Source: Prochlorococcus marinus XMU1405 | GTDB lineage: Bacteria > Cyanobacteriota > Cyanobacteriia > PCC-6307 > Cyanobiaceae | Assembly (NCBI RefSeq): GCF_017696275.1 | Contig: NZ_JAAORF010000002.1 | Coordinates: 310,001 to 374,000, forward strand | Length of the DNA stretch: 64,000 nucleotides | Reading direction: 5' to 3' | In this document: one piece after another, positions 1-64,000 of the stretch | How positions within the stretch are numbered: position 1 is the first letter of the stretch | Layout: the number at the start of each line of letters is the position of its first letter | The notes under the pieces: model-generated | Told to the model about the DNA's origin: nothing | What the model saw: the letters and a program-made list of their open reading frames with translations, nothing else | Databases searched by the model: none | Program-made: the position numbers and the translations under genes

Positions 1-34
1 CTATTTATATTTTAGTACATGGTAAAAATTTAAT

Positions 35-427
35 CTAATTATTCTCAAAAGTTGGTAAATAGAGTTCCCTATTTGATGCAATTAAACCTTCTTCTTTAAA
101 AAAAATCTCTAGGTCTTTTAGATCATTTATATCTACAAATTCACCACAATTATCTATTATATTATTATGAGTGAAATTCCATAAATCAGCCAAATATTCG
201 TCATCATCTGGAAATGCTACAAATTTCAAATATGTATTATTCAAAGCATATTCACTAGCAAAATCAGAATCTAAACCTTCCCTCTTAGCATCACAAAAAA
301 CTTTGGCAAATCTTTTGCCTACAGAAGTTTGAGCACTTGATAAATCTAAATTACCTTGAATAGCATTTACATTTATTGGTGCAATAAAAATAATTATTGG
401 AAGAAAAATAGATACTAATATAAACAA
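35..427 (-). CDS. Hypothetical secreted protein, 130 aa
   Basis: I do not recognise the family. The N-terminal 22 residues form a hydrophobic signal peptide ending at an A-x-A-like site (NVNA), so export is likely. The mature part is acidic and has two cysteines (one in FCDAK, one in DNCGEF) that could form a disulfide. No catalytic motif is visible. It is transcribed away from dusB, with about 170 non-coding bases between them. The start is the only ATG that retains the full signal peptide. Confidence 0.6.
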   Translation of the reverse strand: MFILVSIFLPIIIFIAPINVNAIQGNLDLSSAQTSVGKRFAKVFCDAKREGLDSDFASEYALNNTYLKFVAFPDDDEYLADLWNFTHNNIIDNCGEFVDINDLKDLEIFFKEEGLIASNRELYLPTFENN

Positions 428-598
428 GAAAAAATTTCCTTTATAAATTTCAACTCAACATAAACTAGCAAAAAAAGTAATCAATTAGGCCTATTTAAGT
501 AAAAGCACTTATTATAAATCAAGAAATAAATAGAAAAAATAAAATCAGCTCCATATCTGAATTTATAATAAAAAAAGATTAAATATATTTAAAATTAT

Positions 599-1606
599 AT
601 GTCTTCAAATATAAGGCTAAAAGGAAGGGGAGTTAACAGGATAATTACGAGTAAGGTCATGCTATCGCCATTGGCAGGAGTTACAGATAACATTTTTAGA
701 CGACTTGTACGTAAATGGGCCCCAAACTCTTTACTTTTTACAGAAATGATAAATGCCACAAGTCTTAAAAAAGGATATGGCACTCAAAAAATCAATCAAA
801 TAGATTTAGAAGAAGGTCCAATTGGAGTACAAATATTTGATAATAGGCCATATGCTGTTTCTGAAGCTGCGAAACAAGCTGAGGACTCTGGAGCTTTCTT
901 AATTGATATAAATATGGGATGTCCAGTAAAAAAAATTGCAAAGAAAGGTGGAGGCAGTGCCTTAATTAAAGACCGAAAACTTGCTATAGAATTAGTCAAA
1001 AATGTTGTAAAAGCTGTTAGTGTTCCAGTAACAGTAAAAACACGACTCGGATGGGATAGTAAAGAAGAAAATATAGAGGATTTCTTATTTAAACTTCAAG
1101 ATGCGGGAGCAACGATGATCACACTTCATGGAAGAACTAGAAAACAGGGTTTTTCAGGAAATTCAGATTGGGAAATGATCGGGAGACTTAAAAAGTTATT
1201 GGAAATTCCAGTAATTGCTAATGGAGATATCAAAAATCCAGATGACGCACTTAATTGTTTAAAAAAAACAAATGCTGATGGTGTAATGATTGGACGAGGA
1301 ATTTTAGGATCCCCATGGAAAATAGGAGAAATAGATTATGCCCTTAGAGATAATAAAAATTTTAAAGAACCAAACACAGAAGAAAAACTATATTTAATTA
1401 TTGAGCATCTTGATGAATTAATAAAAGAAAAAGGAGATCATGGATTGCTAATTGCAAGGAAACATATCTCATGGACATGCAAAGACTTTAAAGGAGCATC
1501 AAATTTGAGAAATAACTTGGTTAGAGCTGTTGATAAAAATGAAGTTAAAAATTTGATAATTAAAATGATTAAAACTTTGAATAATGAAAAAAATAGATTA
1601 GCTTAA
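599..1606 (+). CDS. dusB: tRNA-dihydrouridine synthase
   Basis: This FMN- and NADPH-dependent TIM-barrel enzyme reduces uridine to dihydrouridine in tRNA D-loops. The sequence shows the Dus N-terminal signature MLSPLAGVTDNIFRR (about residues 21-35), the catalytic cysteine in INMGCPVKKI, the substrate and flavin motifs VKTRLGW, LHGRTRKQGFSG and NGDI, and the phosphate-binding GVMIGRGILGSPW. The 335-residue length fits the DusB class. A short N-terminal extension precedes the barrel, so the true start might be slightly downstream. A DUF2470 gene follows 18 bases later and is probably co-transcribed. Confidence 0.93.
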   Translation: MSSNIRLKGRGVNRIITSKVMLSPLAGVTDNIFRRLVRKWAPNSLLFTEMINATSLKKGYGTQKINQIDLEEGPIGVQIFDNRPYAVSEAAKQAEDSGAFLIDINMGCPVKKIAKKGGGSALIKDRKLAIELVKNVVKAVSVPVTVKTRLGWDSKEENIEDFLFKLQDAGATMITLHGRTRKQGFSGNSDWEMIGRLKKLLEIPVIANGDIKNPDDALNCLKKTNADGVMIGRGILGSPWKIGEIDYALRDNKNFKEPNTEEKLYLIIEHLDELIKEKGDHGLLIARKHISWTCKDFKGASNLRNNLVRAVDKNEVKNLIIKMIKTLNNEKNRLA

Positions 1607-1624
1607 AACAAATTTATTTTTTTA

Positions 1625-1882
1625 ATGAAAATTATTAGTAAAGAAACAAGTAAAAGAGTTTGTGATCACATGAACAATGATCACATAGATTCAGTGCACA
1701 AATATCTTATTCATTATGGGAAGATATCAAAATTTGAGAATGCTTATATGGAAGAAATTAATAATAGTTTTATAAAAATCAATTACGATGGCCAATCAGC
1801 AATTATCAATTTTAAAAATGAAATATCTGAAGAAGAAATTCATTCAACTTTAGTATCAATGATTAAAGACATAAAAAAATAA
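1625..1882 (+). CDS. DUF2470-domain protein, 85 aa
   Basis: The first half carries CDHMNNDHIDSVHKYLIHYG, the typical start of the DUF2470 fold. That fold is the C-terminal domain of HugZ-like haem oxygenases and of pyridoxamine-phosphate-oxidase-like proteins. Here the domain stands alone, without the split-barrel flavin or haem domain. Family knowledge suggests tetrapyrrole or haem handling, but nothing in this sequence proves it. It sits 18 bases after dusB and is probably translated from the same message. Confidence 0.75.
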   Translation: MKIISKETSKRVCDHMNNDHIDSVHKYLIHYGKISKFENAYMEEINNSFIKINYDGQSAIINFKNEISEEEIHSTLVSMIKDIKK

Positions 1883-1901
1883 AATAATTTATAAAAAAAT
1901 T

Positions 1902-2066
1902 CTAATTTTTATTTTCATAGTAATCAGTTATCTTTTTACATTCTTCAAATGAAAGCATGCTCAATCTAGATGTGGCTTTTATTTTTAGAATTGCACAAAC
2001 AGCTAATAAATCAGAGCTATCTAAATTAAGTGCTTCAGAAAGTTCTAGGACCCTAAGACCTTTCAT
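1902..2066 (-). CDS. Small IF2_N-like protein, 54 aa
   Basis: An ATG-to-TAG frame begins MKGLRVLELSEALN. The pattern RVLELSEALNLDSSDLLAVC followed by LKIKATSRLSMLSFEECKKI resembles the small IF2_N helical domain found repeated at the N-terminus of bacterial initiation factor IF-2 (R-V-x-E-L-A-x-x-L, then K-x-x-x-S-x-L-x-x-E-E). Here it is a free-standing single domain. A stand-alone copy could be a ribosome- or RNA-binding accessory, but that is inference. It converges on the DUF2470 gene with 19 bases between stops. Confidence 0.65.
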   Translation of the reverse strand: MKGLRVLELSEALNLDSSDLLAVCAILKIKATSRLSMLSFEECKKITDYYENKN

Positions 2067-2108
2067 TAGTATTAAAATATCTTTTCTACATTATCAAGAA
2101 CCTTAAAA

Positions 2109-2345
2109 TCAATGGGCTGCATTTTTTCCTAAACCTGCAACGAATGGAAAAGTTTGTTCATCACCAAATATATCTTCTACCGAAGAATTAGAAATATTAG
2201 TTTTTTTATTATCAGGCTTAATTTCTTTAATTTCATTAGAAATATTATCTTTAATGTTATTTTCAATTTCTTTTGCTAATAAATTATTCGTATTAGAAAA
2301 TATTGAAAAAACTAATACACATAAAAACAAAATAATTCTTTTCAT
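2109..2345 (-). CDS. Hypothetical secreted protein, 78 aa
   Basis: The N-terminus is a clear signal peptide (MKRIILFLCVLVFSIFSN to LLAKE). The mature part is about 50 polar residues rich in Asn, Lys, Asp and Glu, ending in a conserved-looking tail FPFVAGLGKNAAH. No known domain is recognised. It is likely a small periplasmic or lumenal protein. It lies upstream of the IF2_N-like gene on the same strand, 42 bases away. Confidence 0.55.
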   Translation of the reverse strand: MKRIILFLCVLVFSIFSNTNNLLAKEIENNIKDNISNEIKEIKPDNKKTNISNSSVEDIFGDEQTFPFVAGLGKNAAH

Positions 2346-2446
2346 AAAAAAAATTTATCTAATACTATTGTTATATGCCAATAGAGTCATTTAGAAAAAC
2401 AAGATAATTTTAAAACAAATCTATATAAATCAAAATCAAAAAATAT

Positions 2447-2683
2447 TCATCTTCCCAACTTATTTCTATTTTTAAATCTAATTAAAAAATAAAGACCTAG
2501 TAACAATAGAATTGCCAAGGAGTACTGATTAAGAAAAACATAAACCATATAGACGAGAAAGGGGAATAAGCAGGCCCTTTTGAAATTTAATTTCTGTTCC
2601 CTTGACATATTTTTCCAATTTAAATATTCTTCCCATTGAAAAATCTTCTTCATTTTTCTACTTCTATTTTTACGATTAAACAT
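2447..2683 (-). CDS. Small membrane protein, 78 aa
   Basis: A basic N-terminal segment (MFNRKNRSRKMKK) is followed by a tryptophan-containing amphipathic region and two closely spaced hydrophobic helices (about residues 38-66, FPFLVYMVYVF and LAILLLLGLYFLI). The C-terminus is basic. Charge distribution predicts both ends on the cytoplasmic side. The family is not recognised. An internal ATG at residue 11 (MKKIFQWEEY) is an alternative start. Confidence 0.5.
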   Translation of the reverse strand: MFNRKNRSRKMKKIFQWEEYLNWKNMSREQKLNFKRACLFPFLVYMVYVFLNQYSLAILLLLGLYFLIRFKNRNKLGR

Positions 2684-2788
2684 AACTTTATAAATATAGT
2701 TTTGATGAATCTTATGTTAATAAACAAAATTAATCTACAATATCAAAATAAGTTTTTTCATTGAATAAAAATATTTTTTAAATAAAAG

Positions 2789-3208
2789 ATGAACTCAAAA
2801 CCAGTTTGGAAAATAGAAAAAATTGTTTTACCTCAACATGCAGATCATGCAGGCGTAATGTGGCACGGTAAATATTTTAATTGGCTTGAAGAAAGCCGAA
2901 TAAATGCACTTTCAGAAGTAGGCATAAGTTATTTCGAACTAACTAAAAATGGCTTAGATTTACCTTTAATCAATACTTCAATAAAATATAAATCTCCTTT
3001 ATTCCTTGGTGAAAAAATAATCATCGAGAGTGAATTCAACATTGATAAAAGTCCTAGGATTAATGTAATTTCAAAATTTCTTAACAAGAAAAATGAAATC
3101 TTAACGATTGCTGAAGTCAATTTAGTCTTAATAAGTAAACTGAATTTCTCTATAATAAGAAAAAGGCCAGATTTCCTATCGGAAGCCTTTAGTAAGTTAA
3201 ACGGTTGA
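2789..3208 (+). CDS. 4HBT-family acyl-CoA thioesterase
   Basis: Hot-dog-fold thioesterase of 139 residues. The signature HADHAGVMWHGKYFNWLEES (about residues 17-36) matches the 4-hydroxybenzoyl-CoA thioesterase family, whose Asp in this loop is catalytic. In cyanobacteria this family includes the 1,4-dihydroxy-2-naphthoyl-CoA hydrolase of phylloquinone synthesis, which photosystem I needs. That is the most attractive role here, but the substrate cannot be read from sequence. The gene stands alone between small membrane-protein genes. Confidence 0.75.
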   Translation: MNSKPVWKIEKIVLPQHADHAGVMWHGKYFNWLEESRINALSEVGISYFELTKNGLDLPLINTSIKYKSPLFLGEKIIIESEFNIDKSPRINVISKFLNKKNEILTIAEVNLVLISKLNFSIIRKRPDFLSEAFSKLNG

Positions 3209-3250
3209 AATTATTATCCGCCAATTGAATGATTTATTAAATAATTAATT

Positions 3251-3448
3251 ATGAATATATTTCAAGTTATTGATTCTTATCAATTTGAGATGGAATCAAG
3301 ATATCAAGAAAAATCAATGCTTACAAATCTTTTTACAGAGCACAAATTTATAGGTTGGTTAGGGTTGTTCATAGTATTTTTCTCTATCTTTGCAATTTTT
3401 GTTTTTCAATTTCTTGAGTGGGAAAGTAATGACAATAATAAAAGTTAA
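3251..3448 (+). CDS. Small single-pass membrane protein, 65 aa
   Basis: The first 28 residues are polar, followed by one strong helix (GWLGLFIVFFSIFAIFVFQF, about residues 35-54) and an acidic, Asn-rich tail. No family is recognised. It lies 42 bases after the thioesterase and 40 bases before the next small gene, so these may share a transcript. The helix supports a real gene, but there is no functional clue. Confidence 0.5.
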   Translation: MNIFQVIDSYQFEMESRYQEKSMLTNLFTEHKFIGWLGLFIVFFSIFAIFVFQFLEWESNDNNKS

Positions 3449-3488
3449 GAAGATTTAATGCTTATAATTCAACTGAATGACTTAAAAA

Positions 3489-3740
3489 ATGGCTATCTAC
3501 TTAAAAATAACTAACCCTACAGAGGTTGTAAAAAAAAAGACCTCAAAATGGCTTACAGATATTACACCTGAAAGAATTGATAGAAAGTTGGTCGAGGATG
3601 AAGTTATAAAAGGCATTATCGAGCAATTAACATTAGAAGGGATAAAAGGAGAAATATCAGCAATTAATGGGTTTGAAGTAAATGAATCTTCAGTAATAAC
3701 AAAAAATAATTTTGTTATTAGAAAAACAAAAACTTTTTAG
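3489..3740 (+). CDS. Hypothetical cytoplasmic protein, 83 aa
   Basis: The composition is charged and mixed alpha/beta (MAIYLKITNPTEVVKKK), with no membrane segment or signal. The middle is acidic, with a predicted helix around DRKLVEDEVIKGIIEQLTLE, followed by beta-rich sequence. I do not recognise the family. It is in tandem with the Mrr-like nuclease gene, 19 bases upstream of it, suggesting co-transcription. Confidence 0.5.
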   Translation: MAIYLKITNPTEVVKKKTSKWLTDITPERIDRKLVEDEVIKGIIEQLTLEGIKGEISAINGFEVNESSVITKNNFVIRKTKTF

Positions 3741-3759
3741 ATCGAAAATAAAATCTTAG

Positions 3760-4629
3760 ATGAAAATTTTTTTTATTTTAATTATTTTTATCATTCTTTT
3801 AATTTTTATAATTGCAAGAAATTATCAAATTAAAAAGAAAAAGTTTAAATTAAATAATGCCTTAAATTCCAATTTCTTTATTCAAACAATTAATAATTTA
3901 ATAGAAGAAAACAAATACAATTTGTTAGAGGAGAGGATCAGATTAAGGGAAATAGATGCCTACGGTAACGAGGACTATAAAAAATGGATTGGCAATCCAC
4001 CTCTTGATGAAAAAGCTATTGAGAAAAATATATTAAATGGATCCAAACGATTTAAAGAGGGAATACCATACTTCTGGGAGAAAGTAATTTTAAAAAAATT
4101 TGGCAGTATGGAATTATTTTTCGATAAGTGGAGATCATATTGTAATGAAAATCCTACTATTGATGATGAGATAATTGGATCTATTAGAAAGCTAGAGACT
4201 GAAGATTGGTTTGTATTCATAGCAAGTCAAATAGAGAAATCATGCTTAAACCTAATAGAAAAAAACTACTCAAGTAAAAACAAGGGAAACTACAAAAAAG
4301 GTATTAGATTTGAAAATCATTGTATGCAAATTCTCAAACAAAATGGCTGGGAAGTAAAAGAAACCCCTAATACAGGAGATCAAGGGGTTGACTTAATTGC
4401 GTCAATAAAAGATTTGAGAATATGTATTCAATGCAAAGATCATGAAAAAGCTATTGGAAATAAAGCAGTTCAGGAAATTTCAGCTGGTAAATTATTTTGG
4501 AAAGGGACACATGCAATAATAGTCTCAAAATCTGGCTTTACAAAGTCTGCTCATCAACTAGCAAAATCAAATAAAGTGGAACTAATCAATGAATATCAAT
4601 TAAAAGATTTAGAAAAGTTTATTGTTTAA
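3760..4629 (+). CDS. Membrane-anchored Mrr-type restriction endonuclease-like protein
   Basis: The protein has 289 residues. Residues 1-20 are a very hydrophobic helix (IFFILIIFIILLIFIIA), a long helical charged region follows, and the C-terminal 110 residues form an Mrr_cat fold. Catalytic-pattern residues are visible: an N-terminal Glu-containing helix (GIRFENHC), then GDQGVDLIAS, and then ICIQCKDH, which supply the D...Q-x-K core of this nuclease superfamily. Known relatives cut modified or foreign DNA or act in DNA repair. No methyltransferase or specificity gene is adjacent, and the membrane anchor is unusual for an Mrr nuclease. Confidence 0.75.
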   Translation: MKIFFILIIFIILLIFIIARNYQIKKKKFKLNNALNSNFFIQTINNLIEENKYNLLEERIRLREIDAYGNEDYKKWIGNPPLDEKAIEKNILNGSKRFKEGIPYFWEKVILKKFGSMELFFDKWRSYCNENPTIDDEIIGSIRKLETEDWFVFIASQIEKSCLNLIEKNYSSKNKGNYKKGIRFENHCMQILKQNGWEVKETPNTGDQGVDLIASIKDLRICIQCKDHEKAIGNKAVQEISAGKLFWKGTHAIIVSKSGFTKSAHQLAKSNKVELINEYQLKDLEKFIV

Positions 4630-4634
4630 ACAGT

Positions 4635-5039
4635 TTATATCAATTGTGTTAAGCCTTCTTTGTAAAGCAAAAGTGTTGTAAAAATTCCTGAGGCCCACAT
4701 TAAACCTCTAGCTGTTGGGATATTAAATACATATGCACCAATATATAAAAAACGAAAAATAGGATGAATCAATGCTGCAATTATTGCAATATTAGAGTCA
4801 GTTAAAGAAATCAAACAAAGAAGACATGCTGGTGCATGTAGAGAAATACTTTCCCAACAATTTTGATGACACCAAACTGCTCTTTTTCCAAAAGAAGGTA
4901 ATTCATCGAATAAAGCCCTTGGAGCAGACATATTTTCAACAGAATATCCCGCTTTAACTCGCCCTATAGTTAATGGAATAATTGATAATAAAACAACACC
5001 AACTGATAGACAAAGGCTCCAGGCAAAAGCTACTTGCAT
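4635..5039 (-). CDS. MAPEG-family membrane protein
   Basis: The protein has 134 residues with about four hydrophobic helices. It has the MAPEG layout: helix 1, a loop with SAPRALFDELPSFGKRAVWCHQN, and HPIFRFLYIGAYVFN late in the protein. MAPEG members (microsomal glutathione-transferase-like) act on lipophilic or oxidised substrates in eukaryotes; the bacterial function is usually unknown. It converges on the Mrr-like gene with five bases between stops, and its start is an isolated ATG at the beginning of helix 1. Confidence 0.75.
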   Translation of the reverse strand: MQVAFAWSLCLSVGVVLLSIIPLTIGRVKAGYSVENMSAPRALFDELPSFGKRAVWCHQNCWESISLHAPACLLCLISLTDSNIAIIAALIHPIFRFLYIGAYVFNIPTARGLMWASGIFTTLLLYKEGLTQLI

Positions 5040-5156
5040 ATGATTTAAATAATATTATTAGCTTAATAATTGAAGCTCGTTATCGTGATAAATGAAAAAT
5101 CATTACCATAGATAAAAATTTGCAAAAAATGCTGTAATTTATTTTAAAAAACTTTT

Positions 5157-5282
5157 ATGGATATTTCAAAGATAGTTTTAATTTTTGCTTTAAGTTTACT
5201 AATATATTTTGCTTTTCTGTTTTTAGGATTTTTTCTTAAGAATAAAAATCTAAAGGCACAGAATCTAAAAAAAGAAGAATAG
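5157..5282 (+). CDS. Single-helix membrane microprotein, 41 aa
   Basis: An ATG frame begins MDISKIVLIFALSLLIYFAF and ends with a basic and acidic tail (KNKNLKAQNLKKEE). One transmembrane helix spans residues 5-27, and positive charge after it suggests an outside N-terminus. No family is recognised. The clean helix plus charged tail supports a real small membrane protein rather than chance. Confidence 0.45.
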   Translation: MDISKIVLIFALSLLIYFAFLFLGFFLKNKNLKAQNLKKEE

Positions 5283-5412
5283 ATTGTTAATTCCACGAAA
5301 TTTACTATTTTCTAAATGTTTTTATATCTTTTTGGATATATTTCATGGAAATAAAATTTGATCCTAATAATAATAAGGGATATTTGAAATTCAATAAGAC
5401 AGTTGCTGGTAT

Positions 5413-5706
5413 ATGAAAAAATTTTATAAGTTTTTTAAAAGTTTTATATTTATATCACTTTGGCTTATTTTATCTTCATTTTTAACCCAATATTGGAATA
5501 CCTTTCATTGGGAATATATTTACTTAAACTTCAGAATTATATTTGATAAAGAATTTTGGTTTGTTGTAGAAAAAATTCTTTTAGGATTTGATATTGGTTA
5601 CTGGTTAGAAGAAGCACTAAAATTCTTAAGTTATGAAATACCTAAAGAATCTTTTAAATATTTACCAATTTATTTCGTATTAAAGACTATATGGATAAAG
5701 AATTAA
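5413..5706 (+). CDS. Hypothetical aromatic-rich membrane protein, 97 aa
   Basis: A lysine-rich start is followed by a hydrophobic segment (FIFISLWLILSSFLT, about residues 11-26). The remainder is rich in Phe, Tyr and Trp and is amphipathic. It could be a signal-anchored or peripheral membrane protein. No known domain is seen. Its ATG overlaps the stop of a 23-codon frame (5345-5416), which I do not call as a gene. Confidence 0.45.
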   Translation: MKKFYKFFKSFIFISLWLILSSFLTQYWNTFHWEYIYLNFRIIFDKEFWFVVEKILLGFDIGYWLEEALKFLSYEIPKESFKYLPIYFVLKTIWIKN

Positions 5707-5715
5707 TTTATTTTT

Positions 5716-6258
5716 TTAATAGATTTTAATAAATTCCTTAAAATTCTTGAATAAAGTAGGTGAATTTATTTTTCTTAAAACAAATAATGTTCCTTTATCA
5801 CCTCTGCAGATTCTAAGCTTATTACTTAAATAAGTTATCTCTAACCAACCTAATTGTTCATTTTTTATTTCTTTCATAGCCTTTATATTTTTTCTTCCGA
5901 ATTTAGGACCTATAACACCAGCATGTGTAAATTTGACCCCAATTTTTTTTTCATTTATGTAATTAAGTCTTAATAAAATACCAGTACCAATAATTGATTT
6001 TATTCCTTTAGGTTTAAGTAAATTAAGACCAGACAAATTAAAGGGATCAAGAATTTGAAGATTATCAATAAAAGGAGAATATTTTAAAAAGGGACTATTA
6101 GAACTACTCCACCTAAGCTCCCAAACACCCTGTAAATCATTTTTACCTTTCCTAAAGGAAAAATTATGATCAATTTCAAGTTGTTCGGCAATAGTCTGTA
6201 TACTCTCTGAATTTGGAGATTTAAGAAGTAAATTTAATAAATCATCTTCGGATTCCAT
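5716..6258 (-). CDS. PAP/fibrillin (plastoglobulin-like) family protein
   Basis: Fibrillins are lipocalin-like proteins of thylakoids and plastoglobules linked to lipid and quinone handling and to light stress. Motifs seen are LQGVWELRWSSSNSPFLKY (N-terminal beta strand block), LQILDPFNLSGLN, and the C-terminal block WLEITYLSNKLRICRGDKG followed by TLFVLRK. The length of 180 residues is typical, and no signal peptide is present. A second, divergent fibrillin-like gene is encoded at 8688-9449. Confidence 0.82.
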   Translation of the reverse strand: MESEDDLLNLLLKSPNSESIQTIAEQLEIDHNFSFRKGKNDLQGVWELRWSSSNSPFLKYSPFIDNLQILDPFNLSGLNLLKPKGIKSIIGTGILLRLNYINEKKIGVKFTHAGVIGPKFGRKNIKAMKEIKNEQLGWLEITYLSNKLRICRGDKGTLFVLRKINSPTLFKNFKEFIKIY

Positions 6259-6333
6259 TTAATAACCGCTGAGTATATAGCTAAGGATTAATACTTACCT
6301 CAATGTGCTATATTCTACCCAGAATATGTTGGT

Positions 6334-6621
6334 TTGATGACAAAGAGCTATTGGCTAAAGAAAATTTCAATTCCAAATGCTGATTTATTTCTGGAATATA
6401 TAAGGACAGTATTACCTTGGATTAAATCTGTGGGAGGAGTAATCGTAAAAAGAGATTTGATACAAGAATCAACCTCAAATGAATGGGACGGAGGTCAGCT
6501 TGGATTAGTAATTGAATTCGAATCAAAATTTGCTGCTAAAAAAGCATTTTATTCTGAAGTATTTCAAAAATATCTTCAGTCCAGAGATTTAATGGAACTA
6601 GTTACTATAAGTACTCTCTAA
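6334..6621 (+). CDS. DUF1330 family protein, 95 aa
   Basis: Small dimeric ferredoxin-like alpha/beta barrel. The features are SYWLKKISIPNADLFLEYI at the start, SVGGVIVKRD in the middle, and LGLVIEFESKFAAKKAFYSE followed by YLQSR near the end, the normal DUF1330 pattern. The biochemical role is unknown; relatives resemble monooxygenase or dehydratase-fold dimers. It starts ATGATG, so the start is ambiguous by one codon (6334 or 6337). Confidence 0.7.
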   Translation: MMTKSYWLKKISIPNADLFLEYIRTVLPWIKSVGGVIVKRDLIQESTSNEWDGGQLGLVIEFESKFAAKKAFYSEVFQKYLQSRDLMELVTISTL

Positions 6622-6757
6622 AAAATCAACCAATAGCGATCTCACACAAACAACTTATAAGTATTTATTACTATTAAATTATTTATGTAATATTTATAAC
6701 TTCACTAGCGATAATATATTTTGCAAAATTTAATTGTAAAAGTAATCCGTTAGTCAA

Positions 6758-6937
6758 ATGAACTATTCAACAGAAAAAGATGATTATTTGATGACAACCC
6801 CATATACAAAAAAAATTCAGCAAAAATTTGAAAAGGTTAAATCTTTTTTAGAGCAAAATGGATTTAATCCTTCATCAGAGAGCTTAATGCAAGATATAGT
6901 AAGTTCAGAAGAATATATCGCTAGAAAAGGCTTATAA
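6758..6937 (+). CDS. Hypothetical soluble microprotein, 59 aa
   Basis: The frame begins MNYSTEKDDYLMTTPYTKKI and is followed by a helical charged segment (QQKFEKVKSFLEQNGFNPSS) and a short C-terminal helix ending EEYIARKGL. No membrane segment or known domain is present. An internal ATG at residue 12 is an alternative start. The helix pattern and normal codon use support a real gene. Confidence 0.5.
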   Translation: MNYSTEKDDYLMTTPYTKKIQQKFEKVKSFLEQNGFNPSSESLMQDIVSSEEYIARKGL

Positions 6938-6941
6938 AATA

Positions 6942-7121
6942 TCAGAATATATTCAGAGTCCTTAAATAATAAAAACCGCCTATTAGAAAAGGTAACAATA
7001 TTCCAATAAATAAAAAAATGGATTTCTTTGATTCGCCTTCTGATATGGGATTAATTTCTGGTTCAATTGCGAAACCATTCTGCCTACCACCGCTTTCGGT
7101 TGTATAACCTTTTTTATTCAT
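6942..7121 (-). CDS. Psb34/ssl1498-family photosystem II-associated protein, 59 aa
   Basis: The N-terminus MNKKGYTTESGGRQNGFAIE matches the Psb34 (ssl1498) pattern Y-T-T-x-x-G-G-x-x-N-x-F-A-x-E-P, and a single transmembrane helix follows (SIFLFIGILLPFLIGGFYYL, residues 34-53). In other cyanobacteria this one-helix protein, related to light-harvesting-like proteins, binds photosystem II assembly intermediates at the CP47 side. Here the N-terminal motif is complete. The length agrees with the family. It is convergent with the preceding microprotein gene. Confidence 0.72.
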   Translation of the reverse strand: MNKKGYTTESGGRQNGFAIEPEINPISEGESKKSIFLFIGILLPFLIGGFYYLRTLNIF

Positions 7122-7209
7122 AAGAAAAATAATCTATGCAGATTATCTCATGTAAAAACTTATTTAAAAAAATTTTTTACAATTAGAATTAAACGAATTT
7201 TTAGATCTA

Positions 7210-7341
7210 TTAATTGATTTCAATCTGAGATTTCAATTTAGCAGCTTTCTTTAAAAGACCTACAACTTCCTTGCGGCCGTTAGCAAACTCAGCCTTGTTG
7301 AGTAACTCACTATATTTTTTTGTGATTTCTCTATGGTTCAT
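7210..7341 (-). CDS. Small basic helical protein, 43 aa
   Basis: The short frame MNHREITKKYSELLNKAEFA continues to a lysine-rich helix ending KKAAKLKSQIEIN. It is highly charged and entirely helical in appearance, with no membrane segment. It could bind nucleic acid or a larger complex, but the family is not recognised. The ATG is unique and the codon use is ordinary for the window. Confidence 0.45.
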   Translation of the reverse strand: MNHREITKKYSELLNKAEFANGRKEVVGLLKKAAKLKSQIEIN

Positions 7342-7427
7342 TTTCAATATTAACTATCATTAATTATAAAGTTACTAAATTAAGTTTTTGTATAAAGGAT
7401 ATCAAAAATGAGTTTAAGTACCTTTAA

Positions 7428-7730
7428 CTATTTAAACCAACCTTTTTTCTTTGGTTTAATCTCTTCTTTAATAACTTCTTTTTTTCTCCCAAATAATCCC
7501 TTTTTTTGGACTGGCAAATTCTCTTCAACAGGTTTAGATTTTCTGTTAAATAACCCTTTTTTAGGTTCCTTTTTAATTGATTCTTTTGTTTTGGAAATCT
7601 TTGTTTTTTTAGGATTTAATTTTGTATTTTTGGGTTTGCTATCTGCAAATAAAGTTTGATATACAAAAAAACCAAAAACAGCAAAGAAGCCTAATGCCTG
7701 AACTAGAGCAGTTCCAAGATTATCAAACAT
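7428..7730 (-). CDS. Membrane-anchored Lys-rich protein with K-K-G-[LW]-F repeats, 100 aa
   Basis: An N-terminal hydrophobic segment (TALVQALGFFAVFGFFVYQT, residues 7-26) anchors a lysine- and proline-rich cytoplasmic tail. The tail repeats a short motif three times: PKKGLFNRK, QKKGLFGRKK and KKKGWFK. The repeats look like linear binding motifs. No known domain matches. Its ATG directly abuts the stop codon of the upstream secreted gene, so the two are likely co-translated. A same-length plus-strand frame here is an antisense shadow. Confidence 0.6.
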   Translation of the reverse strand: MFDNLGTALVQALGFFAVFGFFVYQTLFADSKPKNTKLNPKKTKISKTKESIKKEPKKGLFNRKSKPVEENLPVQKKGLFGRKKEVIKEEIKPKKKGWFK

Positions 7731-7916
7731 TTAGGCCTCAACTTTGTATAGTGATTCTTTTTCTTTCGTATCTATACATTTTTTATCATCAGAAAAGCAT
7801 TCGATTTCTGCCTTCTTCTCAGTATGAGAACTGCAGCCTCCTGCATTTGCATTAGACATTGAAAATAAAGTTAGTACCCCTAAAATTAAGGCACATGAGG
7901 TGTTAATCAGTTTCAT
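7731..7916 (-). CDS. Small Cys-containing secreted protein, 61 aa
   Basis: With the ATG at 7916 the protein begins MKLINTSCALILGVLTLFSM, a standard signal peptide with an A-N-A-type cleavage site followed by GGCSSH. The mature part is about 35 residues with cysteines in GGC, IECF and KKCID. An upstream in-frame start at 7952 would add 12 residues that do not improve the signal. It resembles the layout of the secreted protein at 21552-21785. The function is unknown. Confidence 0.55.
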   Translation of the reverse strand: MKLINTSCALILGVLTLFSMSNANAGGCSSHTEKKAEIECFSDDKKCIDTKEKESLYKVEA

Positions 7917-8001
7917 AAGTTTTATTTTTATTATGGAAAAATAATTTCGCAATTGCGAAGATAATCTTCTCTTCTGCTAAAAGTATCCCCTTTTTTTATA
8001 T

Positions 8002-8181
8002 CTATTTGTAGAAATTAACTAAATCGATAATTAATATTGCTAGTAATGAAAAACCTAAAATGAAAGGTAAATAAGGATATTTATTTAAAATTTGGTTTAG
8101 TTGATTTTTCGATGTTTGTTTTTCCTTTTTCTTTTCTCTAGGCGGTAAGCCTAATTCTTCCCTTCTCTTGGCTTCTCCCAT
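8002..8181 (-). CDS. DUF2839-like small membrane protein, 59 aa
   Basis: The start MGEAKRREELGLPPREKKKE is the hallmark of the cyanobacterial DUF2839 family (G-E-A-K-R-R-x-x-L-G-L-P-P-R). One transmembrane helix follows near the C-terminus (YLPFILGFSLLAILIIDLV). The biochemical role is unknown. It lies on the minus strand, upstream of the small secreted gene. Confidence 0.68.
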   Translation of the reverse strand: MGEAKRREELGLPPREKKKEKQTSKNQLNQILNKYPYLPFILGFSLLAILIIDLVNFYK

Positions 8182-8307
8182 ATTTTTTTTAAACTACTTA
8201 AGACTATCTTATATACTTGTTAGTGGTAGTGTATTGTTTTAGATTTGAATTATTAACGGTTAATTTAGTTTGAATTTTGGATATATTAAAAATATAAAAA
8301 AAATTAC

Positions 8308-8415
8308 ATGATAGAAGTAGTTTGGTCAGTAAATATAATGATTGCAATTCTGATTATTGGTGTTGCCTGGGTTCTTTATTACATATTTACTTATGATCAA
8401 AAATTTACTTCCTAG
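8308..8415 (+). CDS. Single-helix membrane microprotein, 35 aa
   Basis: The frame MIEVVWSVNIMIAILIIGVA continues to YYIFTYDQKFTS. It is essentially one transmembrane helix with a short polar tail, the size of small photosystem or cytochrome subunits, but no specific signature is recognised. It stops four bases before the start of the Nif11-like gene, consistent with a bicistronic message. Confidence 0.42.
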   Translation: MIEVVWSVNIMIAILIIGVAWVLYYIFTYDQKFTS

Positions 8416-8419
8416 ATAA

Positions 8420-8602
8420 ATGTCAGATAAAGATCTAAGTAATTTTCTAAAAAAAATAGAGCAACTTAATCAAATTGCTGAGCTAATAAAAAATAATCCT
8501 AGTAAAAAGTTATCCCTTTCAAAATGCGAGAATCATGATGAAGTAATTAAATTAACTACTGAATGGGGTTTTGACATTGGTAAAAGGTGGGGAGAATATT
8601 AA
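8420..8602 (+). CDS. Nif11-like domain peptide, 60 aa
   Basis: The pattern LSNFLKKIEQLNQIAELIKN, then a gap, then HDEVIKLTTEWGFDIGKRWGEY resembles the Nif11 domain (helix, L-x-x-F-L-x-x-x, then A-x-x-x-G-F-x-I). In marine picocyanobacteria Nif11-type sequences serve as leaders of lanthipeptide precursors and also occur as stand-alone proteins. Here there is no Gly-Gly cleavage site and no core peptide or lanthionine synthetase nearby, so a stand-alone role is likelier. Confidence 0.55.
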   Translation: MSDKDLSNFLKKIEQLNQIAELIKNNPSKKLSLSKCENHDEVIKLTTEWGFDIGKRWGEY

Positions 8603-8687
8603 TTGATTTTATTACCAGCATTATTAAAATTGCCATCAACTTCAAATTAAATTCCTAAGATTGATTAGTATTTCTTGTATTGGAGTT

Positions 8688-9449
8688 ATGAAAGAAATTG
8701 GAGAGATAAAGTCAAATATATATAAAATAGCTGCTGTTACAGATAGAGGTCAAAGATTAAATAAATTAATTTCTCCGATGTATGAGGAAAAAGCTAATGA
8801 AATGGATGAATTTATTGATGCTCTAAAAGACTTTAATTTTGAAATATCAGAAAAATTATTGTCTGGAGAGTGGGAATTGATTTTTTCTAATGTTGAATTA
8901 TTTCGAAGTTCTCCATTTTTCCTTGCTATTGAAAAGGCATTAAATGATGAATTTAAAAGTAATCTTTTTTTTAAATTACATCAGTTGCAAGTAGGATCCT
9001 TTGGTATATCAACTATTGGAAGAATTGCTCAAAAGATTGATTTTGACAAAAAAGAATTTATATCTACTTTTGACACTACAATATTTGGGCTCACAACAAT
9101 TCCTATCTTAGGTTGGTTCAAATTGTTGCCTACTTTTGGTGGAAGAGTAATTACCTTAGCAAGTGATTTAGTTTTAAGAAATAATTTACTTGAAATGAAC
9201 TTACAAAAGACAAAAGTTTCCAAAGTTGATGGACTTAATAAGATTCCATTATTTAGTGAATTACTTATGGATAGATGGTATCCAGTTAAAGAGGTATGGA
9301 ATAAGTTACCTTGGAATAAAGAATCCCCAAATTGCCAGGTTTCAATTGTATATTTAGACGAAGAAATGAGAATTATGCAGGATATGTATGGGTCTATTTT
9401 TATTTATATAAGGCCTTCAATTTCCTTGTTGAATTCAAATAAAATCTAA
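8688..9449 (+). CDS. PAP/fibrillin-like protein, 253 aa
   Basis: The fibrillin fold is recognisable in LLSGEWELIFSNVELFRSSP, the central repeats of beta-prone sequence, and the C-terminal block VSIVYLDEEMRIMQDMYGS followed by IFIYIRP. It is longer than the 180-residue paralogue at 5716-6258 and very divergent from it. The ATG at 8688 (MKEIGEIKSN) is preferred over a TTG at 8661 that would add nine residues. Family knowledge suggests lipid or quinone association at thylakoids. Confidence 0.68.
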   Translation: MKEIGEIKSNIYKIAAVTDRGQRLNKLISPMYEEKANEMDEFIDALKDFNFEISEKLLSGEWELIFSNVELFRSSPFFLAIEKALNDEFKSNLFFKLHQLQVGSFGISTIGRIAQKIDFDKKEFISTFDTTIFGLTTIPILGWFKLLPTFGGRVITLASDLVLRNNLLEMNLQKTKVSKVDGLNKIPLFSELLMDRWYPVKEVWNKLPWNKESPNCQVSIVYLDEEMRIMQDMYGSIFIYIRPSISLLNSNKI

Positions 9450-9589
9450 ATATTAATTAAAAGACTGACTAATATTTTTAGTAATTTATAGAATAAATCC
9501 ATTAAAAATTTATTTTAAAGATTAATTAACAAAAACATCTCACAACTTAAATACAAATAGGTTAAGTTCATATTGAACATTTTTTTATT

Positions 9590-9903
9590 ATGCTTAGAAA
9601 TCAAGAAAAAATTCAGTTGTTAGAGGAATATTCCTAATAGGAGGATGGGGCTTAGGTCTAGATAGATTCTACGAAGGAGATAAAAAAGGTGGTTTTTTAT
9701 CAATCATTGGTTGGAGTATCACATTTTTTAGCTTTATTTTTCTTAAATGTTCAGGGTATGAATATGTTGAGGATGTAAAAAATTATTCAGATTATTCCCC
9801 TAACCCTTTAATAGTTTTCCCTTTACTGGCAGCAGCATATGGTGGCTTTCTCATAATTAAGAAGGCATTTAGATTAGCAAAGCAATTTGAGAATGCTGAA
9901 TAA
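9590..9903 (+). pseudogene. Frameshifted TM2-domain-like membrane protein gene
   Basis: An ATG at 9590 opens MLRNQEK and is terminated soon after (TAA near 9635). A different frame carries an open TM2-like sequence, RGIFLIGGWGLGLDRFYEGD followed by KKGGFLSIIGW, a second helix (LIVFPLLAAAYGGFLII) and a stop at 9901. Adding one A to the six-A run at 9606-9611 would join both parts into about 104 residues with no other change. TM2 proteins carry two helices joined by a G-x-x-x-D-R-F-Y loop, which is present. The break could be a true mutation, a sequencing or assembly error, or slippage. Confidence 0.6.
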
Positions 9904-9921
9904 TAATACCAACAGACAAAT

Positions 9922-10083
9922 TCAAGATAATAATCCTGATCCTTTTAAATAAAATTTAAATAAAAGAATTACTAAAAGATTTACTATTGCTAAGGCTACT
10001 AAACCATTTCTGTTTTTAACATCTAATTTCTTGACTAAATTAGAAAGATAAACGACTGGATTTTCTGGCTCTTTATTATCCAA
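9922..10083 (-). CDS. Small C-terminal-anchored protein, 53 aa, TTG start
   Basis: The frame reads (M)DNKEPENPVVYLSNLVKKLD, then one transmembrane helix (LVALAIVNLLVILLFKFYL) and a short tail GSGLLS. No in-frame ATG exists, so TTG at 10083 is the likeliest start. The composition of an acidic head, basic linker and helix is coherent. The family is not recognised. Confidence 0.42.
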   Translation of the reverse strand: MDNKEPENPVVYLSNLVKKLDVKNRNGLVALAIVNLLVILLFKFYLKGSGLLS

Positions 10084-10179
10084 ATTTTATTTAAATATTA
10101 ATTTGACAAGAAAATATCACAGTTTCATTTGAAGAATCAAAATTGTAAAGATGAATATCCAAAAAGTAAAAATTAATTT

Positions 10180-10554
10180 CTAACCCATAATTCCTGCATT
10201 TCTTAAAAACGCTTTACCCATATTGCCAATTACAAAAAATAGAGACAAATTAATTAAAAGGATTATTAATAATGCCAACATTTTATAGTTTGGATTAGTT
10301 GAAATGCCATCAAATCCATTATTAAGAAATCTTTTAAAAAGTGATTTGTCAATTTTTAGTTTTTGTTGCTCAGAATCAAGTTTTACTTTTTCTTCTGAAG
10401 AATCTTGATTGCTTGCTTTCTCTAGAAATTCTGTAAATGCCGCAACATTTACTTCTTTTTTATTCCCCTCATTAAGATCTTTATTGTCTTCATTCAAATT
10501 GGGGGCTGATTCGATTGAATTATTTTCATCAGGATTAAGTTTTGAATCTTCCAA
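10180..10554 (-). CDS. Acidic tail-anchored protein, 124 aa
   Basis: The first 75 residues are acidic, Asn-rich and probably disordered or helical (MEDSKLNPDENNSIESAPNL). A basic patch (KIDKSLFKRFL) follows, then one strong helix (MLALLIILLINLSLFFVIGN, about residues 91-110) close to the C-terminus. This is the layout of a tail-anchored membrane protein. No domain is recognised. A promoter-like sequence and a terminator hairpin lie just upstream on the same strand (10587-10654). Confidence 0.55.
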   Translation of the reverse strand: MEDSKLNPDENNSIESAPNLNEDNKDLNEGNKKEVNVAAFTEFLEKASNQDSSEEKVKLDSEQQKLKIDKSLFKRFLNNGFDGISTNPNYKMLALLIILLINLSLFFVIGNMGKAFLRNAGIMG

Positions 10555-10586
10555 ATTAGTATTAAATGCTAGGAGTATATTACACT

Positions 10587-10644
10587 ATAAAAAAAACCCA
10601 CTCGATCAATTGAAGAGAGGGTTAGCTAAGGTTAAAGTTCTTTC
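10587..10644 (-). ncRNA. Candidate small RNA or transcription attenuator, about 58 nt
   Basis: On the minus strand a consensus -10 box TATAAT lies at 10649-10654. Starting about five to seven bases downstream, the sequence runs about 30 bases and then forms a hairpin, AACCC-A-CTC paired with GAG-A-GGGTT, followed by a run of eight T. This makes a complete promoter-to-terminator unit of about 58 nt with no worthwhile reading frame. It ends about 30 bases before the tail-anchored protein gene, so it could be a free small RNA or an attenuator leader for that gene. Confidence 0.45.
10595..10623 (-). terminator. Rho-independent terminator hairpin
   Basis: The inverted repeat AACCC-A-CTC / GAG-A-GGGTT has an 11-base loop and one A-A mismatch. 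On the minus strand it is followed by eight T. It terminates minus-strand transcription coming from the right. Confidence 0.6.
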
Positions 10645-10735
10645 ATAAATTATAATTTATTTTAATTAAATTTGCGGTTGTAGCATAATGAAGTTTTAAT
10701 TTAGATTAAATTCAAGATGATTTTCTTTAATTCAT

Positions 10736-10942
10736 ATGTTAGATGCGAATACTAAAAAAGCATGTAAAGATAATCCCTCAATAAGAGAAATTAAAATTAG
10801 AAATATAGAACATGCTATTGAACAAGCAGAATTGATGATAAAAGAATCAAAAATGAGCCAAGAAGAATTAATCTTCTTAAAAAGAAAAATATCGGACTCA
10901 AGACAGGATTTAGAGATACTTTATTTAATGAAAATTCAATGA
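10736..10942 (+). CDS. Hypothetical helical protein, 68 aa
   Basis: It is highly charged and helical throughout, with heptad-like spacing (IREIKIRNIEHAIEQAELMI and EELIFLKRKISDSRQDLEIL) that suggests a two-helix coiled coil. It has no membrane segment or signal. The family is not recognised. An overlapping minus-strand frame (10815-11111) is low-complexity and looks like a shadow. Confidence 0.5.
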   Translation: MLDANTKKACKDNPSIREIKIRNIEHAIEQAELMIKESKMSQEELIFLKRKISDSRQDLEILYLMKIQ

Positions 10943-11058
10943 ATATAAATTTGTTAATCTTTAAAAAGGATTGAATTTTTGCAAAGAAAATTAATTTGTA
11001 TATTTGAAGACTAATAAAGTTTAAAGGGAATGTAAAAATTTTTTTAAAGGTTCTAGTT

Positions 11059-11160
11059 ATGTCTAAAAATAATCTATATATACCTATAAAGGTTGTTCCA
11101 TACATATTCATATCACTTACTGCTATTGCAATAACAGCAGCTACATATGTAATTACTTAG
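11059..11160 (+). CDS. Single-helix membrane microprotein, 33 aa
   Basis: The frame MSKNNLYIPIKVVPYIFISL continues to TAIAITAATYVIT. A short polar head precedes one transmembrane helix and there is almost no tail, the size of a small photosynthetic-complex subunit. No specific family is recognised. Confidence 0.42.
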   Translation: MSKNNLYIPIKVVPYIFISLTAIAITAATYVIT

Positions 11161-11224
11161 TTCTATCTGCTATGTAAAGTTTTTAGATATTAAATAAATT
11201 AAAATATTTGTAATAAATAATTAT

Positions 11225-11467
11225 ATGAATAAAGTCAAAATAGCAATTTTTACAATATCAATAATAATATTTTCCCTTATAGGGATTAAAAAATTATTTT
11301 ATATAAATCAAGTTAGAGATTTAAGAAATAAAGAAGAATCATTCTTAAATGAATCTATACGTGTTTTAAATGAATGTTTCGATCTAGAAAATAAAAATAA
11401 AAGAACTCTTAATAAATCAATTGAATTAATTGAGTATTGCTTAGAGGAATATGGATATAAGAACTGA
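11225..11467 (+). CDS. Hypothetical signal-anchored protein, 80 aa
   Basis: An N-terminal hydrophobic helix (KIAIFTISIIIFSLIGIKKL) without a good cleavage site is followed by a charged helical region containing two cysteines (LNECFDLEN and IEYCLEEYG) that could pair. It is likely anchored with the helical domain outside the cytoplasm. The family is not recognised. Confidence 0.48.
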   Translation: MNKVKIAIFTISIIIFSLIGIKKLFYINQVRDLRNKEESFLNESIRVLNECFDLENKNKRTLNKSIELIEYCLEEYGYKN

Positions 11468-11593
11468 TTTCAAAACTTGAATGATGAATTTCCTTAATAC
11501 TCCATTAATATACAAATAAAAAATTTCTAATCAATATTCTTTATGTTCAGTAATTTTTTATTAAAAATATTCTCCTAATTTAATTTTTTTAAA

Positions 11594-12001
11594 ATGACTA
11601 AAGTGAAATGCTCTTATTTAGGAAATTTAAACTGTGAGGCTATTCATCTACAATCTGGAAGTCTTATTAGAACGGATGCACCTTTAGATCACTGTGGTAA
11701 AGGTGAAAGTTTTTCCCCAACTGATTTATTAGCGACATCTCTAGGTACTTGCCTGCTAACCATTATGGCAATCAAAGCTAAACCTAAAGGATTTGATTTG
11801 AAAGGTATATATTTAAATATTGAAAAACTAATGACACAAAATAGCGAGAGGAAGATAAAAAAACTAAAAATAGATATTTTTATACCAGAGAGCACTTCTA
11901 ATGAAACTATTGATTTCTTAAAAAAAGCTTCCAAAGAATGTCCAGTTACAAGAAATTTATCTCAAGAAATAGATATTAAAATTTGTTGGCATCATGAATA
12001 A
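11594..12001 (+). CDS. OsmC-family peroxiredoxin-like protein
   Basis: OsmC/Ohr proteins reduce organic hydroperoxides with two cysteines. Both are visible here: one in TSLGTCLLTIMAIKAK (buried helix) and one in ASKECPVTRNLSQEI. The family motif GKGESFSPTDLLA precedes the first. The length of 135 residues is normal for OsmC. No partner regulator is adjacent. It most probably protects against lipid peroxides; the exact substrate is not determined by sequence. Confidence 0.85.
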   Translation: MTKVKCSYLGNLNCEAIHLQSGSLIRTDAPLDHCGKGESFSPTDLLATSLGTCLLTIMAIKAKPKGFDLKGIYLNIEKLMTQNSERKIKKLKIDIFIPESTSNETIDFLKKASKECPVTRNLSQEIDIKICWHHE

Positions 12002-12031
12002 ATCTCAAACATATTAATTACATAAGAAATA

Positions 12032-12142
12032 ATGAAATACTTTATTGGAATAGTCATTCTTTTATCTGGAATATATATAATCACAGACTTGGCATTAAAG
12101 ACTAGGTATACAAGAAAAAGACTTTCAAAAGGGAAAAAATAA
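12032..12142 (+). CDS. Single-helix membrane microprotein, 36 aa
   Basis: The frame MKYFIGIVILLSGIYIITDL has one transmembrane helix, followed by a strongly basic tail (KTRYTRKRLSKGKK) that should stay in the cytoplasm. It lies 30 bases after the OsmC gene and may share its transcript. No family is recognised. Confidence 0.42.
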   Translation: MKYFIGIVILLSGIYIITDLALKTRYTRKRLSKGKK

Positions 12143-12192
12143 ATCACAAAAATTTTAATAATGGAGATAAAGGAAATAGATTTATTTAAGTT

Positions 12193-12477
12193 TTATTTAT
12201 TCACTATTCTTTGATCAATCAAACTAATCAAAGGGATCATGAAATTTACATTTATTCCAACAGTACACCATGTATAAATAATAAGAAAAAATATTTTTAT
12301 AAATAAATTAGGGGGTAAGGTCAAAAATATTTTGAAAAACCCTCCAATGAATAATACCAATATTCCAATTTGAAAAACACCTTTGATTATCCATTTAAGT
12401 CCATATTTTTTAATGTTTATAAAAAACCAGAAAAAAACAAAACTAGATAACAATAAATATATAAAATTTATGATCAT
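12193..12477 (-). CDS. Hypothetical polytopic membrane protein, 94 aa
   Basis: Three hydrophobic segments are separated by short basic loops (MIINFIYLLLSSFVFFWFF; FQIGILVLFIGGFF; IFFLIIYTWCTVGI). No known family. A perfect 12-bp palindrome TGATAATTATCA, resembling a Fur/Zur half-site pair, lies 45 bases upstream of the ATG and may regulate the gene. Confidence 0.48.
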   Translation of the reverse strand: MIINFIYLLLSSFVFFWFFINIKKYGLKWIIKGVFQIGILVLFIGGFFKIFLTLPPNLFIKIFFLIIYTWCTVGINVNFMIPLISLIDQRIVNK

Positions 12478-12521
12478 CTTTTTAGAGAAAATCTAATAAA
12501 TTTGCCATTATCGAGGCATGA

Positions 12522-12533
12522 TGATAATTATCA
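12522..12533. promoter_or_regulatory. Fur/Zur-like palindrome
   Basis: TGATAATTATCA is a perfect 12-bp palindrome in non-coding DNA, 45 bases upstream of the minus-strand membrane-protein gene. It resembles Fur-family operators (T-G-A-x-A-A-T half-sites) but lacks the central base of the 7-1-7 form seen at 16452. The assignment is inference. Confidence 0.35.
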
Positions 12534-12611
12534 CTTTTTTATCGGCTAATTTTTTTTAAAAAAGGAAAAGTTATACAAAAAAAAATAAATTATTATTTTT
12601 TACTTTTTATC

Positions 12612-12995
12612 TTAAAACATTTTCGATTTTAGTAAATCAACTCTTTTTTGATTCACTCCCAAATCACTTTCTCCAACTCTTGATTCTGATCTTATTGACA
12701 AGATGTTTGAATTAGGAAGAAAGGATACTTCTAAATCGTCTACATACTTCATCCATTTACTAGTTGCTTCAGCATGTAGATAATCGCCATCAATCTCCAC
12801 AATCTCAGTTCTTGGAGTGTTTTCGATAAATGTTTTAATCTTTTCAAAAGGTTTCTCAATATTGTTAACCCCCCATTCTTCTCGTACACAATGAGCAATC
12901 TCTACACAAGGTTTTAGTTCTATATGTGAGGCAAATGATGAAGAAGGGAATAAAAAGCTTGAACAAAGTAATATTGCTAAAAAAAGTATTTTCAT
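12612..12995 (-). CDS. DUF1499 family secreted protein, 127 aa
   Basis: A signal peptide (MKILFLAILLCSSFLFPSSS to FAS) precedes a DUF1499 domain. The domain is recognised from CVREEWGV, the central segment IVEIDGDYLHAEATSKWMKY followed by VDDLEVSF, and the C-terminal IRSESRVGESDLGVNQKRVD. DUF1499 proteins are common in photosynthetic bacteria and plastids, with lumenal or periplasmic location and unknown function. The minus-strand small-RNA locus lies upstream. Confidence 0.78.
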   Translation of the reverse strand: MKILFLAILLCSSFLFPSSSFASHIELKPCVEIAHCVREEWGVNNIEKPFEKIKTFIENTPRTEIVEIDGDYLHAEATSKWMKYVDDLEVSFLPNSNILSIRSESRVGESDLGVNQKRVDLLKSKMF

Positions 12996-13127
12996 TAACA
13001 GAAGAATTTAACAACACATAATCTAACGAATTAAATTACTAATTAGTTAATGACCCATCTCATTATTTTTGAAGAAAGCATATATATATTTATATATTCT
13101 GGATTTAATATGAATTTATAGTAATCC

Positions 13128-13222
13128 AAAAAAAAAAGACCTCTCAGAGAGAGATCTTTTTAAAATTGATTTATACCAAGTGTTTCCTTGTTTCCACTGA
13201 AATAAATCAATTCCTCCTACAC
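13128..13222 (-). ncRNA. yfr2: Yfr2-family small RNA
   Basis: The minus strand shows the Yfr2 (cyano-1) layout: a 5' segment with GTGTGTAGGAGGAATT, then a stem of ten perfect base pairs (ATTGATTTAT at 13202-13211 with ATAAATCAAT at 13165-13174). The stem encloses two copies of the family hallmark GGAAACA (13189-13195 and 13181-13187). A terminator hairpin and a ten-T run follow. A plausible -10 (TATTAG, 13229-13234) places the 5' end near 13221. Yfr2 RNAs are abundant in marine cyanobacteria, and their purine-rich segment can pair with Yfr1. Which numbered paralogue this is cannot be decided. Confidence 0.8.
13133..13162 (-). terminator. Terminator of the Yfr2-family RNA
   Basis: Hairpin AAAAAGA-C-CTCTC / GAGAG-A-TCTTTTT with one C-A mismatch and a three-base loop. 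On the minus strand it is followed by about ten T. The flanking A and T runs on both sides make it potentially bidirectional. Confidence 0.65.
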
Positions 13223-13296
13223 ACAATCCTAATATCACACCAAAATCCAAATAATGTAATACCTAATAGACCTCTATCTTAACTGTCACATCACAA

Positions 13297-13407
13297 AAAA
13301 TGCAAAAAGTACTCAAACATTGCGATCGAGTACTTTTAAAGTTATCAGAAAAAAGTGTGTGAGGAGTTTCTGATGTATTTAATTTACTCCGTAGGTAATT
13401 TAAAAGG
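13297..13407 (-). ncRNA. Candidate small RNA with Yfr1 signature in a hairpin loop
   Basis: A minus-strand -10 TATACT (13412-13417) is followed by three hairpins. The first is TTTAAATTAC / GTAAATTAAA with one mismatch. The second has an eight-pair stem ATCAGAAA / TTTCTGAT (13374-13367 and 13351-13344) whose loop region displays ACTCCTCACAC, the sequence otherwise diagnostic of Yfr1. The third is a ten-pair hairpin AAAAGTACTC / GAGTACTTTT followed by a T-rich tail. No reading frame of note is present. It lies directly upstream of the Yfr2-family RNA on the same strand. Identity with a named RNA cannot be claimed. Confidence 0.6.
13304..13338 (-). terminator. Terminator of the Yfr1-like candidate RNA
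   Basis: A perfect ten-pair inverted repeat, AAAAGTACTC (13305-13314) and GAGTACTTTT (13328-13337), has a 13-base loop. On the minus strand it is followed by TGC and six T, so termination is likely in that direction. Confidence 0.6.
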
Positions 13408-13487
13408 CTACAGTATAAATTACTAATTATTTAAATCTTTTAAAAAAATTGGAAGTTGATGAAAAAATAATCAAAAACAAAAAATTC

Positions 13488-13634
13488 ATGAAAAGCATTT
13501 ACAAAACAATCATTTTTATTATTTCGGCATTTGCTCTTTTTTCAGTAATAGTAGTTGTTGTCAAATATTCGCTTACTTATATTGAAAATAATCCCGAAAA
13601 ATACTTACCTACGGAAAAGCAAGACAAAAATTAA
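13488..13634 (+). CDS. Small single-pass membrane protein, 48 aa
   Basis: The ATG at 13488 gives MKSIYKTIIFIISAFALFSV, one transmembrane helix and a polar tail (SLTYIENNPEKYLPTEKQDKN). A TTG at 13449 would add 13 charged residues (MEVDEKIIKNKKF) and is an alternative start. The family is not recognised. It lies immediately right of the small-RNA locus and on the opposite strand, so their promoters are close together. Confidence 0.5.
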   Translation: MKSIYKTIIFIISAFALFSVIVVVVKYSLTYIENNPEKYLPTEKQDKN

Positions 13635-13699
13635 GTATAAATCCACTTCAAAAAATCTATAAAATGTCTTAAATATGTTCTACACAGACAGCTTGAGTC

Positions 13700-13843
13700 A
13701 TGAAAATCAAAAGTACTACAGTTCTTAATCAGAATAATATTCATTTAAGTCAATTTAAAAATAAGCATAAATATCAAATACTTGAGAATTACTGGAAGAA
13801 AAGAAAGAAAGAATGTGAAAAAAACCTTTCAAAATTTTGCTAA
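13700..13843 (+). CDS. Hypothetical basic microprotein, 47 aa
   Basis: The frame MKIKSTTVLNQNNIHLSQFK continues with a strongly basic helix (ILENYWKKRKKECEKNLSKFC). It has no membrane segment. It ends nine bases before the next gene, suggesting co-transcription. No family is recognised; confidence is limited because the frame is short and lysine-rich. Confidence 0.4.
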   Translation: MKIKSTTVLNQNNIHLSQFKNKHKYQILENYWKKRKKECEKNLSKFC

Positions 13844-13852
13844 CCGATAATT

Positions 13853-14101
13853 ATGAATTTTATTTTTTCTTTTTTATTAGCATCTGTAATGTGGGTACAA
13901 GTTCCACAATGGGAAGCAGACTGGTCAAAATGTGCTGTAGATGTTCCCGATTCATCGTGTCACTGGTACGTAGCTGCTCCCGATAATACTTTTGGGGAAG
14001 GATTTAATTGGGAAAACGCTCCTTGGTTTAATGCCAATGGATTACAGGATGTAGCTAAAATTGACAAAGAATCTGTAGTAGAAAAACTTCAAAATAACTA
14101 A
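13853..14101 (+). CDS. Trp-rich exported or anchored protein, 82 aa
   Basis: A hydrophobic N-terminus (MNFIFSFLLASVMWVQVP) acts as a signal or anchor. The rest is rich in tryptophan (seven in total) with two cysteines (WSKCAVD and SSCHWYV) and ends with a short helix. The ordered Trp and Cys positions imply a conserved small fold. No family is recognised. It is probably co-transcribed with the preceding microprotein. Confidence 0.5.
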   Translation: MNFIFSFLLASVMWVQVPQWEADWSKCAVDVPDSSCHWYVAAPDNTFGEGFNWENAPWFNANGLQDVAKIDKESVVEKLQNN

Positions 14102-14184
14102 TGTTTCTATTTCATCAATTAACTTTTAAAAGTATTTAACTCTAGTTGCTTAGTGGTTAACTTTTGATTAATTAAAAAATTTTT

Positions 14185-14331
14185 ATGCGTTTCAAAGTAA
14201 GTCTCAAAAAAAATGGAAAGGAATTTGATGAAGTTGTTATAGCTAATAATAAAAAAGAGGCTATGGAAGTAGCTTTAAAAAACAATCCAGAAGCTCAAGC
14301 ATTAAACTCTGATTGGACATTTAAGATTTAA
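14185..14331 (+). CDS. Hypothetical soluble protein, 48 aa
   Basis: The frame MRFKVSLKKNGKEFDEVVIA continues with NNKKEAMEVALKNNPEAQAL and NSDWTFKI. The strand-helix-strand pattern with a conserved-looking A-x-x-x-A-x-x-x-N-P block suggests a compact domain like those found in small cyanobacterial proteins. It ends one base before the stop codon of the convergent znuB gene. Confidence 0.55.
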   Translation: MRFKVSLKKNGKEFDEVVIANNKKEAMEVALKNNPEAQALNSDWTFKI

Positions 14332-15117
14332 TTATTTGCGAAGTTTAGGAATCAAAAGAGATGCAACACAAATAACACTAATTGCAGGTCCAGGCGAAAG
14401 ATTAAAGACTATAGAGAGAATAAAGCCCAGAAGTGAGATGCATAATCCGAAAAATGAAGACTTCATCATTGCAATTCTTAAACTATGAGCCTTATTTAGC
14501 CCTAACAGAGTTGGAGTAGAAAGAAGAGCAATAACAAGAATTACTCCCACTGCTGACATTGAACTAACAATTACTAATGCCGTTGTAAAACTTAAAGCAA
14601 GATTTAATAAAGAAACGTTTATACCACTCGCGGATGCACCTTCTGGATCCAATCCCACATAAACAACCTTTTCATATCCAAAAGTCATTAAAAGTATAAA
14701 TACTAAAAAAGCAATTATTGTTCTAAGTAAATCTCCAAAATTTGCTGTCAATAAATCGCCAAATAATACTGCCTCCAAATCAATCCTTATTCCGAGTAGA
14801 GGGATTATAAGGACTCCAAACCCAAGCATTCCGGCTAATATTGTGTTCATTATTGCTTCATAATTTTCACTTTTTCTATTAGTTAAACTTTCCGCAATTA
14901 CTGAGCCCAGAAGACCACTTATAACGCCACCAATTGAGGGATGTATACCGAGCGCTAATGCGAGAGCAAGTCCAGGCAACACACAATGAGAGATTAAATT
15001 AACTTGTAATAATCTCTTATGAGTGATTAATACAGTTCCCATAGCTGGGCATAAGATCCCGGAGAATATAGTTATTATTAATGGAACCAGCCACCAGTTG
15101 TTATTAATAAAAGACAT
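14332..15117 (-). CDS. znuB: Zinc ABC transporter permease (ABC-3 family)
   Basis: A 261-residue polytopic protein with about eight helices of the ABC-3 family, which import Zn, Mn or Fe. Typical features are the SHCVLPGLALALALG segment in helix 2 to 3, EAVLFGDLLTANFGDL, and VGVILVIALLSTPTL near the end. Zinc is inferred from the neighbours: a Fur-family regulator with Zur features, a matching ATPase and a His-rich binding protein. It is on the same strand as znuC but separated from it by the oppositely oriented zur. Only 17 bases separate its ATG from that of zur. Confidence 0.88.
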   Translation of the reverse strand: MSFINNNWWLVPLIITIFSGILCPAMGTVLITHKRLLQVNLISHCVLPGLALALALGIHPSIGGVISGLLGSVIAESLTNRKSENYEAIMNTILAGMLGFGVLIIPLLGIRIDLEAVLFGDLLTANFGDLLRTIIAFLVFILLMTFGYEKVVYVGLDPEGASASGINVSLLNLALSFTTALVIVSSMSAVGVILVIALLSTPTLLGLNKAHSLRIAMMKSSFFGLCISLLGFILSIVFNLSPGPAISVICVASLLIPKLRK

Positions 15118-15134
15118 TATTCGAAAGATTCGGT

Positions 15135-15569
15135 ATGATCAAAAATACGAGACAAAAAATGATTTCGGAAACAATGGTAACTAAGTCTGACATTACCAAA
15201 AGACAAGAACAACTTCTTGAAGAACTTAATAAATGTGATGATGAATTGACTGGTCAAGAGTTGCATAGACAATTGATAGAAAGCGGAAAGGCTATGGGAC
15301 TGACGACTGTTTACAGGAATCTTCAAGTTCTGATAAAGCATGGCTTAATACGTTCTAGACATCTCCCAACAGGAGAGGTTCTGTACACTCCCGTAGATAG
15401 AGATATTCATCATTTGACCTGTGTTCAATGTGGTGAGACATCAAAAATGGAAGGATGCCCTGTAAAAGATATTCATACACCCAAAACAAATCCAAAGAAA
15501 TTCCAATTGTTGTTTCATACCCTGGAATATTTCGGGCTTTGCCAAAACTGTTATCAAGCTCAGAATTAA
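15135..15569 (+). CDS. zur: Fur-family zinc uptake regulator
   Basis: A 144-residue Fur-family repressor. The winged-helix region includes TGQELHRQLIESGKAMGLTT followed by VYRNLQVLIKHG (recognition helix). The dimerisation domain has the structural zinc cysteines CVQCG and CQNCY and a HHLTC metal-site segment. Its position inside a zinc-transport cluster, and a Zur-type box before znuA, point to Zur rather than Fur or PerR. Internal ATGs at 15159 and 15174 are possible starts. It is divergent from znuB and convergent with znuC (13 bases between stops). Confidence 0.85.
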   Translation: MIKNTRQKMISETMVTKSDITKRQEQLLEELNKCDDELTGQELHRQLIESGKAMGLTTVYRNLQVLIKHGLIRSRHLPTGEVLYTPVDRDIHHLTCVQCGETSKMEGCPVKDIHTPKTNPKKFQLLFHTLEYFGLCQNCYQAQN

Positions 15570-15582
15570 AAAGGAACATTTT

Positions 15583-16353
15583 CTAATCACAGAAATTATT
15601 TTCGTTTATAGAGCTAATATTTATAGCCTCTAATTTATCTTTTATTTGGTCAGGACTACCAACTGCCAAAACACTTTTATCAAGAACGATTACTTGATCA
15701 TAGTTATTTAAAGACTCGCCCCAATCATGGCTACTTACGAGCAAAGAAAGTCCCGCATCCGCAAGTTGACGAACAATTTTTAGAAAATCTTCCTTTGCAG
15801 GTGGGTCCAAAGCTGCACAAGGTTCATCTAAAAGAAATATTTTTGCAGGGGACATAAGAGTTTTTGCTAATAGAGCTCTTTGCTGCTGTCCTCCTGAAAG
15901 AGAATCGAGTCTTCTATTAGCCAAATTTGCAATGCCTACTCTTTGCATTGTCGCCTCTAATTCACAACATTTATTAATCCAAGAATTTGGATATGCTAGA
16001 AGAGTCTTAATTTGAAAGGGGTTGTTACTTCTTGATTTTGAATACTTTATTTGACCAAGAGATACCAATTTTTCAACCGTAATGGGGAACTTCCAATTCA
16101 TAGAACTTCTTTGAGGCATGAGTGCCACAAGAGCTCTAGATCTATATAAATTTTCACCGTCAATTTTTATTTCGCCTTTATCTGGAGTATTTTGTCCTTG
16201 CAATATTCTCAAAAGAGTTGATTTACCAGCACCGTTTGGGCCGACTAACGCTGTTAGAGTTCCAGGTTTAATCTCAATCGATACCTTGTTCAAAGCTGGC
16301 TTACTTTTTTTTGTGTATGCAAAGGTTAAATTTTCAGCGACTAAAGTAGCCAT
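15583..16353 (-). CDS. znuC: Zinc ABC transporter ATP-binding protein
   Basis: A 256-residue ABC ATPase that powers zinc import with ZnuB and the ZnuA binding protein. Walker A GPNGAGKST lies at residues 38-46, the signature LSGGQQQRALLAKTL is in the middle, Walker B is IFLLDEPCAALDP, and the H-loop is LLVSSHDWG. An insert between Walker A and the signature (around PFQIKTLLAYPNSWINKCCE) is slightly longer than usual. It is divergent from znuA across a 136-base regulatory region containing the Zur box. Confidence 0.9.
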   Translation of the reverse strand: MATLVAENLTFAYTKKSKPALNKVSIEIKPGTLTALVGPNGAGKSTLLRILQGQNTPDKGEIKIDGENLYRSRALVALMPQRSSMNWKFPITVEKLVSLGQIKYSKSRSNNPFQIKTLLAYPNSWINKCCELEATMQRVGIANLANRRLDSLSGGQQQRALLAKTLMSPAKIFLLDEPCAALDPPAKEDFLKIVRQLADAGLSLLVSSHDWGESLNNYDQVIVLDKSVLAVGSPDQIKDKLEAINISSINENNFCD

Positions 16354-16391
16354 TAATTAATCATTTAAAAAAGTCACTTTACAAGCTTACC

Positions 16392-16414
16392 AATAATACA
16401 AATTGCGTATTATT
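16392..16414. promoter_or_regulatory. Inverted repeat in znuC-znuA control region
   Basis: AATAATAC and GTATTATT form a perfect eight-base inverted repeat around seven bases. It lies 39 bases from the znuC start and could be an operator or part of the znuC promoter. It differs from the Zur box beside it. Confidence 0.3.
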
Positions 16415-16450
16415 TTCATAACATTTGATACCTTTGCTTGTCAGGCATTA

Positions 16451-16465
16451 TGAAAATGATTATCA
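16451..16465. promoter_or_regulatory. Zur box upstream of znuA
   Basis: TGAAAATGATTATCA fits the 7-1-7 Fur/Zur consensus (TGAxAAT-N-ATTxTCA) with at most one deviation. It lies 25 bases upstream of the znuA start, where bound Zur would block the promoter when zinc is plentiful. From here Zur could also repress the divergent znuC. Confidence 0.75.
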
Positions 16466-16489
16466 TTTTTAAGTGTTTAATTATTTTTC

Positions 16490-18031
16490 ATGTCAATTTT
16501 TAAAAGAATTTTAACAAATAGAACAGGTTCGAGTAAGTCAATTATTAAAAATTCCTTAATCGCTGGAACGATTATATTTTCTGGTTTTGGGAAGGATGTT
16601 ATGGCTAAAGGAAAATCATACGTAGCTGTAGAACCACTAGTTTGTGATTTAGTTAAATCAATTGCATTACCATCTGACAAAGTTACATGCTTAGTAGATA
16701 GAAAACAAGATGTTCATGACTTAAAGATCAATCCAAGGCAAGCTCAATTACTAAATAGCGCAGACAAAGTATTTACTCTTGGTAAAGAAATGACTCCAAG
16801 TATGAGAAATTGGGAAAATAAAAAGAATACTGTTGTTGTAGGTGTTAGTGCAATAGACGTAGATGATCATTCTGATCATGGAGGTCATGATGATCACTCA
16901 GACCATGGTGGACATGATGATCACGCTGAACATTCAGCTAAGTTAGATGACCACTCTGATCATGGAGGTCACGACGATCACTCAGATCATGGTGGACATG
17001 ATGATCACGCTGAGGGTGCTTTCGAATGGGCAGGCAAATTCCAACTTTCTAAGGGTTCTTACAAATGGTCATTTGAAAAAGTCGATGGAGAATATGCAGA
17101 TCCTGCAATGAAGATGGTGATTCTCAAATCTAATGACATAGAAGGGTCTGAAGATTTAGCTAAAGAACTATTAGGATCTAAAGACTCAATAAGCAGAAAA
17201 AATGATGGTACTTTGATAGCAAGTAATAAAGCTTTTGTTCTTAACTTTGATCAAAGAAAAGAAAGTACTGTTTTTAACGTGGATATCAAAGAAGATGGTC
17301 AATATATATTTTTTACTGAACACATGCCTTTTGAGTTTGAAGCAACTCAACACTTTTTTAAAGACGTTTCAAATAGTGATGTAGAACCAATAGCACAAGT
17401 ACCAGACGAAGGAGAGGGGCATCATCATCATGACCATGGAGGACTAGATCCTCATGTTTGGCATGATCCACATAACATTATAAAAATGGGAGATCTTATA
17501 AGCAAAAGTTTAAAGAAAGATATTTCAGTTTTTAATAGAGGTGACAGAAAATTAATTAATGAAAGATTCGAAAAAGCTGATTCTCTCTTAGAAGGCTTAG
17601 ATAGTTGGATCGTCGAACAAGTAAACTCTATTCCTGAGGGAAACAGAGTAATTGTCTCTAAACACAAAGCAATGGAATACTACGGGGATGCATTTGGTTT
17701 TGAAACCATTAGTTTACTTGACTTTCTTGGAGACTCCTCAAGCTTAAGGCCAGACAACATAAGTTCTACTTTAAAAATGTTAGATGAAGAGAATGTTCAG
17801 GCAATATTTCCTGAACAGATTCCAGCATCTAAGTTATTAAGGAACTTAAGTAGACAAAGTTCAGTTCCTTTAGCTTCTAATCAAATATTCGTTGATGGAT
17901 TGATGATGGATGGTAATACGGTTTCAGTAGCCGTTCACAACACTTGTACAATTGTTGATTCATTAGGTGGAAGCTGTGATAAAGAATCTGGCTCCAATCT
18001 TGAGTCTGAATGGTACAAACTTTCAGATTAA
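16490..18031 (+). CDS. znuA: Zinc-binding protein ZnuA with His-rich loop and inserted domain
   Basis: The periplasmic solute-binding protein of the zinc ABC importer, 513 residues against about 300 usually. It has an N-terminal signal segment (about residues 18-39) and a first ligand region with DVHDLKINPRQ. A His/Asp-rich loop spans residues 125-175, made of two nearly identical 23-residue blocks of DHSDHGGHD type. An inserted domain at about 177-300 begins FEWAGKF and includes ADPAMKMVIL and FFTEHMPFEFE. A second His run (HHHHDH, 311-316) and DPHVWHDP (320-327) follow, then the C-terminal lobe with VSKHKAMEYYGDAFGF. The inserted domain resembles residues 221-345 of the CobW protein encoded next. 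Confidence 0.9.
   Translation: MSIFKRILTNRTGSSKSIIKNSLIAGTIIFSGFGKDVMAKGKSYVAVEPLVCDLVKSIALPSDKVTCLVDRKQDVHDLKINPRQAQLLNSADKVFTLGKEMTPSMRNWENKKNTVVVGVSAIDVDDHSDHGGHDDHSDHGGHDDHAEHSAKLDDHSDHGGHDDHSDHGGHDDHAEGAFEWAGKFQLSKGSYKWSFEKVDGEYADPAMKMVILKSNDIEGSEDLAKELLGSKDSISRKNDGTLIASNKAFVLNFDQRKESTVFNVDIKEDGQYIFFTEHMPFEFEATQHFFKDVSNSDVEPIAQVPDEGEGHHHHDHGGLDPHVWHDPHNIIKMGDLISKSLKKDISVFNRGDRKLINERFEKADSLLEGLDSWIVEQVNSIPEGNRVIVSKHKAMEYYGDAFGFETISLLDFLGDSSSLRPDNISSTLKMLDEENVQAIFPEQIPASKLLRNLSRQSSVPLASNQIFVDGLMMDGNTVSVAVHNTCTIVDSLGGSCDKESGSNLESEWYKLSD
16862..17014 (+). repeat. Internal duplication in the znuA His-rich region
   Basis: Two near-identical segments of about 66 bases (about 16862-16930 and 16949-17014) encode the same Asp/His/Gly block, each made of smaller GGHDDH-type units. 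A short spacer (HSAKL) separates them. Such repeats change copy number easily by slippage or recombination. Confidence 0.75.
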
Positions 18032-18108
18032 ATTTTTCTAATAAAAACGGTTTTCATTTCTTATTATTACTATTATTAAACTATTGTTTATTTAGTAAAA
18101 ATCATTAA

Positions 18109-19458
18109 ATGAGCATCAAAGATAAAGTTCCCGTTACTATTCTCACTGGATTTTTAGGTTCAGGGAAGACTACCTTGCTTAATAGAATATTGAGTGAAGA
18201 GCACGGGAAAAGAATAGCCGTAATTGAGAATGAATACGGTGAAGTAGGTATAGATCAAGGGCTAGTGATTAATGCCGATGAAGAAGTATTTGAGATGTCA
18301 AATGGGTGCATTTGTTGTACTGTACGCGGTGATTTAATAAGAGTCCTTGGCAACCTTATGAAAAGAAGAGATAAGTTTGACTATGTTTTAGTTGAAACGA
18401 CAGGATTAGCAGATCCAGGTCCAGTTGCTCAGACTTTTTTCATGGATGAAGAGATTAGTTCTGAATTTACTCTTGATGGAATTGTGACTTTAGTTGATGC
18501 TGCACATATCGATCAGCAACTAGGAAGGAGTGATGAAAGTTCAGAACAAGTTGCATTTGCAGATGTTCTTGTCCTTAACAAAACTGATTTAGTCTCTGAT
18601 GATGCACTAAATACTCTTGAATCGAGGTTGAGAGATATGAACCGAATGACTCGAATTATTCGAGCCGAGAATGCCAAAGTACCAATTGAAACAGTCTTAA
18701 ATCTAAGTGCATTTGATCTTGATCAGATCCTTAAACGCAGGCCAACATTCCTTGAACCAGAATATCCTTTTGAATGGACAGGTGTTTACGATCTTGATGC
18801 AGGTAAATATGAATTAATGCTAGAAGATGGACCAGATCCAGAAATGTCCCTAGTAGCTCTAGTTAACCAAGGTGAGAGTGAGGAGGAACTTAAAGATGGG
18901 GCTGAATCCTCCGTAAGACTTTATGCAGAAAAAACTAATACTTTAGAACCTGGAAAAACTATCCCATATGGAGAACATATAAATCTCAAATTAGATGATA
19001 AAGGGAATAAATCCTTCATCCTGAACATAGAAAAACCAACCAAAATAGGTTTGTTTACACAGCACACTGCTGAAGAATTCAATATGAAAGTCATTAAAAG
19101 TGACGAAAATAAAGAGATTCCATTTAATACTGAAAGATTCTGGCAAGCAGAGCACGAACATGATGATGAAGTAGGCTCAATTGCTATAGAGCGTTTTGGA
19201 GATGTTGACCCAGAAAAACTAAATACTTGGATGGGAAGACTTCTATCAGAAAAAGGAGTGGATATATTCAGAACTAAAGGTTTCATAAGTTACTCAGGTA
19301 ACCCAAGGAGAATAGTTTTCCAAGGAGTTCACATGTTATTTACTGCACAACCTGATAAAGAATGGGGTAACGAACCTCGTAGAAATCAACTTGTTTTTAT
19401 CGGTAGAAATTTAAATGAGAAAGAGATGCAAGAAGGCTTTGATAAATGCCTGATATAG
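18109..19458 (+). CDS. CobW/COG0523-family GTPase, putative zinc metallochaperone
   Basis: A G3E GTPase of 449 residues. Walker A is GFLGSGKTTLL (14-24), switch-region ENEYGEVGID is at 41-50, the metal-binding C-x-C-C motif is in NGCICCTVRGDL (66-77), and the guanine motif NKTD is at 157-160. The CobW C-terminal domain ends RNQLVFIGRNL. Between them (221-345) lies an inserted domain resembling the one in ZnuA. Zinc-cluster members of this family deliver zinc to client enzymes under starvation. It is 77 bases after znuA and overlaps the WD40 gene by 13 bases. Confidence 0.88.
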   Translation: MSIKDKVPVTILTGFLGSGKTTLLNRILSEEHGKRIAVIENEYGEVGIDQGLVINADEEVFEMSNGCICCTVRGDLIRVLGNLMKRRDKFDYVLVETTGLADPGPVAQTFFMDEEISSEFTLDGIVTLVDAAHIDQQLGRSDESSEQVAFADVLVLNKTDLVSDDALNTLESRLRDMNRMTRIIRAENAKVPIETVLNLSAFDLDQILKRRPTFLEPEYPFEWTGVYDLDAGKYELMLEDGPDPEMSLVALVNQGESEEELKDGAESSVRLYAEKTNTLEPGKTIPYGEHINLKLDDKGNKSFILNIEKPTKIGLFTQHTAEEFNMKVIKSDENKEIPFNTERFWQAEHEHDDEVGSIAIERFGDVDPEKLNTWMGRLLSEKGVDIFRTKGFISYSGNPRRIVFQGVHMLFTAQPDKEWGNEPRRNQLVFIGRNLNEKEMQEGFDKCLI

Positions 19459-20519
19459 AACCATTTAGCCCAAGAGGCATGTTCCATGAAGGATGGACTG
19501 CTGAAGTTAACGATTACGCCATAGCATGTGGCTGGGCTCTTAAAGGGAAACAATTTATTGTTGGCGACGTGTCAGGAGGTCTTTTTTCGTTCGAAGGAGA
19601 TACTGGAAAAATTACTTGGGAAAAAGAAAATATACACTCCGGGGGTCTATTAGCGATGGCCATTCATCCAGAGGGTGAGATTTTTGCAACATCAGGTCAG
19701 GATGGAAATGTTCAAATTTGTAATTGCCATGAAGGTAAAGTAATTAAAACACTTAATCTTGGTAAGGGTTGGGTAGAACACCTCAAGTGGTCTAATGACG
19801 GTTTATTTCTAGCGATAGCTTCCTCAAAAAAAGTATATGTTTTTAATGAAATTGGAGAAGAGAAATGGATCTCAGAAGACCATCCAAGCACAGTAAGTGC
19901 AATAACATGGTCAAACAAAAATGAGCTCGCAACTGCATGCTATGGCAGAGTGACATTCTTTGACATTGTTAATAATAAAACGAATCAAAAACTCGAATGG
20001 CAAGGATCATTGGTCTCTATGGAATTAAGCCCTGACGGAGATATAGTCGCCTGTGGGAGTCAAGACAATTCAGTTCATTTCTGGAGAAGATCAACAGGAA
20101 TGGATGCTGAAATGACTGGATACCCTGGAAAACCAAGTCACCTTTCATTTGATGACAGCGGAAAATTATTAGCGACTAGCGGCAGTGAAAGAATTACAGT
20201 ATGGAGCTTTATAGGCAATGGTCCAGAAGGGACTATGCCAGGAGAGCTTTGTCACCATACAGAACCTATTTCGAGCCTAGCCTTTTCAAATAAAGGTATG
20301 CTCGTAGCCTCAGGATCCAGAGATGGTTCTGTTGTCGCAAGTTTTCTAAAAAAAGACGGTAATGGAGACCCAGTTGGGGCTGCATTCGCAGGAGATTTAG
20401 TAGGGGCAATATCCTGGAGACCTGATGATTGTGCACTTGCAGCAGTTAATGCAAAAGGTGTAGTAAATGTATGGAAATTTAAAGTCCGTACTAATCTTTT
20501 TTCTAAAGGATTTAAATAA
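19446..20519 (+). CDS. WD40 beta-propeller protein, 357 aa
   Basis: About seven WD40-like blades can be traced, for example LAMAIHPEGEIFATSGQDGN, WVEHLKWSNDGLFLAIASS, LVSMELSPDGDIVACGSQDN and ISSLAFSNKGMLVASGSRDG. No signal peptide is present, so it is cytoplasmic and probably a protein-binding scaffold. Its ATG lies inside the last codons of the CobW gene (13-base overlap), indicating translational coupling and a joint role in zinc allocation. WD40 genes next to zinc CobW genes occur in other cyanobacteria; the partner is unknown. Confidence 0.85.
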   Translation: MPDIEPFSPRGMFHEGWTAEVNDYAIACGWALKGKQFIVGDVSGGLFSFEGDTGKITWEKENIHSGGLLAMAIHPEGEIFATSGQDGNVQICNCHEGKVIKTLNLGKGWVEHLKWSNDGLFLAIASSKKVYVFNEIGEEKWISEDHPSTVSAITWSNKNELATACYGRVTFFDIVNNKTNQKLEWQGSLVSMELSPDGDIVACGSQDNSVHFWRRSTGMDAEMTGYPGKPSHLSFDDSGKLLATSGSERITVWSFIGNGPEGTMPGELCHHTEPISSLAFSNKGMLVASGSRDGSVVASFLKKDGNGDPVGAAFAGDLVGAISWRPDDCALAAVNAKGVVNVWKFKVRTNLFSKGFK

Positions 20520-20538
20520 AAATTAGAAATTTATAAAA

Positions 20539-20694
20539 TCACCAATAGTTAGCTTTTAAATGTCTTTCCATACAAATGACCTCACAGTCATTATCTATTC
20601 CTTTAGGGTGAATATCGCAATATGAGAGACATTGAAAATATTCATCTATAGGATTAGATTTATCATTTTTACTAACTTCTTTCGAATGATCCAT
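20539..20694 (-). CDS. Small Cys/His-containing protein, 51 aa
   Basis: The frame MDHSKEVSKNDKSNPIDEYF continues QCLSYCDIHPKGIDNDCEVI and CMERHLKANYW. Four cysteines and three histidines in 51 residues (C-x3-C ... C-x4-C) suggest metal binding or disulfides. No signal peptide is seen. It converges on the zinc operon with 19 bases between stops, so a metal link is possible but unproven. Confidence 0.55.
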   Translation of the reverse strand: MDHSKEVSKNDKSNPIDEYFQCLSYCDIHPKGIDNDCEVICMERHLKANYW

Positions 20695-20841
20695 AAAAGA
20701 GTTCCTCAATTTAAAATTAAGATAGACGAATTAAATATCAAAAGAAATAAGCAAAACTTACTAAATATATCTCAAAAAAATTAACGCGATTGATTACTAC
20801 TCTCGGACATTTTTAATTAAAAAGCAATGCGTATAAAAACG

Positions 20842-21192
20842 GATTGTCTTTAGAGAAATATTTTCCTAATTTTATATTGTTGAGTTCTAGGAGGTCTTTC
20901 AAAATGATCGATAGCCTGCCTGAAATTTCGGAATAAACCGAACTAATTTAATTAACTGCTCCAATTATTTTTTATTAATGTCTAAGCTTCCTTCTTCTGC
21001 GTCGTTTAGGTGCCCTATAAGAAACAAGCTTAATTCTAGAGTTTTTGCCCCAGTTAAAGACAATTAGTTAATTTTGGTGAGCATTAGCTTAATAGAAGTT
21101 AGCAACAAGGATCCATGATTTAGGTGCGTTATTAACTTCAGTAAAAAATATAAGTAAGAGATAAAAGAGGGCTTAAATAAGCCCTCTTTTTT
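20842..21192 (+). ncRNA. Candidate long structured RNA, about 350 nt
   Basis: The non-coding interval 20695-21251 contains a -10-like TATAAA near 20832. A perfect long-range repeat ATTGTCTTTA ... TAAAGACAAT follows, enclosing about 210 bases, with internal hairpins (TTCGG-AATAAA-CCGAA; GAAGTTA ... TAACTTC) and a strong terminator at 21166-21192. Within it is an AGGAGG followed nine bases later by a ten-codon frame (MIDSLPEISE), and a 29-codon frame (MSKLPSSASF...). I cannot match it to tmRNA, RNase P or SRP RNA by their usual signatures. 6S RNA remains possible. Confidence 0.4.
21166..21192 (+). terminator. Strong Rho-independent terminator
   Basis: AGAGGGCT and AGCCCTCT form an eight-pair G/C-rich stem with a six-base loop, directly followed by TTTTTT and G. 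It is among the strongest terminators in the window, yet no protein gene ends just upstream on this strand. That supports a non-coding transcript. Confidence 0.8.
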
Positions 21193-21251
21193 GTTATGGG
21201 ATGACTTTCTTCTAATTTTATAGATAATGATTAAAGCAATAAAATTTCAAA

Positions 21252-21527
21252 ATGGTTCAATATTATTGCCCATATTGCAATCCTAAATATCAATTTCAAA
21301 AACAATCCTCAAATGGTACTTTGATTTGTGGCTTGTGTGGAGAGGATCTTGTAAAAAAACCATTTATTAGGTTGAACCAGATTATTGCTTTAGTTGCCGC
21401 GTCATCATTACTTCTACCGTTAATATATACTTTTATTTTTTTAATTAAAAATCAAATAAATCCTCCCAATAAAAATTATCAAGCAAATAGTACATTAATG
21501 ATAATTATCAAAGAAACACTTTCATAA
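21252..21527 (+). CDS. Zinc-ribbon membrane protein, 91 aa
   Basis: The N-terminus MVQYYCPYCNPKYQF with ICGLCGEDL forms a C-x2-C ... C-x2-C zinc ribbon (residues 6-32). One transmembrane helix follows (IIALVAASSLLLPLIYTFIF) and then a short polar tail. The ribbon should face the cytoplasm. No specific family is recognised; it is typical of small cyanobacterial proteins of unknown role. Confidence 0.6.
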   Translation: MVQYYCPYCNPKYQFQKQSSNGTLICGLCGEDLVKKPFIRLNQIIALVAASSLLLPLIYTFIFLIKNQINPPNKNYQANSTLMIIIKETLS

Positions 21528-21551
21528 AAAAATTTAAAAAATCTCGAGAGG

Positions 21552-21785
21552 TTAACCTCTACACAGTGATTTATTTAAACAAGAATTTTTACTCTCAATA
21601 TTTATTTGATCATCAATATTTTTTAATTTGTTTTTATTACTTATTACTTTAACCTTTTGGCCGCAATGGTCTTTGCAACCACCATTAAATAAATTATGTG
21701 CGTACAAATTAGAAATATTCGTAAGTAATAAAAGAAAAATTATTTTATAAATTTGATAAAAATAAGACTTAATTTTTAATATCAT
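21552..21785 (-). CDS. Small Cys-rich secreted protein, 77 aa
   Basis: An N-terminal signal peptide (IIFLLLLTNISNLYAHN) precedes a mature part beginning NLFNGGCKDHCGQKVKV and ending SCLNKSLCRG. Four mature cysteines and a GGC-x-x-H motif are also seen in the secreted protein at 7731-7916. It could be a disulfide-bonded or metal-binding periplasmic peptide. No family name is known to me. Confidence 0.55.
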   Translation of the reverse strand: MILKIKSYFYQIYKIIFLLLLTNISNLYAHNLFNGGCKDHCGQKVKVISNKNKLKNIDDQINIESKNSCLNKSLCRG

Positions 21786-21816
21786 TTTCTCAGAATTAGT
21801 AAATAAATAATATCAG

Positions 21817-22053
21817 TTAATTCCAAGGAGTGTTTATAAGTCCCCAGATATCGAAGAAGAAAAATAAAACTGCAATAACAACAAGATCCCATGCTCTTTC
21901 CCTAAAAGCCCAAGGCGCAATAAAAACCTCTCCAAGTCCGTGAAGTGCTGCCCCTACTGGTAGATGATCAAGAACCAGCAAACTGTGAGAGAGGATAAAA
22001 AGAAAGCTTGCGAAATATCTAAAAAAAACAAATTGCCAATTACTAGAACTCAT
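21817..22053 (-). CDS. Conserved-type small membrane protein, 78 aa
   Basis: Two to three hydrophobic segments (FFRYFASFLFILSHSLLVLD; AWDLVVIAVLFFFFDIWGLI) flank a conserved-looking loop HLPVGAALHGLGEVFIAPWA followed by FRERAWD. The His/Gly/Pro-rich loop looks conserved rather than random, but the function is unknown. The gene stands 31 bases from the secreted gene on the same strand. Confidence 0.55.
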   Translation of the reverse strand: MSSSNWQFVFFRYFASFLFILSHSLLVLDHLPVGAALHGLGEVFIAPWAFRERAWDLVVIAVLFFFFDIWGLINTPWN

Positions 22054-22181
22054 ACCTTTTAGATTTTTAAGAAATATACTTCAATGATCAAAATAATGAT
22101 ATAGATCAACTCAAGAGATATTTTTTTTGGTAGCCATAAATACGAATAAAGATAAAAAGCTAAAGTAAAAATTATTAAACG

Positions 22182-23624
22182 ATGAAAAATATGTTTTCAA
22201 GTTATAAGCCTAAAAATAGTTTTGATGAATACTTTAAGGATAATGTTAACTCTGCAAGAGAAATATTGATTCCACTTCTTTCATCTTTAGATAATATGGG
22301 AATTGAAGAATTAAACAGGAATCACTCTGCCGCAAAAAAATTATTACTAAGACATGGTGCAACTTTTAGATTAAACGATACTGGTTTTAAAGGTACTGAG
22401 AGAATATTACCTTTTGATCCACTTCCTAGAATAATTAGTAAAGATGATTGGGTAACGTTAGAAAAAGGCCTAAAACAAAGGCTTGAGGCAATTGATTTAT
22501 TTCTAGATGATATTTACAATTCTCAAAAAATAATTAATGATGGAATAATTCCAAGAGAATTAATAGAGAGTTCAGAAGGTTGGAGACCTCAGATGATAGG
22601 TTTCAAACCTCCACTAAATAAATGGTGTCAAATTTCAGGACTTGATTTAATAAGGGATAGGAATGGAGATTGGCATGTTTTAGAAGATAATTTAAGGTGC
22701 CCTTCTGGGGTTGCTTATTTTTTAGAAAATAGATTAGTTATGAAAAATATTTTTCCTAATCTTTTCTCAGGAAGAATAGTAAAACCAATTGATGAATATC
22801 CATCATATCTTTTAAAAACTCTTCAAGAACTTGCGGTTTGGACAGATACACCCAAGATAGTTCTACTTACTCCTGGAATTTTTAATAGTGCTTATTTTGA
22901 ACATAGTTATTTAGCTCAAGAAATGGGAATCCAACTAGTTCAGGGTCATGACTTAGTTTGTAATGATGATTATGTATATTTAAAAACCACCTCTGGATTA
23001 AAAAGAGTAGATGTCATTTACAGAAGGATTGATGATGATTTCTTAGATCCTCTTAATTTCAGAAAAGATTCCTGCCTTGGTGTTAGCGGATTACTTGATG
23101 TTTTTAAAGCAGGTCATGTTGCTTTAGCAAATGCACCTGGGACGGGAATAGCAGATGACAAAATGATTTATTCTTTTGTTCCAAAGATGATTAAATATTA
23201 TCTTGATGAAGAAATTATTATTAAAAATGTAGAAACTTATATTTGTCATTACCAAAAGGATCGAGAATATGTTCTAGAAAATTTATCAAAACTTGTTGTT
23301 AAGTCTGTCGCAGAAGCTGGGGGGTATGGAATGTTAATTGGCCCTCACTCAACAACTAGTGAGATAGAAGAATTCGCTAATAAAATTAAAAATAATCCTA
23401 GAAATTTCGTAGCACAACCAACATTAGAATTATCTACTGTGCCATCGTTATGTGAGGGAGAACTATATCCATGTCATGTTGATTTAAGACCATATATCTT
23501 AAGAGGAAAAGATTCATGGGTTAGCCCAGGTGGGCTTACGCGGGTAGCATTAAAAAAAGGATCATTAGTCGTTAATTCTTCTCAAGGTGGAGGATGCAAA
23601 GATACATGGGTTGTAGGGGAATAA
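22182..23624 (+). CDS. Circularly permuted ATP-grasp protein (DUF404/DUF407)
   Basis: A 480-residue member of the circularly permuted ATP-grasp family, predicted to form peptide or amide bonds. Motifs include RHGATFRLNDTGFKGTERIL, WHVLEDNLRCPSGVAYFLEN, the conserved GTGIADDKMIYSFVPKMI, VKSVAEAGGYGMLIGP and the arginine-rich RPYILRG ahead of the C-terminus. It is the first gene of a three-gene set with an alpha-E protein (two bases later) and a transglutaminase-like protein. Family knowledge (amidoligase predictions) suggests synthesis of an unknown peptide; no product is established. Confidence 0.88.
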   Translation: MKNMFSSYKPKNSFDEYFKDNVNSAREILIPLLSSLDNMGIEELNRNHSAAKKLLLRHGATFRLNDTGFKGTERILPFDPLPRIISKDDWVTLEKGLKQRLEAIDLFLDDIYNSQKIINDGIIPRELIESSEGWRPQMIGFKPPLNKWCQISGLDLIRDRNGDWHVLEDNLRCPSGVAYFLENRLVMKNIFPNLFSGRIVKPIDEYPSYLLKTLQELAVWTDTPKIVLLTPGIFNSAYFEHSYLAQEMGIQLVQGHDLVCNDDYVYLKTTSGLKRVDVIYRRIDDDFLDPLNFRKDSCLGVSGLLDVFKAGHVALANAPGTGIADDKMIYSFVPKMIKYYLDEEIIIKNVETYICHYQKDREYVLENLSKLVVKSVAEAGGYGMLIGPHSTTSEIEEFANKIKNNPRNFVAQPTLELSTVPSLCEGELYPCHVDLRPYILRGKDSWVSPGGLTRVALKKGSLVVNSSQGGGCKDTWVVGE

Positions 23625-23625
23625 T

Positions 23626-24567
23626 ATGCTTTTAAGTCGTGTAGCAGAATCTCTTTATTGGATCAATCGTTATTTAGAACGTGCGGAAAACATATCTCGT
23701 TTCGTGGAAGTAAGTGAAGCAATGTCATTAGATTGTCCACCAGGAAGTGCAGAACCTTGGCTCCCGTTAATTGATGCCTCTAGTGACAGAGAATCTTTTG
23801 ATAAAAGATTCCCAGAAAAAAAACCTAATGACGTTATTAATTTTTTAATAAGAGATCGTTTAAACCCAAACAGTATAATTTCTTGCATTCAAATGGCAAG
23901 AGAAAATGCACGACAAATCAGAGATGTCATGACCACAGAAATGTGGGAACAGATTAATATTTTATATTGGAATATGCAAGAAGGAGAGGCAATATGGAAT
24001 AAACCAAGACAAGAACAATTAAGTGAAATAAGGAGGGAATGTCAGCTTTTTTATGGGATTACAGATGCGACTCTAAGCAAAGATCTTGCCTGGAGATTTA
24101 GCATGCTTGGAAGATTAATCGAAAGAGCTGACAAAACATCAAGAATTTTAGATGTTAAATATTATTTACTCCTACCCAGCTTAGATGAACTTGGAGGAGT
24201 TCTTGATGAGCTGCAATGGATTGCACTTTTACGCTCAGCTGGAGCTTATCAGATGTTTAGGAAAGCAGTGCAAAATTCTATAAAGCCTAATTCAGTTGCG
24301 AGATTTCTTTTACTTGATCCAATTTTTCCGAGATCAGTAAGATACTGTCTTGATGGGATAAGCAATACTCTCAAAACAATAGATACCTCACCATCTAATG
24401 AAAATCCTTCAGAATTAGAATGCATGAGAGGTTTGCTTAAAGCAAAGTGGAGTTATATCAGAATTGAAGATATAATCAATGATGGTTTACATGAGGCAAT
24501 CGATTCATTGCAAATGGATTTAAACAAGTTAAATGATCTCATTCAAGAAAAATATTTTATTAATTAA
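23626..24567 (+). CDS. Alpha-E domain protein (DUF403)
   Basis: A 313-residue all-helical protein. The N-terminal hallmark ESLYWINRYLERAEN lies at about residues 7-21, followed by QMARENARQIRDVMTTEMWE and FSMLGRLIERADKTSRILDV, the repeated Arg/Glu helices of the alpha-E family. These proteins regularly accompany permuted ATP-grasp and transglutaminase genes and are thought to be partners or substrate carriers. It is two bases after the ATP-grasp stop and 11 bases before the transglutaminase, clearly one operon. Confidence 0.9.
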   Translation: MLLSRVAESLYWINRYLERAENISRFVEVSEAMSLDCPPGSAEPWLPLIDASSDRESFDKRFPEKKPNDVINFLIRDRLNPNSIISCIQMARENARQIRDVMTTEMWEQINILYWNMQEGEAIWNKPRQEQLSEIRRECQLFYGITDATLSKDLAWRFSMLGRLIERADKTSRILDVKYYLLLPSLDELGGVLDELQWIALLRSAGAYQMFRKAVQNSIKPNSVARFLLLDPIFPRSVRYCLDGISNTLKTIDTSPSNENPSELECMRGLLKAKWSYIRIEDIINDGLHEAIDSLQMDLNKLNDLIQEKYFIN

Positions 24568-24578
24568 TAAGTTTATTA

Positions 24579-25436
24579 ATGAGAATTAAATACATTCACA
24601 AACTTGAATATAAATACGAAGATCCTGTTCAATTAGGCGAGCATAGATTATGTATAAAGCCAAGGTCGAATGGCTTCCAAAAACTAAAGAATTTCGAATT
24701 AAACATAACCCCAGAACCAGATATTATTTATCCATTACTTGCTGCAAGCGGAGAAGAGATAAACAGAATCAGATTCCATGGATTAACAGATAATTTAATT
24801 ATTGAATCAATCAGCGAAGTTGAAACCATTAAACATCCAAACATTATTGATGGGGTTAAAAATAGAGATTTAACATTGCCTTTTTGTAGAAGCATTATCA
24901 ACAGAGATTTACAGGGAGCATTAGAAGGGTGGATGCCAAATGGACAACACGATCCATCTGCCGTAGAACTTGCCCAAGAAGCTTTAGCAGGAAGCATTAA
25001 TAACGCATTATCATTTACCTACCAACTAATAGAGATAATTCAAGATCGGGTTAAATATACTAAAAGACATACAGGTCCAGCATGGCCGGCTAGCAGAACA
25101 CTTAGAGAGCGTATAGGTTCATGCAGAGATTTAGCAATGCTGATGGTTGAAGCTTGTAGGTCTATTGGTATCCCAAGTAGGTTTGTAAGTGGTTATCATT
25201 TTGAAGATCCCTTACCCTCTGAGTTGGATTTACACGCTTGGGCTGAATTATATATTCCAGGTGCTGGCTGGAGAGGTTTTGATCCAAGCGGAAAAGGATT
25301 AATAGATGATAGATATTTAACATTGGTATCCTCTTCAAAATCTAATTTAACCTCTGTAATAACGGGAAACTTTATAGGAAAAAATAATTTAGAAAATACT
25401 TTATCTTGGGAAATCAAACCTCTTGAAATTAAATAA
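24579..25436 (+). CDS. Transglutaminase-like cysteine peptidase family protein
   Basis: A 285-residue protein with an N-terminal bacterial transglutaminase-associated beta domain (EYKYEDPVQLGEHRLCIKPR) and a papain-like core. The catalytic triad is visible as Cys in GSCRDLAMLMVEACRS, His in DLHAWAELY, and Asp in GFDPSGKG. No signal peptide, so cytoplasmic. In this gene family it may cleave or transfer peptides made by the ATP-grasp partner. It is the last gene of the operon; no Anbu proteasome-like gene follows, unlike in many other bacteria. Confidence 0.88.
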   Translation: MRIKYIHKLEYKYEDPVQLGEHRLCIKPRSNGFQKLKNFELNITPEPDIIYPLLAASGEEINRIRFHGLTDNLIIESISEVETIKHPNIIDGVKNRDLTLPFCRSIINRDLQGALEGWMPNGQHDPSAVELAQEALAGSINNALSFTYQLIEIIQDRVKYTKRHTGPAWPASRTLRERIGSCRDLAMLMVEACRSIGIPSRFVSGYHFEDPLPSELDLHAWAELYIPGAGWRGFDPSGKGLIDDRYLTLVSSSKSNLTSVITGNFIGKNNLENTLSWEIKPLEIK

Positions 25437-25610
25437 ACACTAAATTTTTAATCTTTTAAAATAACAAAAAAATATAAATAATAATATGTTTCTTTTTTAG
25501 TGTTAATTGATACGTTCTTGGATATATATATCTGTTTTCATTTGTTTAATCTTTAAAGAAAATTGAACTCAAGTTTAGAAATTCCCGTTATCAAATCAAA
25601 CAAATCGAAA

Positions 25611-26084
25611 ATGTTTGAATTGATAAGTTATGAAAAATTTCGCGATACAAAAGATGTAAGATTTTTTGATATTAGTGTTAATAAATCAAACTATAGAGAT
25701 CTAGTTATTCACAGTGGTCCTGCAGTAAGTCCGCCAAATGATGAAGAGTTTAATAATTGGCAATTTTACATACATCACAATCAAGAAGATAATCTACTAG
25801 CTATTTCTGGGGGAAGAACATTTTTTCTTATCAATTTTGGCTGGGATTACCCCTTTTATAAAGTTAGATTAGAATCATGCGGATATATTCTAAGAATACC
25901 TAGAGGAACATTTCATAGATCAGTTTCTGACGAAAACGGTTCCATAGTTTTAAATCAAGCTATAAGAGATGAAGGCGGTACAGTTGAATCTGAGTTCAAG
26001 GTTACAAATAGCAAAGATAACAAAAAACTTCTTGATTGTATAACGAATCTAGAACCTAGATTTAAAATTTACAGTGTTAAATAA
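25611..26084 (+). CDS. Cupin-like protein, 157 aa
   Basis: A soluble beta-rich protein. The stretch [33 protein letters not shown], and [20 protein letters not shown] resembles the two conserved strands of a cupin barrel, with His pairs that could bind metal. The ATG at 25611 ([10 protein letters not shown]) is preferred; a TTG at 25563 would add 16 polar residues. No enzymatic role can be assigned. It follows the transglutaminase gene after 174 bases that hold no clear signal. Confidence 0.5.
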
Positions 26085-26167
26085 TCTTAAAAAGGAGTTC
26101 CAAATTTACACATCAATTTAAAAAATTATCTAATTGTTATAAAATAAAAATATTGGAATTTTTGGGT

Positions 26168-26686
26168 ATGAAATTTTTTAGTTTTTTAAAATATTTTTTA
26201 TGTATAACTTTTTCTTTCTTAGTTTTATCTTCTCCAGTTTTTGCTGGGGCAAATGTAGCTGTTAAGGGTGAGGGGGATGAAGTTCCAAGTTATGTTAGAG
26301 CTAATATTACAGGATTTGATTTCCATGGAGAAGATCTTCATTTGTCTTCTATAGCTGGAGCTGTTGCGAGAGATGCAGATTTTAGTGATGTTGATTTACA
26401 TGGAACTACCCTAACCCTATCGGATTTAAAAGGTTCTAATTTAAATGGGATCGACCTGACTGATACTCTTTCTGATCGAGTTAATTTCCAAAAAACAGAT
26501 CTTAGAAATGCTGTTTTAATAAATATGATCGCATCAGGCAGCAGTTTTGCAGGAGCTCAAATAGAAGGAGCAGATTTTTCTTACGCTATTCTTGACAGCG
26601 AAGACCAAAGAAATCTTTGTGAAATTGCGGATGGAATAAATCCAACAACAGGCGTTTCAACTAGAGAAAGTCTTGAGTGTAGTTAG
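26168..26686 (+). CDS. Exported pentapeptide-repeat protein
   Basis: With the ATG at 26168, a signal peptide ([20 protein letters not shown] then AGA) precedes a pentapeptide-repeat helix of A-D/N-L/F-x-x units, such as [20 protein letters not shown] and [11 protein letters not shown]. The C-terminus ends with [20 protein letters not shown] then C, a cap seen in lumenal pentapeptide proteins of plants and cyanobacteria. A thylakoid-lumen or periplasmic location is likely; the molecular role is unknown. The TTG at 26153 is a less likely start. Confidence 0.78.
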
Positions 26687-26694
26687 CATTAAGA

Positions 26695-27048
26695 TTATAA
26701 GTAAAATTTCTTTCCATTATTAAATTTATAAATCCTTTGTTCTTCGTCTTGAAATATCATCTCACCATTTAATTTAGATTTCTTAAATTTTGAAAGTCTT
26801 GCTCTGTGAATATTGGATTTTCTATTAATATTTTCTTCGTTATCATAGACTCCAATATAAATATTTATATTAGGATTTGAAAAGGTTTTTTCTTCCTCTC
26901 TTAAAAAAATTCTGTCAATATTTGTTTGCGTGCTCTGCAGTTTATTTTTAAATTTATCTAATTTTAGATTCTTTGGTTTTTTAGAATTAATTTTTTTGAA
27001 GCCCAAAAAAATAACTCCTAAAATTAGAAAAACTAAAAATATTTTCAT
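26695..27048 (-). CDS. Hypothetical anchored basic protein, 117 aa
   Basis: An N-terminal helix (FLVFLILGVIFLGFKKI) is followed by about 90 lysine-rich residues with beta-like segments (NINIYIGVYDNEENI and RIYKFNNGKKFYL). It may be membrane-anchored with an exterior or cytoplasmic basic domain. Its start overlaps the stop of the upstream gene (TAATG), so the two are translationally coupled. No family is recognised. Confidence 0.48.
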   Translation of the reverse strand: MKIFLVFLILGVIFLGFKKINSKKPKNLKLDKFKNKLQSTQTNIDRIFLREEEKTFSNPNINIYIGVYDNEENINRKSNIHRARLSKFKKSKLNGEMIFQDEEQRIYKFNNGKKFYL

Positions 27049-27239
27049 TACTTAATTTTTATTTTAATATCTACACCTAAGTCACTTTTAGTAGTTAATA
27101 TTTCTTTTTTTACGATTCCGTAGGTAAAAATTTTAGATAATGTTTTTAAAGATTTAAAAACTAAAAAAACAGTAAATAAAAAGAAAAGAATAATGTTTTC
27201 TACAAGTAGATTTTTATTTTTGTTATCTAAATTACTCAT
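27048..27239 (-). CDS. Small membrane protein, 63 aa
   Basis: A polar start (MSNLDNKNKN) precedes one hydrophobic helix (LLVENIILFFLFTVFLVFKS), followed by a basic amphipathic tail. It is translationally coupled to the downstream basic protein by start/stop overlap. No family is recognised; the coupling supports it as real. Confidence 0.45.
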   Translation of the reverse strand: MSNLDNKNKNLLVENIILFFLFTVFLVFKSLKTLSKIFTYGIVKKEILTTKSDLGVDIKIKIK

Positions 27240-27264
27240 ATAAGTCTTAAATCAATTTTTTTTA

Positions 27265-28125
27265 CTAACTATTTGCATATGGGCCGAAAAATTCACTTGC
27301 GTCTCTTCCCATTACTTTAGCAAGATTTAAACTTTTATCTATATCCCATTTTGATGCCATTCCATAAAGAATACCCGCAGCAAAAGAATCGCCACATCCA
27401 TAAGAATCAACCTTTAATTTTTTGTTTTTAAGAGCCTTATATCTTCCTCCAGGGAATAGTATGCCTCCCTTCTCTCCCTCGGTTTTAATAGTATATTTGG
27501 GTTTTAAAGATAAATCAGAAAAAGAAAAAACTTCCCCGGGATCAAGATTACTGCCTATTAATCCATCTAAAAGAACATTTGATTTATTAATTGTATTTAA
27601 TCCTACCCTTGGTGTCGTACACAGTATTGAAGCTGATCTAGCCATTTTAAAAATCTCTGAATCAGATGCCGTAATAAAAATTCCGTCCATTTTTTTTAAA
27701 ATGTTCCATTCCAACTTGTCTTTATGAGTTGGAGCTAACCTTTCACCAATAACTGTTATTGCTCTTTCACCTTGAGAGTCAATTAAACTAAATCCTCTTC
27801 TAGTTGGTTTATCACGCCAAGCTACATGCATCTTAATTCCCATATTTGAGAGAATCCTGAAACACTTATCTCCATATTCGTCATTACCTAATGATGTAAA
27901 AAAATGAATTTGGTTTAAAGTTAAATCAGCAAGTATTTTGGCGATAATGGAGCCACCACCAGCTGGATACTCAAGGGACTTTTCAGAATGAGAAATGACT
28001 CCGGGTTTTGGTAATTGATCAACCTTTAAGAAATTTATCCACTCAACATGACCAACCACAGCAAAATTTAAATTTCCTTTTTTAAATGTATAGTCTTCAA
28101 CTTTATTATTCTTTTCAACAACCAT
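27265..28125 (-). CDS. PfkB-family sugar kinase
   Basis: A ribokinase-fold kinase of 286 residues that phosphorylates a sugar or nucleoside with ATP. The C-terminal PfkB signature with the catalytic Asp is SYGCGDSFAAGILYG, the N-terminal glycine pair is EYPAGGGSIIAKILADL, and TKEGEKGG-like nucleotide-site sequence reads IKTEGEKGGILFPGG. The substrate is not determinable. No sugar transporter or isomerase gene is adjacent, so a salvage role is a guess. Confidence 0.85.
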   Translation of the reverse strand: MVVEKNNKVEDYTFKKGNLNFAVVGHVEWINFLKVDQLPKPGVISHSEKSLEYPAGGGSIIAKILADLTLNQIHFFTSLGNDEYGDKCFRILSNMGIKMHVAWRDKPTRRGFSLIDSQGERAITVIGERLAPTHKDKLEWNILKKMDGIFITASDSEIFKMARSASILCTTPRVGLNTINKSNVLLDGLIGSNLDPGEVFSFSDLSLKPKYTIKTEGEKGGILFPGGRYKALKNKKLKVDSYGCGDSFAAGILYGMASKWDIDKSLNLAKVMGRDASEFFGPYANS

Positions 28126-28166
28126 AAGCTTTTAAATACTATTATTAAAAGAAATATTTTTGACAA

Positions 28167-28538
28167 GTGAATTCATTGAACATTTTAAAAGATAATAAAC
28201 AGATACTATCTTATCTTTACCTTTTTCTATCAATTTTGGGTGCTGTACTGCCAATGATGGCAAATTTTGAATTTGCTAGGGAATATGGGAACAGCTTTGA
28301 TATAAATAACTTCATTTCTTTAGCGAATGCAAACCCTGCAGCTCAGTCAATTTCTAGAGACTTATTAGTAGGAGCAAGCGCTATTTTTATATGGATAGTA
28401 AATGAATCAAAAAAACTAAACATGAAGAATATGTGGGTTGTATACATTGGAACTTTTCTTATAGCTTTCGCATTCTCTGCACCTTTTTTCTTATTTCTAA
28501 GAGAGAGAAGAATTATTGAATTAGAAAGGATTAATTAA
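28167..28538 (+). CDS. DUF2834 membrane protein, 123 aa
   Basis: A polytopic protein with four helices. The family pattern is seen in LYLFLSILGAVLPMMANFEF, the central LLVGASAIFIWIVNESKKLN, and GTFLIAFAFSAPFFLFLRER. It starts with GTG at 28167; no ATG precedes the first helix. The function is unknown. It converges with the MFS gene, overlapping its stop by four bases (28535-28538). Confidence 0.7.
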   Translation: MNSLNILKDNKQILSYLYLFLSILGAVLPMMANFEFAREYGNSFDINNFISLANANPAAQSISRDLLVGASAIFIWIVNESKKLNMKNMWVVYIGTFLIAFAFSAPFFLFLRERRIIELERIN

Positions 28539-29764
28539 AATAATCTCTTAAATAGAATTGCAAATGCTATAAAGCAACAACATGAAATGGAAAGCCAGAT
28601 TATTGAAGCATAACCAAATATATCTAATATTCGTCCCGAAATAAATGGTCCAAAAAAATAACCCATAGCGAAACATTGTGATAATAGAGCAAGTGCAAAA
28701 CCTTTTTTGTTTGAAGGAGCTATTCTGAAAACGACATCTGTTGATGTTGGAAGAAATGAAGCAGTCCCTAAACTTACTAATATCAATGAAAAAGAAATTA
28801 AATAAAAAGCTGGGATATTTAGATAACTAGAAATAAATAATAAAAATGAAGCGAAAGAGAAATTTATTAAACTAAATTTCAAGCCATATAATCTTCCTTT
28901 CTTAGATATCCAAGAACCGACAGGCCATTGTAAAAACAACAATAAAATTAACTGAATAGAAATTATAAGACTAATAATTTCTTTGCTTAATGCATTGCGA
29001 TATACTCCACCTTTAACAAGATCCAGAGGCAAAGTTACTTGAATCAGAGCCAAAGAGGTAGTTATAAATAAAATAGATAAAATTATTATTGTTGAATTTT
29101 TATTCCATTTCAATTGTGTCTGATTAATTGGATTTACTAATTTTTTTTGGAAATTTTCTAAGTTTTTTTTAATAGATGAACTATTTCTAGATATTAAATA
29201 TGTGATAACTAACATGCAAAATATATCATTAATAAAAATTGATTTAGAATACAAAAAATTGGTCATATAACCCCCTAAGAATACCCCTAGAAATATTCCT
29301 AAAGCCTCCGAACTTCTCACAAGAGCATATGCTTTGCGTGTTTCGATAGTATTGCAAAAATAGGGCACCCCAAACTCGGCAGCAGGCCAATATATTCCTG
29401 CAGCAGCACCAACAAATGATTGTCCAATTATGTACAAAAAGGTATCTCCTGAAAAAATGAGGCATAAGCTCGCAGCAATACTTAGTATTGAAGAAGTAAC
29501 TATTGGAAATTGTATTTTCCCTGTTTTATTAAGATAATTACCTGTAAAAATTCTTGTTAAGGTTCCAATTATTGCTGAAACGGTAAACCCCAAGCCAATA
29601 TCTGTTGCCGATAATCCTATGTTATTAAAAATAAGTGATGTTAAATAAATAACACCTCCTGCTCCAAATGCAGCGTAAAATCGTATCTTGGTTATTAACC
29701 TCAAGTGATATGGAAATTGAAACCACCAATTTTTGCTAATTTGTAAACTATTCGGACTAATCAC
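28535..29764 (-). CDS. Major facilitator superfamily transporter
   Basis: A protein of 409 residues with twelve predicted helices and the MFS sugar/drug-type pattern, including GAGGVIYLTSLIFNNIGLSA, an R-x-F-T-G-x-Y-L loop (IFTGNYLNKTGKI) after helix 2 and the matching cytoplasmic loop SWISKKGRLYG after helix 8. Substrate unknown; drug-efflux or nutrient uptake are both possible. It uses GTG as start, which lies two bases from the divergent GTG start of the hydrolase gene. Confidence 0.82.
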   Translation of the reverse strand: MISPNSLQISKNWWFQFPYHLRLITKIRFYAAFGAGGVIYLTSLIFNNIGLSATDIGLGFTVSAIIGTLTRIFTGNYLNKTGKIQFPIVTSSILSIAASLCLIFSGDTFLYIIGQSFVGAAAGIYWPAAEFGVPYFCNTIETRKAYALVRSSEALGIFLGVFLGGYMTNFLYSKSIFINDIFCMLVITYLISRNSSSIKKNLENFQKKLVNPINQTQLKWNKNSTIIILSILFITTSLALIQVTLPLDLVKGGVYRNALSKEIISLIISIQLILLLFLQWPVGSWISKKGRLYGLKFSLINFSFASFLLFISSYLNIPAFYLISFSLILVSLGTASFLPTSTDVVFRIAPSNKKGFALALLSQCFAMGYFFGPFISGRILDIFGYASIIWLSISCCCFIAFAILFKRLF

Positions 29765-29766
29765 AA

Positions 29767-31317
29767 GTGAAATTCATTTTTATAATTTTTATTAGTTTTT
29801 GTGGTTTATCTTTTAATAATGGTTTAAAGGCTGCTGAAAAGATAAATATTAAATTTGAAGAGATGATAATTCCTCTTACTATAGAACAATTATCAAAATT
29901 AGAAAAATACAAAGATGATTCAACAGAATTAATTGATTGGTTAAAAAAAAATGGATTAATAAGAGTTTTTGAATTATCAAAATTTTTAGAATTTCCAGTA
30001 TTCAAGGAAAAGGGGTTAAATAGAGAAATATTAAGAAGTTGGATAGGGCGTAAAATTCTTACAGAATTAAGCAAAACCATTAAAGTTCCAAATGATAATA
30101 ATGGTACAGAAATTTATAACACTATAGAAAAATTACTAGATCAAGAAAAAGAAGTTTCAACTTTAGAAATCATAAAGTCATTACCTTCAGAAGAAATTTC
30201 ACTAGATATTGATAATTTAATTTTAATAATTTCATCATGGAAAAATGAATTATCAATGCAACAAGAACTTTTATCAAAATTAAATAAACTTGAAAGAACG
30301 AACCAAAATACCTACAAAAATATTGAAAAAAAATCAACTCAAGATCTAATAAAAATTGATAAAAAAATTTATGCGCCTCACCGAGTGAAAGCTTTTGAAA
30401 TTGAAATATGGAAAAGCAATCAAACAAATGATGATAAAGAACTGATAATTTTTATGCCAGGGCTTGGAGGAGAAATTAATAATTTCAAATGGATAGGCAA
30501 CGAATTAGCTAAAAGAGGTTGGCCAATATTATTCATAGACCATAGAGGGAGTAATTTAGAATCGTTCATAGAAGTCCTCGAAGGTAAAGAAACAATCCCA
30601 GGAAGTGCAGACTTCTTCTTATATAGAATTAAAGATTTACATGCTGTATTAAAAGCTCATGAAAATGGAGAATTTGGTTTAGCTAATGATTCTTATATTT
30701 TAATGGGACATTCACTTGGTGCATTAATAGCACTTTTATATGAAGGGGAAAAGCCTACTGATCAACTAGAGGACAAATGTGATTCAGCATTAAAAGATTT
30801 TGCAGTAACAAATTTATCTAAATTACTTCAATGTCAGCTGAGCGAAATACCATTCCCCGAGAAAAATAACACTAATAAGGCCAGTGCGATAATAGCTTTT
30901 AATTCATTTGGCAGTTTATTATGGCCAAAAGAAAATAGTGCAGGCATTAAAACACCCACCCTTTTAATAGGTGGTACTTATGACCTTATTACACCATTAA
31001 TGAATGAACAATTTAGAGTTTTTTCTGCTTTAAATAATCCATCAAATAGATTTCTAATTATTGAAGGGGCAAGTCATTTCTCTCCAATAAGAATTAATGA
31101 AAGCTATGAAGAAAATAATGACGTCTTCAAAATAAATGAAACTTTTATTGGTTCAGAGCCAATATTAGTACAAGATTTATCTACTAAATTTATAGTTGAG
31201 TTTTTAAAAAATATAAAAGACCAAAAGATCCCTACAGTAGTTAAAAACCAAAGAGATTTGGGACTTAATTTCCATCTTTTAGATCTTGAAACAATAAAAG
31301 AAATTTCCGAAAATTAG
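29767..31317 (+). CDS. Secreted alpha/beta hydrolase with N-terminal DUF1400-like domain
   Basis: The protein has 516 residues. A signal peptide (FIFIIFISFCGLSFNNGLKA) is followed by a helical DUF1400-type region typical of cyanobacterial exported hydrolases (about residues 25-170). An alpha/beta hydrolase core follows with oxyanion-region FMPGLGGEINNFKWIG, nucleophile Ser in MGHSLGALIALLY, Asp in GGTYDLITPL and His in EGASHFSPI. The substrate could be a lipid or ester. GTG start at 29767. Confidence 0.82.
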   Translation: MKFIFIIFISFCGLSFNNGLKAAEKINIKFEEMIIPLTIEQLSKLEKYKDDSTELIDWLKKNGLIRVFELSKFLEFPVFKEKGLNREILRSWIGRKILTELSKTIKVPNDNNGTEIYNTIEKLLDQEKEVSTLEIIKSLPSEEISLDIDNLILIISSWKNELSMQQELLSKLNKLERTNQNTYKNIEKKSTQDLIKIDKKIYAPHRVKAFEIEIWKSNQTNDDKELIIFMPGLGGEINNFKWIGNELAKRGWPILFIDHRGSNLESFIEVLEGKETIPGSADFFLYRIKDLHAVLKAHENGEFGLANDSYILMGHSLGALIALLYEGEKPTDQLEDKCDSALKDFAVTNLSKLLQCQLSEIPFPEKNNTNKASAIIAFNSFGSLLWPKENSAGIKTPTLLIGGTYDLITPLMNEQFRVFSALNNPSNRFLIIEGASHFSPIRINESYEENNDVFKINETFIGSEPILVQDLSTKFIVEFLKNIKDQKIPTVVKNQRDLGLNFHLLDLETIKEISEN

Positions 31318-32336
31318 TATTCTATTCGTGGATCTAAATATGCGATTAAAATATCCACGAAGAGATTTAAAGAAACTATGAGCATAGAGGTAAAAATTAC
31401 AATTCCTTGAACCAAGGTATAATCTCTTTGAGAAATAGCTTCATGTAATCTTAAAGCTATACCTGGCCATGAAAAAGTTACCTCGAACAATAAAGCACCT
31501 CCTGCCAATGAGGCCATAGTCAAGCCAGAAATAGTGACAATTGGCAATAGAGCATTAGGCAATGCATGGTTTAAAAATATTTTTTTCCTTGATATTCCTC
31601 TACATATAGCAGCATTTACATAATCACTTTTATATGTCTTATCCAAATTTACTCTTAATGAGCGGCTGAATATCCCACTTAATAAAAAACCAAGGGTAAG
31701 AGAAGGAAGTGCGAGATAATAAAGACTATCTTTCAGAGCAATAATATTATTTGAAAGAATACTATCTAAAACTAGAAAACCTGTGATTTGAGGTTGTTGC
31801 TGAAATATTGGAAATCTACCCCCAATTGGGGAAATATTAAAAAACACAGAAAATAATAATTGGGATAACATTGCACCCCAAAAAGGAGGGATCGAATATG
31901 TAGCAATTCCTAGTATTCTAGAGATATAGTCAGTCTTTTTCCCTCTATTTCTTAAGCCAATTAATCCCAATGGGAATCCTATTAGTGTGGCACTTAATAT
32001 TGAAAAGAATCCAAGCTCAATACTTGCAGGCAATGACTTAATAATAATGTTTAGGACTGGCTCTTGGGTACTAAGAGATTGGCCAAAATCTAAGTGCAAT
32101 ATACTTTTAATATATGAAAAATATTGATTTATTAAAGGTTCATTTAGTCCCAATTTATTTCTTAGAAATTCCCTAGAAATCTCATCTGCACCTGATCCAA
32201 GTATGGCATCGACAGGATCGCCAGGTGCAACTCTTAATAAAATAAAAACTAATGAAGAAATTATCCATAACATTATCGGTATTAATGAAATTTTTAATAA
32301 GGAATAATTAAGTAGTTTATTTAAATTTCTACTCAT
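31314..32336 (-). CDS. Peptide/nickel-type ABC transporter permease (DppB-like)
   Basis: A 340-residue permease with six helices. The DppB N-terminal signature is seen in LLRVAPGDPVDAILG and LGLNEPLINQYFSYI. The transport-system EAA loop reads NYVNAAICRGISRKKIFLNH in part, with HALPNALLPIVTISG beyond it. An ATG at 32336 is chosen because it reduces overlap with the binding-protein gene; a start at 32354 is also open. No second permease or ATPase gene is present nearby, so the transporter must be completed elsewhere. Confidence 0.85.
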   Translation of the reverse strand: MSRNLNKLLNYSLLKISLIPIMLWIISSLVFILLRVAPGDPVDAILGSGADEISREFLRNKLGLNEPLINQYFSYIKSILHLDFGQSLSTQEPVLNIIIKSLPASIELGFFSILSATLIGFPLGLIGLRNRGKKTDYISRILGIATYSIPPFWGAMLSQLLFSVFFNISPIGGRFPIFQQQPQITGFLVLDSILSNNIIALKDSLYYLALPSLTLGFLLSGIFSRSLRVNLDKTYKSDYVNAAICRGISRKKIFLNHALPNALLPIVTISGLTMASLAGGALLFEVTFSWPGIALRLHEAISQRDYTLVQGIVIFTSMLIVSLNLFVDILIAYLDPRIEY

Positions 32337-33900
32337 TAAATATCTCAAGATCACTCAATGAAATTATTCCTGCACCATTAAAAATAGGTTTTGATATTTT
32401 ATTTTGAGACCATGCTTTTTGAGAGGATATCCAAATAGGAATATAAGGTATTGAATTTGCTGCTATTTTTTCAATTTCAATAAGTTTTTCTAATCTTTTA
32501 ATTCCACTTATTTTTTCACTCTCAAGAAATAAACTTTCCACTTTATTAGATCCCCAAAAACTACCGCTGTAAACTGATTCTCCTTTTTTACATTTGCCAT
32601 CGACTATTTCATTACAACTTAAAAGAGGAGTGAGATAGGCCTCTGGATCTGAATAAGCCCCAGTCCAATCAAGAATAACTGCCGTATAAATTCCTAGACT
32701 TAGATTCTTATAAACTGTTGTAGATTCAACCCCATTGAGTTCAATTTCAATACAATCATTCAAAGAACTTTTAATTTCTTCTTGCCATGTCAGAGCAATA
32801 AGCTTGTCAGCTGGTACATTCGATCTATAAGTAAGGGGTATTTTTAGAATATTGCCATCGCAATAATTTTCTTTTTGCAATAACCTTCTTGCTTCTAAAT
32901 AATCATACTTAGGCCACAGATCTTGATTATCTTTTTTTAAAATCGGAGGAATTATTGATCTAGATGGCTTCCTTAATCCATAACTTACTTTCTCACTAAT
33001 CAACTTTCTATTAAGACTTTTTGCCAAAGCCAGTCTTAAATTAAGATTACTTAAGGGATAGGAACTAGTTTTAAGGCTTATAAAACTTAATTCAGTGAAA
33101 GGGCTATTACCTTCATTAAACTGTTTATTTTTGCTTAAATTATTTAAACTTTTTCTCTGACTATCATCAATTGAATTTGATAAAAGCACGTCAATTTGTT
33201 TACTTTTTAAAGCCCCAAAAAGAGAGGATGAATTTGAATATCCCACAAAATTAACACCCTTATTTAAGGGCTTTTTACCCCAATAATTCAAATATGGATC
33301 AATTGATTGAACTTCATTAGAAAAACTAGTAAGCACATACTTGCCGGTACCAACAAATTTTTCATTTAAAAACTTATCAGAATATTGTTTGTAAAATGTA
33401 GGAGATATTGGAGTTAAATTTACTGATGTGAGTAAACCATTTAAAGAACTTGATGGTTTATTCAAATTTATTATGACTGAATATTCACTTGGTGTTTCTA
33501 TTGATTTAATCTTATTTCCTAAAATATAATTCATCGTTCCAATTCTTTTGAATCTATCAAAGGTAAACTTTATAGCATTTGAGTTAAATACAGTTCCATC
33601 GTGAAAAAAAACATTCTTTCTTAAATTGATAGTTATTTGAAGTCTATCCTTTGAAATAATTGGCATGCCAGAGGCCAATTCAGGTATTAATTCTCCATCA
33701 GAATTTAATTCATATAATGTGTCTCCTAGAGAACTGATTAATTGAATTGCTTTAAGAGTATTTGCTCTAGCTGGGTCTAAAGATTCAATTTTCCCAGAAC
33801 TTGCTACTATGATTTTTTTAGATATTCTTTTTGAGCCGCAAGAATTCTGTAAAAAAGAAATTAAAATAATAAATATTGATAAAAGAACTTTTTTTTTCAT
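32329..33900 (-). CDS. ABC transporter substrate-binding lipoprotein (peptide/nickel type, SBP_bac_5)
   Basis: A 523-residue extracytoplasmic binding protein. The lipobox is FLQNSC with the lipidated Cys at residue 21. SBP_bac_5 features are SLDPARANTLKAIQLISSLG, LRKNVFFHDGTVFNSNAIKF and a conserved C-terminal half. It binds oligopeptides, nickel chelates or related solutes; specificity cannot be read. It overlaps the permease start by eight bases and the upstream small gene by four bases, so all three form one operon. Confidence 0.87.
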   Translation of the reverse strand: MKKKVLLSIFIILISFLQNSCGSKRISKKIIVASSGKIESLDPARANTLKAIQLISSLGDTLYELNSDGELIPELASGMPIISKDRLQITINLRKNVFFHDGTVFNSNAIKFTFDRFKRIGTMNYILGNKIKSIETPSEYSVIINLNKPSSSLNGLLTSVNLTPISPTFYKQYSDKFLNEKFVGTGKYVLTSFSNEVQSIDPYLNYWGKKPLNKGVNFVGYSNSSSLFGALKSKQIDVLLSNSIDDSQRKSLNNLSKNKQFNEGNSPFTELSFISLKTSSYPLSNLNLRLALAKSLNRKLISEKVSYGLRKPSRSIIPPILKKDNQDLWPKYDYLEARRLLQKENYCDGNILKIPLTYRSNVPADKLIALTWQEEIKSSLNDCIEIELNGVESTTVYKNLSLGIYTAVILDWTGAYSDPEAYLTPLLSCNEIVDGKCKKGESVYSGSFWGSNKVESLFLESEKISGIKRLEKLIEIEKIAANSIPYIPIWISSQKAWSQNKISKPIFNGAGIISLSDLEIFNE

Positions 33901-34169
33901 ATTTTATGATTACTTAATTTTTCTGAAGTATTATTTGAACAATAAATTTGTAAGGTTATTTGACTTATTTCTAAAGCAAATGTTTTTTTAGAATTACAAG
34001 CAAAAGGCCACTCTCTCACCCAACAAATTTCTTTACCTTCATTTAAACCAATTACTTGAAAAGTCTTATTGCTATTTTTAATTTTCACGCAGGCACCTTT
34101 ATAAAGGTTTTCAGAAAAAATTAAATTATTATTTTCATTATTAGTATCTAATAGTTTGGAATGAATCAT
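33897..34169 (-). CDS. Hypothetical small protein upstream of ABC transporter, 90 aa
   Basis: It is a soluble-looking protein with cysteines in GACVKIKN, ICWVREWPFACN and IYCSNN. The pattern KGACVKIKNSNKTFQVIGLN followed by EGKEICWVREWP resembles a small beta barrel of cyanobacterial hypothetical proteins. The ATG at 34169 (MIHSKLLDTN) is preferred over a GTG at 34190. Its stop overlaps the start of the lipoprotein gene (ATGA), indicating translational coupling. Confidence 0.55.
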   Translation of the reverse strand: MIHSKLLDTNNENNNLIFSENLYKGACVKIKNSNKTFQVIGLNEGKEICWVREWPFACNSKKTFALEISQITLQIYCSNNTSEKLSNHKI

Positions 34170-34239
34170 TAAGGTGCTAAAAACAAACACTTACTTTATT
34201 CGGTTTACCAAGCTATAAAGAAATTTGCAAACTATTTTT

Positions 34240-35541
34240 TTAAATACAACTTAATTGACTTGCAATAATTTTAACTTCATTTAGCGAATTTATTTCATCT
34301 TTCGATCTCTCAAAATCTCCATTGTTCACCTCATGAGTAATAACGACAATTTCAGCTTTGTCGTCACTTGCATCAAGTTGAACGATTGATTCTATTGATA
34401 CATTATTCTTTCCAAAAATATCTCCAATCTTTCCTATAACACCTGGACTATCAAGACAAACAATTCTAAGGTAATTTTTTTTATTTATTTGTGAAGATTC
34501 GATGATATGACATTTTCTCCAGAAATAAAAAGATAATAATGGATCGATTGAATTATTATTTTTTACTGAGGCGGCATGCAGATTTAATATATCTGATACT
34601 ACTGATGCAGCAGTTGGGCCACTCCCTGCACCTGGACCATATAACATTATCTCTCCAAGAGGATCGGCCTCTATCAATAAGGCATTATTAACTCCCTTAA
34701 CTGTTGCCAATGGATGAGATTTTGGAATCAAAGAAGGTCCTACCCAAATATTCAAAGCGAGTGAATCATTACTATTAATTTGTCCCCTTTCGGAGAGCGC
34801 TAAAAGTTTTATTTCAAAACCTAATTTATTGGCATATTCGATATCCTTTAGATCAATTTTGCTAATGCCCTCAGAATGAATCTCCTCTCTTATAATTTTC
34901 CCTCCAAATGCAAGTTCACTAAGAATTGAAATCTTATCAGCAGCATCATGGCCCTCAACATCTGCAGTTGGATCAAATTCTGCATAACCAAGTCTTTGGG
35001 CCAATTTTAAGGTCTCCTTGTAATCAGCTTTTTCATTCGTCATCTTTGAAAGAATAAAATTTGTTGTGCCATTTATTATTCCAATCATTTTTTTTATACT
35101 GTTACTTTTTAATGATCTTTTTAAGGGTTCGATTATAGGAATCCCCCCACAAACTGCTGCCTCCGACAATATATAAACTCCTTCTTTAGATGCAGTTTTA
35201 TATATTTCTTCTCCATATCTTGCAATGACTGCTTTATTTGCTGTAACAACAGATTTACCTAATTTTAATGATTGCAGAATAATATCTTTCGCCAAATCAA
35301 CCCCACCCATTACTTCAACAATTACATCTATAGAGGGGTCATTAATTAATTTAAATGGATCATCAGTTAATAAATTATTATCCAGCTCAATATCCCTTTT
35401 TTTATTAATATCTTTAACTGCTATTTTTGCAATTTCTATTTCTTTTAGAATTGGATGCGAATCAACTTCAGAACTTATTATTTTATAAATCCCTGAACCT
35501 ACAGTTCCAAAACCTACAATCCCAATTTTGCATTTTCTCAT
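34240..35541 (-). CDS. hom: Homoserine dehydrogenase
   Basis: NAD(P)H-dependent reduction of aspartate semialdehyde to homoserine for threonine, methionine and isoleucine synthesis. Rossmann motif GFGTVGSGIY lies at residues 10-19. The catalytic domain includes GIINGTTNFILSKM, AEFDPTADVEGHDAADK and GAGSGPTAASVVSD. A C-terminal ACT domain (SPGVIGKIGDIFGKNNVSIE) suggests allosteric control by an amino acid. The 433-residue length is typical. The gene is the last of a minus-strand run. Confidence 0.95.
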   Translation of the reverse strand: MRKCKIGIVGFGTVGSGIYKIISSEVDSHPILKEIEIAKIAVKDINKKRDIELDNNLLTDDPFKLINDPSIDVIVEVMGGVDLAKDIILQSLKLGKSVVTANKAVIARYGEEIYKTASKEGVYILSEAAVCGGIPIIEPLKRSLKSNSIKKMIGIINGTTNFILSKMTNEKADYKETLKLAQRLGYAEFDPTADVEGHDAADKISILSELAFGGKIIREEIHSEGISKIDLKDIEYANKLGFEIKLLALSERGQINSNDSLALNIWVGPSLIPKSHPLATVKGVNNALLIEADPLGEIMLYGPGAGSGPTAASVVSDILNLHAASVKNNNSIDPLLSFYFWRKCHIIESSQINKKNYLRIVCLDSPGVIGKIGDIFGKNNVSIESIVQLDASDDKAEIVVITHEVNNGDFERSKDEINSLNEVKIIASQLSCI

Positions 35542-35584
35542 TTTTTATTTCTTTAACTTTGAGTTTAATTTTATATTATTAGGC

Positions 35585-36004
35585 CTACAAAAATTCATTT
35601 GCTTGAGACTGCATTTTCAACAATATGTTTAAAAAACCATTTGACCGAGAAGGTGTTAAGCTTGATTTCAACCCAGTATCTTCAATAAATTTCTTATCTA
35701 TTTTAATAACCTCATTAGGTGTTAATTCATTTAACCCAGTAATTAAAAATGCTAATAAACCTTTGGTTATTAGGGCATCAGAATATCCTTCCCAAAATAA
35801 TTTACCTCCTTTAATATTTGCCTTAACAAAAACTTCTGAAACGCATCCTTTAACTTTATTTTCTTCAACAAGGATTTCATTATCTGGTTCTTTCAATTTT
35901 TTCCCTAACCACAAAATGTATTCATATTTTCTTTTTGGATCTTCTGATTTCTTCAACTTTTCAACTAATCTTGATAAATTATTGTATTTTTCTTGATTTT
36001 CCAT
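35585..36004 (-). CDS. sufE: SufE-like sulfur acceptor protein
   Basis: SufE accepts persulfide sulfur from the cysteine desulfurase SufS for Fe-S cluster assembly. The acceptor cysteine is in KGCVSEVFV (Cys54), and the usual features YILWLGKKLKE and ALITKGLLAFLITGLNELTP are present. The length of 139 residues matches the family. It lies 43 bases from hom and on the same strand. Confidence 0.9.
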   Translation of the reverse strand: MENQEKYNNLSRLVEKLKKSEDPKRKYEYILWLGKKLKEPDNEILVEENKVKGCVSEVFVKANIKGGKLFWEGYSDALITKGLLAFLITGLNELTPNEVIKIDKKFIEDTGLKSSLTPSRSNGFLNILLKMQSQANEFL

Positions 36005-36042
36005 TTATAAAACTATAAATTAATCGCTTTATCAGTTTTCTA

Positions 36043-36630
36043 TTATACAAATATTTCTTTTTCTGTGATAAACCCTGATAAAGGAATATCCCACTCAGCT
36101 CTGGTTAATGGAATCGTACTTACACAATTGGAAGTTAATACTCCAATGCATGGAACATTTCTCCAATTATTATCTGTCCTTAATTTATCAAAATAACCTC
36201 CTCCATAACCTAATCTTGTTAAATTTTTATCTACAGAAAGACATGGTACAAGAATCATACTTATCTGGTTATAACTTAATGAAAAAGAGTTATTTGGACT
36301 TAGTATCCCCTCATAATCTTTTGAGAGAGGTTCTTTATCCCATGGATAAAATAACAATTCTTTTTTATTTTTACATCTGGGCAAAGCTATAGAAAAATTT
36401 TCCTTAAGACTCCTAATATCTACTTCATTTCTTAGAGGCCAATATATTGCAATGTAACCAATATTTTTATATTCCTTTATAAATGAATCAATATATAATT
36501 TTACATTTTTTTCTACTTTTTCTCTTTGATTTAAAGAAATCTCATCTCTAAGTTTTCTAAAGGTATGCCTCTCAAATTTCTTTTTTTCAGAAATAGTCAT
36601 AATTGAATCTTCAGTTGATGCCATCTTCAT
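36043..36630 (-). CDS. 5-formyltetrahydrofolate cyclo-ligase
   Basis: It converts 5-formyl-THF to 5,10-methenyl-THF with ATP. The family signature [13 protein letters not shown] lies near residue 140, preceded by [11 protein letters not shown], and the N-terminal [15 protein letters not shown] is characteristic. The frame overlaps ruvC by 20 bases when started at 36630. An ATG at 36600 ([10 protein letters not shown]) would avoid the overlap and is a reasonable alternative. The gene is often unnamed in cyanobacteria. Confidence 0.88.
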
Positions 36631-37084
36631 TTAGTTTTGTGAGAGCTATGGCCAAGGCATCTGCTGAATCATCAGGTTTTGGAGGTTTTTTAAGTTCTAA
36701 GCTATACATAACAGCATCAAGAACTTCCTTCTTAGATGCTTTTCCAGACCCGGCAATCGTTAATTTTATCTGAGCAGGAGAATATTCACTAACATGAATT
36801 TTTCTTGAGGCTAATACCATCATAATCACGCCTCTAGCCTGCACCACACTAATCGTAGTACTTGATCTGTAAAAGAAAAATTTTTCTACCGCTGCTGATG
36901 TTGGATTCCAATGATTTATTAATTCATTAAGATCTTTAAATATCTCATAAAGTCTATCTTCTTCTTTTTTATCTTTGCCTGTTTCGATTACACCACAATC
37001 TAATAATATCTTTTTCCCATTCTCTATTTCAATAATTCCATAACCAACTCTAGCTAATCCGGGGTCAATCCCAATTATTCTCAC
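36611..37084 (-). CDS. ruvC: Holliday junction resolvase RuvC
   Basis: A nuclease that cuts four-way junctions. The RNase H-like start [16 protein letters not shown] carries catalytic Asp7. The second acidic residue lies in [15 protein letters not shown], and the last cluster in [14 protein letters not shown] supplies the remaining Asp residues. The length of 157 residues is normal. It starts five bases after the chlI stop, so it is in the same operon. Confidence 0.95.
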
Positions 37085-37089
37085 TGTGA

Positions 37090-38178
37090 TTAAGCTTCTG
37101 CAGACAATTGAAATTTTGAAAGATTTTCTTTTTCATCTAAATCAAATACTTTACAAAAGGCTTGAATAACTCTTTCACCTGAATCAACTTGTTCTAAGGG
37201 ATCTTTTCTTAGTCTGTGTCTTAAAGAGCAAGAAATAACCCTTGCTATGTCATCTTCTTGCACTTCAGTTCTGCCCTCAAAGGCAGCAATTGCCCTTGCC
37301 GATCGATTTGTAACAATATCTCCACGTAAACCATCAACATCTAGTTCTCCGCAGATTGCAGAAATATTCAATCTTAGGTCATCGTCCATTTGAACAGAAT
37401 TTAACATTTCTTGTGCTTTCATAACCTTTTGTTGAAGTTCATCCTGTTGTTTCTCAACGCTCAATGAAAATTCGTCAGGATTATCGTCAAAAGAAGTTCT
37501 TTGATCTACGACTTGAACTCTTAATTCAGCATCTCTAACTGTCTTAACCTCAACACTCATTCCAAACCTATCTAATAGTTGAGGCCTTAATTCACCTTCT
37601 TCTGGATTTCCCGACCCAATAAGGACAAACCTCGCAGGATGTCGGACTGAAACTCCCTCCCTTTCAACTGTATTCCATCCGGAAGCAGCCGAATCTAGAA
37701 GTACGTCAACTAAATGATCATCAAGCAAATTTACTTCATCAACATATAGTAAACCCCTATTAGCTTTAGCCAATAATCCAGGCTCGAATGCCTTGACACC
37801 CTCACTTAAAGCCTTTTCTATATCAATGGTTCCACAAAGCCTGTCTTCAGTAGCCCCTAAAGGTAAGTCAACCATAGGTACTTGTTTTTGAATACTCTCT
37901 AGATTTTCTCCTTGAGTAATTTTTTCTAAAACTTCTTTACTTTGTAAATCAGGATCGACGAGAGAACTATTATATGGATCGTCTTTAACAACATCGATTG
38001 CTGGCAACAAATCAGCAAGGGCCCTTATTGTGGTCGACTTTCCAGTCCCTCTATCACCCATTATCATCACTCCTCCAATTCTTGGATCAATCACATTTAA
38101 TAAGAGAGCCAATTTCATTTCTTCTTGACCAATTACAGCTGTAAAAGGAAAAACTCTTCTTTTCTTTGTTGTAGGCAC
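37090..38178 (-). CDS. chlI: Magnesium chelatase ATPase subunit I
   Basis: AAA+ motor of Mg-chelatase, which inserts Mg into protoporphyrin IX, the first committed step to chlorophyll. Walker [10 protein letters not shown] and Walker [13 protein letters not shown] are clear, the arginine-finger/sensor region reads [19 protein letters not shown], and the 362-residue length is typical. It works with ChlD and ChlH, which are not in this window. It is the first gene before ruvC, with a 120-base upstream gap holding no obvious operator. Confidence 0.95.
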
Positions 38179-38298
38179 AGTTTTAGTTTTCTTAAATATT
38201 CAAATAATCAATAGATGTTACTTCAGAAAATGTTTTTAGTAAATATCCCTATCAAATAAAACTAAAGAGAAATAATAACTAATCAGATTTATGCTTAT

Positions 38299-39039
38299 TT
38301 ATTTTTTTGAATTGTTCAAAAACCAGTTTATTTGATGGACAATTCCTCTTAAAACATTTATTTCGTGCATTGATGTATTTGCCCTCAAAAAATAATTCTT
38401 AAATTTACTGATTTTTGCCTTAGAAGTATGTTTTAAAAGATATCCAACCTTCAAAAGTAATTCTTCTATCTCCAAAAACGAATCATGTATTTGTTTTGGT
38501 GATGCAAGATTAAAAACTTTTAGTTCTTGATCAATGTTTCTTTTTGAAGACTTATTTAACTCATACAAAGCTATTGAAACTGCGTGAGAAAGATTTAACG
38601 AAGGATTATTCTGAGAAGTTGGGATATTAAAAGTTTTATTCGCCAAAAGCAATTCACTGTTAGTTAAACCTCTATCTTCTCTTCCAAATATAATTGCTAA
38701 ATTATTTATCTTTTTAAAGGATAAAGTCCAATCAAATATATCTTCAGAAGATCCAAAAAATGAATTTTTATTTACATCAATCCTTCCACAAGAAGCTAGA
38801 ACTACATCACAGTCAAAAATTGCTTTTTGAAGGTTATCAAAAATCTTACAATTTTCAAGAAATTTATGACCTTTAAGAGCCATTTTTTTTGCTTCTAAAG
38901 AAAATATATCGCATTTCGGAGAAACAATTCTTAATTCATCAACTTCAAAGTTAGAGCATAATCTAGCAACGCTCCCTACATTTAAAGGGCCATTTGGTTC
39001 AACTAATATTACTTTTAAATTAGAAAAAATTTTCCCCAA
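38299..39039 (-). CDS. SpoU/TrmJ-like RNA 2'-O-methyltransferase
   Basis: A SPOUT-class methyltransferase. Motifs are LVEPNGPLNVGSVARLCSNF (motif 1), LAIIFGREDRGLTNSELL (motif 2) and SLNLSHAVSIALYEL (motif 3, the knot that binds SAM). These suit a TrmJ-type enzyme that methylates position 32 or 34 of tRNA. The C-terminal extension after motif 3 is helical, as in TrmJ. It sits two bases from cytM. Confidence 0.85.
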   Translation of the reverse strand: MGKIFSNLKVILVEPNGPLNVGSVARLCSNFEVDELRIVSPKCDIFSLEAKKMALKGHKFLENCKIFDNLQKAIFDCDVVLASCGRIDVNKNSFFGSSEDIFDWTLSFKKINNLAIIFGREDRGLTNSELLLANKTFNIPTSQNNPSLNLSHAVSIALYELNKSSKRNIDQELKVFNLASPKQIHDSFLEIEELLLKVGYLLKHTSKAKISKFKNYFLRANTSMHEINVLRGIVHQINWFLNNSKK

Positions 39040-39041
39040 AA

Positions 39042-39428
39042 TTATTCAAGGCTATGAAGATATTTTAATAAATTGGACATATTTACAGGATCAATTTCAA
39101 AACTTGGCATAGGGGGAGTTAGGCCTCCAGTAACTTGTTTTATTATCTCTTTATCATTCAAACGTTGAGTTATTGAGTGTAAGTCTGGCCCCACTAATCC
39201 CCTTGCTGTAATTCCATGACATCCAACACAATTTATCTTAAAAAGAGCATCTCCTTCATCAGCAGAGCCATTAAGCGCAAGAGTTTCAATAATATATTTG
39301 TTATTTTCTTGATGTTTTACGAAAAATATTGAAAAACAAATAAAAAAAACTCCAAATAAAATAAAAACAATTTTTAAGAATTCTCTTTTAAAGTCTCTTT
39401 CTGCTGCAGTTGATGAAGATGTTGACAC
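39042..39428 (-). CDS. cytM: Cytochrome M (membrane-anchored cytochrome c)
   Basis: A 128-residue protein with an N-terminal transmembrane anchor ([18 protein letters not shown], residues 20-37). The haem-binding CVGCH motif lies at residues 67-71 and the axial Met in [10 protein letters not shown]. The layout matches cyanobacterial cytochrome M, a low-potential cytochrome implicated in balancing respiration and photosynthesis. It is on the opposite strand to petG, whose start is 56 bases away, so the two are divergent. Confidence 0.85.
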
Positions 39429-39483
39429 AAAAAATAGTCTCTATGTAACAATTGTGAATAAGAAATTCAAAAAAGGCAAAAAA

Positions 39484-39603
39484 ATGATCGAGCCTCTTCT
39501 ATGTGGAATTGTTTTAGGTTTAGTTCCAATAACTCTTCTTGGATTATTCGTAAGTGCATGGAATCAATACAGAAGAGGTTCAGGGATGCTGGACATTGAT
39601 TAA
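39484..39603 (+). CDS. petG: Cytochrome b6f complex subunit PetG
   Basis: The frame [20 protein letters not shown] continues [19 protein letters not shown], which is the PetG sequence pattern (one membrane helix and the conserved W-N-Q-Y-R-R). At 39 residues it is the usual size plus two. PetG stabilises the cytochrome b6f dimer. Its 3' end overlaps the convergent rsmD stop region by 24 bases. Confidence 0.93.
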
Positions 39604-40179
39604 AAATGTTAATCTTGATTGCCCATAATTTCTTACATCTATAGTTTCCCATAAAGTACTTTTTTTAATAAATATGTTTGGAGAATGTTCACAAATAACT
39701 ATTGAATCTTTTTTTAAAAAATTACAATTAAATATTTGATTTAAAACTAATTCGTGAAAATTAGCATCATATGGAGGATCTAGATAAACAAAATCAAATT
39801 TAAATTTTGTTAAATCAAAAATTCTTGATGATAAGTTTCTCTCGTGATTTGGTTTTGTCCAGTTCAAAACGTCTTTACAAATAACATCAATATCGTTTTT
39901 CCTATTGTTTATATCCTGCAAAGAGAGTAAATTTTTTAAGCAAATTTTTGAGTTGTTTTTGTTTTTTTCAATTGCAATTATTTTTCTTGCACCATGATTA
40001 TATGCCTCACAAGATATCGATCCTGTTCCACTAAATAAATCTAACCAGTTACTATTTTCAACCCTTTTATTTAGTATATTAAATAAAGCCTCTCTAACTC
40101 TTAATGTTGTAGGTCTCGTATAAATATTATTTGGGCTTTGGAGTCTTTTACCTCCTATTAATCTTAAGTTAGATTTCAT
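39580..40179 (-). CDS. rsmD: 16S rRNA (guanine(966)-N2)-methyltransferase RsmD
   Basis: SAM-dependent methyltransferase of 199 residues. The start GGKRLQSPN and [18 protein letters not shown] is typical of RsmD. SAM motif I is [20 protein letters not shown] and the catalytic motif is [10 protein letters not shown]. It overlaps petG by 24 bases at the 3' end and lies 13 bases from hisH upstream on the same strand. Confidence 0.9.
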
Positions 40180-40192
40180 CAGTAATTATGTG

Positions 40193-40810
40193 CTATTTAA
40201 TATTACTAAGCCACCTTCTCAAAAGTTTTTCTCCAGTTTTACCAGATTTTTCCGGATGAAATTGACAAGCCAATAAATTATCATGCTCAATCATTGCAGT
40301 TAATTTTTCGGAACCATAATTTACCTGAGCTGCAATAATATTTAAGTCGTCTGGGATTGCATGATAGGAATGTACAAAATAGACCCAATTATTTAATTCT
40401 TTAAGCTCTAGTAAAGTATTTGGTTTTGTAGATAAAAGTTGGCACCAACCCATATGTGGGATTCTTTGGTTAACAATATTAGGTATTTTTTGTATTTTTC
40501 CTTTTAAAATTCCCAGACCTTGAACTTTTCCTTCATCGCTTGATTCAAAAAGGAGTTGGAGACCTAAACAAATCCCCAAAAAAGACTTCCCGCTTATGAT
40601 CCATTTTTTTAAATCACTTATCAAATCAGTATTTATAAGATTATTCATTGCAGGATCAAAGGCTCCAACCCCAGGAAGTATTATCGCCTTACAAAGATTG
40701 GACTCATTAAAGTTTTTAATTAATATTATTTCTTCTCCAAGACTTTCTAGAGATTTTGTTACGGAATGAATGTTACCCATCCCATAATCTATAAGTCCAA
40801 TTTTGTGCAA
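40193..40810 (-). CDS. hisH: Imidazole glycerol phosphate synthase subunit HisH
   Basis: A class I glutamine amidotransferase that supplies ammonia to HisF in histidine synthesis. The start is IGLIDYGMGNIHSV, the oxyanion strand is LPGVGAFDPAM, the catalytic Cys81 is in GICLGLQLLFESS, and the His and Glu lie in CQFHPEKSGKTG. The length of 205 residues is typical. It is 11 bases from trxA on the same strand. Confidence 0.95.
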   Translation of the reverse strand: MHKIGLIDYGMGNIHSVTKSLESLGEEIILIKNFNESNLCKAIILPGVGAFDPAMNNLINTDLISDLKKWIISGKSFLGICLGLQLLFESSDEGKVQGLGILKGKIQKIPNIVNQRIPHMGWCQLLSTKPNTLLELKELNNWVYFVHSYHAIPDDLNIIAAQVNYGSEKLTAMIEHDNLLACQFHPEKSGKTGEKLLRRWLSNIK

Positions 40811-40821
40811 AGTTTTTTATT

Positions 40822-41145
40822 CTATAAATGCTTAGTTAAAGTGCTCGCAAGAGTTGCTTTTGGCACAGCACCAACAACAGTATCAACCTTTTGACCACCT
40901 TTAAAGATCATTAATGTAGGAATACTTCTAATTCCGTATTGACTGGCAACATTCGGATTTTCATCTGTATTTAATTTAAAAACTTTAATTTTCCCTTCAA
41001 AGTCTTTTGAGATTTCCTCTACAACTGGTGCAACCATCCTACATGGACCACACCATGGTGCCCAAAAATCAACCAATACTGGTAGATCACTTTGAAGTAC
41101 ATCCTTGTCAAATGAAGAGTCAGTTACGGCTGGAGCTGATGACAT
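40822..41145 (-). CDS. trxA: Thioredoxin
   Basis: A 107-residue thioredoxin with WCGPC at residues 31-35, the buried Asp in VDFWAP and the cis-proline in [11 protein letters not shown]. It is the m-type-like main thioredoxin expected to reduce disulfides in Calvin-cycle and other enzymes. The Yfr1 small RNA lies 91 bases upstream on the same strand, between trxA and guaB, a conserved gene order in marine cyanobacteria. Confidence 0.95.
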
Positions 41146-41236
41146 AATTTAAGTATTCCTTTTTGAAAATTTAGCAGGCAATTCTTTTAAGTGATGATTT
41201 CATTACAGATAAAATAATATAAGTAACAAAATATCT

Positions 41237-41293
41237 AAAAAAGCCCGATTAATCGGGCGATTTAGTGTGTGAGGAGTATGGGGTTTCCCCCAT
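41237..41293 (-). ncRNA. yfr1: Yfr1 small regulatory RNA
   Basis: All hallmarks of Yfr1 are present on the minus strand: a 5' hairpin GGGGGAAACCCC, an unpaired stretch containing the ultra-conserved ACTCCTCACAC (41267-41277), and a 3' terminator hairpin GCCCGATTAATCGGGC followed by six T. The guaB-trxA position is the expected one. Yfr1 is an abundant RNA of about 55 nt that base-pairs with outer-membrane porin mRNAs in Prochlorococcus. The promoter is listed separately. Confidence 0.93.
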
Positions 41294-41299
41294 CATTTC

Positions 41300-41329
41300 A
41301 TAATAACTCCTAATTAGATAATTGTTCAA
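41300..41329 (-). promoter_or_regulatory. Yfr1 promoter
   Basis: TTGAAC (41324-41329) and TATTAT (41300-41305) are 18 bases apart, and the GGGGG start of the RNA is eight bases after the -10 box. This is a good sigma-70-type spacing for a strong constitutive promoter. Confidence 0.65.
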
Positions 41330-41375
41330 TTTAATGTTTAATTCTCTAAGTTTTTATAATACTGGTCTAAATGAA

Positions 41376-42539
41376 CTACTTACCCATTCCAAGCTGCTGA
41401 GCTTTTTGATAAACCTTACCTTCTGTAAGAAGCGATGGTGCGATAACTATTTCAACTTCATGCATTTCTTTTATGTTTTTAGCCCCAAGAGTACTCATTG
41501 ATGTTCTAATGGCCCCTAATAAGTTATGTGTCCCATCATCAAGTAGAGCTGGGCCTTTAATTATCCTTTCTAACGATCCTGTAGAACCAACTTCAATTCT
41601 TGTACCCCTTGGTAATACAGGACTTGGAGTTGCCATGCCCCAGTGAAATCCTTTACCTGGAGCATTTGAGGATTTAGCTATTGGTGATCCAATCATTACA
41701 GAATCTGCACCACACGCTAAACATTTACAAATATCTCCGCCCGTAACAATTCCCCCATCACCAATAATAGGAATATAACGACCACTTTCTTTAAAGTAAT
41801 CATTCCTTGCAGTACTACAATCAGCTATTGCGGTAGCTTGAGGGATTCCAATTCCTAATACACCTCTTGAAGTACATGCCGCTCCAGGTCCTATACCAAC
41901 CATTAAACCTGCAACTCCAGCATTCATAAGAAGTTTGGCAACTTCATAAGTGACACAATTACCCGCTACGACTGGGACATTCATAGATTGGCAGAGATCT
42001 TTAATATTTAATGTTTCCTTACCTTCCATACCAAGATGTTCGGTTGAAACAACTGTTCCTTGAAGGAAAAATAAATCTATTTTGGAATTATTAAGTGTTT
42101 CTTTGTACTTAATAGCAGCTTGAGGAGTTCCACTAAAAGCTGCGATGCCACCTCTTTCTTTGACCTCATTTATTCTTTGTAAAATCAATTCTTCCTTAAC
42201 TGGTTCACTGTATATCTTCTGCATTAATGGAACAAAATCATTCTTCCCTACTGATGCTATTTGATTCAGTATTACATCAGGGTTTTCATATCGGGCTTGT
42301 ATCCCCTCCATATTAATAACACCTAAGGAGCCTAATTTTGTAAGTTCTACAGCTGTATTGACATCCACAACGCTGTCCATAGCACTAGCTACTATAGGAA
42401 CTTCTCTCTTAAAATCACCTATTGACCAGGAAGGATCAGTCAATTCGTAATCAAGTGTTCTTTTACCAGGGACTAAAGCTATTTCATCGATGCCATAAGC
42501 CCTTCTGACGTTTTTATTTAAGCCAAGTTCAATATTCAA
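41376..42539 (-). CDS. guaB: IMP dehydrogenase-family protein (GuaB type)
   Basis: Converts IMP to XMP for guanine nucleotide synthesis. The barrel shows AYGIDEIALVPG at the start, GLMVGIGPGAACTSRGVLG (catalytic loop with the active Cys), and IIGDGGIVTGGDICKCLACG. CBS domains are lacking, as in the shorter cyanobacterial family. I place the start at the TTG at 42539, giving 387 residues beginning (M)NIELGLNK; an ATG at 42608 would add 23 residues not typical of the family. Confidence 0.88.
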   Translation of the reverse strand: MNIELGLNKNVRRAYGIDEIALVPGKRTLDYELTDPSWSIGDFKREVPIVASAMDSVVDVNTAVELTKLGSLGVINMEGIQARYENPDVILNQIASVGKNDFVPLMQKIYSEPVKEELILQRINEVKERGGIAAFSGTPQAAIKYKETLNNSKIDLFFLQGTVVSTEHLGMEGKETLNIKDLCQSMNVPVVAGNCVTYEVAKLLMNAGVAGLMVGIGPGAACTSRGVLGIGIPQATAIADCSTARNDYFKESGRYIPIIGDGGIVTGGDICKCLACGADSVMIGSPIAKSSNAPGKGFHWGMATPSPVLPRGTRIEVGSTGSLERIIKGPALLDDGTHNLLGAIRTSMSTLGAKNIKEMHEVEIVIAPSLLTEGKVYQKAQQLGMGK

Positions 42540-42717
42540 GGAATTATTTATTATTCTGATTAAATTAACAACTAAAGGGGTAATAAGCCAAGGTTTATTT
42601 AAAAACAACAGGTTTTATTTTGATTTGTGTGTAAATGTGAGTATTTGGGAATTAAATAAATCTTTTTTTTTATTCATTATGACAATCAGCGATTATTATT
42701 AAGAAAAGTATTTTTGT

Positions 42718-45315
42718 ATGTCTGATAATCTAGATTCCGATAATTCAGGGTTAAGCGAAGATAAGGACCGAATTATTCAGACTGACTTAAGAAATGAGAT
42801 GTCGCGCTCTTACCTAGAGTATGCAATGAGCGTTATTGTTGGTCGTGCTCTTCCAGATGCGAGGGACGGATTAAAACCTGTTCATAGAAGAATTCTTTAT
42901 GCAATGTATGAACTTGGTTTAACCAGCGGTAGGCCATACAGAAAATGTGCAAGAGTTGTTGGAGAAGTACTAGGTAAATACCACCCTCATGGCGATACTG
43001 CTGTTTATGATGCTTTGGTTAGGATGGCTCAGGATTTCTCTATGAGGATGCCACTTATAGATGGCCATGGAAACTTTGGTTCTGTTGATAACGACCCTCC
43101 AGCAGCAATGAGATATACAGAATCTCGTTTACAGTCTCTTACAGATGAAAGTTTATTAGAGGATATTGAATCTGAAACTGTAGATTTCGCCGATAATTTT
43201 GACGGTTCCCAGCAAGAACCAACAGTTTTACCTGCTAGGATTCCTCAACTACTACTAAATGGATCATCTGGAATAGCAGTAGGAATGGCGACTAATATTC
43301 CACCTCATAACTTAGGAGAATTAATTAGTGGTCTTAAATCAATCATCAATAACCCTTCGATTCAAGATAGAGAACTTTTTGAAATAATTAAGGGTCCTGA
43401 TTTTCCCACAGGTGGTCAAATCTTAGGCAGAGATGGTATCAGAGAAACTTTCAAGACAGGGAGAGGTTCAATAACCATGAGAGGTGTGGCAAATATTGAG
43501 CAAATTAAATCCAGTGGTAGAGCAGAAAAAGATGCAGTAATAATTACAGAGCTTCCATTTCAAACTAATAAAGCGGCATTGATAGAGAGAATTGCTGACT
43601 TGGTTAATGAAAAAAAATTAGAAGGTATTTCTGATATTAGAGATGAAAGTGATCGAGATGGGATGAGGATTGTTATTGAACTAAAAAGAGATGCCTACCC
43701 ACAAGTAGTTTTAAATAATTTATTTAAGTTAACACCTCTACAAAATAACTTTAGTGCAAATATCCTTGCTTTAGTAAAAGGAGAGCCCACAACACTTTCA
43801 CTCAGGAAAATGTTAGACGTTTTTCTAGATTTTAGGGTTGAGACAATAAGGAGAAGAACAGCATTTTTATTAAAAAAGGCAGAAGAAAGAGATCATATTG
43901 TAAAGGGTCTTTTATTGGCCTTAGATGCTATGGATCAAATTATAAATCTAATAAGATCAGCGAAAGATTCAATATCAGCTCGAGAAAAACTACAAAACGA
44001 CCATAAATTATCTTCCATACAGGCAGATGCAATTCTACAAATGCAGTTAAGAAGATTAACAGCACTTGAAGCAGATAAAATCAAAGGGGAACATAATGAG
44101 TTAACCCGAAAAATCAATCTATATCAGCAAATATTAAATAGTAAAGAAAGAATTTTTGAAATTATTCTTGAAGAACTTAATAAAATCGATGAAAGGTTCT
44201 CTTCTCCTAGGAAAACAGAAATACTAGATTTAGGCGGCGGATTAGATGATATTGATCTCATAGCAAATGATAGATCCGTAGTTCTATTAACTGAAGCAGG
44301 TTATTTGAAAAGAATGCCTGTTAATGATTTCGAATCTACCAGTCGTGGTTCAAGGGGTAAAGCTGGCACAAAAACCAAAGAAGATGATGACGTGAAATTA
44401 TTTATAAGCTGTAACGATCATGATACTCTTTTGCTTTTCAGTGATAAAGGAGTAGCTTATGCTCTCCCTGCCTATAGGGTTCCTATGAGTAGCAGAACAG
44501 CAAAAGGGACTCCATCAGTTCAACTTCTCCCAATTCCAAGAGAAGAAAAAATAACTTCACTAGTTGCTGTGGATTCTTTTGTTGACGATCGTTATTTATT
44601 AATGCTAACCAAATCTGGCTTTATAAAAAGAACTGCACTTTCTGCTTTCTCAAAAATTCGTTCAAATGGACTAATAGCAATTAATCTTGAAGATGGAGAC
44701 GCCCTAACCTGGGTCAGATTATCAAAAGAAGGTGATAGTGTTTTAATTGGATCTAAAACAGGAATGGCGATTCATTTCAGACTAGATATTAATGAATTAA
44801 GACCACTTGGCAGAACAGCAAGAGGGGTTAAATCAATGAACTTGAGAGAAGGAGACAATCTAGTTTCTATGGATGTTTTAACATCTAATTTGGTTGATCA
44901 ATTGGCTAAAATTGAAGATCTTACTGATGATCTTGAAGATAATGTTGAGGAAAACTCTTCAGATGGACCATGGGTATTAATAGCCAGTGCATTTGGACTA
45001 GGAAAGAGAGTACCTGTAGCTCAGTTTAGATTACAAAAAAGAGCAGGCATGGGTTTGAGAGCAATTAAATTTAGAATTAACGATGATCAGCTAGTTTGTT
45101 TGAAGGTCCTTGGTGAGGGAGAAGAATTGCTACTTGTGACCGAAAAAGGGGTAATAGTAAGAACAAACGCTGATAAAATCTCTCAGCAATCTAGGGCAGC
45201 TACAGGAGTAAAATTACAAAGATTAGATGACGGTGATCATTTGTCTGAAGTAGTATTGGTACCTCATGAACAAATACAGGAAGAAGACCAACCTAGCACA
45301 GTTGAACAAAATTAA
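42718..45315 (+). CDS. gyrA: DNA gyrase subunit A
   Basis: A type II topoisomerase subunit of 865 residues. The breakage-reunion domain has [20 protein letters not shown], the quinolone-region [19 protein letters not shown] and the catalytic Tyr133 in AAMRYTESR. The C-terminal beta-pinwheel carries repeated GyrA motifs, such as [11 protein letters not shown] (GyrA box region), [12 protein letters not shown] and [19 protein letters not shown]. It ends with an acidic tail. The crtL start is 24 bases downstream, suggesting read-through. Confidence 0.95.
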
Positions 45316-45339
45316 AAGCCTTATGGTTATCTAAATAAT

Positions 45340-46551
45340 ATGGAAATACTTGATATTTTAATTTTAGGTTCAGGTCCTGCAGCATTATGTTTAGCTTCAG
45401 AATTAGCCAAGGAGGATCTAAATATTAAGGGAATATCAACAAAATCTCCAAATGAAAAATGGGAGAATACATATGGTATCTGGGCATCTGAATTAGAAGA
45501 ATTAGGGTTAGAGTCCTTGTTGTCACACCGATGGTGTAAAACAGTTAGTTTTTTTGGAGATGGGGAAAATAAAAAAGGGGATACTCCAACAAAACACAAT
45601 TATGATTATGGTTTAATAAATCAAGAAGCCTTTCAAAATGAGCTTTTAAAAAAATGTAAAGGTATTGAATGGTTAAATGAAACAGCAAAAGACATTAAAG
45701 AAAAAAATAAACTATCTGAGGTAATTTGTTTTTCAGGTCTCAAAATAAAGGCGAGACTAGTTATTGACGCAAGTGGTCATAAAAGTAGTTTTATCAAAAG
45801 ACCAGTTCAAAAGGAAATCGCTCAACAAGCCGCTTACGGAATTGTAGGTAAATTTACATCACCACCTGTCAATAAAGAACAATTTGTTCTAATGGATTTT
45901 CGTCCAAATCATTTAAACAATGAAGAAAAGTTATCATCTCCCTCCTTTCTTTATGCAATGGATCTTGGCAACGAGACTTTTTTTGTTGAAGAAACTTCAT
46001 TAGCTAGTTATCCTGCATTATCCCAAGAAAATCTTAAAAAAAGACTTTATAAAAGACTTAATAGTAAGGGTATTGAGGTAAGTGAAATTTTTCATGAAGA
46101 GAATTGCCTTTTCCCTATGAATTTACCCCTTCCATTTAAAAAACAATTTGTACTTGGTTTCGGAGGGTCTGCAAGTATGGTTCATCCTGCATCAGGATAC
46201 ATGGTTGGATCTTTATTAAGAAGGGCTCCACTTCTTGCACAAAAATTAGCAATCTTTTTAAAAGAACCTCATTTAAGTTCACTAGAGTTAGCTTCAAAAG
46301 GTTGGGAAATCCTATGGCCTTACGAGTTAACACAAAGGCATAAACTTTACCAATATGGTCTAAGAAGATTGATGAGTTTTGACGAAAGTAGATTAAGAAG
46401 CTTTTTCTCAAATTTCTTTAGATTATCAACCAATGAATGGGTAGGTTTTCTTACTAATACACTTCCACTTCCAAAACTAATTTACGTGATGAGTAAGATG
46501 TTTATAAATTCACCTCTAAAAGTAAAACTAGGAATGCTCAAGTTAAATTAA
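45340..46551 (+). CDS. crtL: Lycopene cyclase (CrtL type, probably beta)
   Basis: A flavoprotein that cyclises lycopene ends for carotenoid synthesis. The dinucleotide motif LILGSGPAALCLASELAKE lies at residues 7-25, the conserved NTYGIWASELEELGL at about 44-58, and the C-terminal VHPASGYMVGSLLRRAP is typical of CrtL cyclases. Prochlorococcus has a beta and an epsilon-type cyclase. The beta type is inferred from the gyrA-crtL-leuA gene order, not proven. It is 24 bases downstream of gyrA. Confidence 0.85.
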   Translation: MEILDILILGSGPAALCLASELAKEDLNIKGISTKSPNEKWENTYGIWASELEELGLESLLSHRWCKTVSFFGDGENKKGDTPTKHNYDYGLINQEAFQNELLKKCKGIEWLNETAKDIKEKNKLSEVICFSGLKIKARLVIDASGHKSSFIKRPVQKEIAQQAAYGIVGKFTSPPVNKEQFVLMDFRPNHLNNEEKLSSPSFLYAMDLGNETFFVEETSLASYPALSQENLKKRLYKRLNSKGIEVSEIFHEENCLFPMNLPLPFKKQFVLGFGGSASMVHPASGYMVGSLLRRAPLLAQKLAIFLKEPHLSSLELASKGWEILWPYELTQRHKLYQYGLRRLMSFDESRLRSFFSNFFRLSTNEWVGFLTNTLPLPKLIYVMSKMFINSPLKVKLGMLKLN

Positions 46552-46556
46552 TATTT

Positions 46557-48140
46557 TTATTTTCGCCAATCATCAATATTGATATCTGGGAAAACTTTAT
46601 CTTCTTCCTCAATATCTTCAAGAAATTTTAAATTAATATTTGAATGATTTTTAATCATTTCAACTATTTTCCAGAACCTGAACAAATGTCTTTCTATCCT
46701 CTCTTTTGCAAGCTCAGTTGTAGTTCCAGCTCTTAGTATAAAACTCCAATCAGAGGACTCAGAGAGAAGTAATTCTCTTGCTGCTTGTTTGAAAAGTCTT
46801 GGAGATAAGTCATTATTAAAATTTTTCGAGCATAACTCAACAAAAGTTGACCCTGCTTGAGTGATTTCCGGAACAATCCACGCATTTGCATCATTAATCC
46901 AATAGTTATGGTAACCTCCTTGTCCCCAGCTTGATGGTGATGGATCGCAAATCTGAAGATTTGGCTTTTGAATTAAGAATTCTTTTAAATTTGTAAGCTT
47001 AATTGAATATTTAGTAGAGTTTTTTAAAATATTTTCAATGAAAAAAGGTCCTTCATACCACCAATGACCAAATAACTCTGCATCGAATGGAGCTACCAAT
47101 AAGGGCTTAAAGGAAGAGGATAATGTTAATTTTTCTAATTGCTTGGACCTCGCGAGAAGATAAGAATCAGCATGTTCTGCAACCTTCTTTTTGGCTTCAT
47201 TTTCTAAGTAAAACTCCTTTTCCCCTAATGGCACCTTATCATCTGTAATCTTATGAAACTTCAATCCCAAAGGTCTTTTAGTTGAGATACCTTTCTTTTG
47301 GAGTTTGGAGACAGGTAATTCCCATCCCAAATCTTTATGAAATTCCCGATAAACTTTGTCTCCCGGGAAACCGTCTTTTGAAGACCATACGGGTAAAGTT
47401 GACTCATTATCTCTTCCAAAGAAGGCAACTCCTTTTTTCGAGCATATTGGAGCGTACACGCCATACCTAGGCCTTGGTGTAGCGTTTAGAATACCGTGAC
47501 CATCTAAGATTGCATATCTAATTCCGGAATTAAATAACATTTCATCTAAATTCTCATAATATGCACATTCAGGTAACCAAATACCTAAAGGCATAGTTCC
47601 AAAAATATTTTCATGATTCCTTATGGCAGTATTGATTTGTCCTTTAACAGTCTCTGGATTCTCCCTTAATATTGGCAAATATCCGTGTGTGGCAGCACAA
47701 GTAAGAATATCCAAATTACCAGATTTATTTAAAACTCTAAACTTTTCAATTAAATTTCCAGAACAATTTTGCCAATATAAGTATTTGTTATTAAGGTTAT
47801 TCAATAAAAATCCAGAGGCATTTTTTTCTTCTTTTGGCAGTTCTTTTAAGAAATCTTTTCTTGTTTCAATCCAACTTGGGAATGTTTCTTGAATTTTTTT
47901 ATTATTTAGAAGTGATAATAATGTCGGAGACAAACTAATAGTAAGTTTGGTATTTAAAGGATTTTCATTTTTAGAGGATTCTATTGATTGAAGTAGTGGT
48001 ATGTAACATTCCAAAATCGCCTGAAATAACCAATCCTCTTCTAGGGAGTTTTTTTCATTTTTTCTGACATAAGGTAGATGAGCATGTAAAACTATCGCTA
48101 ACTGTCCTAAAACATTATTTTTAGAGTATTGCCCATTCAT
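46557..48140 (-). CDS. Glycoside hydrolase family 57 protein (glucan branching type)
   Basis: A 527-residue GH57 protein with a TIM-barrel-like core. Region 1 is LAIVLHAHLPYVRKNE, region 3 contains the likely nucleophile in IWLPECAYYENL, and region 4 has the acid/base residue in APFDAELFGHWWYEGP. A helical C-terminal domain follows, as in GH57 branching enzymes (DUF1957). It probably makes alpha-1,6 branches in glycogen. It converges on crtL with five bases between stops. Confidence 0.88.
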   Translation of the reverse strand: MNGQYSKNNVLGQLAIVLHAHLPYVRKNEKNSLEEDWLFQAILECYIPLLQSIESSKNENPLNTKLTISLSPTLLSLLNNKKIQETFPSWIETRKDFLKELPKEEKNASGFLLNNLNNKYLYWQNCSGNLIEKFRVLNKSGNLDILTCAATHGYLPILRENPETVKGQINTAIRNHENIFGTMPLGIWLPECAYYENLDEMLFNSGIRYAILDGHGILNATPRPRYGVYAPICSKKGVAFFGRDNESTLPVWSSKDGFPGDKVYREFHKDLGWELPVSKLQKKGISTKRPLGLKFHKITDDKVPLGEKEFYLENEAKKKVAEHADSYLLARSKQLEKLTLSSSFKPLLVAPFDAELFGHWWYEGPFFIENILKNSTKYSIKLTNLKEFLIQKPNLQICDPSPSSWGQGGYHNYWINDANAWIVPEITQAGSTFVELCSKNFNNDLSPRLFKQAARELLLSESSDWSFILRAGTTTELAKERIERHLFRFWKIVEMIKNHSNINLKFLEDIEEEDKVFPDINIDDWRK

Positions 48141-48365
48141 ACTTTTTAAATTTATGCCTATGGTTCTACAAAAAATCGAAATTATTTTTTATAAAAAGAA
48201 GGTTTTAATCATAAAAGAATACTTTAAAAATTAAAGTATTTGATTTTTTTTTTCAGAATTTTAACCAATATTATTTAAGTTATAAACTTTCATCAAATTT
48301 TTTTTGAACACAATCTAGTCAAAATTTTTTAATTAGCTTAATATAAGCTTAGGTTATTCCTTCTG

Positions 48366-50006
48366 ATGTCAAAAGATCCTGGAAGAATTTTGATCTTTGA
48401 TACAACTCTCCGAGATGGAGAGCAATCTCCTGGTGCCAGTTTAAATCTCGAAGAAAAACTTGCTATCGCCCATCAATTAGCAAGACTAGGAGTAGATGTA
48501 ATTGAAGCTGGATTCCCTTTCGCAAGTCCAGGAGATTTTAAAGCTGTTAATAAAATTGCTAATGCCGTAGGGAAAGAAAATGGACCTATAATTTGCGGTT
48601 TAGCTAGAGCATCTAAAGGAGATATAAAAGCATGTTACGAAGCAGTAAGTCCAGCTCCGAAAAGAAGGATACATACTTTTATTGCGACTAGTGATATTCA
48701 CCTTAAACATAAACTTAAAAAATCCAGAAAAGATGTTCTTCAAATAGTTCCAGAAATGGTTAATTATGCAAAATCCTTAGTAGATGATATTGAGTTTTCT
48801 TGTGAAGATGCCTCAAGAAGTGATCCTGAATTTTTATACGAAGTGATTCAACTAGCAATTACTGCAGGAGCGACAACAATAAACATCCCTGATACTGTTG
48901 GATTTACAACTCCTAGTGAATTTGGCAAACTAATTACCGATATAAATAAAAATGTTCCAAATATTGATGAGGCAGTAATTTCGGTTCATGGGCATAATGA
49001 TTTAGGTTTAGCAGTAGCTAATTTTCTTGAAGCAGTAAAAAATGGAGCAAGACAACTAGAATGTACTATTAACGGAATTGGTGAAAGAGCCGGAAATGCC
49101 TCTCTAGAAGAATTAGTAATGGCACTTCATGTTCGGAAAAGTTTTTTTAATAGTTTTTTCAAAAGAAATCCTAATTCACCAACGCCTCTTACTGCCATAA
49201 GAACCGAAGAAATAACAAAAACCTCTAGGCTTGTTTCCAACCTAACTGGAATGACTGTACAACCAAATAAAGCAATTGTGGGAGCTAATGCTTTTGCACA
49301 TGAGTCAGGCATTCATCAAGATGGGGTTTTAAAAAATAGACTAACTTACGAAATTATCGATGCACAAACTGTTGGTTTGAGTGATAACAAAATATCTTTG
49401 GGGAAACTTAGTGGAAGAAGTGCAGTAAGAGCAAGATTAGAAGAGATGGGATATGACTTGAGCCGAGAAGATTTAAATGATGCTTTTGCTCGTTTTAAGG
49501 ATTTAGCTGACAGGAAAAGAGAAATTACTGATAGAGACTTAGAGGCAATTGTAAGTGAACAAGTTCAGCTCCCAGAAGCTAAATTTCAATTAAGTCTTGT
49601 TCAAGTAAGTTGCGGTAACGCATCTAAACCTACTGCCACCATTTCGCTTCTAAACACAGAAGATAATACTGAGGATACTGCTGTATCAATAGGTACTGGA
49701 CCCGTTGATGCCGTATGCGAGGCTTTAAATAAATTAGCTAAAGTTCCTAATGAATTAATTGAATTTTCTGTTAAGTCGGTAACAGAGGGAATTGACGCTT
49801 TGGGCGAAGTAACAATAAGAATAAGGAGGGATAATAAAATATATTCTGGTCATTCTGCGGATACAGATGTTGTAGTTGCGGCAGCGAATGCTTACGTTAA
49901 TGCTTTAAATAGGCTAGTGTTTTCTGAGAAAAAAAATTCAATTCACCCACAATATGATAATTTAGAAAATTCGAATAACACATTTCTATCCAAACACTCA
50001 GATTAA
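48366..50006 (+). CDS. leuA: 2-isopropylmalate synthase
   Basis: Condenses acetyl-CoA with 2-ketoisovalerate, the first step of leucine synthesis. The catalytic domain starts [20 protein letters not shown], the metal ligands HGHNDLG and [15 protein letters not shown] follow, and the C-terminal LeuA regulatory domain ([16 protein letters not shown], then the EVTIRIR block) permits leucine feedback. The length of 546 residues is typical. The 225 bases upstream are A/T-rich, with a palindrome AAGCTTATATTAAGCTT-like segment but no leader peptide recognised. Confidence 0.95.
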
Positions 50007-50087
50007 AGTATTTTTTAGGAATATTAAGTAGCATTAAAAATTGTCTCTTAATATTGTAGATTAATCTCATAGCTAAAGCAGTTAATA

Positions 50088-50480
50088 ATGAGAGAAAGGT
50101 TACTAGGATATTGGTCACTTTCATGGGTTGGGTTAATCAGTAATATAATTGCACTTCCAATAATTGCTCTAATTATTAGTTATGGGCCTCCACTAAAAGT
50201 TGCGAATATAACTCTTGCCATAAGTCTTGGTTGGCCTGCGGCGATCGTTGGAATAGTTTCTTCAGCAGCTCTTTTAGCAGAGAGAAAATGGGGAGTAACT
50301 TTAACTTTAGTATCTCTATCAATGGTAATTTCTGGTACAGGTCCTTATTCAGTAGTGAGACTCATAACTCTTAAAGATATTTTTGGAATTGGTGGGTTTA
50401 CTCTTTTAACAACATTATTAAGTACATTAGCTCTTATATATTGGTGTAATCCAAAACATCGAAGAAGTATTAGGCTCTAA
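50088..50480 (+). CDS. Conserved membrane protein, 130 aa
   Basis: Four hydrophobic helices (WVGLISNIIALPIIALIISY; ITLAISLGWPAAIVGIVSSA; LTLVSLSMVISGTGPYSVV; FTLLTTLLSTLALIYWC) and a short basic C-terminus. The loops are conserved-looking (RERLLGYWSLSW, LLAERKWG). It is a cyanobacterial hypothetical with no assigned function. It lies 81 bases after leuA and converges with the HD gene. Confidence 0.6.
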   Translation: MRERLLGYWSLSWVGLISNIIALPIIALIISYGPPLKVANITLAISLGWPAAIVGIVSSAALLAERKWGVTLTLVSLSMVISGTGPYSVVRLITLKDIFGIGGFTLLTTLLSTLALIYWCNPKHRRSIRL

Positions 50481-50488
50481 AATTAAAA

Positions 50489-51961
50489 TTAAGAAAAAGT
50501 ATTATTCTTACTGGTTGGATACTGAATTCTTCTATGTCTAATTCTTTTCCACACATTCAAAAATGCCCTTTTTATTAGAAAAATTTCTCCTTTCGATAAA
50601 TTACTATCATCTAATTGACCATCTTTTTGACGCGAGTAGATAATATTAGATATTGTTTCCAAAGCTTCTTCATCAGATGCGTTAATATTCATAGCTCTTA
50701 GTGCTGCTTCACATCCATCTGCAAGCATTAAAACAGCTGTTTCTTTTGACTGAGGAATAGGGCCTTTATATCTAAAATAATATTCATTTATGTCGAGATC
50801 TTTTTCTTTAGCTTTTTGAAAAAAATATCCCATCTTTAGAGTACCTTGATGTTCGGGGATAAAATTAGCTATCAGTTTAGGTAATCTATTTTTTCTTGCA
50901 AATCTCAATCCCTCATCAACGTGTGCCTGTAAGACTTCTGCACTTTTAATCGGATCATCTAATTCGTCATGCGGATTTTTTAAACCATCCTGATTTTCGA
51001 TAAACCAATTAGGTGCATGTAATTTCCCAACATCATGATATAGAGCTCCAGTTTTAATTAGATCAATATCACCACCAATCATTCTTGTAGCTTCCTCTGC
51101 TAGACCACATATAAGTAAGGTATGTTCAAAAGTACCAGGAGCTTCAAGAGACAATCTTCTAATAAGAGGTTTCTCTTTATCAGCCAATTCGAGTAATCTT
51201 GCTTTAGTTAATAATCCGAATATCGATTCAAAAATAGGAATAAATAAAATAGTAAAAAGCATTACGATTGCCAATAGCAAGGAATCAGAAAATATATCCC
51301 CATTAGCTAAAACAAAATCTTGGTTATTAATAAGAGATGTTTTATCTTTACCTATCAATATCCATTGGCTCAAGAACGATCCTATGGGAACAAAAATAGA
51401 TAGTTGAAGTAACTGAGCTCTACTTCTTATTCTTCCTCCAAGTAGAGATACTACTGAAGAGCTAACTAATAAAATAAAAAATAAATTATTATTTATAGCA
51501 ACTGTTGGGTCTGGCCAACTAAAACTTGCTATTGATACCCAAGTTAAAGCTGTTATACTTCCCATTCCTTGAGATATTATTAATGCCGGTGGAATTATCA
51601 TAGATAATGGACTTATGGTTGAAGCCAGGGCTAATTTCGTAGCTTGTACTGCTAAAAGAAGAGTAACGATCAAGAAGATCTGTCTTGAAGAAATTGTGGG
51701 ATTCTCTTTTTTTGAAACTAATATCAAAATTCCTGAACTAATAAGTATTTCAGTAAAGGTCAAAAGCCAAGAAAAAATATCTACGATATTTAAAGGCGAG
51801 ATAAGAAGTAGTTTATAAGAAGAAATTATTGAAGTTAAAATACATATTAAAAAAATTATGAGATTATCTATTCTTGAAATTTTAGTTGGTTGTTTAACTG
51901 GAACTTGACTTCGACTCCACAGATAAATCAATTTCTTTAAGTTAGTTGTGATGTTTTGCAC
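50489..51961 (-). CDS. HDIG-domain membrane phosphohydrolase
   Basis: A 490-residue protein: an N-terminal bundle of about seven helices followed by a cytoplasmic HD domain. The metal ligands are in HTLLICGLAEEATRMIGGD, GALYHDVGKLHAPNWF, PEHQGTLKMGYFFQKAKEK, and LMLADGCEAALRA. The arrangement resembles the 7TM-HD (PgpH) class of cyclic-di-AMP phosphodiesterases, but the large extracellular domain of PgpH is missing. The substrate is inferred only. It is divergent from folD. Confidence 0.82.
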   Translation of the reverse strand: MQNITTNLKKLIYLWSRSQVPVKQPTKISRIDNLIIFLICILTSIISSYKLLLISPLNIVDIFSWLLTFTEILISSGILILVSKKENPTISSRQIFLIVTLLLAVQATKLALASTISPLSMIIPPALIISQGMGSITALTWVSIASFSWPDPTVAINNNLFFILLVSSSVVSLLGGRIRSRAQLLQLSIFVPIGSFLSQWILIGKDKTSLINNQDFVLANGDIFSDSLLLAIVMLFTILFIPIFESIFGLLTKARLLELADKEKPLIRRLSLEAPGTFEHTLLICGLAEEATRMIGGDIDLIKTGALYHDVGKLHAPNWFIENQDGLKNPHDELDDPIKSAEVLQAHVDEGLRFARKNRLPKLIANFIPEHQGTLKMGYFFQKAKEKDLDINEYYFRYKGPIPQSKETAVLMLADGCEAALRAMNINASDEEALETISNIIYSRQKDGQLDDSNLSKGEIFLIKRAFLNVWKRIRHRRIQYPTSKNNTFS

Positions 51962-52035
51962 AGAATATAAATAAATCTATTTGAATAATTTAAAATTATA
52001 GGCATGCTAGGTGTAAAAAGGAGATGTTTTTCTAA

Positions 52036-52932
52036 ATGTCATTAAAATTAGACGGTAAAAAATTATCTCTTGAAATTGAAAAAAGATTAAATGAGTATAT
52101 CTCTAGTAATAAAAAATTCGCAAAAAGAGTTCCAGGTTTAGCTGTAATAAGGATAGGTGAAGACCCTGCGAGTGGAGTTTACGTTAATAACAAGGAAAAA
52201 GCATGTTCAAGGATTGGAATAAAGAGTTTTATCTTTCATTTAAAAGATTGTGTAGATCAAAAAGAAGTTGAACAATTAATAATCAAACTTAATTCTGAAG
52301 AAGAAATTGATGGAATGTTGCTACAACTTCCTATACCAAAGAAGTTTGATGAGCAAAAACTGATCAGCTATATTAAACCAAGCAAAGATGTAGATGGATT
52401 AAATGAGATAAACATCGGCAAATTAGTGAAAAATGAGCCTGCGATGAGATCATGCACACCAGCAGGAATTATTAATTTATTAAGATCCCAAAATATTACA
52501 ATTGAAGGAAAAAAAATTGTTGTTATTGGAAGGAGTTTGCTTGTTGGCAAACCGCTATCGCTTATGTTGTTGAATCTTAATGGCACAGTAACGATGACTC
52601 ATTCAAAAACATTAAATTTGAATAAAGTCTGTAGAGAAGCTGACATTCTAATTGTGGCTGCAGGAAAACCTAATCTTGTAGATTCGAGTTTTGTGAAAGA
52701 AGGAGCAGTAATTATTGATGTTGGAATACATAGATTAAAAAGTAACGATAAAAATCAAACCAGATTATGTGGCGATGTATTATTAGAAGATGTCATTTCT
52801 AAAGTATTTGCTTACACACCTGTACCAGGTGGTGTTGGACCAATGACCGTAACAATGTTACTTGTAAATACTATTTTTAGCTGGCAAAAACAATTTGGTT
52901 TATCATCAACTCTTAGTGACCTTTTGCCATAA
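52036..52932 (+). CDS. folD: Methylenetetrahydrofolate dehydrogenase/cyclohydrolase
   Basis: A bifunctional enzyme interconverting methylene-, methenyl- and formyl-THF. Motifs are [20 protein letters not shown] (N-terminal domain with catalytic Lys), [17 protein letters not shown], the Rossmann [17 protein letters not shown], and the C-terminal [15 protein letters not shown]. The length of 298 residues is typical. It is followed by the GGPP synthase gene, 36 bases away. Confidence 0.95.
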
Positions 52933-52968
52933 ACTCCAAGATGAAAAAAATTTTACTCAAGGCATAAA

Positions 52969-53871
52969 ATGACTGAAGTTATAAATAGTATTTCTGATTT
53001 TGAAAAATATCTTAAAAAAACAAAAAAGATTGTAGAAGAAGCACTTGATTTCTCCTTGGGTCCTGAGAATCCAGAAATATTAAGAGAATCAATGAGATAT
53101 TCCCTGTTAGCTGGAGGGAAGAGAATTCGTCCAATTTTATGTTTAGCATCTTGCTCACTGGCGGGAGGAAAACCCTCTCTAGCTGTTCCCACTGCAGTAG
53201 CGATAGAAATGATCCATACAATGTCCTTGATTCATGATGATCTGCCCGCTATGGATAATGATGACTTGAGGAGAGGTAGGCCGACAAATCATAAAGTATA
53301 TGGTGATGCAATAGCTATTCTTGCAGGCGATGCTTTATTAACCAGAGCTTTTGAAATGGTCTCTTTAAGAAGCCCTGGAGTCGATCCAAATAGATTATTA
53401 AATGTAGTTGGCGAATTATCCCTAGTTGCTGGTGCACCAGGCCTAGTCGGGGGGCAAGTTGTTGATTTGGAATGCGAAGGCAAAGAAGTCGACCTTGAAA
53501 CTCTCGAATATATTCATCTTCACAAGACTGGGGCTTTATTGAAGGCCTGCGTTAGAACAGGTGCGATGATCGCAGGAGCTAACGAAAAACTATTACAAGC
53601 TCTGACTACATATGCAGAGGGAATTGGTTTAGCCTTCCAAATAATAGATGATATTCTTGATTTAACTTCCAGCAGTGAAAAGCTTGGTAAAACTGCCGGC
53701 AAAGATCTTTTAGCTGACAAAACTACTTACCCTAAATTACTTGGAATGGAGGAGTCAAAGAAAAGAGCATTTGATTTAGTTGAAAAAGCAAAAAAAGCAA
53801 TAGAACCTTGGGGTGAAGATGCAAAGTATTTAATATCTTTAGCCGACTTTATTACAAATAGAGACAGATAA
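52969..53871 (+). CDS. crtE: Geranylgeranyl diphosphate synthase
   Basis: A prenyl transferase providing C20 chains for carotenoids, phytol and quinones. The first Asp-rich motif is [20 protein letters not shown] and the second is [12 protein letters not shown]. The 300-residue length and the FARM region ([13 protein letters not shown]) suit the GGPP-type of cyanobacteria, sometimes annotated as IspA. It lies 36 bases after folD and 13 bases before the DUF212 gene. Confidence 0.92.
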
Positions 53872-53884
53872 TTATTTTTAATTT

Positions 53885-54364
53885 ATGTCTGAGTTTTTTT
53901 CCCTTTTTAATAATTCAGTTCTTTTCTGGAGCCTATTATCCTGTTTGCTAGCGCAATTTTTTAAAATTGTATTCAATTTCTTTTCAACTGGAGAAATAAG
54001 ATTTGGAATTATGTTCGAGACGGGTGGTATGCCCTCAAGTCATTCTGCCTTAATAACTGGCGCTGCATCTGGTATAGGTTATGAATTAGGATTTGATAGC
54101 TCAATATTCGCATTATCAGTTGCTGTAGCGCTAATAGTTATGTATGACGCAAGTGGTGTTCGAAAATCAGCTGGGATTCAAGCTGCAGAAATTAATAAAC
54201 TATCAAAAAAACTAGACCCGCAATCTGAATTAATGTTAAAAGAAACCTTGGGTCATACGAAAATTGAGGTCATGGTGGGAAGTTTTTTAGGACCATTAAT
54301 CACTTTGTCTGGAATGTTTTTTTTAGGTTCTCCTCTCAAAATTTTTGATTTGATAATTAATTAA
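53885..54364 (+). CDS. DUF212 membrane phosphatase-like protein, 159 aa
   Basis: A divergent acid phosphatase/haloperoxidase-related (DUF212) membrane protein. The phosphatase-like motif GGMPSSHSALITGAASGI and the later VMYDASGVRKSAGIQAAEIN are the family's hallmarks. Helices flank both. In the operon with GGPP synthase it could act on prenyl diphosphates, but that is speculative. It converges on cobB with a four-base overlap. Confidence 0.8.
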   Translation: MSEFFSLFNNSVLFWSLLSCLLAQFFKIVFNFFSTGEIRFGIMFETGGMPSSHSALITGAASGIGYELGFDSSIFALSVAVALIVMYDASGVRKSAGIQAAEINKLSKKLDPQSELMLKETLGHTKIEVMVGSFLGPLITLSGMFFLGSPLKIFDLIIN

Positions 54365-55752
54365 GAATTCTTTGAAAAAGTAATTTGGGTGGCCTCTATA
54401 AAGTTTTTTGCAACTTCTGGAGAACTTGGCAAATGTAAGTGAATCCAACTTGCATGTAATTTTTCATCAAAAAAGCCTTCATTTTTGTATTCGGTTTCCC
54501 AAGATTTAATTTTCCATGGGGAAGAAAGATTCTTCTGATGCTCAGCTTTTCCAGAATCAAGTTCAGATAAATTATTTTCAATTTCCCAATAATGAAATTC
54601 ATGTCCTCTAATTAATTGATTTTGTTTGATGATTGGAGTATCTTTTAAACCCTCAATGTATCTATAACCTACTGAAAGTTTACTTTTTTTTGATATAAAA
54701 GGCAGGACACCACTCATTTTATGATTATTACCATTTTCATCTTTTATGAAGTCACCTAAAATCATCATCCCTCCACACTCAGCATATATAAATCCTTTTT
54801 TGCGGAATTTCCTTAACGAATTTAAGCTTTTTGTAGAGTTACTTATATGATCAGCATATTTTTCAGGGAACCCCCCAGGAATAATTAAAGAAGAAGCCTC
54901 ATTAGGTATTTCTTCATCATCATAAATACTCCATGAAATCAACGGTATACCTATTTCACTCAAAAACTCCTTAGTTTCAGGGTATTGAAAATGAAAGATT
55001 TTATCTTCTGCAATTGCGATAGGCTTACTTTTGTCTATTTTAAAATCTTTAAAATTGAAAGAATTAAACATTTTCTTTTGAGGAGATTTCAGAAATTTAA
55101 TAAGAGAAAATACATCAAGATTTGTTTCGGCGAAATTTGCAAAATATGAAACATCAATTTCTTTTCCATTATCCATTGGAGATATCAAACCTAAATTAGA
55201 TTTGTTTAAAGTTATTTTTGAATCAGATGGTAAAAAACCAAGAATTTCGATATCTTCATTTTTAAAAACTTCTTTGATTAATTTTTTATGTCTATCTGAA
55301 TTAACGTTGTTAAATATAATTCCTGCTATTGACAACTCACTATCGAAATCTCTAAAACCTCGAATAGTCGCCAAAAGAGAGGCTACTTGACCTCTAGCAT
55401 TAACAATGAAAATTATTGGAGCTTTGAGAAGTTTAGAGATATTTGCTGTGCTGGAATAGGTTGTTGACCCTAGTCCATCAAACAGACCCATTGCTCCTTC
55501 AATTAAAGAGAATTCATATTTCAAAGAATGTTTAAAAAAACTTTCTTGAACCCATTCCTCACCACTTAAAAAAATATCTAAATTCCTGCAAATAGGTTGG
55601 CCAATCGAGCTGAGTTGTTGTTGATCAAGATAATCTGGGCCAACCTTGAAAGTTTGCATTTTTATACCTTTTGAGTAGGCCCAACAAGATAGCAAAAGAG
55701 ATAATGTAGTTTTCCCGCTATCAGTTGAAGGAGAAGATATTACACAAGGCAT
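54361..55752 (-). CDS. cobB: Cobyrinic acid a,c-diamide synthase
   Basis: An ATP- and glutamine-dependent amidation enzyme of corrinoid synthesis, 463 residues. N-terminal P-loop SPSTDSGKTTLSLLL, LIEGAMGLFDGLG and the C-terminal amidotransferase with IPGGFPEKYADHIS, the nucleophile Cys in YAECGGMMILGDFI and His in HASWIHLH. It is consistent with the ability of Prochlorococcus to make pseudocobalamin. It lies three bases after opcA. Confidence 0.92.
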   Translation of the reverse strand: MPCVISSPSTDSGKTTLSLLLSCWAYSKGIKMQTFKVGPDYLDQQQLSSIGQPICRNLDIFLSGEEWVQESFFKHSLKYEFSLIEGAMGLFDGLGSTTYSSTANISKLLKAPIIFIVNARGQVASLLATIRGFRDFDSELSIAGIIFNNVNSDRHKKLIKEVFKNEDIEILGFLPSDSKITLNKSNLGLISPMDNGKEIDVSYFANFAETNLDVFSLIKFLKSPQKKMFNSFNFKDFKIDKSKPIAIAEDKIFHFQYPETKEFLSEIGIPLISWSIYDDEEIPNEASSLIIPGGFPEKYADHISNSTKSLNSLRKFRKKGFIYAECGGMMILGDFIKDENGNNHKMSGVLPFISKKSKLSVGYRYIEGLKDTPIIKQNQLIRGHEFHYWEIENNLSELDSGKAEHQKNLSSPWKIKSWETEYKNEGFFDEKLHASWIHLHLPSSPEVAKNFIEATQITFSKNS

Positions 55753-55755
55753 CTA

Positions 55756-57057
55756 TTAGTTATTCAAGCCATTAAATATTTGAAGGGCTATTTTAATGGA
55801 ATTTTCAAAAAGAGGGCTGGTATTACCTCTACTACTTCCCAATAATTTACTAACATCGTACTCTGATGTAGAAAAAGAATTAGGAACAACTTGTTCTATT
55901 AAATCCATATTAGCCATTCCCCCTGCTTCAAGTCTCATACATTCCACTGATTCACAGCCAAGTATTACACAAGTGTTATTTTTTTGAACCTCACTAATTT
56001 TTGAAATCAGCCTCAATCCAATAACTTGTCCTAAATGAATACTTGGATTTCCCAAAGATAAGGGATTAATTGATGTAGAAATTATTTCGCCATTAATTCT
56101 TTTAAACTCTATTTTTGTTGATTCTATATCCCTTTCAACTCTTAGAAAAGACCAACCAAGTTTATCGCTAATCCATGAAATCAAAAACAACGCTTGAATC
56201 ATATGATCTCCTGCAATATCAATGTCAATATCAGTAATATGATCTAAAATTGGCCTCCTCGAAGGCGGATCAAAAATCATTGCCAATGATTCCCTCCAGT
56301 TTTTCAATCTAACCCAATTCAAATCATTAATAGCTTTATTTGAATTATTTAATTGATCTAAAACTGTTAAACATCTTTGAGGCGATCCAAGAGCAGTATC
56401 AATTATTAACCTTAGACCATAATCAGTGAAATATTCGAAGATTTCAGGCGACTCATCCAAGCTTCCATTCCACCACAACCATGAAGGTAATTCATCAATA
56501 GATAATTCATCAATTATTTTTAATCCTTTATTATATATTGAGGCCGAACCCCCCCTAATAACAACTAAATCCCCACAAATAGATTGCATAGCTGGGGTAT
56601 CACTTAATGGACAGTAAGCGGATACAAAAGTTTTGATATCTGAATTTTTATTTAATGTTGGCGCTAGAGTTATTAATCTTCTTGGATTCAATGTACTTAT
56701 AGTTGATTCAAAAAATTGTCCTCTAAAATCTTCAAAGTCTTTATTAGATAAATTTTCCTTCAACAAATTCAATAATTCTTCACTATTAAGTGAAGTAGTA
56801 ATAGGAAGTCCTTGATCTAATATAAATTTTTTAGCAACTTCAATTATCTCTGGATTTAAATTTCCAGTAATTGGTCCATTTACTAATCCTTTTTGAACCA
56901 AACATTGTTCTAGCCAAGCAGGCTGCCAGACCATTAACGTGAAAGTATTAGCTCCACTATTATCTTTATCTTCTGAAATCCATAATTTATTAAGGTAATT
57001 AGAAATTTCCTGATAAGGCAGCTCTAAAGGGGTTTGCAGTGTAAGTTGAGGTTTCAT
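55756..57057 (-). CDS. opcA: Glucose-6-phosphate dehydrogenase assembly protein OpcA
   Basis: OpcA activates the cyanobacterial Zwf under redox control. The 433-residue sequence begins KPQLTLQTPLELPYQEISNY and contains the family segments ARKF-like region, PSWLWWNGSLDESPEIFEYF and a C-terminal CVILGCESVECMRLEAGG with the redox-relevant cysteines. The stop of zwf and the start of opcA are two bases apart (57057 and 57060), the usual zwf-opcA coupling. Confidence 0.92.
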   Translation of the reverse strand: MKPQLTLQTPLELPYQEISNYLNKLWISEDKDNSGANTFTLMVWQPAWLEQCLVQKGLVNGPITGNLNPEIIEVAKKFILDQGLPITTSLNSEELLNLLKENLSNKDFEDFRGQFFESTISTLNPRRLITLAPTLNKNSDIKTFVSAYCPLSDTPAMQSICGDLVVIRGGSASIYNKGLKIIDELSIDELPSWLWWNGSLDESPEIFEYFTDYGLRLIIDTALGSPQRCLTVLDQLNNSNKAINDLNWVRLKNWRESLAMIFDPPSRRPILDHITDIDIDIAGDHMIQALFLISWISDKLGWSFLRVERDIESTKIEFKRINGEIISTSINPLSLGNPSIHLGQVIGLRLISKISEVQKNNTCVILGCESVECMRLEAGGMANMDLIEQVVPNSFSTSEYDVSKLLGSSRGNTSPLFENSIKIALQIFNGLNN

Positions 57058-57059
57058 TT

Positions 57060-58583
57060 TTAGGGTCTACGCCAGAAAATATTATCTTTTGAAATTAATT
57101 TATCTGACTCAGGAGGTCCCCATGTCATAGATTCATAATTATAAATAGGTAACTTCCAAGGAGAATTATCCATCAATTCTATTAATGGCGTATAAAGTTT
57201 CCAGGCTGCCTCTACCTCATCACTTCGGGTAAATAATGTTGGGTCAGAAAGCATTGCATCAGCTAATAATCTTACATAGCCTTCATCTGAGGGTTCTCCA
57301 AATGATTCATCATAAGAAAATTCCATCTCAACAGGTCTTGATTTCATTCCAGAACCAGGAGATTTTACCTCAAATTTGAAAGTAGCACCTTCATTTGGCT
57401 GAATTCTAAGGACAAGTTGATTTGGGGCAGGATTTATTATTGTTGATTCAAATAAATGAACAGGAACGTCTTTAAAAGTCAAGACTATTTCTCCAAGTCT
57501 TTTAGGTAGTCTTTTACCTGTTCTCAAATAAAAAGGAACCCCTTGCCAACGCCAGTTATCTACGAAAACTTTTGTCGCAATATAAGTTTCTGTTGTGCTG
57601 TTACTATTAACACCATCTTCCTGCCTATATCCTTTGAGTCGATTTGAAACATTCCCTCCCTCTCCGTATTGACCTCTTATGCAACAATTCCACGGTTCAT
57701 TTTCGTCAGCAAGTTTTGAAGCTTGAAGAACCTTAGCTTTTTCATTTCTTATTGCTTCTGGTTCAAATTTTCCAGGAGGTTCCATTGCAGTAACTGCAAG
57801 CATTTGAGTCATATGATTTTGAAGCATATCCCGTAAAGCACCAGAGCTTTCGTAATAACCTGCTCTATCTTCAACACCAACTGTTTCTGATGAAGTAATT
57901 TGAACACTTGATATATAATTCCTATTCCAGATTGGCTCAAAAATAGTGTTGGCAAACCTCAAAACAAGAATATTTTGAACTGTCTCTTTACCTAAATAAT
58001 GATCAATCCTATAAATCTGACTTTCTTCGGCGCAACTTTGAACGATCTTATTCAATTTTTTTGCACTTGAATAATCTCTTCCAAAAGGTTTTTCAATTAC
58101 TAAACGACTTTTCTTGGCGTCATCTAAAAGACCAGCCCCTTTAAGAGCTTTACATCCACTCGCATAGAAATTCGGAGATACTGATAAATAAAATGTTCTA
58201 TTCCCATGAGTAGCTTGTGTTTTATCAATTTCACTTAATCTTCTAGAAAGCCTTACGACATGATCACTTTGTTGTAGGTCAACTGGTTCATAGAAAAGAT
58301 AATTAGAAAATTGTTCCCACTCCCTTTCTTTACCAGATATTTGATTTGATAACTTTACTTTCATCTTTTCTCTAAACTCATTATCAGTCCAGGGTCTTCT
58401 AGCACAACCAACTATTCCAAATTCACTAGGAATTCTTCTTTGCAAATAGAGTTCAAATAAGGCTGGTATTAATTTTCTATGAGTAAGGTCTCCACTAGCG
58501 CCAAAAATTATTAAACATTGTGGAGATATGACTCTTTCCTGCCGTAAACCTAATCTTAGAGGATTACTTAAAGTTGAAGGCAT
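57060..58583 (-). CDS. zwf: Glucose-6-phosphate 1-dehydrogenase
   Basis: First enzyme of the oxidative pentose phosphate pathway, giving NADPH at night. Rossmann region LIIFGASGDLTHRKLIPALF, catalytic RIDHYLGKETVQNILVLRF, substrate region YYESSGALRDMLQNHMTQ and the C-terminal domain with FYLRTGKRLPKR. The length of 507 residues is typical. It is transcribed ahead of opcA and cobB. petH lies upstream, separated by 110 bases. Confidence 0.95.
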   Translation of the reverse strand: MPSTLSNPLRLGLRQERVISPQCLIIFGASGDLTHRKLIPALFELYLQRRIPSEFGIVGCARRPWTDNEFREKMKVKLSNQISGKEREWEQFSNYLFYEPVDLQQSDHVVRLSRRLSEIDKTQATHGNRTFYLSVSPNFYASGCKALKGAGLLDDAKKSRLVIEKPFGRDYSSAKKLNKIVQSCAEESQIYRIDHYLGKETVQNILVLRFANTIFEPIWNRNYISSVQITSSETVGVEDRAGYYESSGALRDMLQNHMTQMLAVTAMEPPGKFEPEAIRNEKAKVLQASKLADENEPWNCCIRGQYGEGGNVSNRLKGYRQEDGVNSNSTTETYIATKVFVDNWRWQGVPFYLRTGKRLPKRLGEIVLTFKDVPVHLFESTIINPAPNQLVLRIQPNEGATFKFEVKSPGSGMKSRPVEMEFSYDESFGEPSDEGYVRLLADAMLSDPTLFTRSDEVEAAWKLYTPLIELMDNSPWKLPIYNYESMTWGPPESDKLISKDNIFWRRP

Positions 58584-58693
58584 ATTTTTAGTATTCTTTA
58601 TTTAAAATCCTCTTTTTTTCAAATATTAGCTACATATTGTGTCTAAACCAAAAAGTATTTAGTATGTAAAACTTAAATCTTAATATCAAAGAT

Positions 58694-59824
<1,131 letters not shown>

Positions 59825-60001
59825 TTAGATTTCTTTTATAAAAGATTATCAATTTGTAGTTTAATTTGTAGTGATTTTATAAAAATGGTTACGTTTTGAG
59901 ATCGGAATAAATAGATGAAATTATTTTTATTTTTCAGTATTTGTTGTTTTTATCAGTATAGTTACACAGAAATAATTTTTATTTAATTAAAAATTCATTG
60001 T

Positions 60002-60538
60002 ATGAACAATCCTCAAGAATCAATGAATCATTATAAAGACAATGATTACGGGACAATTGAGCAGACGATGGAGAAGTTTTCCGGTGGGACAAGACGGCTG
60101 GCAGCTCAACTTACAACTTCTGCAAGTTTTGATTCTTTGTGGAGTGTTTTAACAGATTATGATCGACTAGATCTTTATATACCAAATCTATTATCAAGCA
60201 AAAAAATATATCAAAAAAACAATAATGTTCACCTTAAACAAGTTGGGGCTCAGGATTTTCTTGGTATGAAATTTTCAGCTGAAGTAACCATCGATTTGTT
60301 CGAAGATAAGGAGCTTGGCCTTTTAAAGTTCAGTTTAATTAAAGGGGATTTCAGAAAATTTGAAGGCAGTTGGAAAATTCAAAATATTAGAGATACTTCA
60401 AAAAATTCATTAATTTACGATCTAACTGTTCAAGGTTGTCAATGGATGCCAATAGGAATGATAGAGAAAAGACTCAAAAAAGATCTTTCAGAAAATTTGA
60501 TTGCCGTAGATAGGCAAGCAAAATTACCAGAAAATTAG
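60002..60538 (+). CDS. SRPBCC/Coq10-like lipid-binding protein
   Basis: A 178-residue START/polyketide-cyclase-fold protein (SRPBCC). It shows RRLAAQLTTSASFDSLWSVL followed by TDYDRLDLYIPNLLSSKKIY, the start of the family, and the long C-terminal helix (MIEKRLKKDLSENLIAVDRQ). Family members bind hydrophobic ligands such as quinones or lipids. It is divergent from petH across a 180-base region, which is A/T-rich with no clear operator. Confidence 0.72.
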   Translation: MNNPQESMNHYKDNDYGTIEQTMEKFSGGTRRLAAQLTTSASFDSLWSVLTDYDRLDLYIPNLLSSKKIYQKNNNVHLKQVGAQDFLGMKFSAEVTIDLFEDKELGLLKFSLIKGDFRKFEGSWKIQNIRDTSKNSLIYDLTVQGCQWMPIGMIEKRLKKDLSENLIAVDRQAKLPEN

Positions 60539-60554
60539 TTTACATTTTAGATAA

Positions 60555-60627
60555 TAGCCCCAAGGGGATTCGAACCCCTGTCGCCTCCGTGAAAGGGAGG
60601 TGTCCTAGGCCTCTAGACGATGGGGCC
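60555..60627 (-). tRNA. trnE: tRNA-Glu (UUC)
   Basis: A 73-nt tRNA in cloverleaf form. The anticodon loop CTTTCAC contains TTC, flanked by CCTCC and GGAGG. The T loop is TTCGAAT and the D arm TCTAGAGGCCTAGGA. The acceptor stem is GGCCCCA with TGGGGCT and discriminator A, so base pair 1-72 is G-U. The CCA end is not encoded. In cyanobacteria this tRNA also supplies glutamyl-tRNA for tetrapyrrole synthesis. Confidence 0.95.
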
Positions 60628-60668
60628 AGGAATTTAGCATAGCAGCTTATTAAAAACTAAGAGTAAGG

Positions 60669-61787
60669 CTAGCCTTTCGTCAAGTATTGTTGCTCTTTGT
60701 TTTGTCCTTGCCATACAGGAACTGTGAAATGGAAGCAGGAGCCTACACCAATTTCAGATACGACCCATATTCTTCCTCCATGGACTTGTACTATTCTCCT
60801 GCATACTGATAAACCTATGCCAAAACCTGAAGTTCCTTCAGAAGTCTGCGGAAGTCTTACCCTATCAAGAAAAATTCTTTTTTGTTCGCTCAAAGGAATA
60901 CCCGCACCTTTGTCACAAATTGTTATTTCTACCCATTGATTTGTTTTGTGAATCATGGTGATTTTTATAGATCCAGAGTCTTTTGAAAATTTAATAGCAT
61001 TTTCAATTAAATTTAAAAATACTTGCCTCATTCTTCTTTGATCTGCAAATACACTTGGCAGATCAGATGGAATATCAGTATCAATTTCAATATTCCTTAA
61101 TCTCCAGAATTTTTCTAATTCGAGTATTACTTCAGCACTAATATTACCTAAATCTATTTTCTGAGGATTAAATAAAGCTTCCCATTTGGTTGTTCCAACC
61201 TCTAGTAGATCCTGGGATAGAAGTTCAATCTCTTCTAGACGTCTTTTAATTACCTCTTGCAATTTTGAAATGTCTATTTGTCCGAGTTTTTGACTTTGAA
61301 CCGCCAAAGTGGCAGCAGTTAATGGAGTTCTTAATTCATGGGCGACCATTCTTAATAATCTTTCCTGAGATTCTATTCTTTTTGTTAAAGTCTCATTTTC
61401 TTGTCTTAAAACAAGAAGTTCATCTTCCAAAAGAAATTCTTTTTGAGTTCTTATTGAATCAATTTTGGATGGTTGCAAATTAATTCCAAGATTTTTAGTT
61501 AAACCCTCTTGTGTCCACCTTGGCAACCATTTCTGAACCTGAGAGAAAATATTACTTCCAGCAAATATTTGTTTTGGAGCTGGTGAAACTTTTATTAGTG
61601 CTGGGATGGCAACTAATCTATGCAATTCGAGTAATTCAGGTTGTTCTGTGGGTTCAGAAATTTGAAGAGATATCTCAAATTCACAATCATCTGACTCTAA
61701 ATAAGCTATTAATGACTTAATATCATTGCTGGACAGTTGGTTTCTAGCTGCAACAAGTATTAATTTTAGTTCCTTCTTATCATTCAA
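60669..61787 (-). CDS. sasA: Clock-output histidine kinase SasA
   Basis: A 372-residue kinase with an N-terminal KaiB-like thioredoxin-fold domain (about residues 5-90, [19 protein letters not shown]) that binds KaiC, followed by a coiled coil, HisKA with phosphorylated His150 in [16 protein letters not shown], and the HATPase core ([44 protein letters not shown]). SasA passes circadian phase to the RpaA regulator. Prochlorococcus is known to keep KaiB, KaiC and SasA but to lack KaiA. Confidence 0.92.
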
Positions 61788-61893
61788 ATGATTTCCCCTG
61801 AAGTGTTGAAAAGCTGTTAATCCTTATAAACACATTAAGATATTTTTTTTTATTCTACAGATAAGCTATGAAATAAATAAGACTTATTTATAT

Positions 61894-62436
61894 ATGACTG
61901 TTATTAATCAAAAGAAAAATCTAAATTTTGGCGAAAATAATCATCCAGAAATTAGTTTAAATAATAATTTAAAAAGATGGTTTTCAAGAAACGTTGGATT
62001 ATGGAAATCAAATAGAACTTATTTTCTTGATGAATTACAAAAAACTTATAATTTATGCATGAATATTAATATTCAAGCTCTCGAGAATAAAACGGCATGG
62101 GAGTCTCACTATAAATTCAGATGGTACCCAGAAAAAAAATATAATTTCTTTGAGGAAAATCCTCAATATAAAGAACAAGGAGAAATGCGCGCATACCTGA
62201 GAGGACACCAACTTATTAGAGAAAATTTTTATTTAAGTGATGATGAAGGGATTTCAAATATTAAACAAGTCGATGAGCACGAAATGATTTTTGAATCTTC
62301 TTATAAAGATTGGTATATTATTGAACATACAAGACTTGTAGATGCTGATAACTATAGATTCAGGGTCATATATTCATGGAATAAAAATAAGTTAAAAATA
62401 GTAGAGAATCATCACGAAATAAAAATTATTAAGTAA
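61894..62436 (+). CDS. Lipocalin-like protein, possibly CpeS/CpcS-related
   Basis: A 180-residue soluble beta-rich protein. WFSRNVGLWKSNRTYFLDEL resembles the N-terminal block of CpeS/CpcS-type bilin lyases and other small lipocalin-like cyanobacterial proteins; several aromatic strands follow (HYKFRWYPEKKYNFF; YRFRVIYSWNKNKLKIVENH). Prochlorococcus retains few bilin-related genes, so a lyase role would be notable. The assignment is tentative and could equally be an unrelated lipocalin fold. Confidence 0.4.
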   Translation: MTVINQKKNLNFGENNHPEISLNNNLKRWFSRNVGLWKSNRTYFLDELQKTYNLCMNINIQALENKTAWESHYKFRWYPEKKYNFFEENPQYKEQGEMRAYLRGHQLIRENFYLSDDEGISNIKQVDEHEMIFESSYKDWYIIEHTRLVDADNYRFRVIYSWNKNKLKIVENHHEIKIIK

Positions 62437-62497
62437 GTTCTTATATTTAATTAAGAAAAAATCAAAAATGTTATCTTGAAATAAATGTTAATAGTAA

Positions 62498-62938
62498 ATG
62501 AGTATTAAATTTTATTCAAAAAAAATTCTTAAATTTTTAGGTATTAGCTTTATTGTCCCTTTCACACTGTTTGAGATTAATTCAATTGATAAACAACTCA
62601 AAGCAGAAAAAAATTTAATTGCGGCATCAGAAGAAGATATTTTCCTTTATAGACAAATGGGTGCATCCTATCTTTGTATAGCCTCAAAAGCTGAAGTTGA
62701 TTTTAATAAAGGTCTTACAATTGCAAGTGCTACTTTTGCAAATGTAATAATTGGCAAGCATGGTGGGGCTATTAAAGAATTAGGGAATGCAAAACTTGAC
62801 GAAAAAAAATTGTACAACGCTGGGACACTTCAAATTGTTGGAAGTGCACTTAATATTTGTCCTGAAAGCATTCCAAATAATATAAAAAATGATTACAAAA
62901 AACAGATCAATAAACTTCAAAAGGGAAGTAAAAAATAA
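62498..62938 (+). CDS. Hypothetical secreted helical protein, 146 aa
   Basis: An N-terminal hydrophobic segment (ILKFLGISFIVPFTLFEI) is a signal or anchor. The mature region is helical, with cysteines in YLCIASKA and LNICPESI that could pair, and a conserved-looking MGASYLCIASKAEVDFNKGL. It ends in a lysine-rich helix. No functional family can be assigned. It is convergent with prs. Confidence 0.5.
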   Translation: MSIKFYSKKILKFLGISFIVPFTLFEINSIDKQLKAEKNLIAASEEDIFLYRQMGASYLCIASKAEVDFNKGLTIASATFANVIIGKHGGAIKELGNAKLDEKKLYNAGTLQIVGSALNICPESIPNNIKNDYKKQINKLQKGSKK

Positions 62939-62947
62939 TTTATTTGA

Positions 62948-63943
62948 TTATCTGAACATTGAACTAACGGAACTTTCTTCATGAATTCTCCAAATAGCTT
63001 CTCCTAGCATATTTGCTACAGAAAGCACTTTTAACTGTGGGAAATTATCTTTAACAAGAACTGGTATGCTGTTAGTTACTATAACTTGTTCGAATAAATC
63101 TTTAGCACTTAATCTTTCACAGGAGGGTGGAGAAAATACAGCATGCGAGGCACATGCAAATATTCTTTTAGCTCCTTCTTTTTTTAATAAATTAGCTCCA
63201 GAACAAATTGTTCCTCCCGTATCAATCATGTCGTCTATAAGAATAGCTGTTTTGCCTTTAACTTCACCAATAACTGTTAGACTCTCAGCGATATTATGAG
63301 CTGATCTCCTTTTATCAATAATTGCTAAGGGGGCATCATTCATTAATTTTGCGAATGCTCTCGCTCTAGCGACCCCACCTACATCAGGAGAGACAACTAC
63401 AATTTCCTCTAAATTTAAAGATTCTAAATAATCAATTAATACTGGTGAACCGTAAATATGATCGCAAGGAATATCAAAATAACCTTGTATTTGAGCAGAA
63501 TGTAAGTCCATAGCAAGAACTCTATCCACTCCTGATTTCTCAAGCAAATTAGCAGTGAGTTTTGCTGTTATAGATTCTCTTCCAGAAGTCTTTCTATCTG
63601 CCCTTGCATATCCAAAATAAGGGATTACGGCGGTTATTTGTCTTGCAGACGCCCTCTTGCAGGCATCAACCATTATCATAAGTTCCATTAAACTATCATT
63701 TACAGGAGCACATGTAGGCTGAATCAGGAACACATCGCAACCTCTAATAGATTGTTGAATTTGCACATAAAGTTCTCCATCAGCAAATCTTTTAGATATT
63801 AAAGGTACATTTTGAATCCCTAAGTATGATGCAATTTCTTCAGCTAATTTGGGATTTGTAGTTCCACTTACTAGCCTTAATCTACTATTAGTTAGATTAA
63901 AATTAGATTCTTTATTCTGCACTGCCGTGATAAAACTTGTCAC
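62948..63943 (-). CDS. prs: Ribose-phosphate pyrophosphokinase
   Basis: Makes phosphoribosyl pyrophosphate for nucleotides, histidine and tryptophan. Motifs are VSGTTNPKLAEEIASYLG, the flexible-loop FADGELYVQIQQSIRG, the catalytic DLHSAQIQGYFDIPCDHIYG, and the PRPP-binding AILIDDMIDTGGTI. The length of 331 residues is typical. The promoter must lie in the last 57 bases of the window, where TATATTTATA-like A/T boxes are seen. The gene is complete. Confidence 0.95.
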   Translation of the reverse strand: MTSFITAVQNKESNFNLTNSRLRLVSGTTNPKLAEEIASYLGIQNVPLISKRFADGELYVQIQQSIRGCDVFLIQPTCAPVNDSLMELMIMVDACKRASARQITAVIPYFGYARADRKTSGRESITAKLTANLLEKSGVDRVLAMDLHSAQIQGYFDIPCDHIYGSPVLIDYLESLNLEEIVVVSPDVGGVARARAFAKLMNDAPLAIIDKRRSAHNIAESLTVIGEVKGKTAILIDDMIDTGGTICSGANLLKKEGAKRIFACASHAVFSPPSCERLSAKDLFEQVIVTNSIPVLVKDNFPQLKVLSVANMLGEAIWRIHEESSVSSMFR

Positions 63944-64000
63944 GAAATTAGCAACATAACACTATATTTATATCGTAGTCGCTTATGTGAATTTCGCAAA

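Follow-up and report, generated by a model that had tools for sequence, protein, structure and literature searches.

A Yfr10-Yfr2 small RNA tandem in Prochlorococcus marinus XMU1405, the probable counterpart of the Yfr18-Yfr5 locus of strain MED4

The adjacency of the small RNAs Yfr18 and Yfr5 in Prochlorococcus MED4 was reported by Steglich et al. 2008 (PMC2518516), who also gave the base pairing of aCUCCUcACACAC with GUGUGUAGGAG, which is the same pairing as that considered in this work. The MED4 copies of the Yfr10 family were verified as RNAs in that study, with a family RNA length of about 78 nt, and a mutated motif was described for Yfr12. The printed entry for MED4 Yfr18 is complement 972284..972388 (105 nt), with products of 29 and 76 nt. 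For the sister pair Yfr10-Yfr2, a joint precursor of 270 nt is listed in table footnote e of the same paper.

The interactions of these RNAs were studied with MED4 RNAs by Lambrecht et al. 2019 (PMC6778093), who noted that Yfr10 lies upstream of Yfr2 in high-light strains. In their experiments Yfr2 pulled down Yfr1 and Yfr10, whereas in the reciprocal pull-down with Yfr10 only a slight enrichment of Yfr2 was obtained and Yfr3, Yfr4 and Yfr5 were clearly enriched. The binding of the ppa mRNA by Yfr1 and Yfr10 was blocked by Yfr2 in vitro, Yfr1 or Yfr10 protected Yfr2 against RNase E in vitro, and the target sets of Yfr1 and Yfr10 were overlapping but distinct. The competition and RNase E experiments were performed with MED4 Yfr10 and Yfr2, not with Yfr18 and Yfr5, and the evidence with MED4 RNAs comes from cell-free assays and, for Yfr1 with Yfr2 only, from E. 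coli.

Identity and genomic place of the two RNAs

The window analyzed here is the whole stretch of 64,000 nucleotides of P. marinus XMU1405. Its Yfr10 unit, located at positions 13374-13293 of the minus strand, matched the Rfam family RF02362 with 60.7 bits (gathering score 43, E 7.3e-7), and precedes a Yfr2 gene, as in high-light strains. The Yfr2-family (Cyano-1) unit, at 13226-13159 of the minus strand, matched RF01701 with 78.4 bits (gathering score 41, E 3.2e-12) and includes the GGAAACAAGGAAACA loop. The Rfam matches and the exact motif thus bear out the sequence-only reading of this DNA, which had placed an RNA with the Yfr1 signature directly before a Yfr2-family RNA on one strand. 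All seven of the tested neighbouring ORFs matched the MED4 Yfr18-Yfr5 region, and none of the seven matched the 3.5-4.0 kb stretches around MED4 Yfr10-Yfr2 or Yfr12-Yfr4, from which we infer that the window pair is the Yfr18-Yfr5 locus of a relative. Order, strand, flanking genes, loop motif and the complementary 5' end of Yfr2 are the same as in MED4 Yfr18-Yfr5, whereas the sequence differs outside the motif, its partner and the Yfr2 core; the MED4 tandems Yfr10-Yfr2 and Yfr12-Yfr4 have the same architecture at other genomic loci. Very probably, therefore, the pair is the known regulatory pair of high-light-type Prochlorococcus, i.e. a Yfr18 copy directly upstream of a Yfr5 copy, together with its mechanism. 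The earlier opinion that such a tandem in cis is unusual does not hold, as both the position before the Yfr2 gene and the pairing are in print (PMC2518516, PMC6778093).

The window also contains Yfr1 itself, at 41293-41240 of the minus strand (covariance search, RF01116, 58 bits, E 6.9e-9). The string ACTCCTCACAC was found exactly only at 13367-13357, in the Yfr10 unit, and at 41277-41267, within the Rfam match of Yfr1, in agreement with the claim that the real Yfr1 near 41237 has the same signature; when up to one mismatch is allowed, the window has 3 matches, versus 0.30 expected from shuffled sequences. Yfr1, which also binds Yfr2 (PMC6778093), thus shares its 11-nt target-binding motif with the Yfr10 of the window, but at its own locus the motif is predicted to be unpaired between two hairpins, whereas that of Yfr10 is presented in a loop. 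Despite the identical 11-nt motif, it is hardly credible that the first RNA is another Yfr1, since Rfam assigns it to Yfr10 and its motif is not placed between two hairpins; family score and structure together refute this candidate. A mimic of Yfr1 is not a novelty either, because the "mimic" is the named family Yfr10 (Yfr18 copy).

Folds, terminators and possible transcription starts

The motif ACUCCUCACAC (13367-13357, minus strand), identified by exact match, fold and conservation, lies in a hairpin of 8 bp predicted at 13374-13344 of the minus strand, in which the first A of the motif already belongs to the stem and the rest to the loop. Each pair of this hairpin is retained in 80 or 81 of 81 sequences of the same locus type, and as there are so few changes among them, covariation adds almost nothing. 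It is followed by a terminator-like hairpin with a U-rich sequence downstream (13337-13305, minus strand), which is predicted from the fold and the pairs of which are retained in 73 to 81 of the 81 sequences, although a simple terminator scan did not report this stem. At the end of the Yfr2 unit, the scan identified a terminator-like hairpin with a 13-pair stem and a T run (13161-13133, minus strand).

The Rfam start of Yfr10 is preceded, at a distance of 6 nt, by a conserved -10-like sequence TAAATT (13386-13381, minus strand). In an alignment of 81 sequences, five of the six positions of TAAATT are at least 95% conserved, and its mean identity at 52 complete sites is 93%. The Rfam start itself, 13374, agrees with the 5' end published for MED4 Yfr10: in one sampled genome, which was taken as MED4, a Yfr10 match was found at exactly the published MED4 Yfr10 coordinates, 346661-346738. 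A 5' end of the first RNA near 13374 is therefore better supported than one near 13407, which had been proposed from the sequence and now appears less likely, and a longer transcript is possible. The 5' end printed for MED4 Yfr18 is 67 nt farther upstream than the start of the Rfam match there (972321), and fits neither 13374 nor 13407.

Further upstream, an inverted repeat AGTA-N5-TACT (13424-13408, minus strand) runs into TATACTGTAG; it was recognized by its conservation (97% mean identity at the 52 complete sites) and by its fixed distance. The TATACTGTAG-like match ends 33 nt from the start of ATCAG in 74 of the 81 sequences that belong to the window's locus type and in 24 of the 63 that belong to the other, and a strict match is absent from 5 of 81 and 37 of 63 sequences, respectively. 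This box could be a second promoter, with TATACT as its -10 element and the start at 13407 proposed before, or the site of a regulator. Between the two RNAs, upstream of Yfr2, a box TGTGACAGTTAA (13290-13279, minus strand) was also found by conservation, with a mean identity of 98.6% versus 84% in the spacer that follows; it is possibly the published GntR-regulated element CGRE1. As a separate observation, in the 160 bases upstream of the solitary MED4 Yfr3, GTGACA is absent from the strand of Yfr3 and occurs once on the other strand.

A simple sigma-70 scan reported no site at the start of either RNA, and its 3 promoter-like sites are fewer than the mean of 4.4 in shuffled sequences; the promoter-like boxes are consequently proposed from conservation. 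Each RNA probably has its own promoter. The earlier claim of a terminator and a promoter-like box for each unit is thus supported by a terminator-like hairpin in both cases, whereas the promoter part depends on conservation and has no sigma-70-type site by the scan.

Conservation and distribution of the tandem

The locus was also followed independently of the RNAs, by using the neighbouring ORF at 13853-14101 to find it in 61 genomes that are at least 85% complete. A close copy of this ORF is present in 53 of them (54 sites); two sites run off the contig, leaving 52 complete sites, and the eight genomes without a close copy are outside this count. An exact partner segment GUGUGUAGGAG is present at all 52 complete sites and an exact motif at 49, and 49 sites have the two in order. 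The mean identity is 99.5% for the motif, 100% for the partner, and 98% and 95% for the two stem arms, compared with 86% in the DNA immediately upstream (13484-13425), 92% at a greater distance (13700-13500) and 84% in the spacer. The sequence-only reading would have been contradicted by a loop that varies while its flanks are conserved; the reverse was observed, the loop being more conserved than any of these flanks.

Similar values had been obtained before from 81 aligned, distinct sequences of the window's locus type, namely 99.7% for the motif, 100% for GTGTGTAGGAG and 86% upstream. Together with 63 of another type, they form a set of 144 distinct tandem sequences, which are mostly the best Rfam matches among those listed, with 18 loci added because they carry a variant motif. 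The script that collected the tandems accepted only sequences with two intact GGAAACA cores that agreed with a Yfr10 consensus at 12 of 18 positions; as the sequences were picked by RNA score and with intact cores, conservation within this set is inflated. All these counts refer to distinct sequences or sites, irrespective of kinship. A Yfr2 is located downstream in 92 of 96 Yfr10 regions (from 150 listed matches), 82 of which were recognized by the script and 10 by eye. The 14 regions outside the 82 comprise 10 tandems with variant cores, 2 without a clear Yfr2, 1 with an unrecognised Yfr10 motif and 1 at a contig end.

The exact tandem pattern was found in all 24 genomes sampled from the genus, and was absent from the 276 genomes that represent 58 other genera of the same family; as the pattern is exact and narrow, the latter is an absence of the pattern and not of Yfr10. 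A Yfr10 match (E <=0.001) is present in 123 and a Yfr2 match in 131 of 151 sampled genomes of the genus, many of which are incomplete. Among the 51 genomes with at least 90% completeness and at most 5% contamination, 49 have Yfr10 and 49 have Yfr2, so that some genomes of the genus yield no match to these RNAs. Genomes G025 (97% complete) and G089 (92%), in which any Yfr10 match is missing, have no close copy of the neighbouring ORF either, and carry no and one Yfr2 match, respectively; they may represent a lineage that lacks this locus.

When named genomes were scanned for the pattern, at least 117 stretches matched. The 80 matches listed include 76 with Prochlorococcus in the title and one from a Synechococcaceae single cell. 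The other three, which are in bins with other names, and two matches on viral contigs were taken as chance, because neither RNA family reaches its gathering score in them. Genomes with any Yfr10 match have from one to six of them. Two partial genomes (G031 and G123) have six Yfr10 matches each, together with six and four Yfr2 matches, which suggests that the tandem may have multiplied in some lineages. On a scaffold of Prochlorococcus HNLC1, two Yfr10-Yfr2 pairs in a row are found within about 1.1 kb (537-1615, minus strand).

Carriage of the pair by phages was considered and rejected: 73 of 50,697 phage records match, and the best 20 of these 73 match only the neighbouring small ORF. This ORF of 82 aa (13853-14101, plus strand) was characterized separately. 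Its DNA region matches the 73 cyanophage records, and the best 20 of them are 71-74% identical to it over 166-203 bases and are annotated as (carboxyl)esterase, for which 82 aa seems short. No Pfam match was obtained for the ORF, and a match to it exists in all 61 sampled genomes of the genus, most of which have a second, more distant copy.

Pairing between the RNAs and the role of adjacency

The segment GTGTGTAGGAG, complementary to the motif of Yfr10 and Yfr1, is located at 13224-13214 of the minus strand, near the 5' end of the Yfr2 unit. The predicted duplex of the motif segment with the Yfr2 5' end comprises 11 bp with one bulged C, at -16.9 kcal/mol, as the sequence-only reading had anticipated (about eleven bases and one bulge). 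For the whole RNAs, the predicted binding energy of Yfr10 with Yfr2 is -11.0 kcal/mol, compared with a mean of -3.3 in composition shuffles of Yfr2, 1 of 100 of which reached it. That of Yfr1 with Yfr2 is -16.6 kcal/mol and was reached by none of 100 shuffles, so that Yfr1 is predicted to be a stronger partner of this Yfr2 than Yfr10 is, presumably because its motif is already open.

The two families, the structure of the RNAs, their complementarity and conservation, and the narrow distribution of the tandem were obtained by computation, and we infer that the copies of this strain act as the MED4 RNAs do. The loop motif of Yfr10 would accordingly bind mRNAs through the motif also used by Yfr1, and the 5' end of Yfr2, whose complementarity to the Yfr1/Yfr10 motif is predicted here and whose binding was demonstrated with MED4 RNAs, would capture this motif and thereby relieve the targets. 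Yfr2 bound to Yfr1 or Yfr10 would in turn be shielded from RNase E. These roles, i.e. targets in common with Yfr1 and pairing with Yfr2, had been suggested from the sequence and match the published work with MED4 RNAs (PMC6778093). As for porin targets, a search of this genome for OprB (PF04966) gave no match.

A second pair was found on contig C3 of the same genome, with a Yfr10-like RNA at 94158-94083 and a Yfr2-like RNA at 93993-93926 of the minus strand. Its motifs are changed to ACUCUUCACAC and GUGUGAAGAGU, which match over 11 bp without a gap. The isolated segments have predicted energies of -16.9 kcal/mol within the window pair and -18.6 within the second pair, versus -14.5 and -13.4 across the pairs, and the whole-RNA binding of the second pair, -15.3, was reached by 6 of 100 shuffles. 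The Yfr10-like RNA of this pair has almost no predicted hairpin (-1.9 kcal/mol). It is a single case, no more than suggestive of mate-specific tuning, and might be new.

Mate-specific coevolution is nevertheless not claimed. Within either locus type, the mates pair no better than shuffled mates, 1004 of 2000 permutations being at least as good in the window's type and 303 of 2000 in the other, and for the Yfr10 segments of the window's type the mean pairing energy is slightly more favourable with Yfr2 of the other type (-17.8) than with Yfr2 of their own (-17.3). There is thus nothing to show that the partner in cis is preferred. This lack of preference would be expected if the adjacency were a relic of duplication, i.e. 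a block that was copied and kept by descent without a function, the RNAs acting purely in trans as a pooled family. The presence of one to six Yfr10 matches per genome having any points in the same direction, as does the alteration of the Yfr10 motif or hairpin in a good many sequences of the second locus type, in which 42 of 63 sequences have the canonical TCCTC core and 41 of 63 fold at -3 kcal/mol or better, although this set, enriched for variants on purpose and restricted to intact Yfr2 cores, cannot show that Yfr2 outlasts Yfr10. The relic explanation is a serious possibility, but we would sooner expect it to be wrong, given that Yfr2 follows in nearly all Yfr10 regions (92/96) and that both motifs are exact at 49 of the 52 complete sites of the window's locus.

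Conversely, the two genes may form a unit, in which read-through yields a joint RNA with the Yfr10 loop motif paired in cis to the Yfr2 5' end, and this self-locked precursor stores or protects Yfr2 until it is cut. The 270-nt Yfr10-Yfr2 precursor listed for MED4 would be such an RNA, but in the parts of PMC2518516 that deal with it no function is reported. In the 276-nt read-through RNA of the window, 9 of the 11 motif positions are predicted to pair with the partner at P >=0.97. In all 81 distinct loci of the window's type and in 56 of the 63 of the other type, the Yfr2 5' segment takes up more than half of the motif's predicted pairing, whereas with a reversed motif this was so in only 24 of 81 and 14 of 63. 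However, the reversed control itself pairs in part, equilibrium folding takes no account of folding during transcription or of the terminator-like hairpin that separates the genes, and pairing in cis follows automatically from a complementarity that exists anyway for pairing in trans. We consider a functional unit unlikely. The folding in cis of the read-through RNA might itself be a new element: no published statement on it was met in the portions of the literature used. It is also conceivable, although quite improbable, that read-through of the Yfr10 terminator locks the motif on its own Yfr2, so that the ratio between free and neutralised sRNA depends on processing or on how efficient the terminator is, and that strains can make the pair in cis private, as ACUCUUCACAC and GUGUGAAGAGU suggest.

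Compared with these alternatives, the pair is best described as the known Yfr18-Yfr5 regulatory pair, in which adjacency may help Yfr10 and Yfr2 to meet. The tandem is real and not new, since it is a known pair in another strain; what is added here is its conservation anchored on a neighbouring gene, its narrow distribution, a better-supported 5' end, and a predicted pairing in cis upon read-through. The analysis sharpens where the RNAs may start, and confirms from sequence alone that a regulator and its likely sponge have remained neighbours in most of one genus of phototrophs that dominates the ocean.
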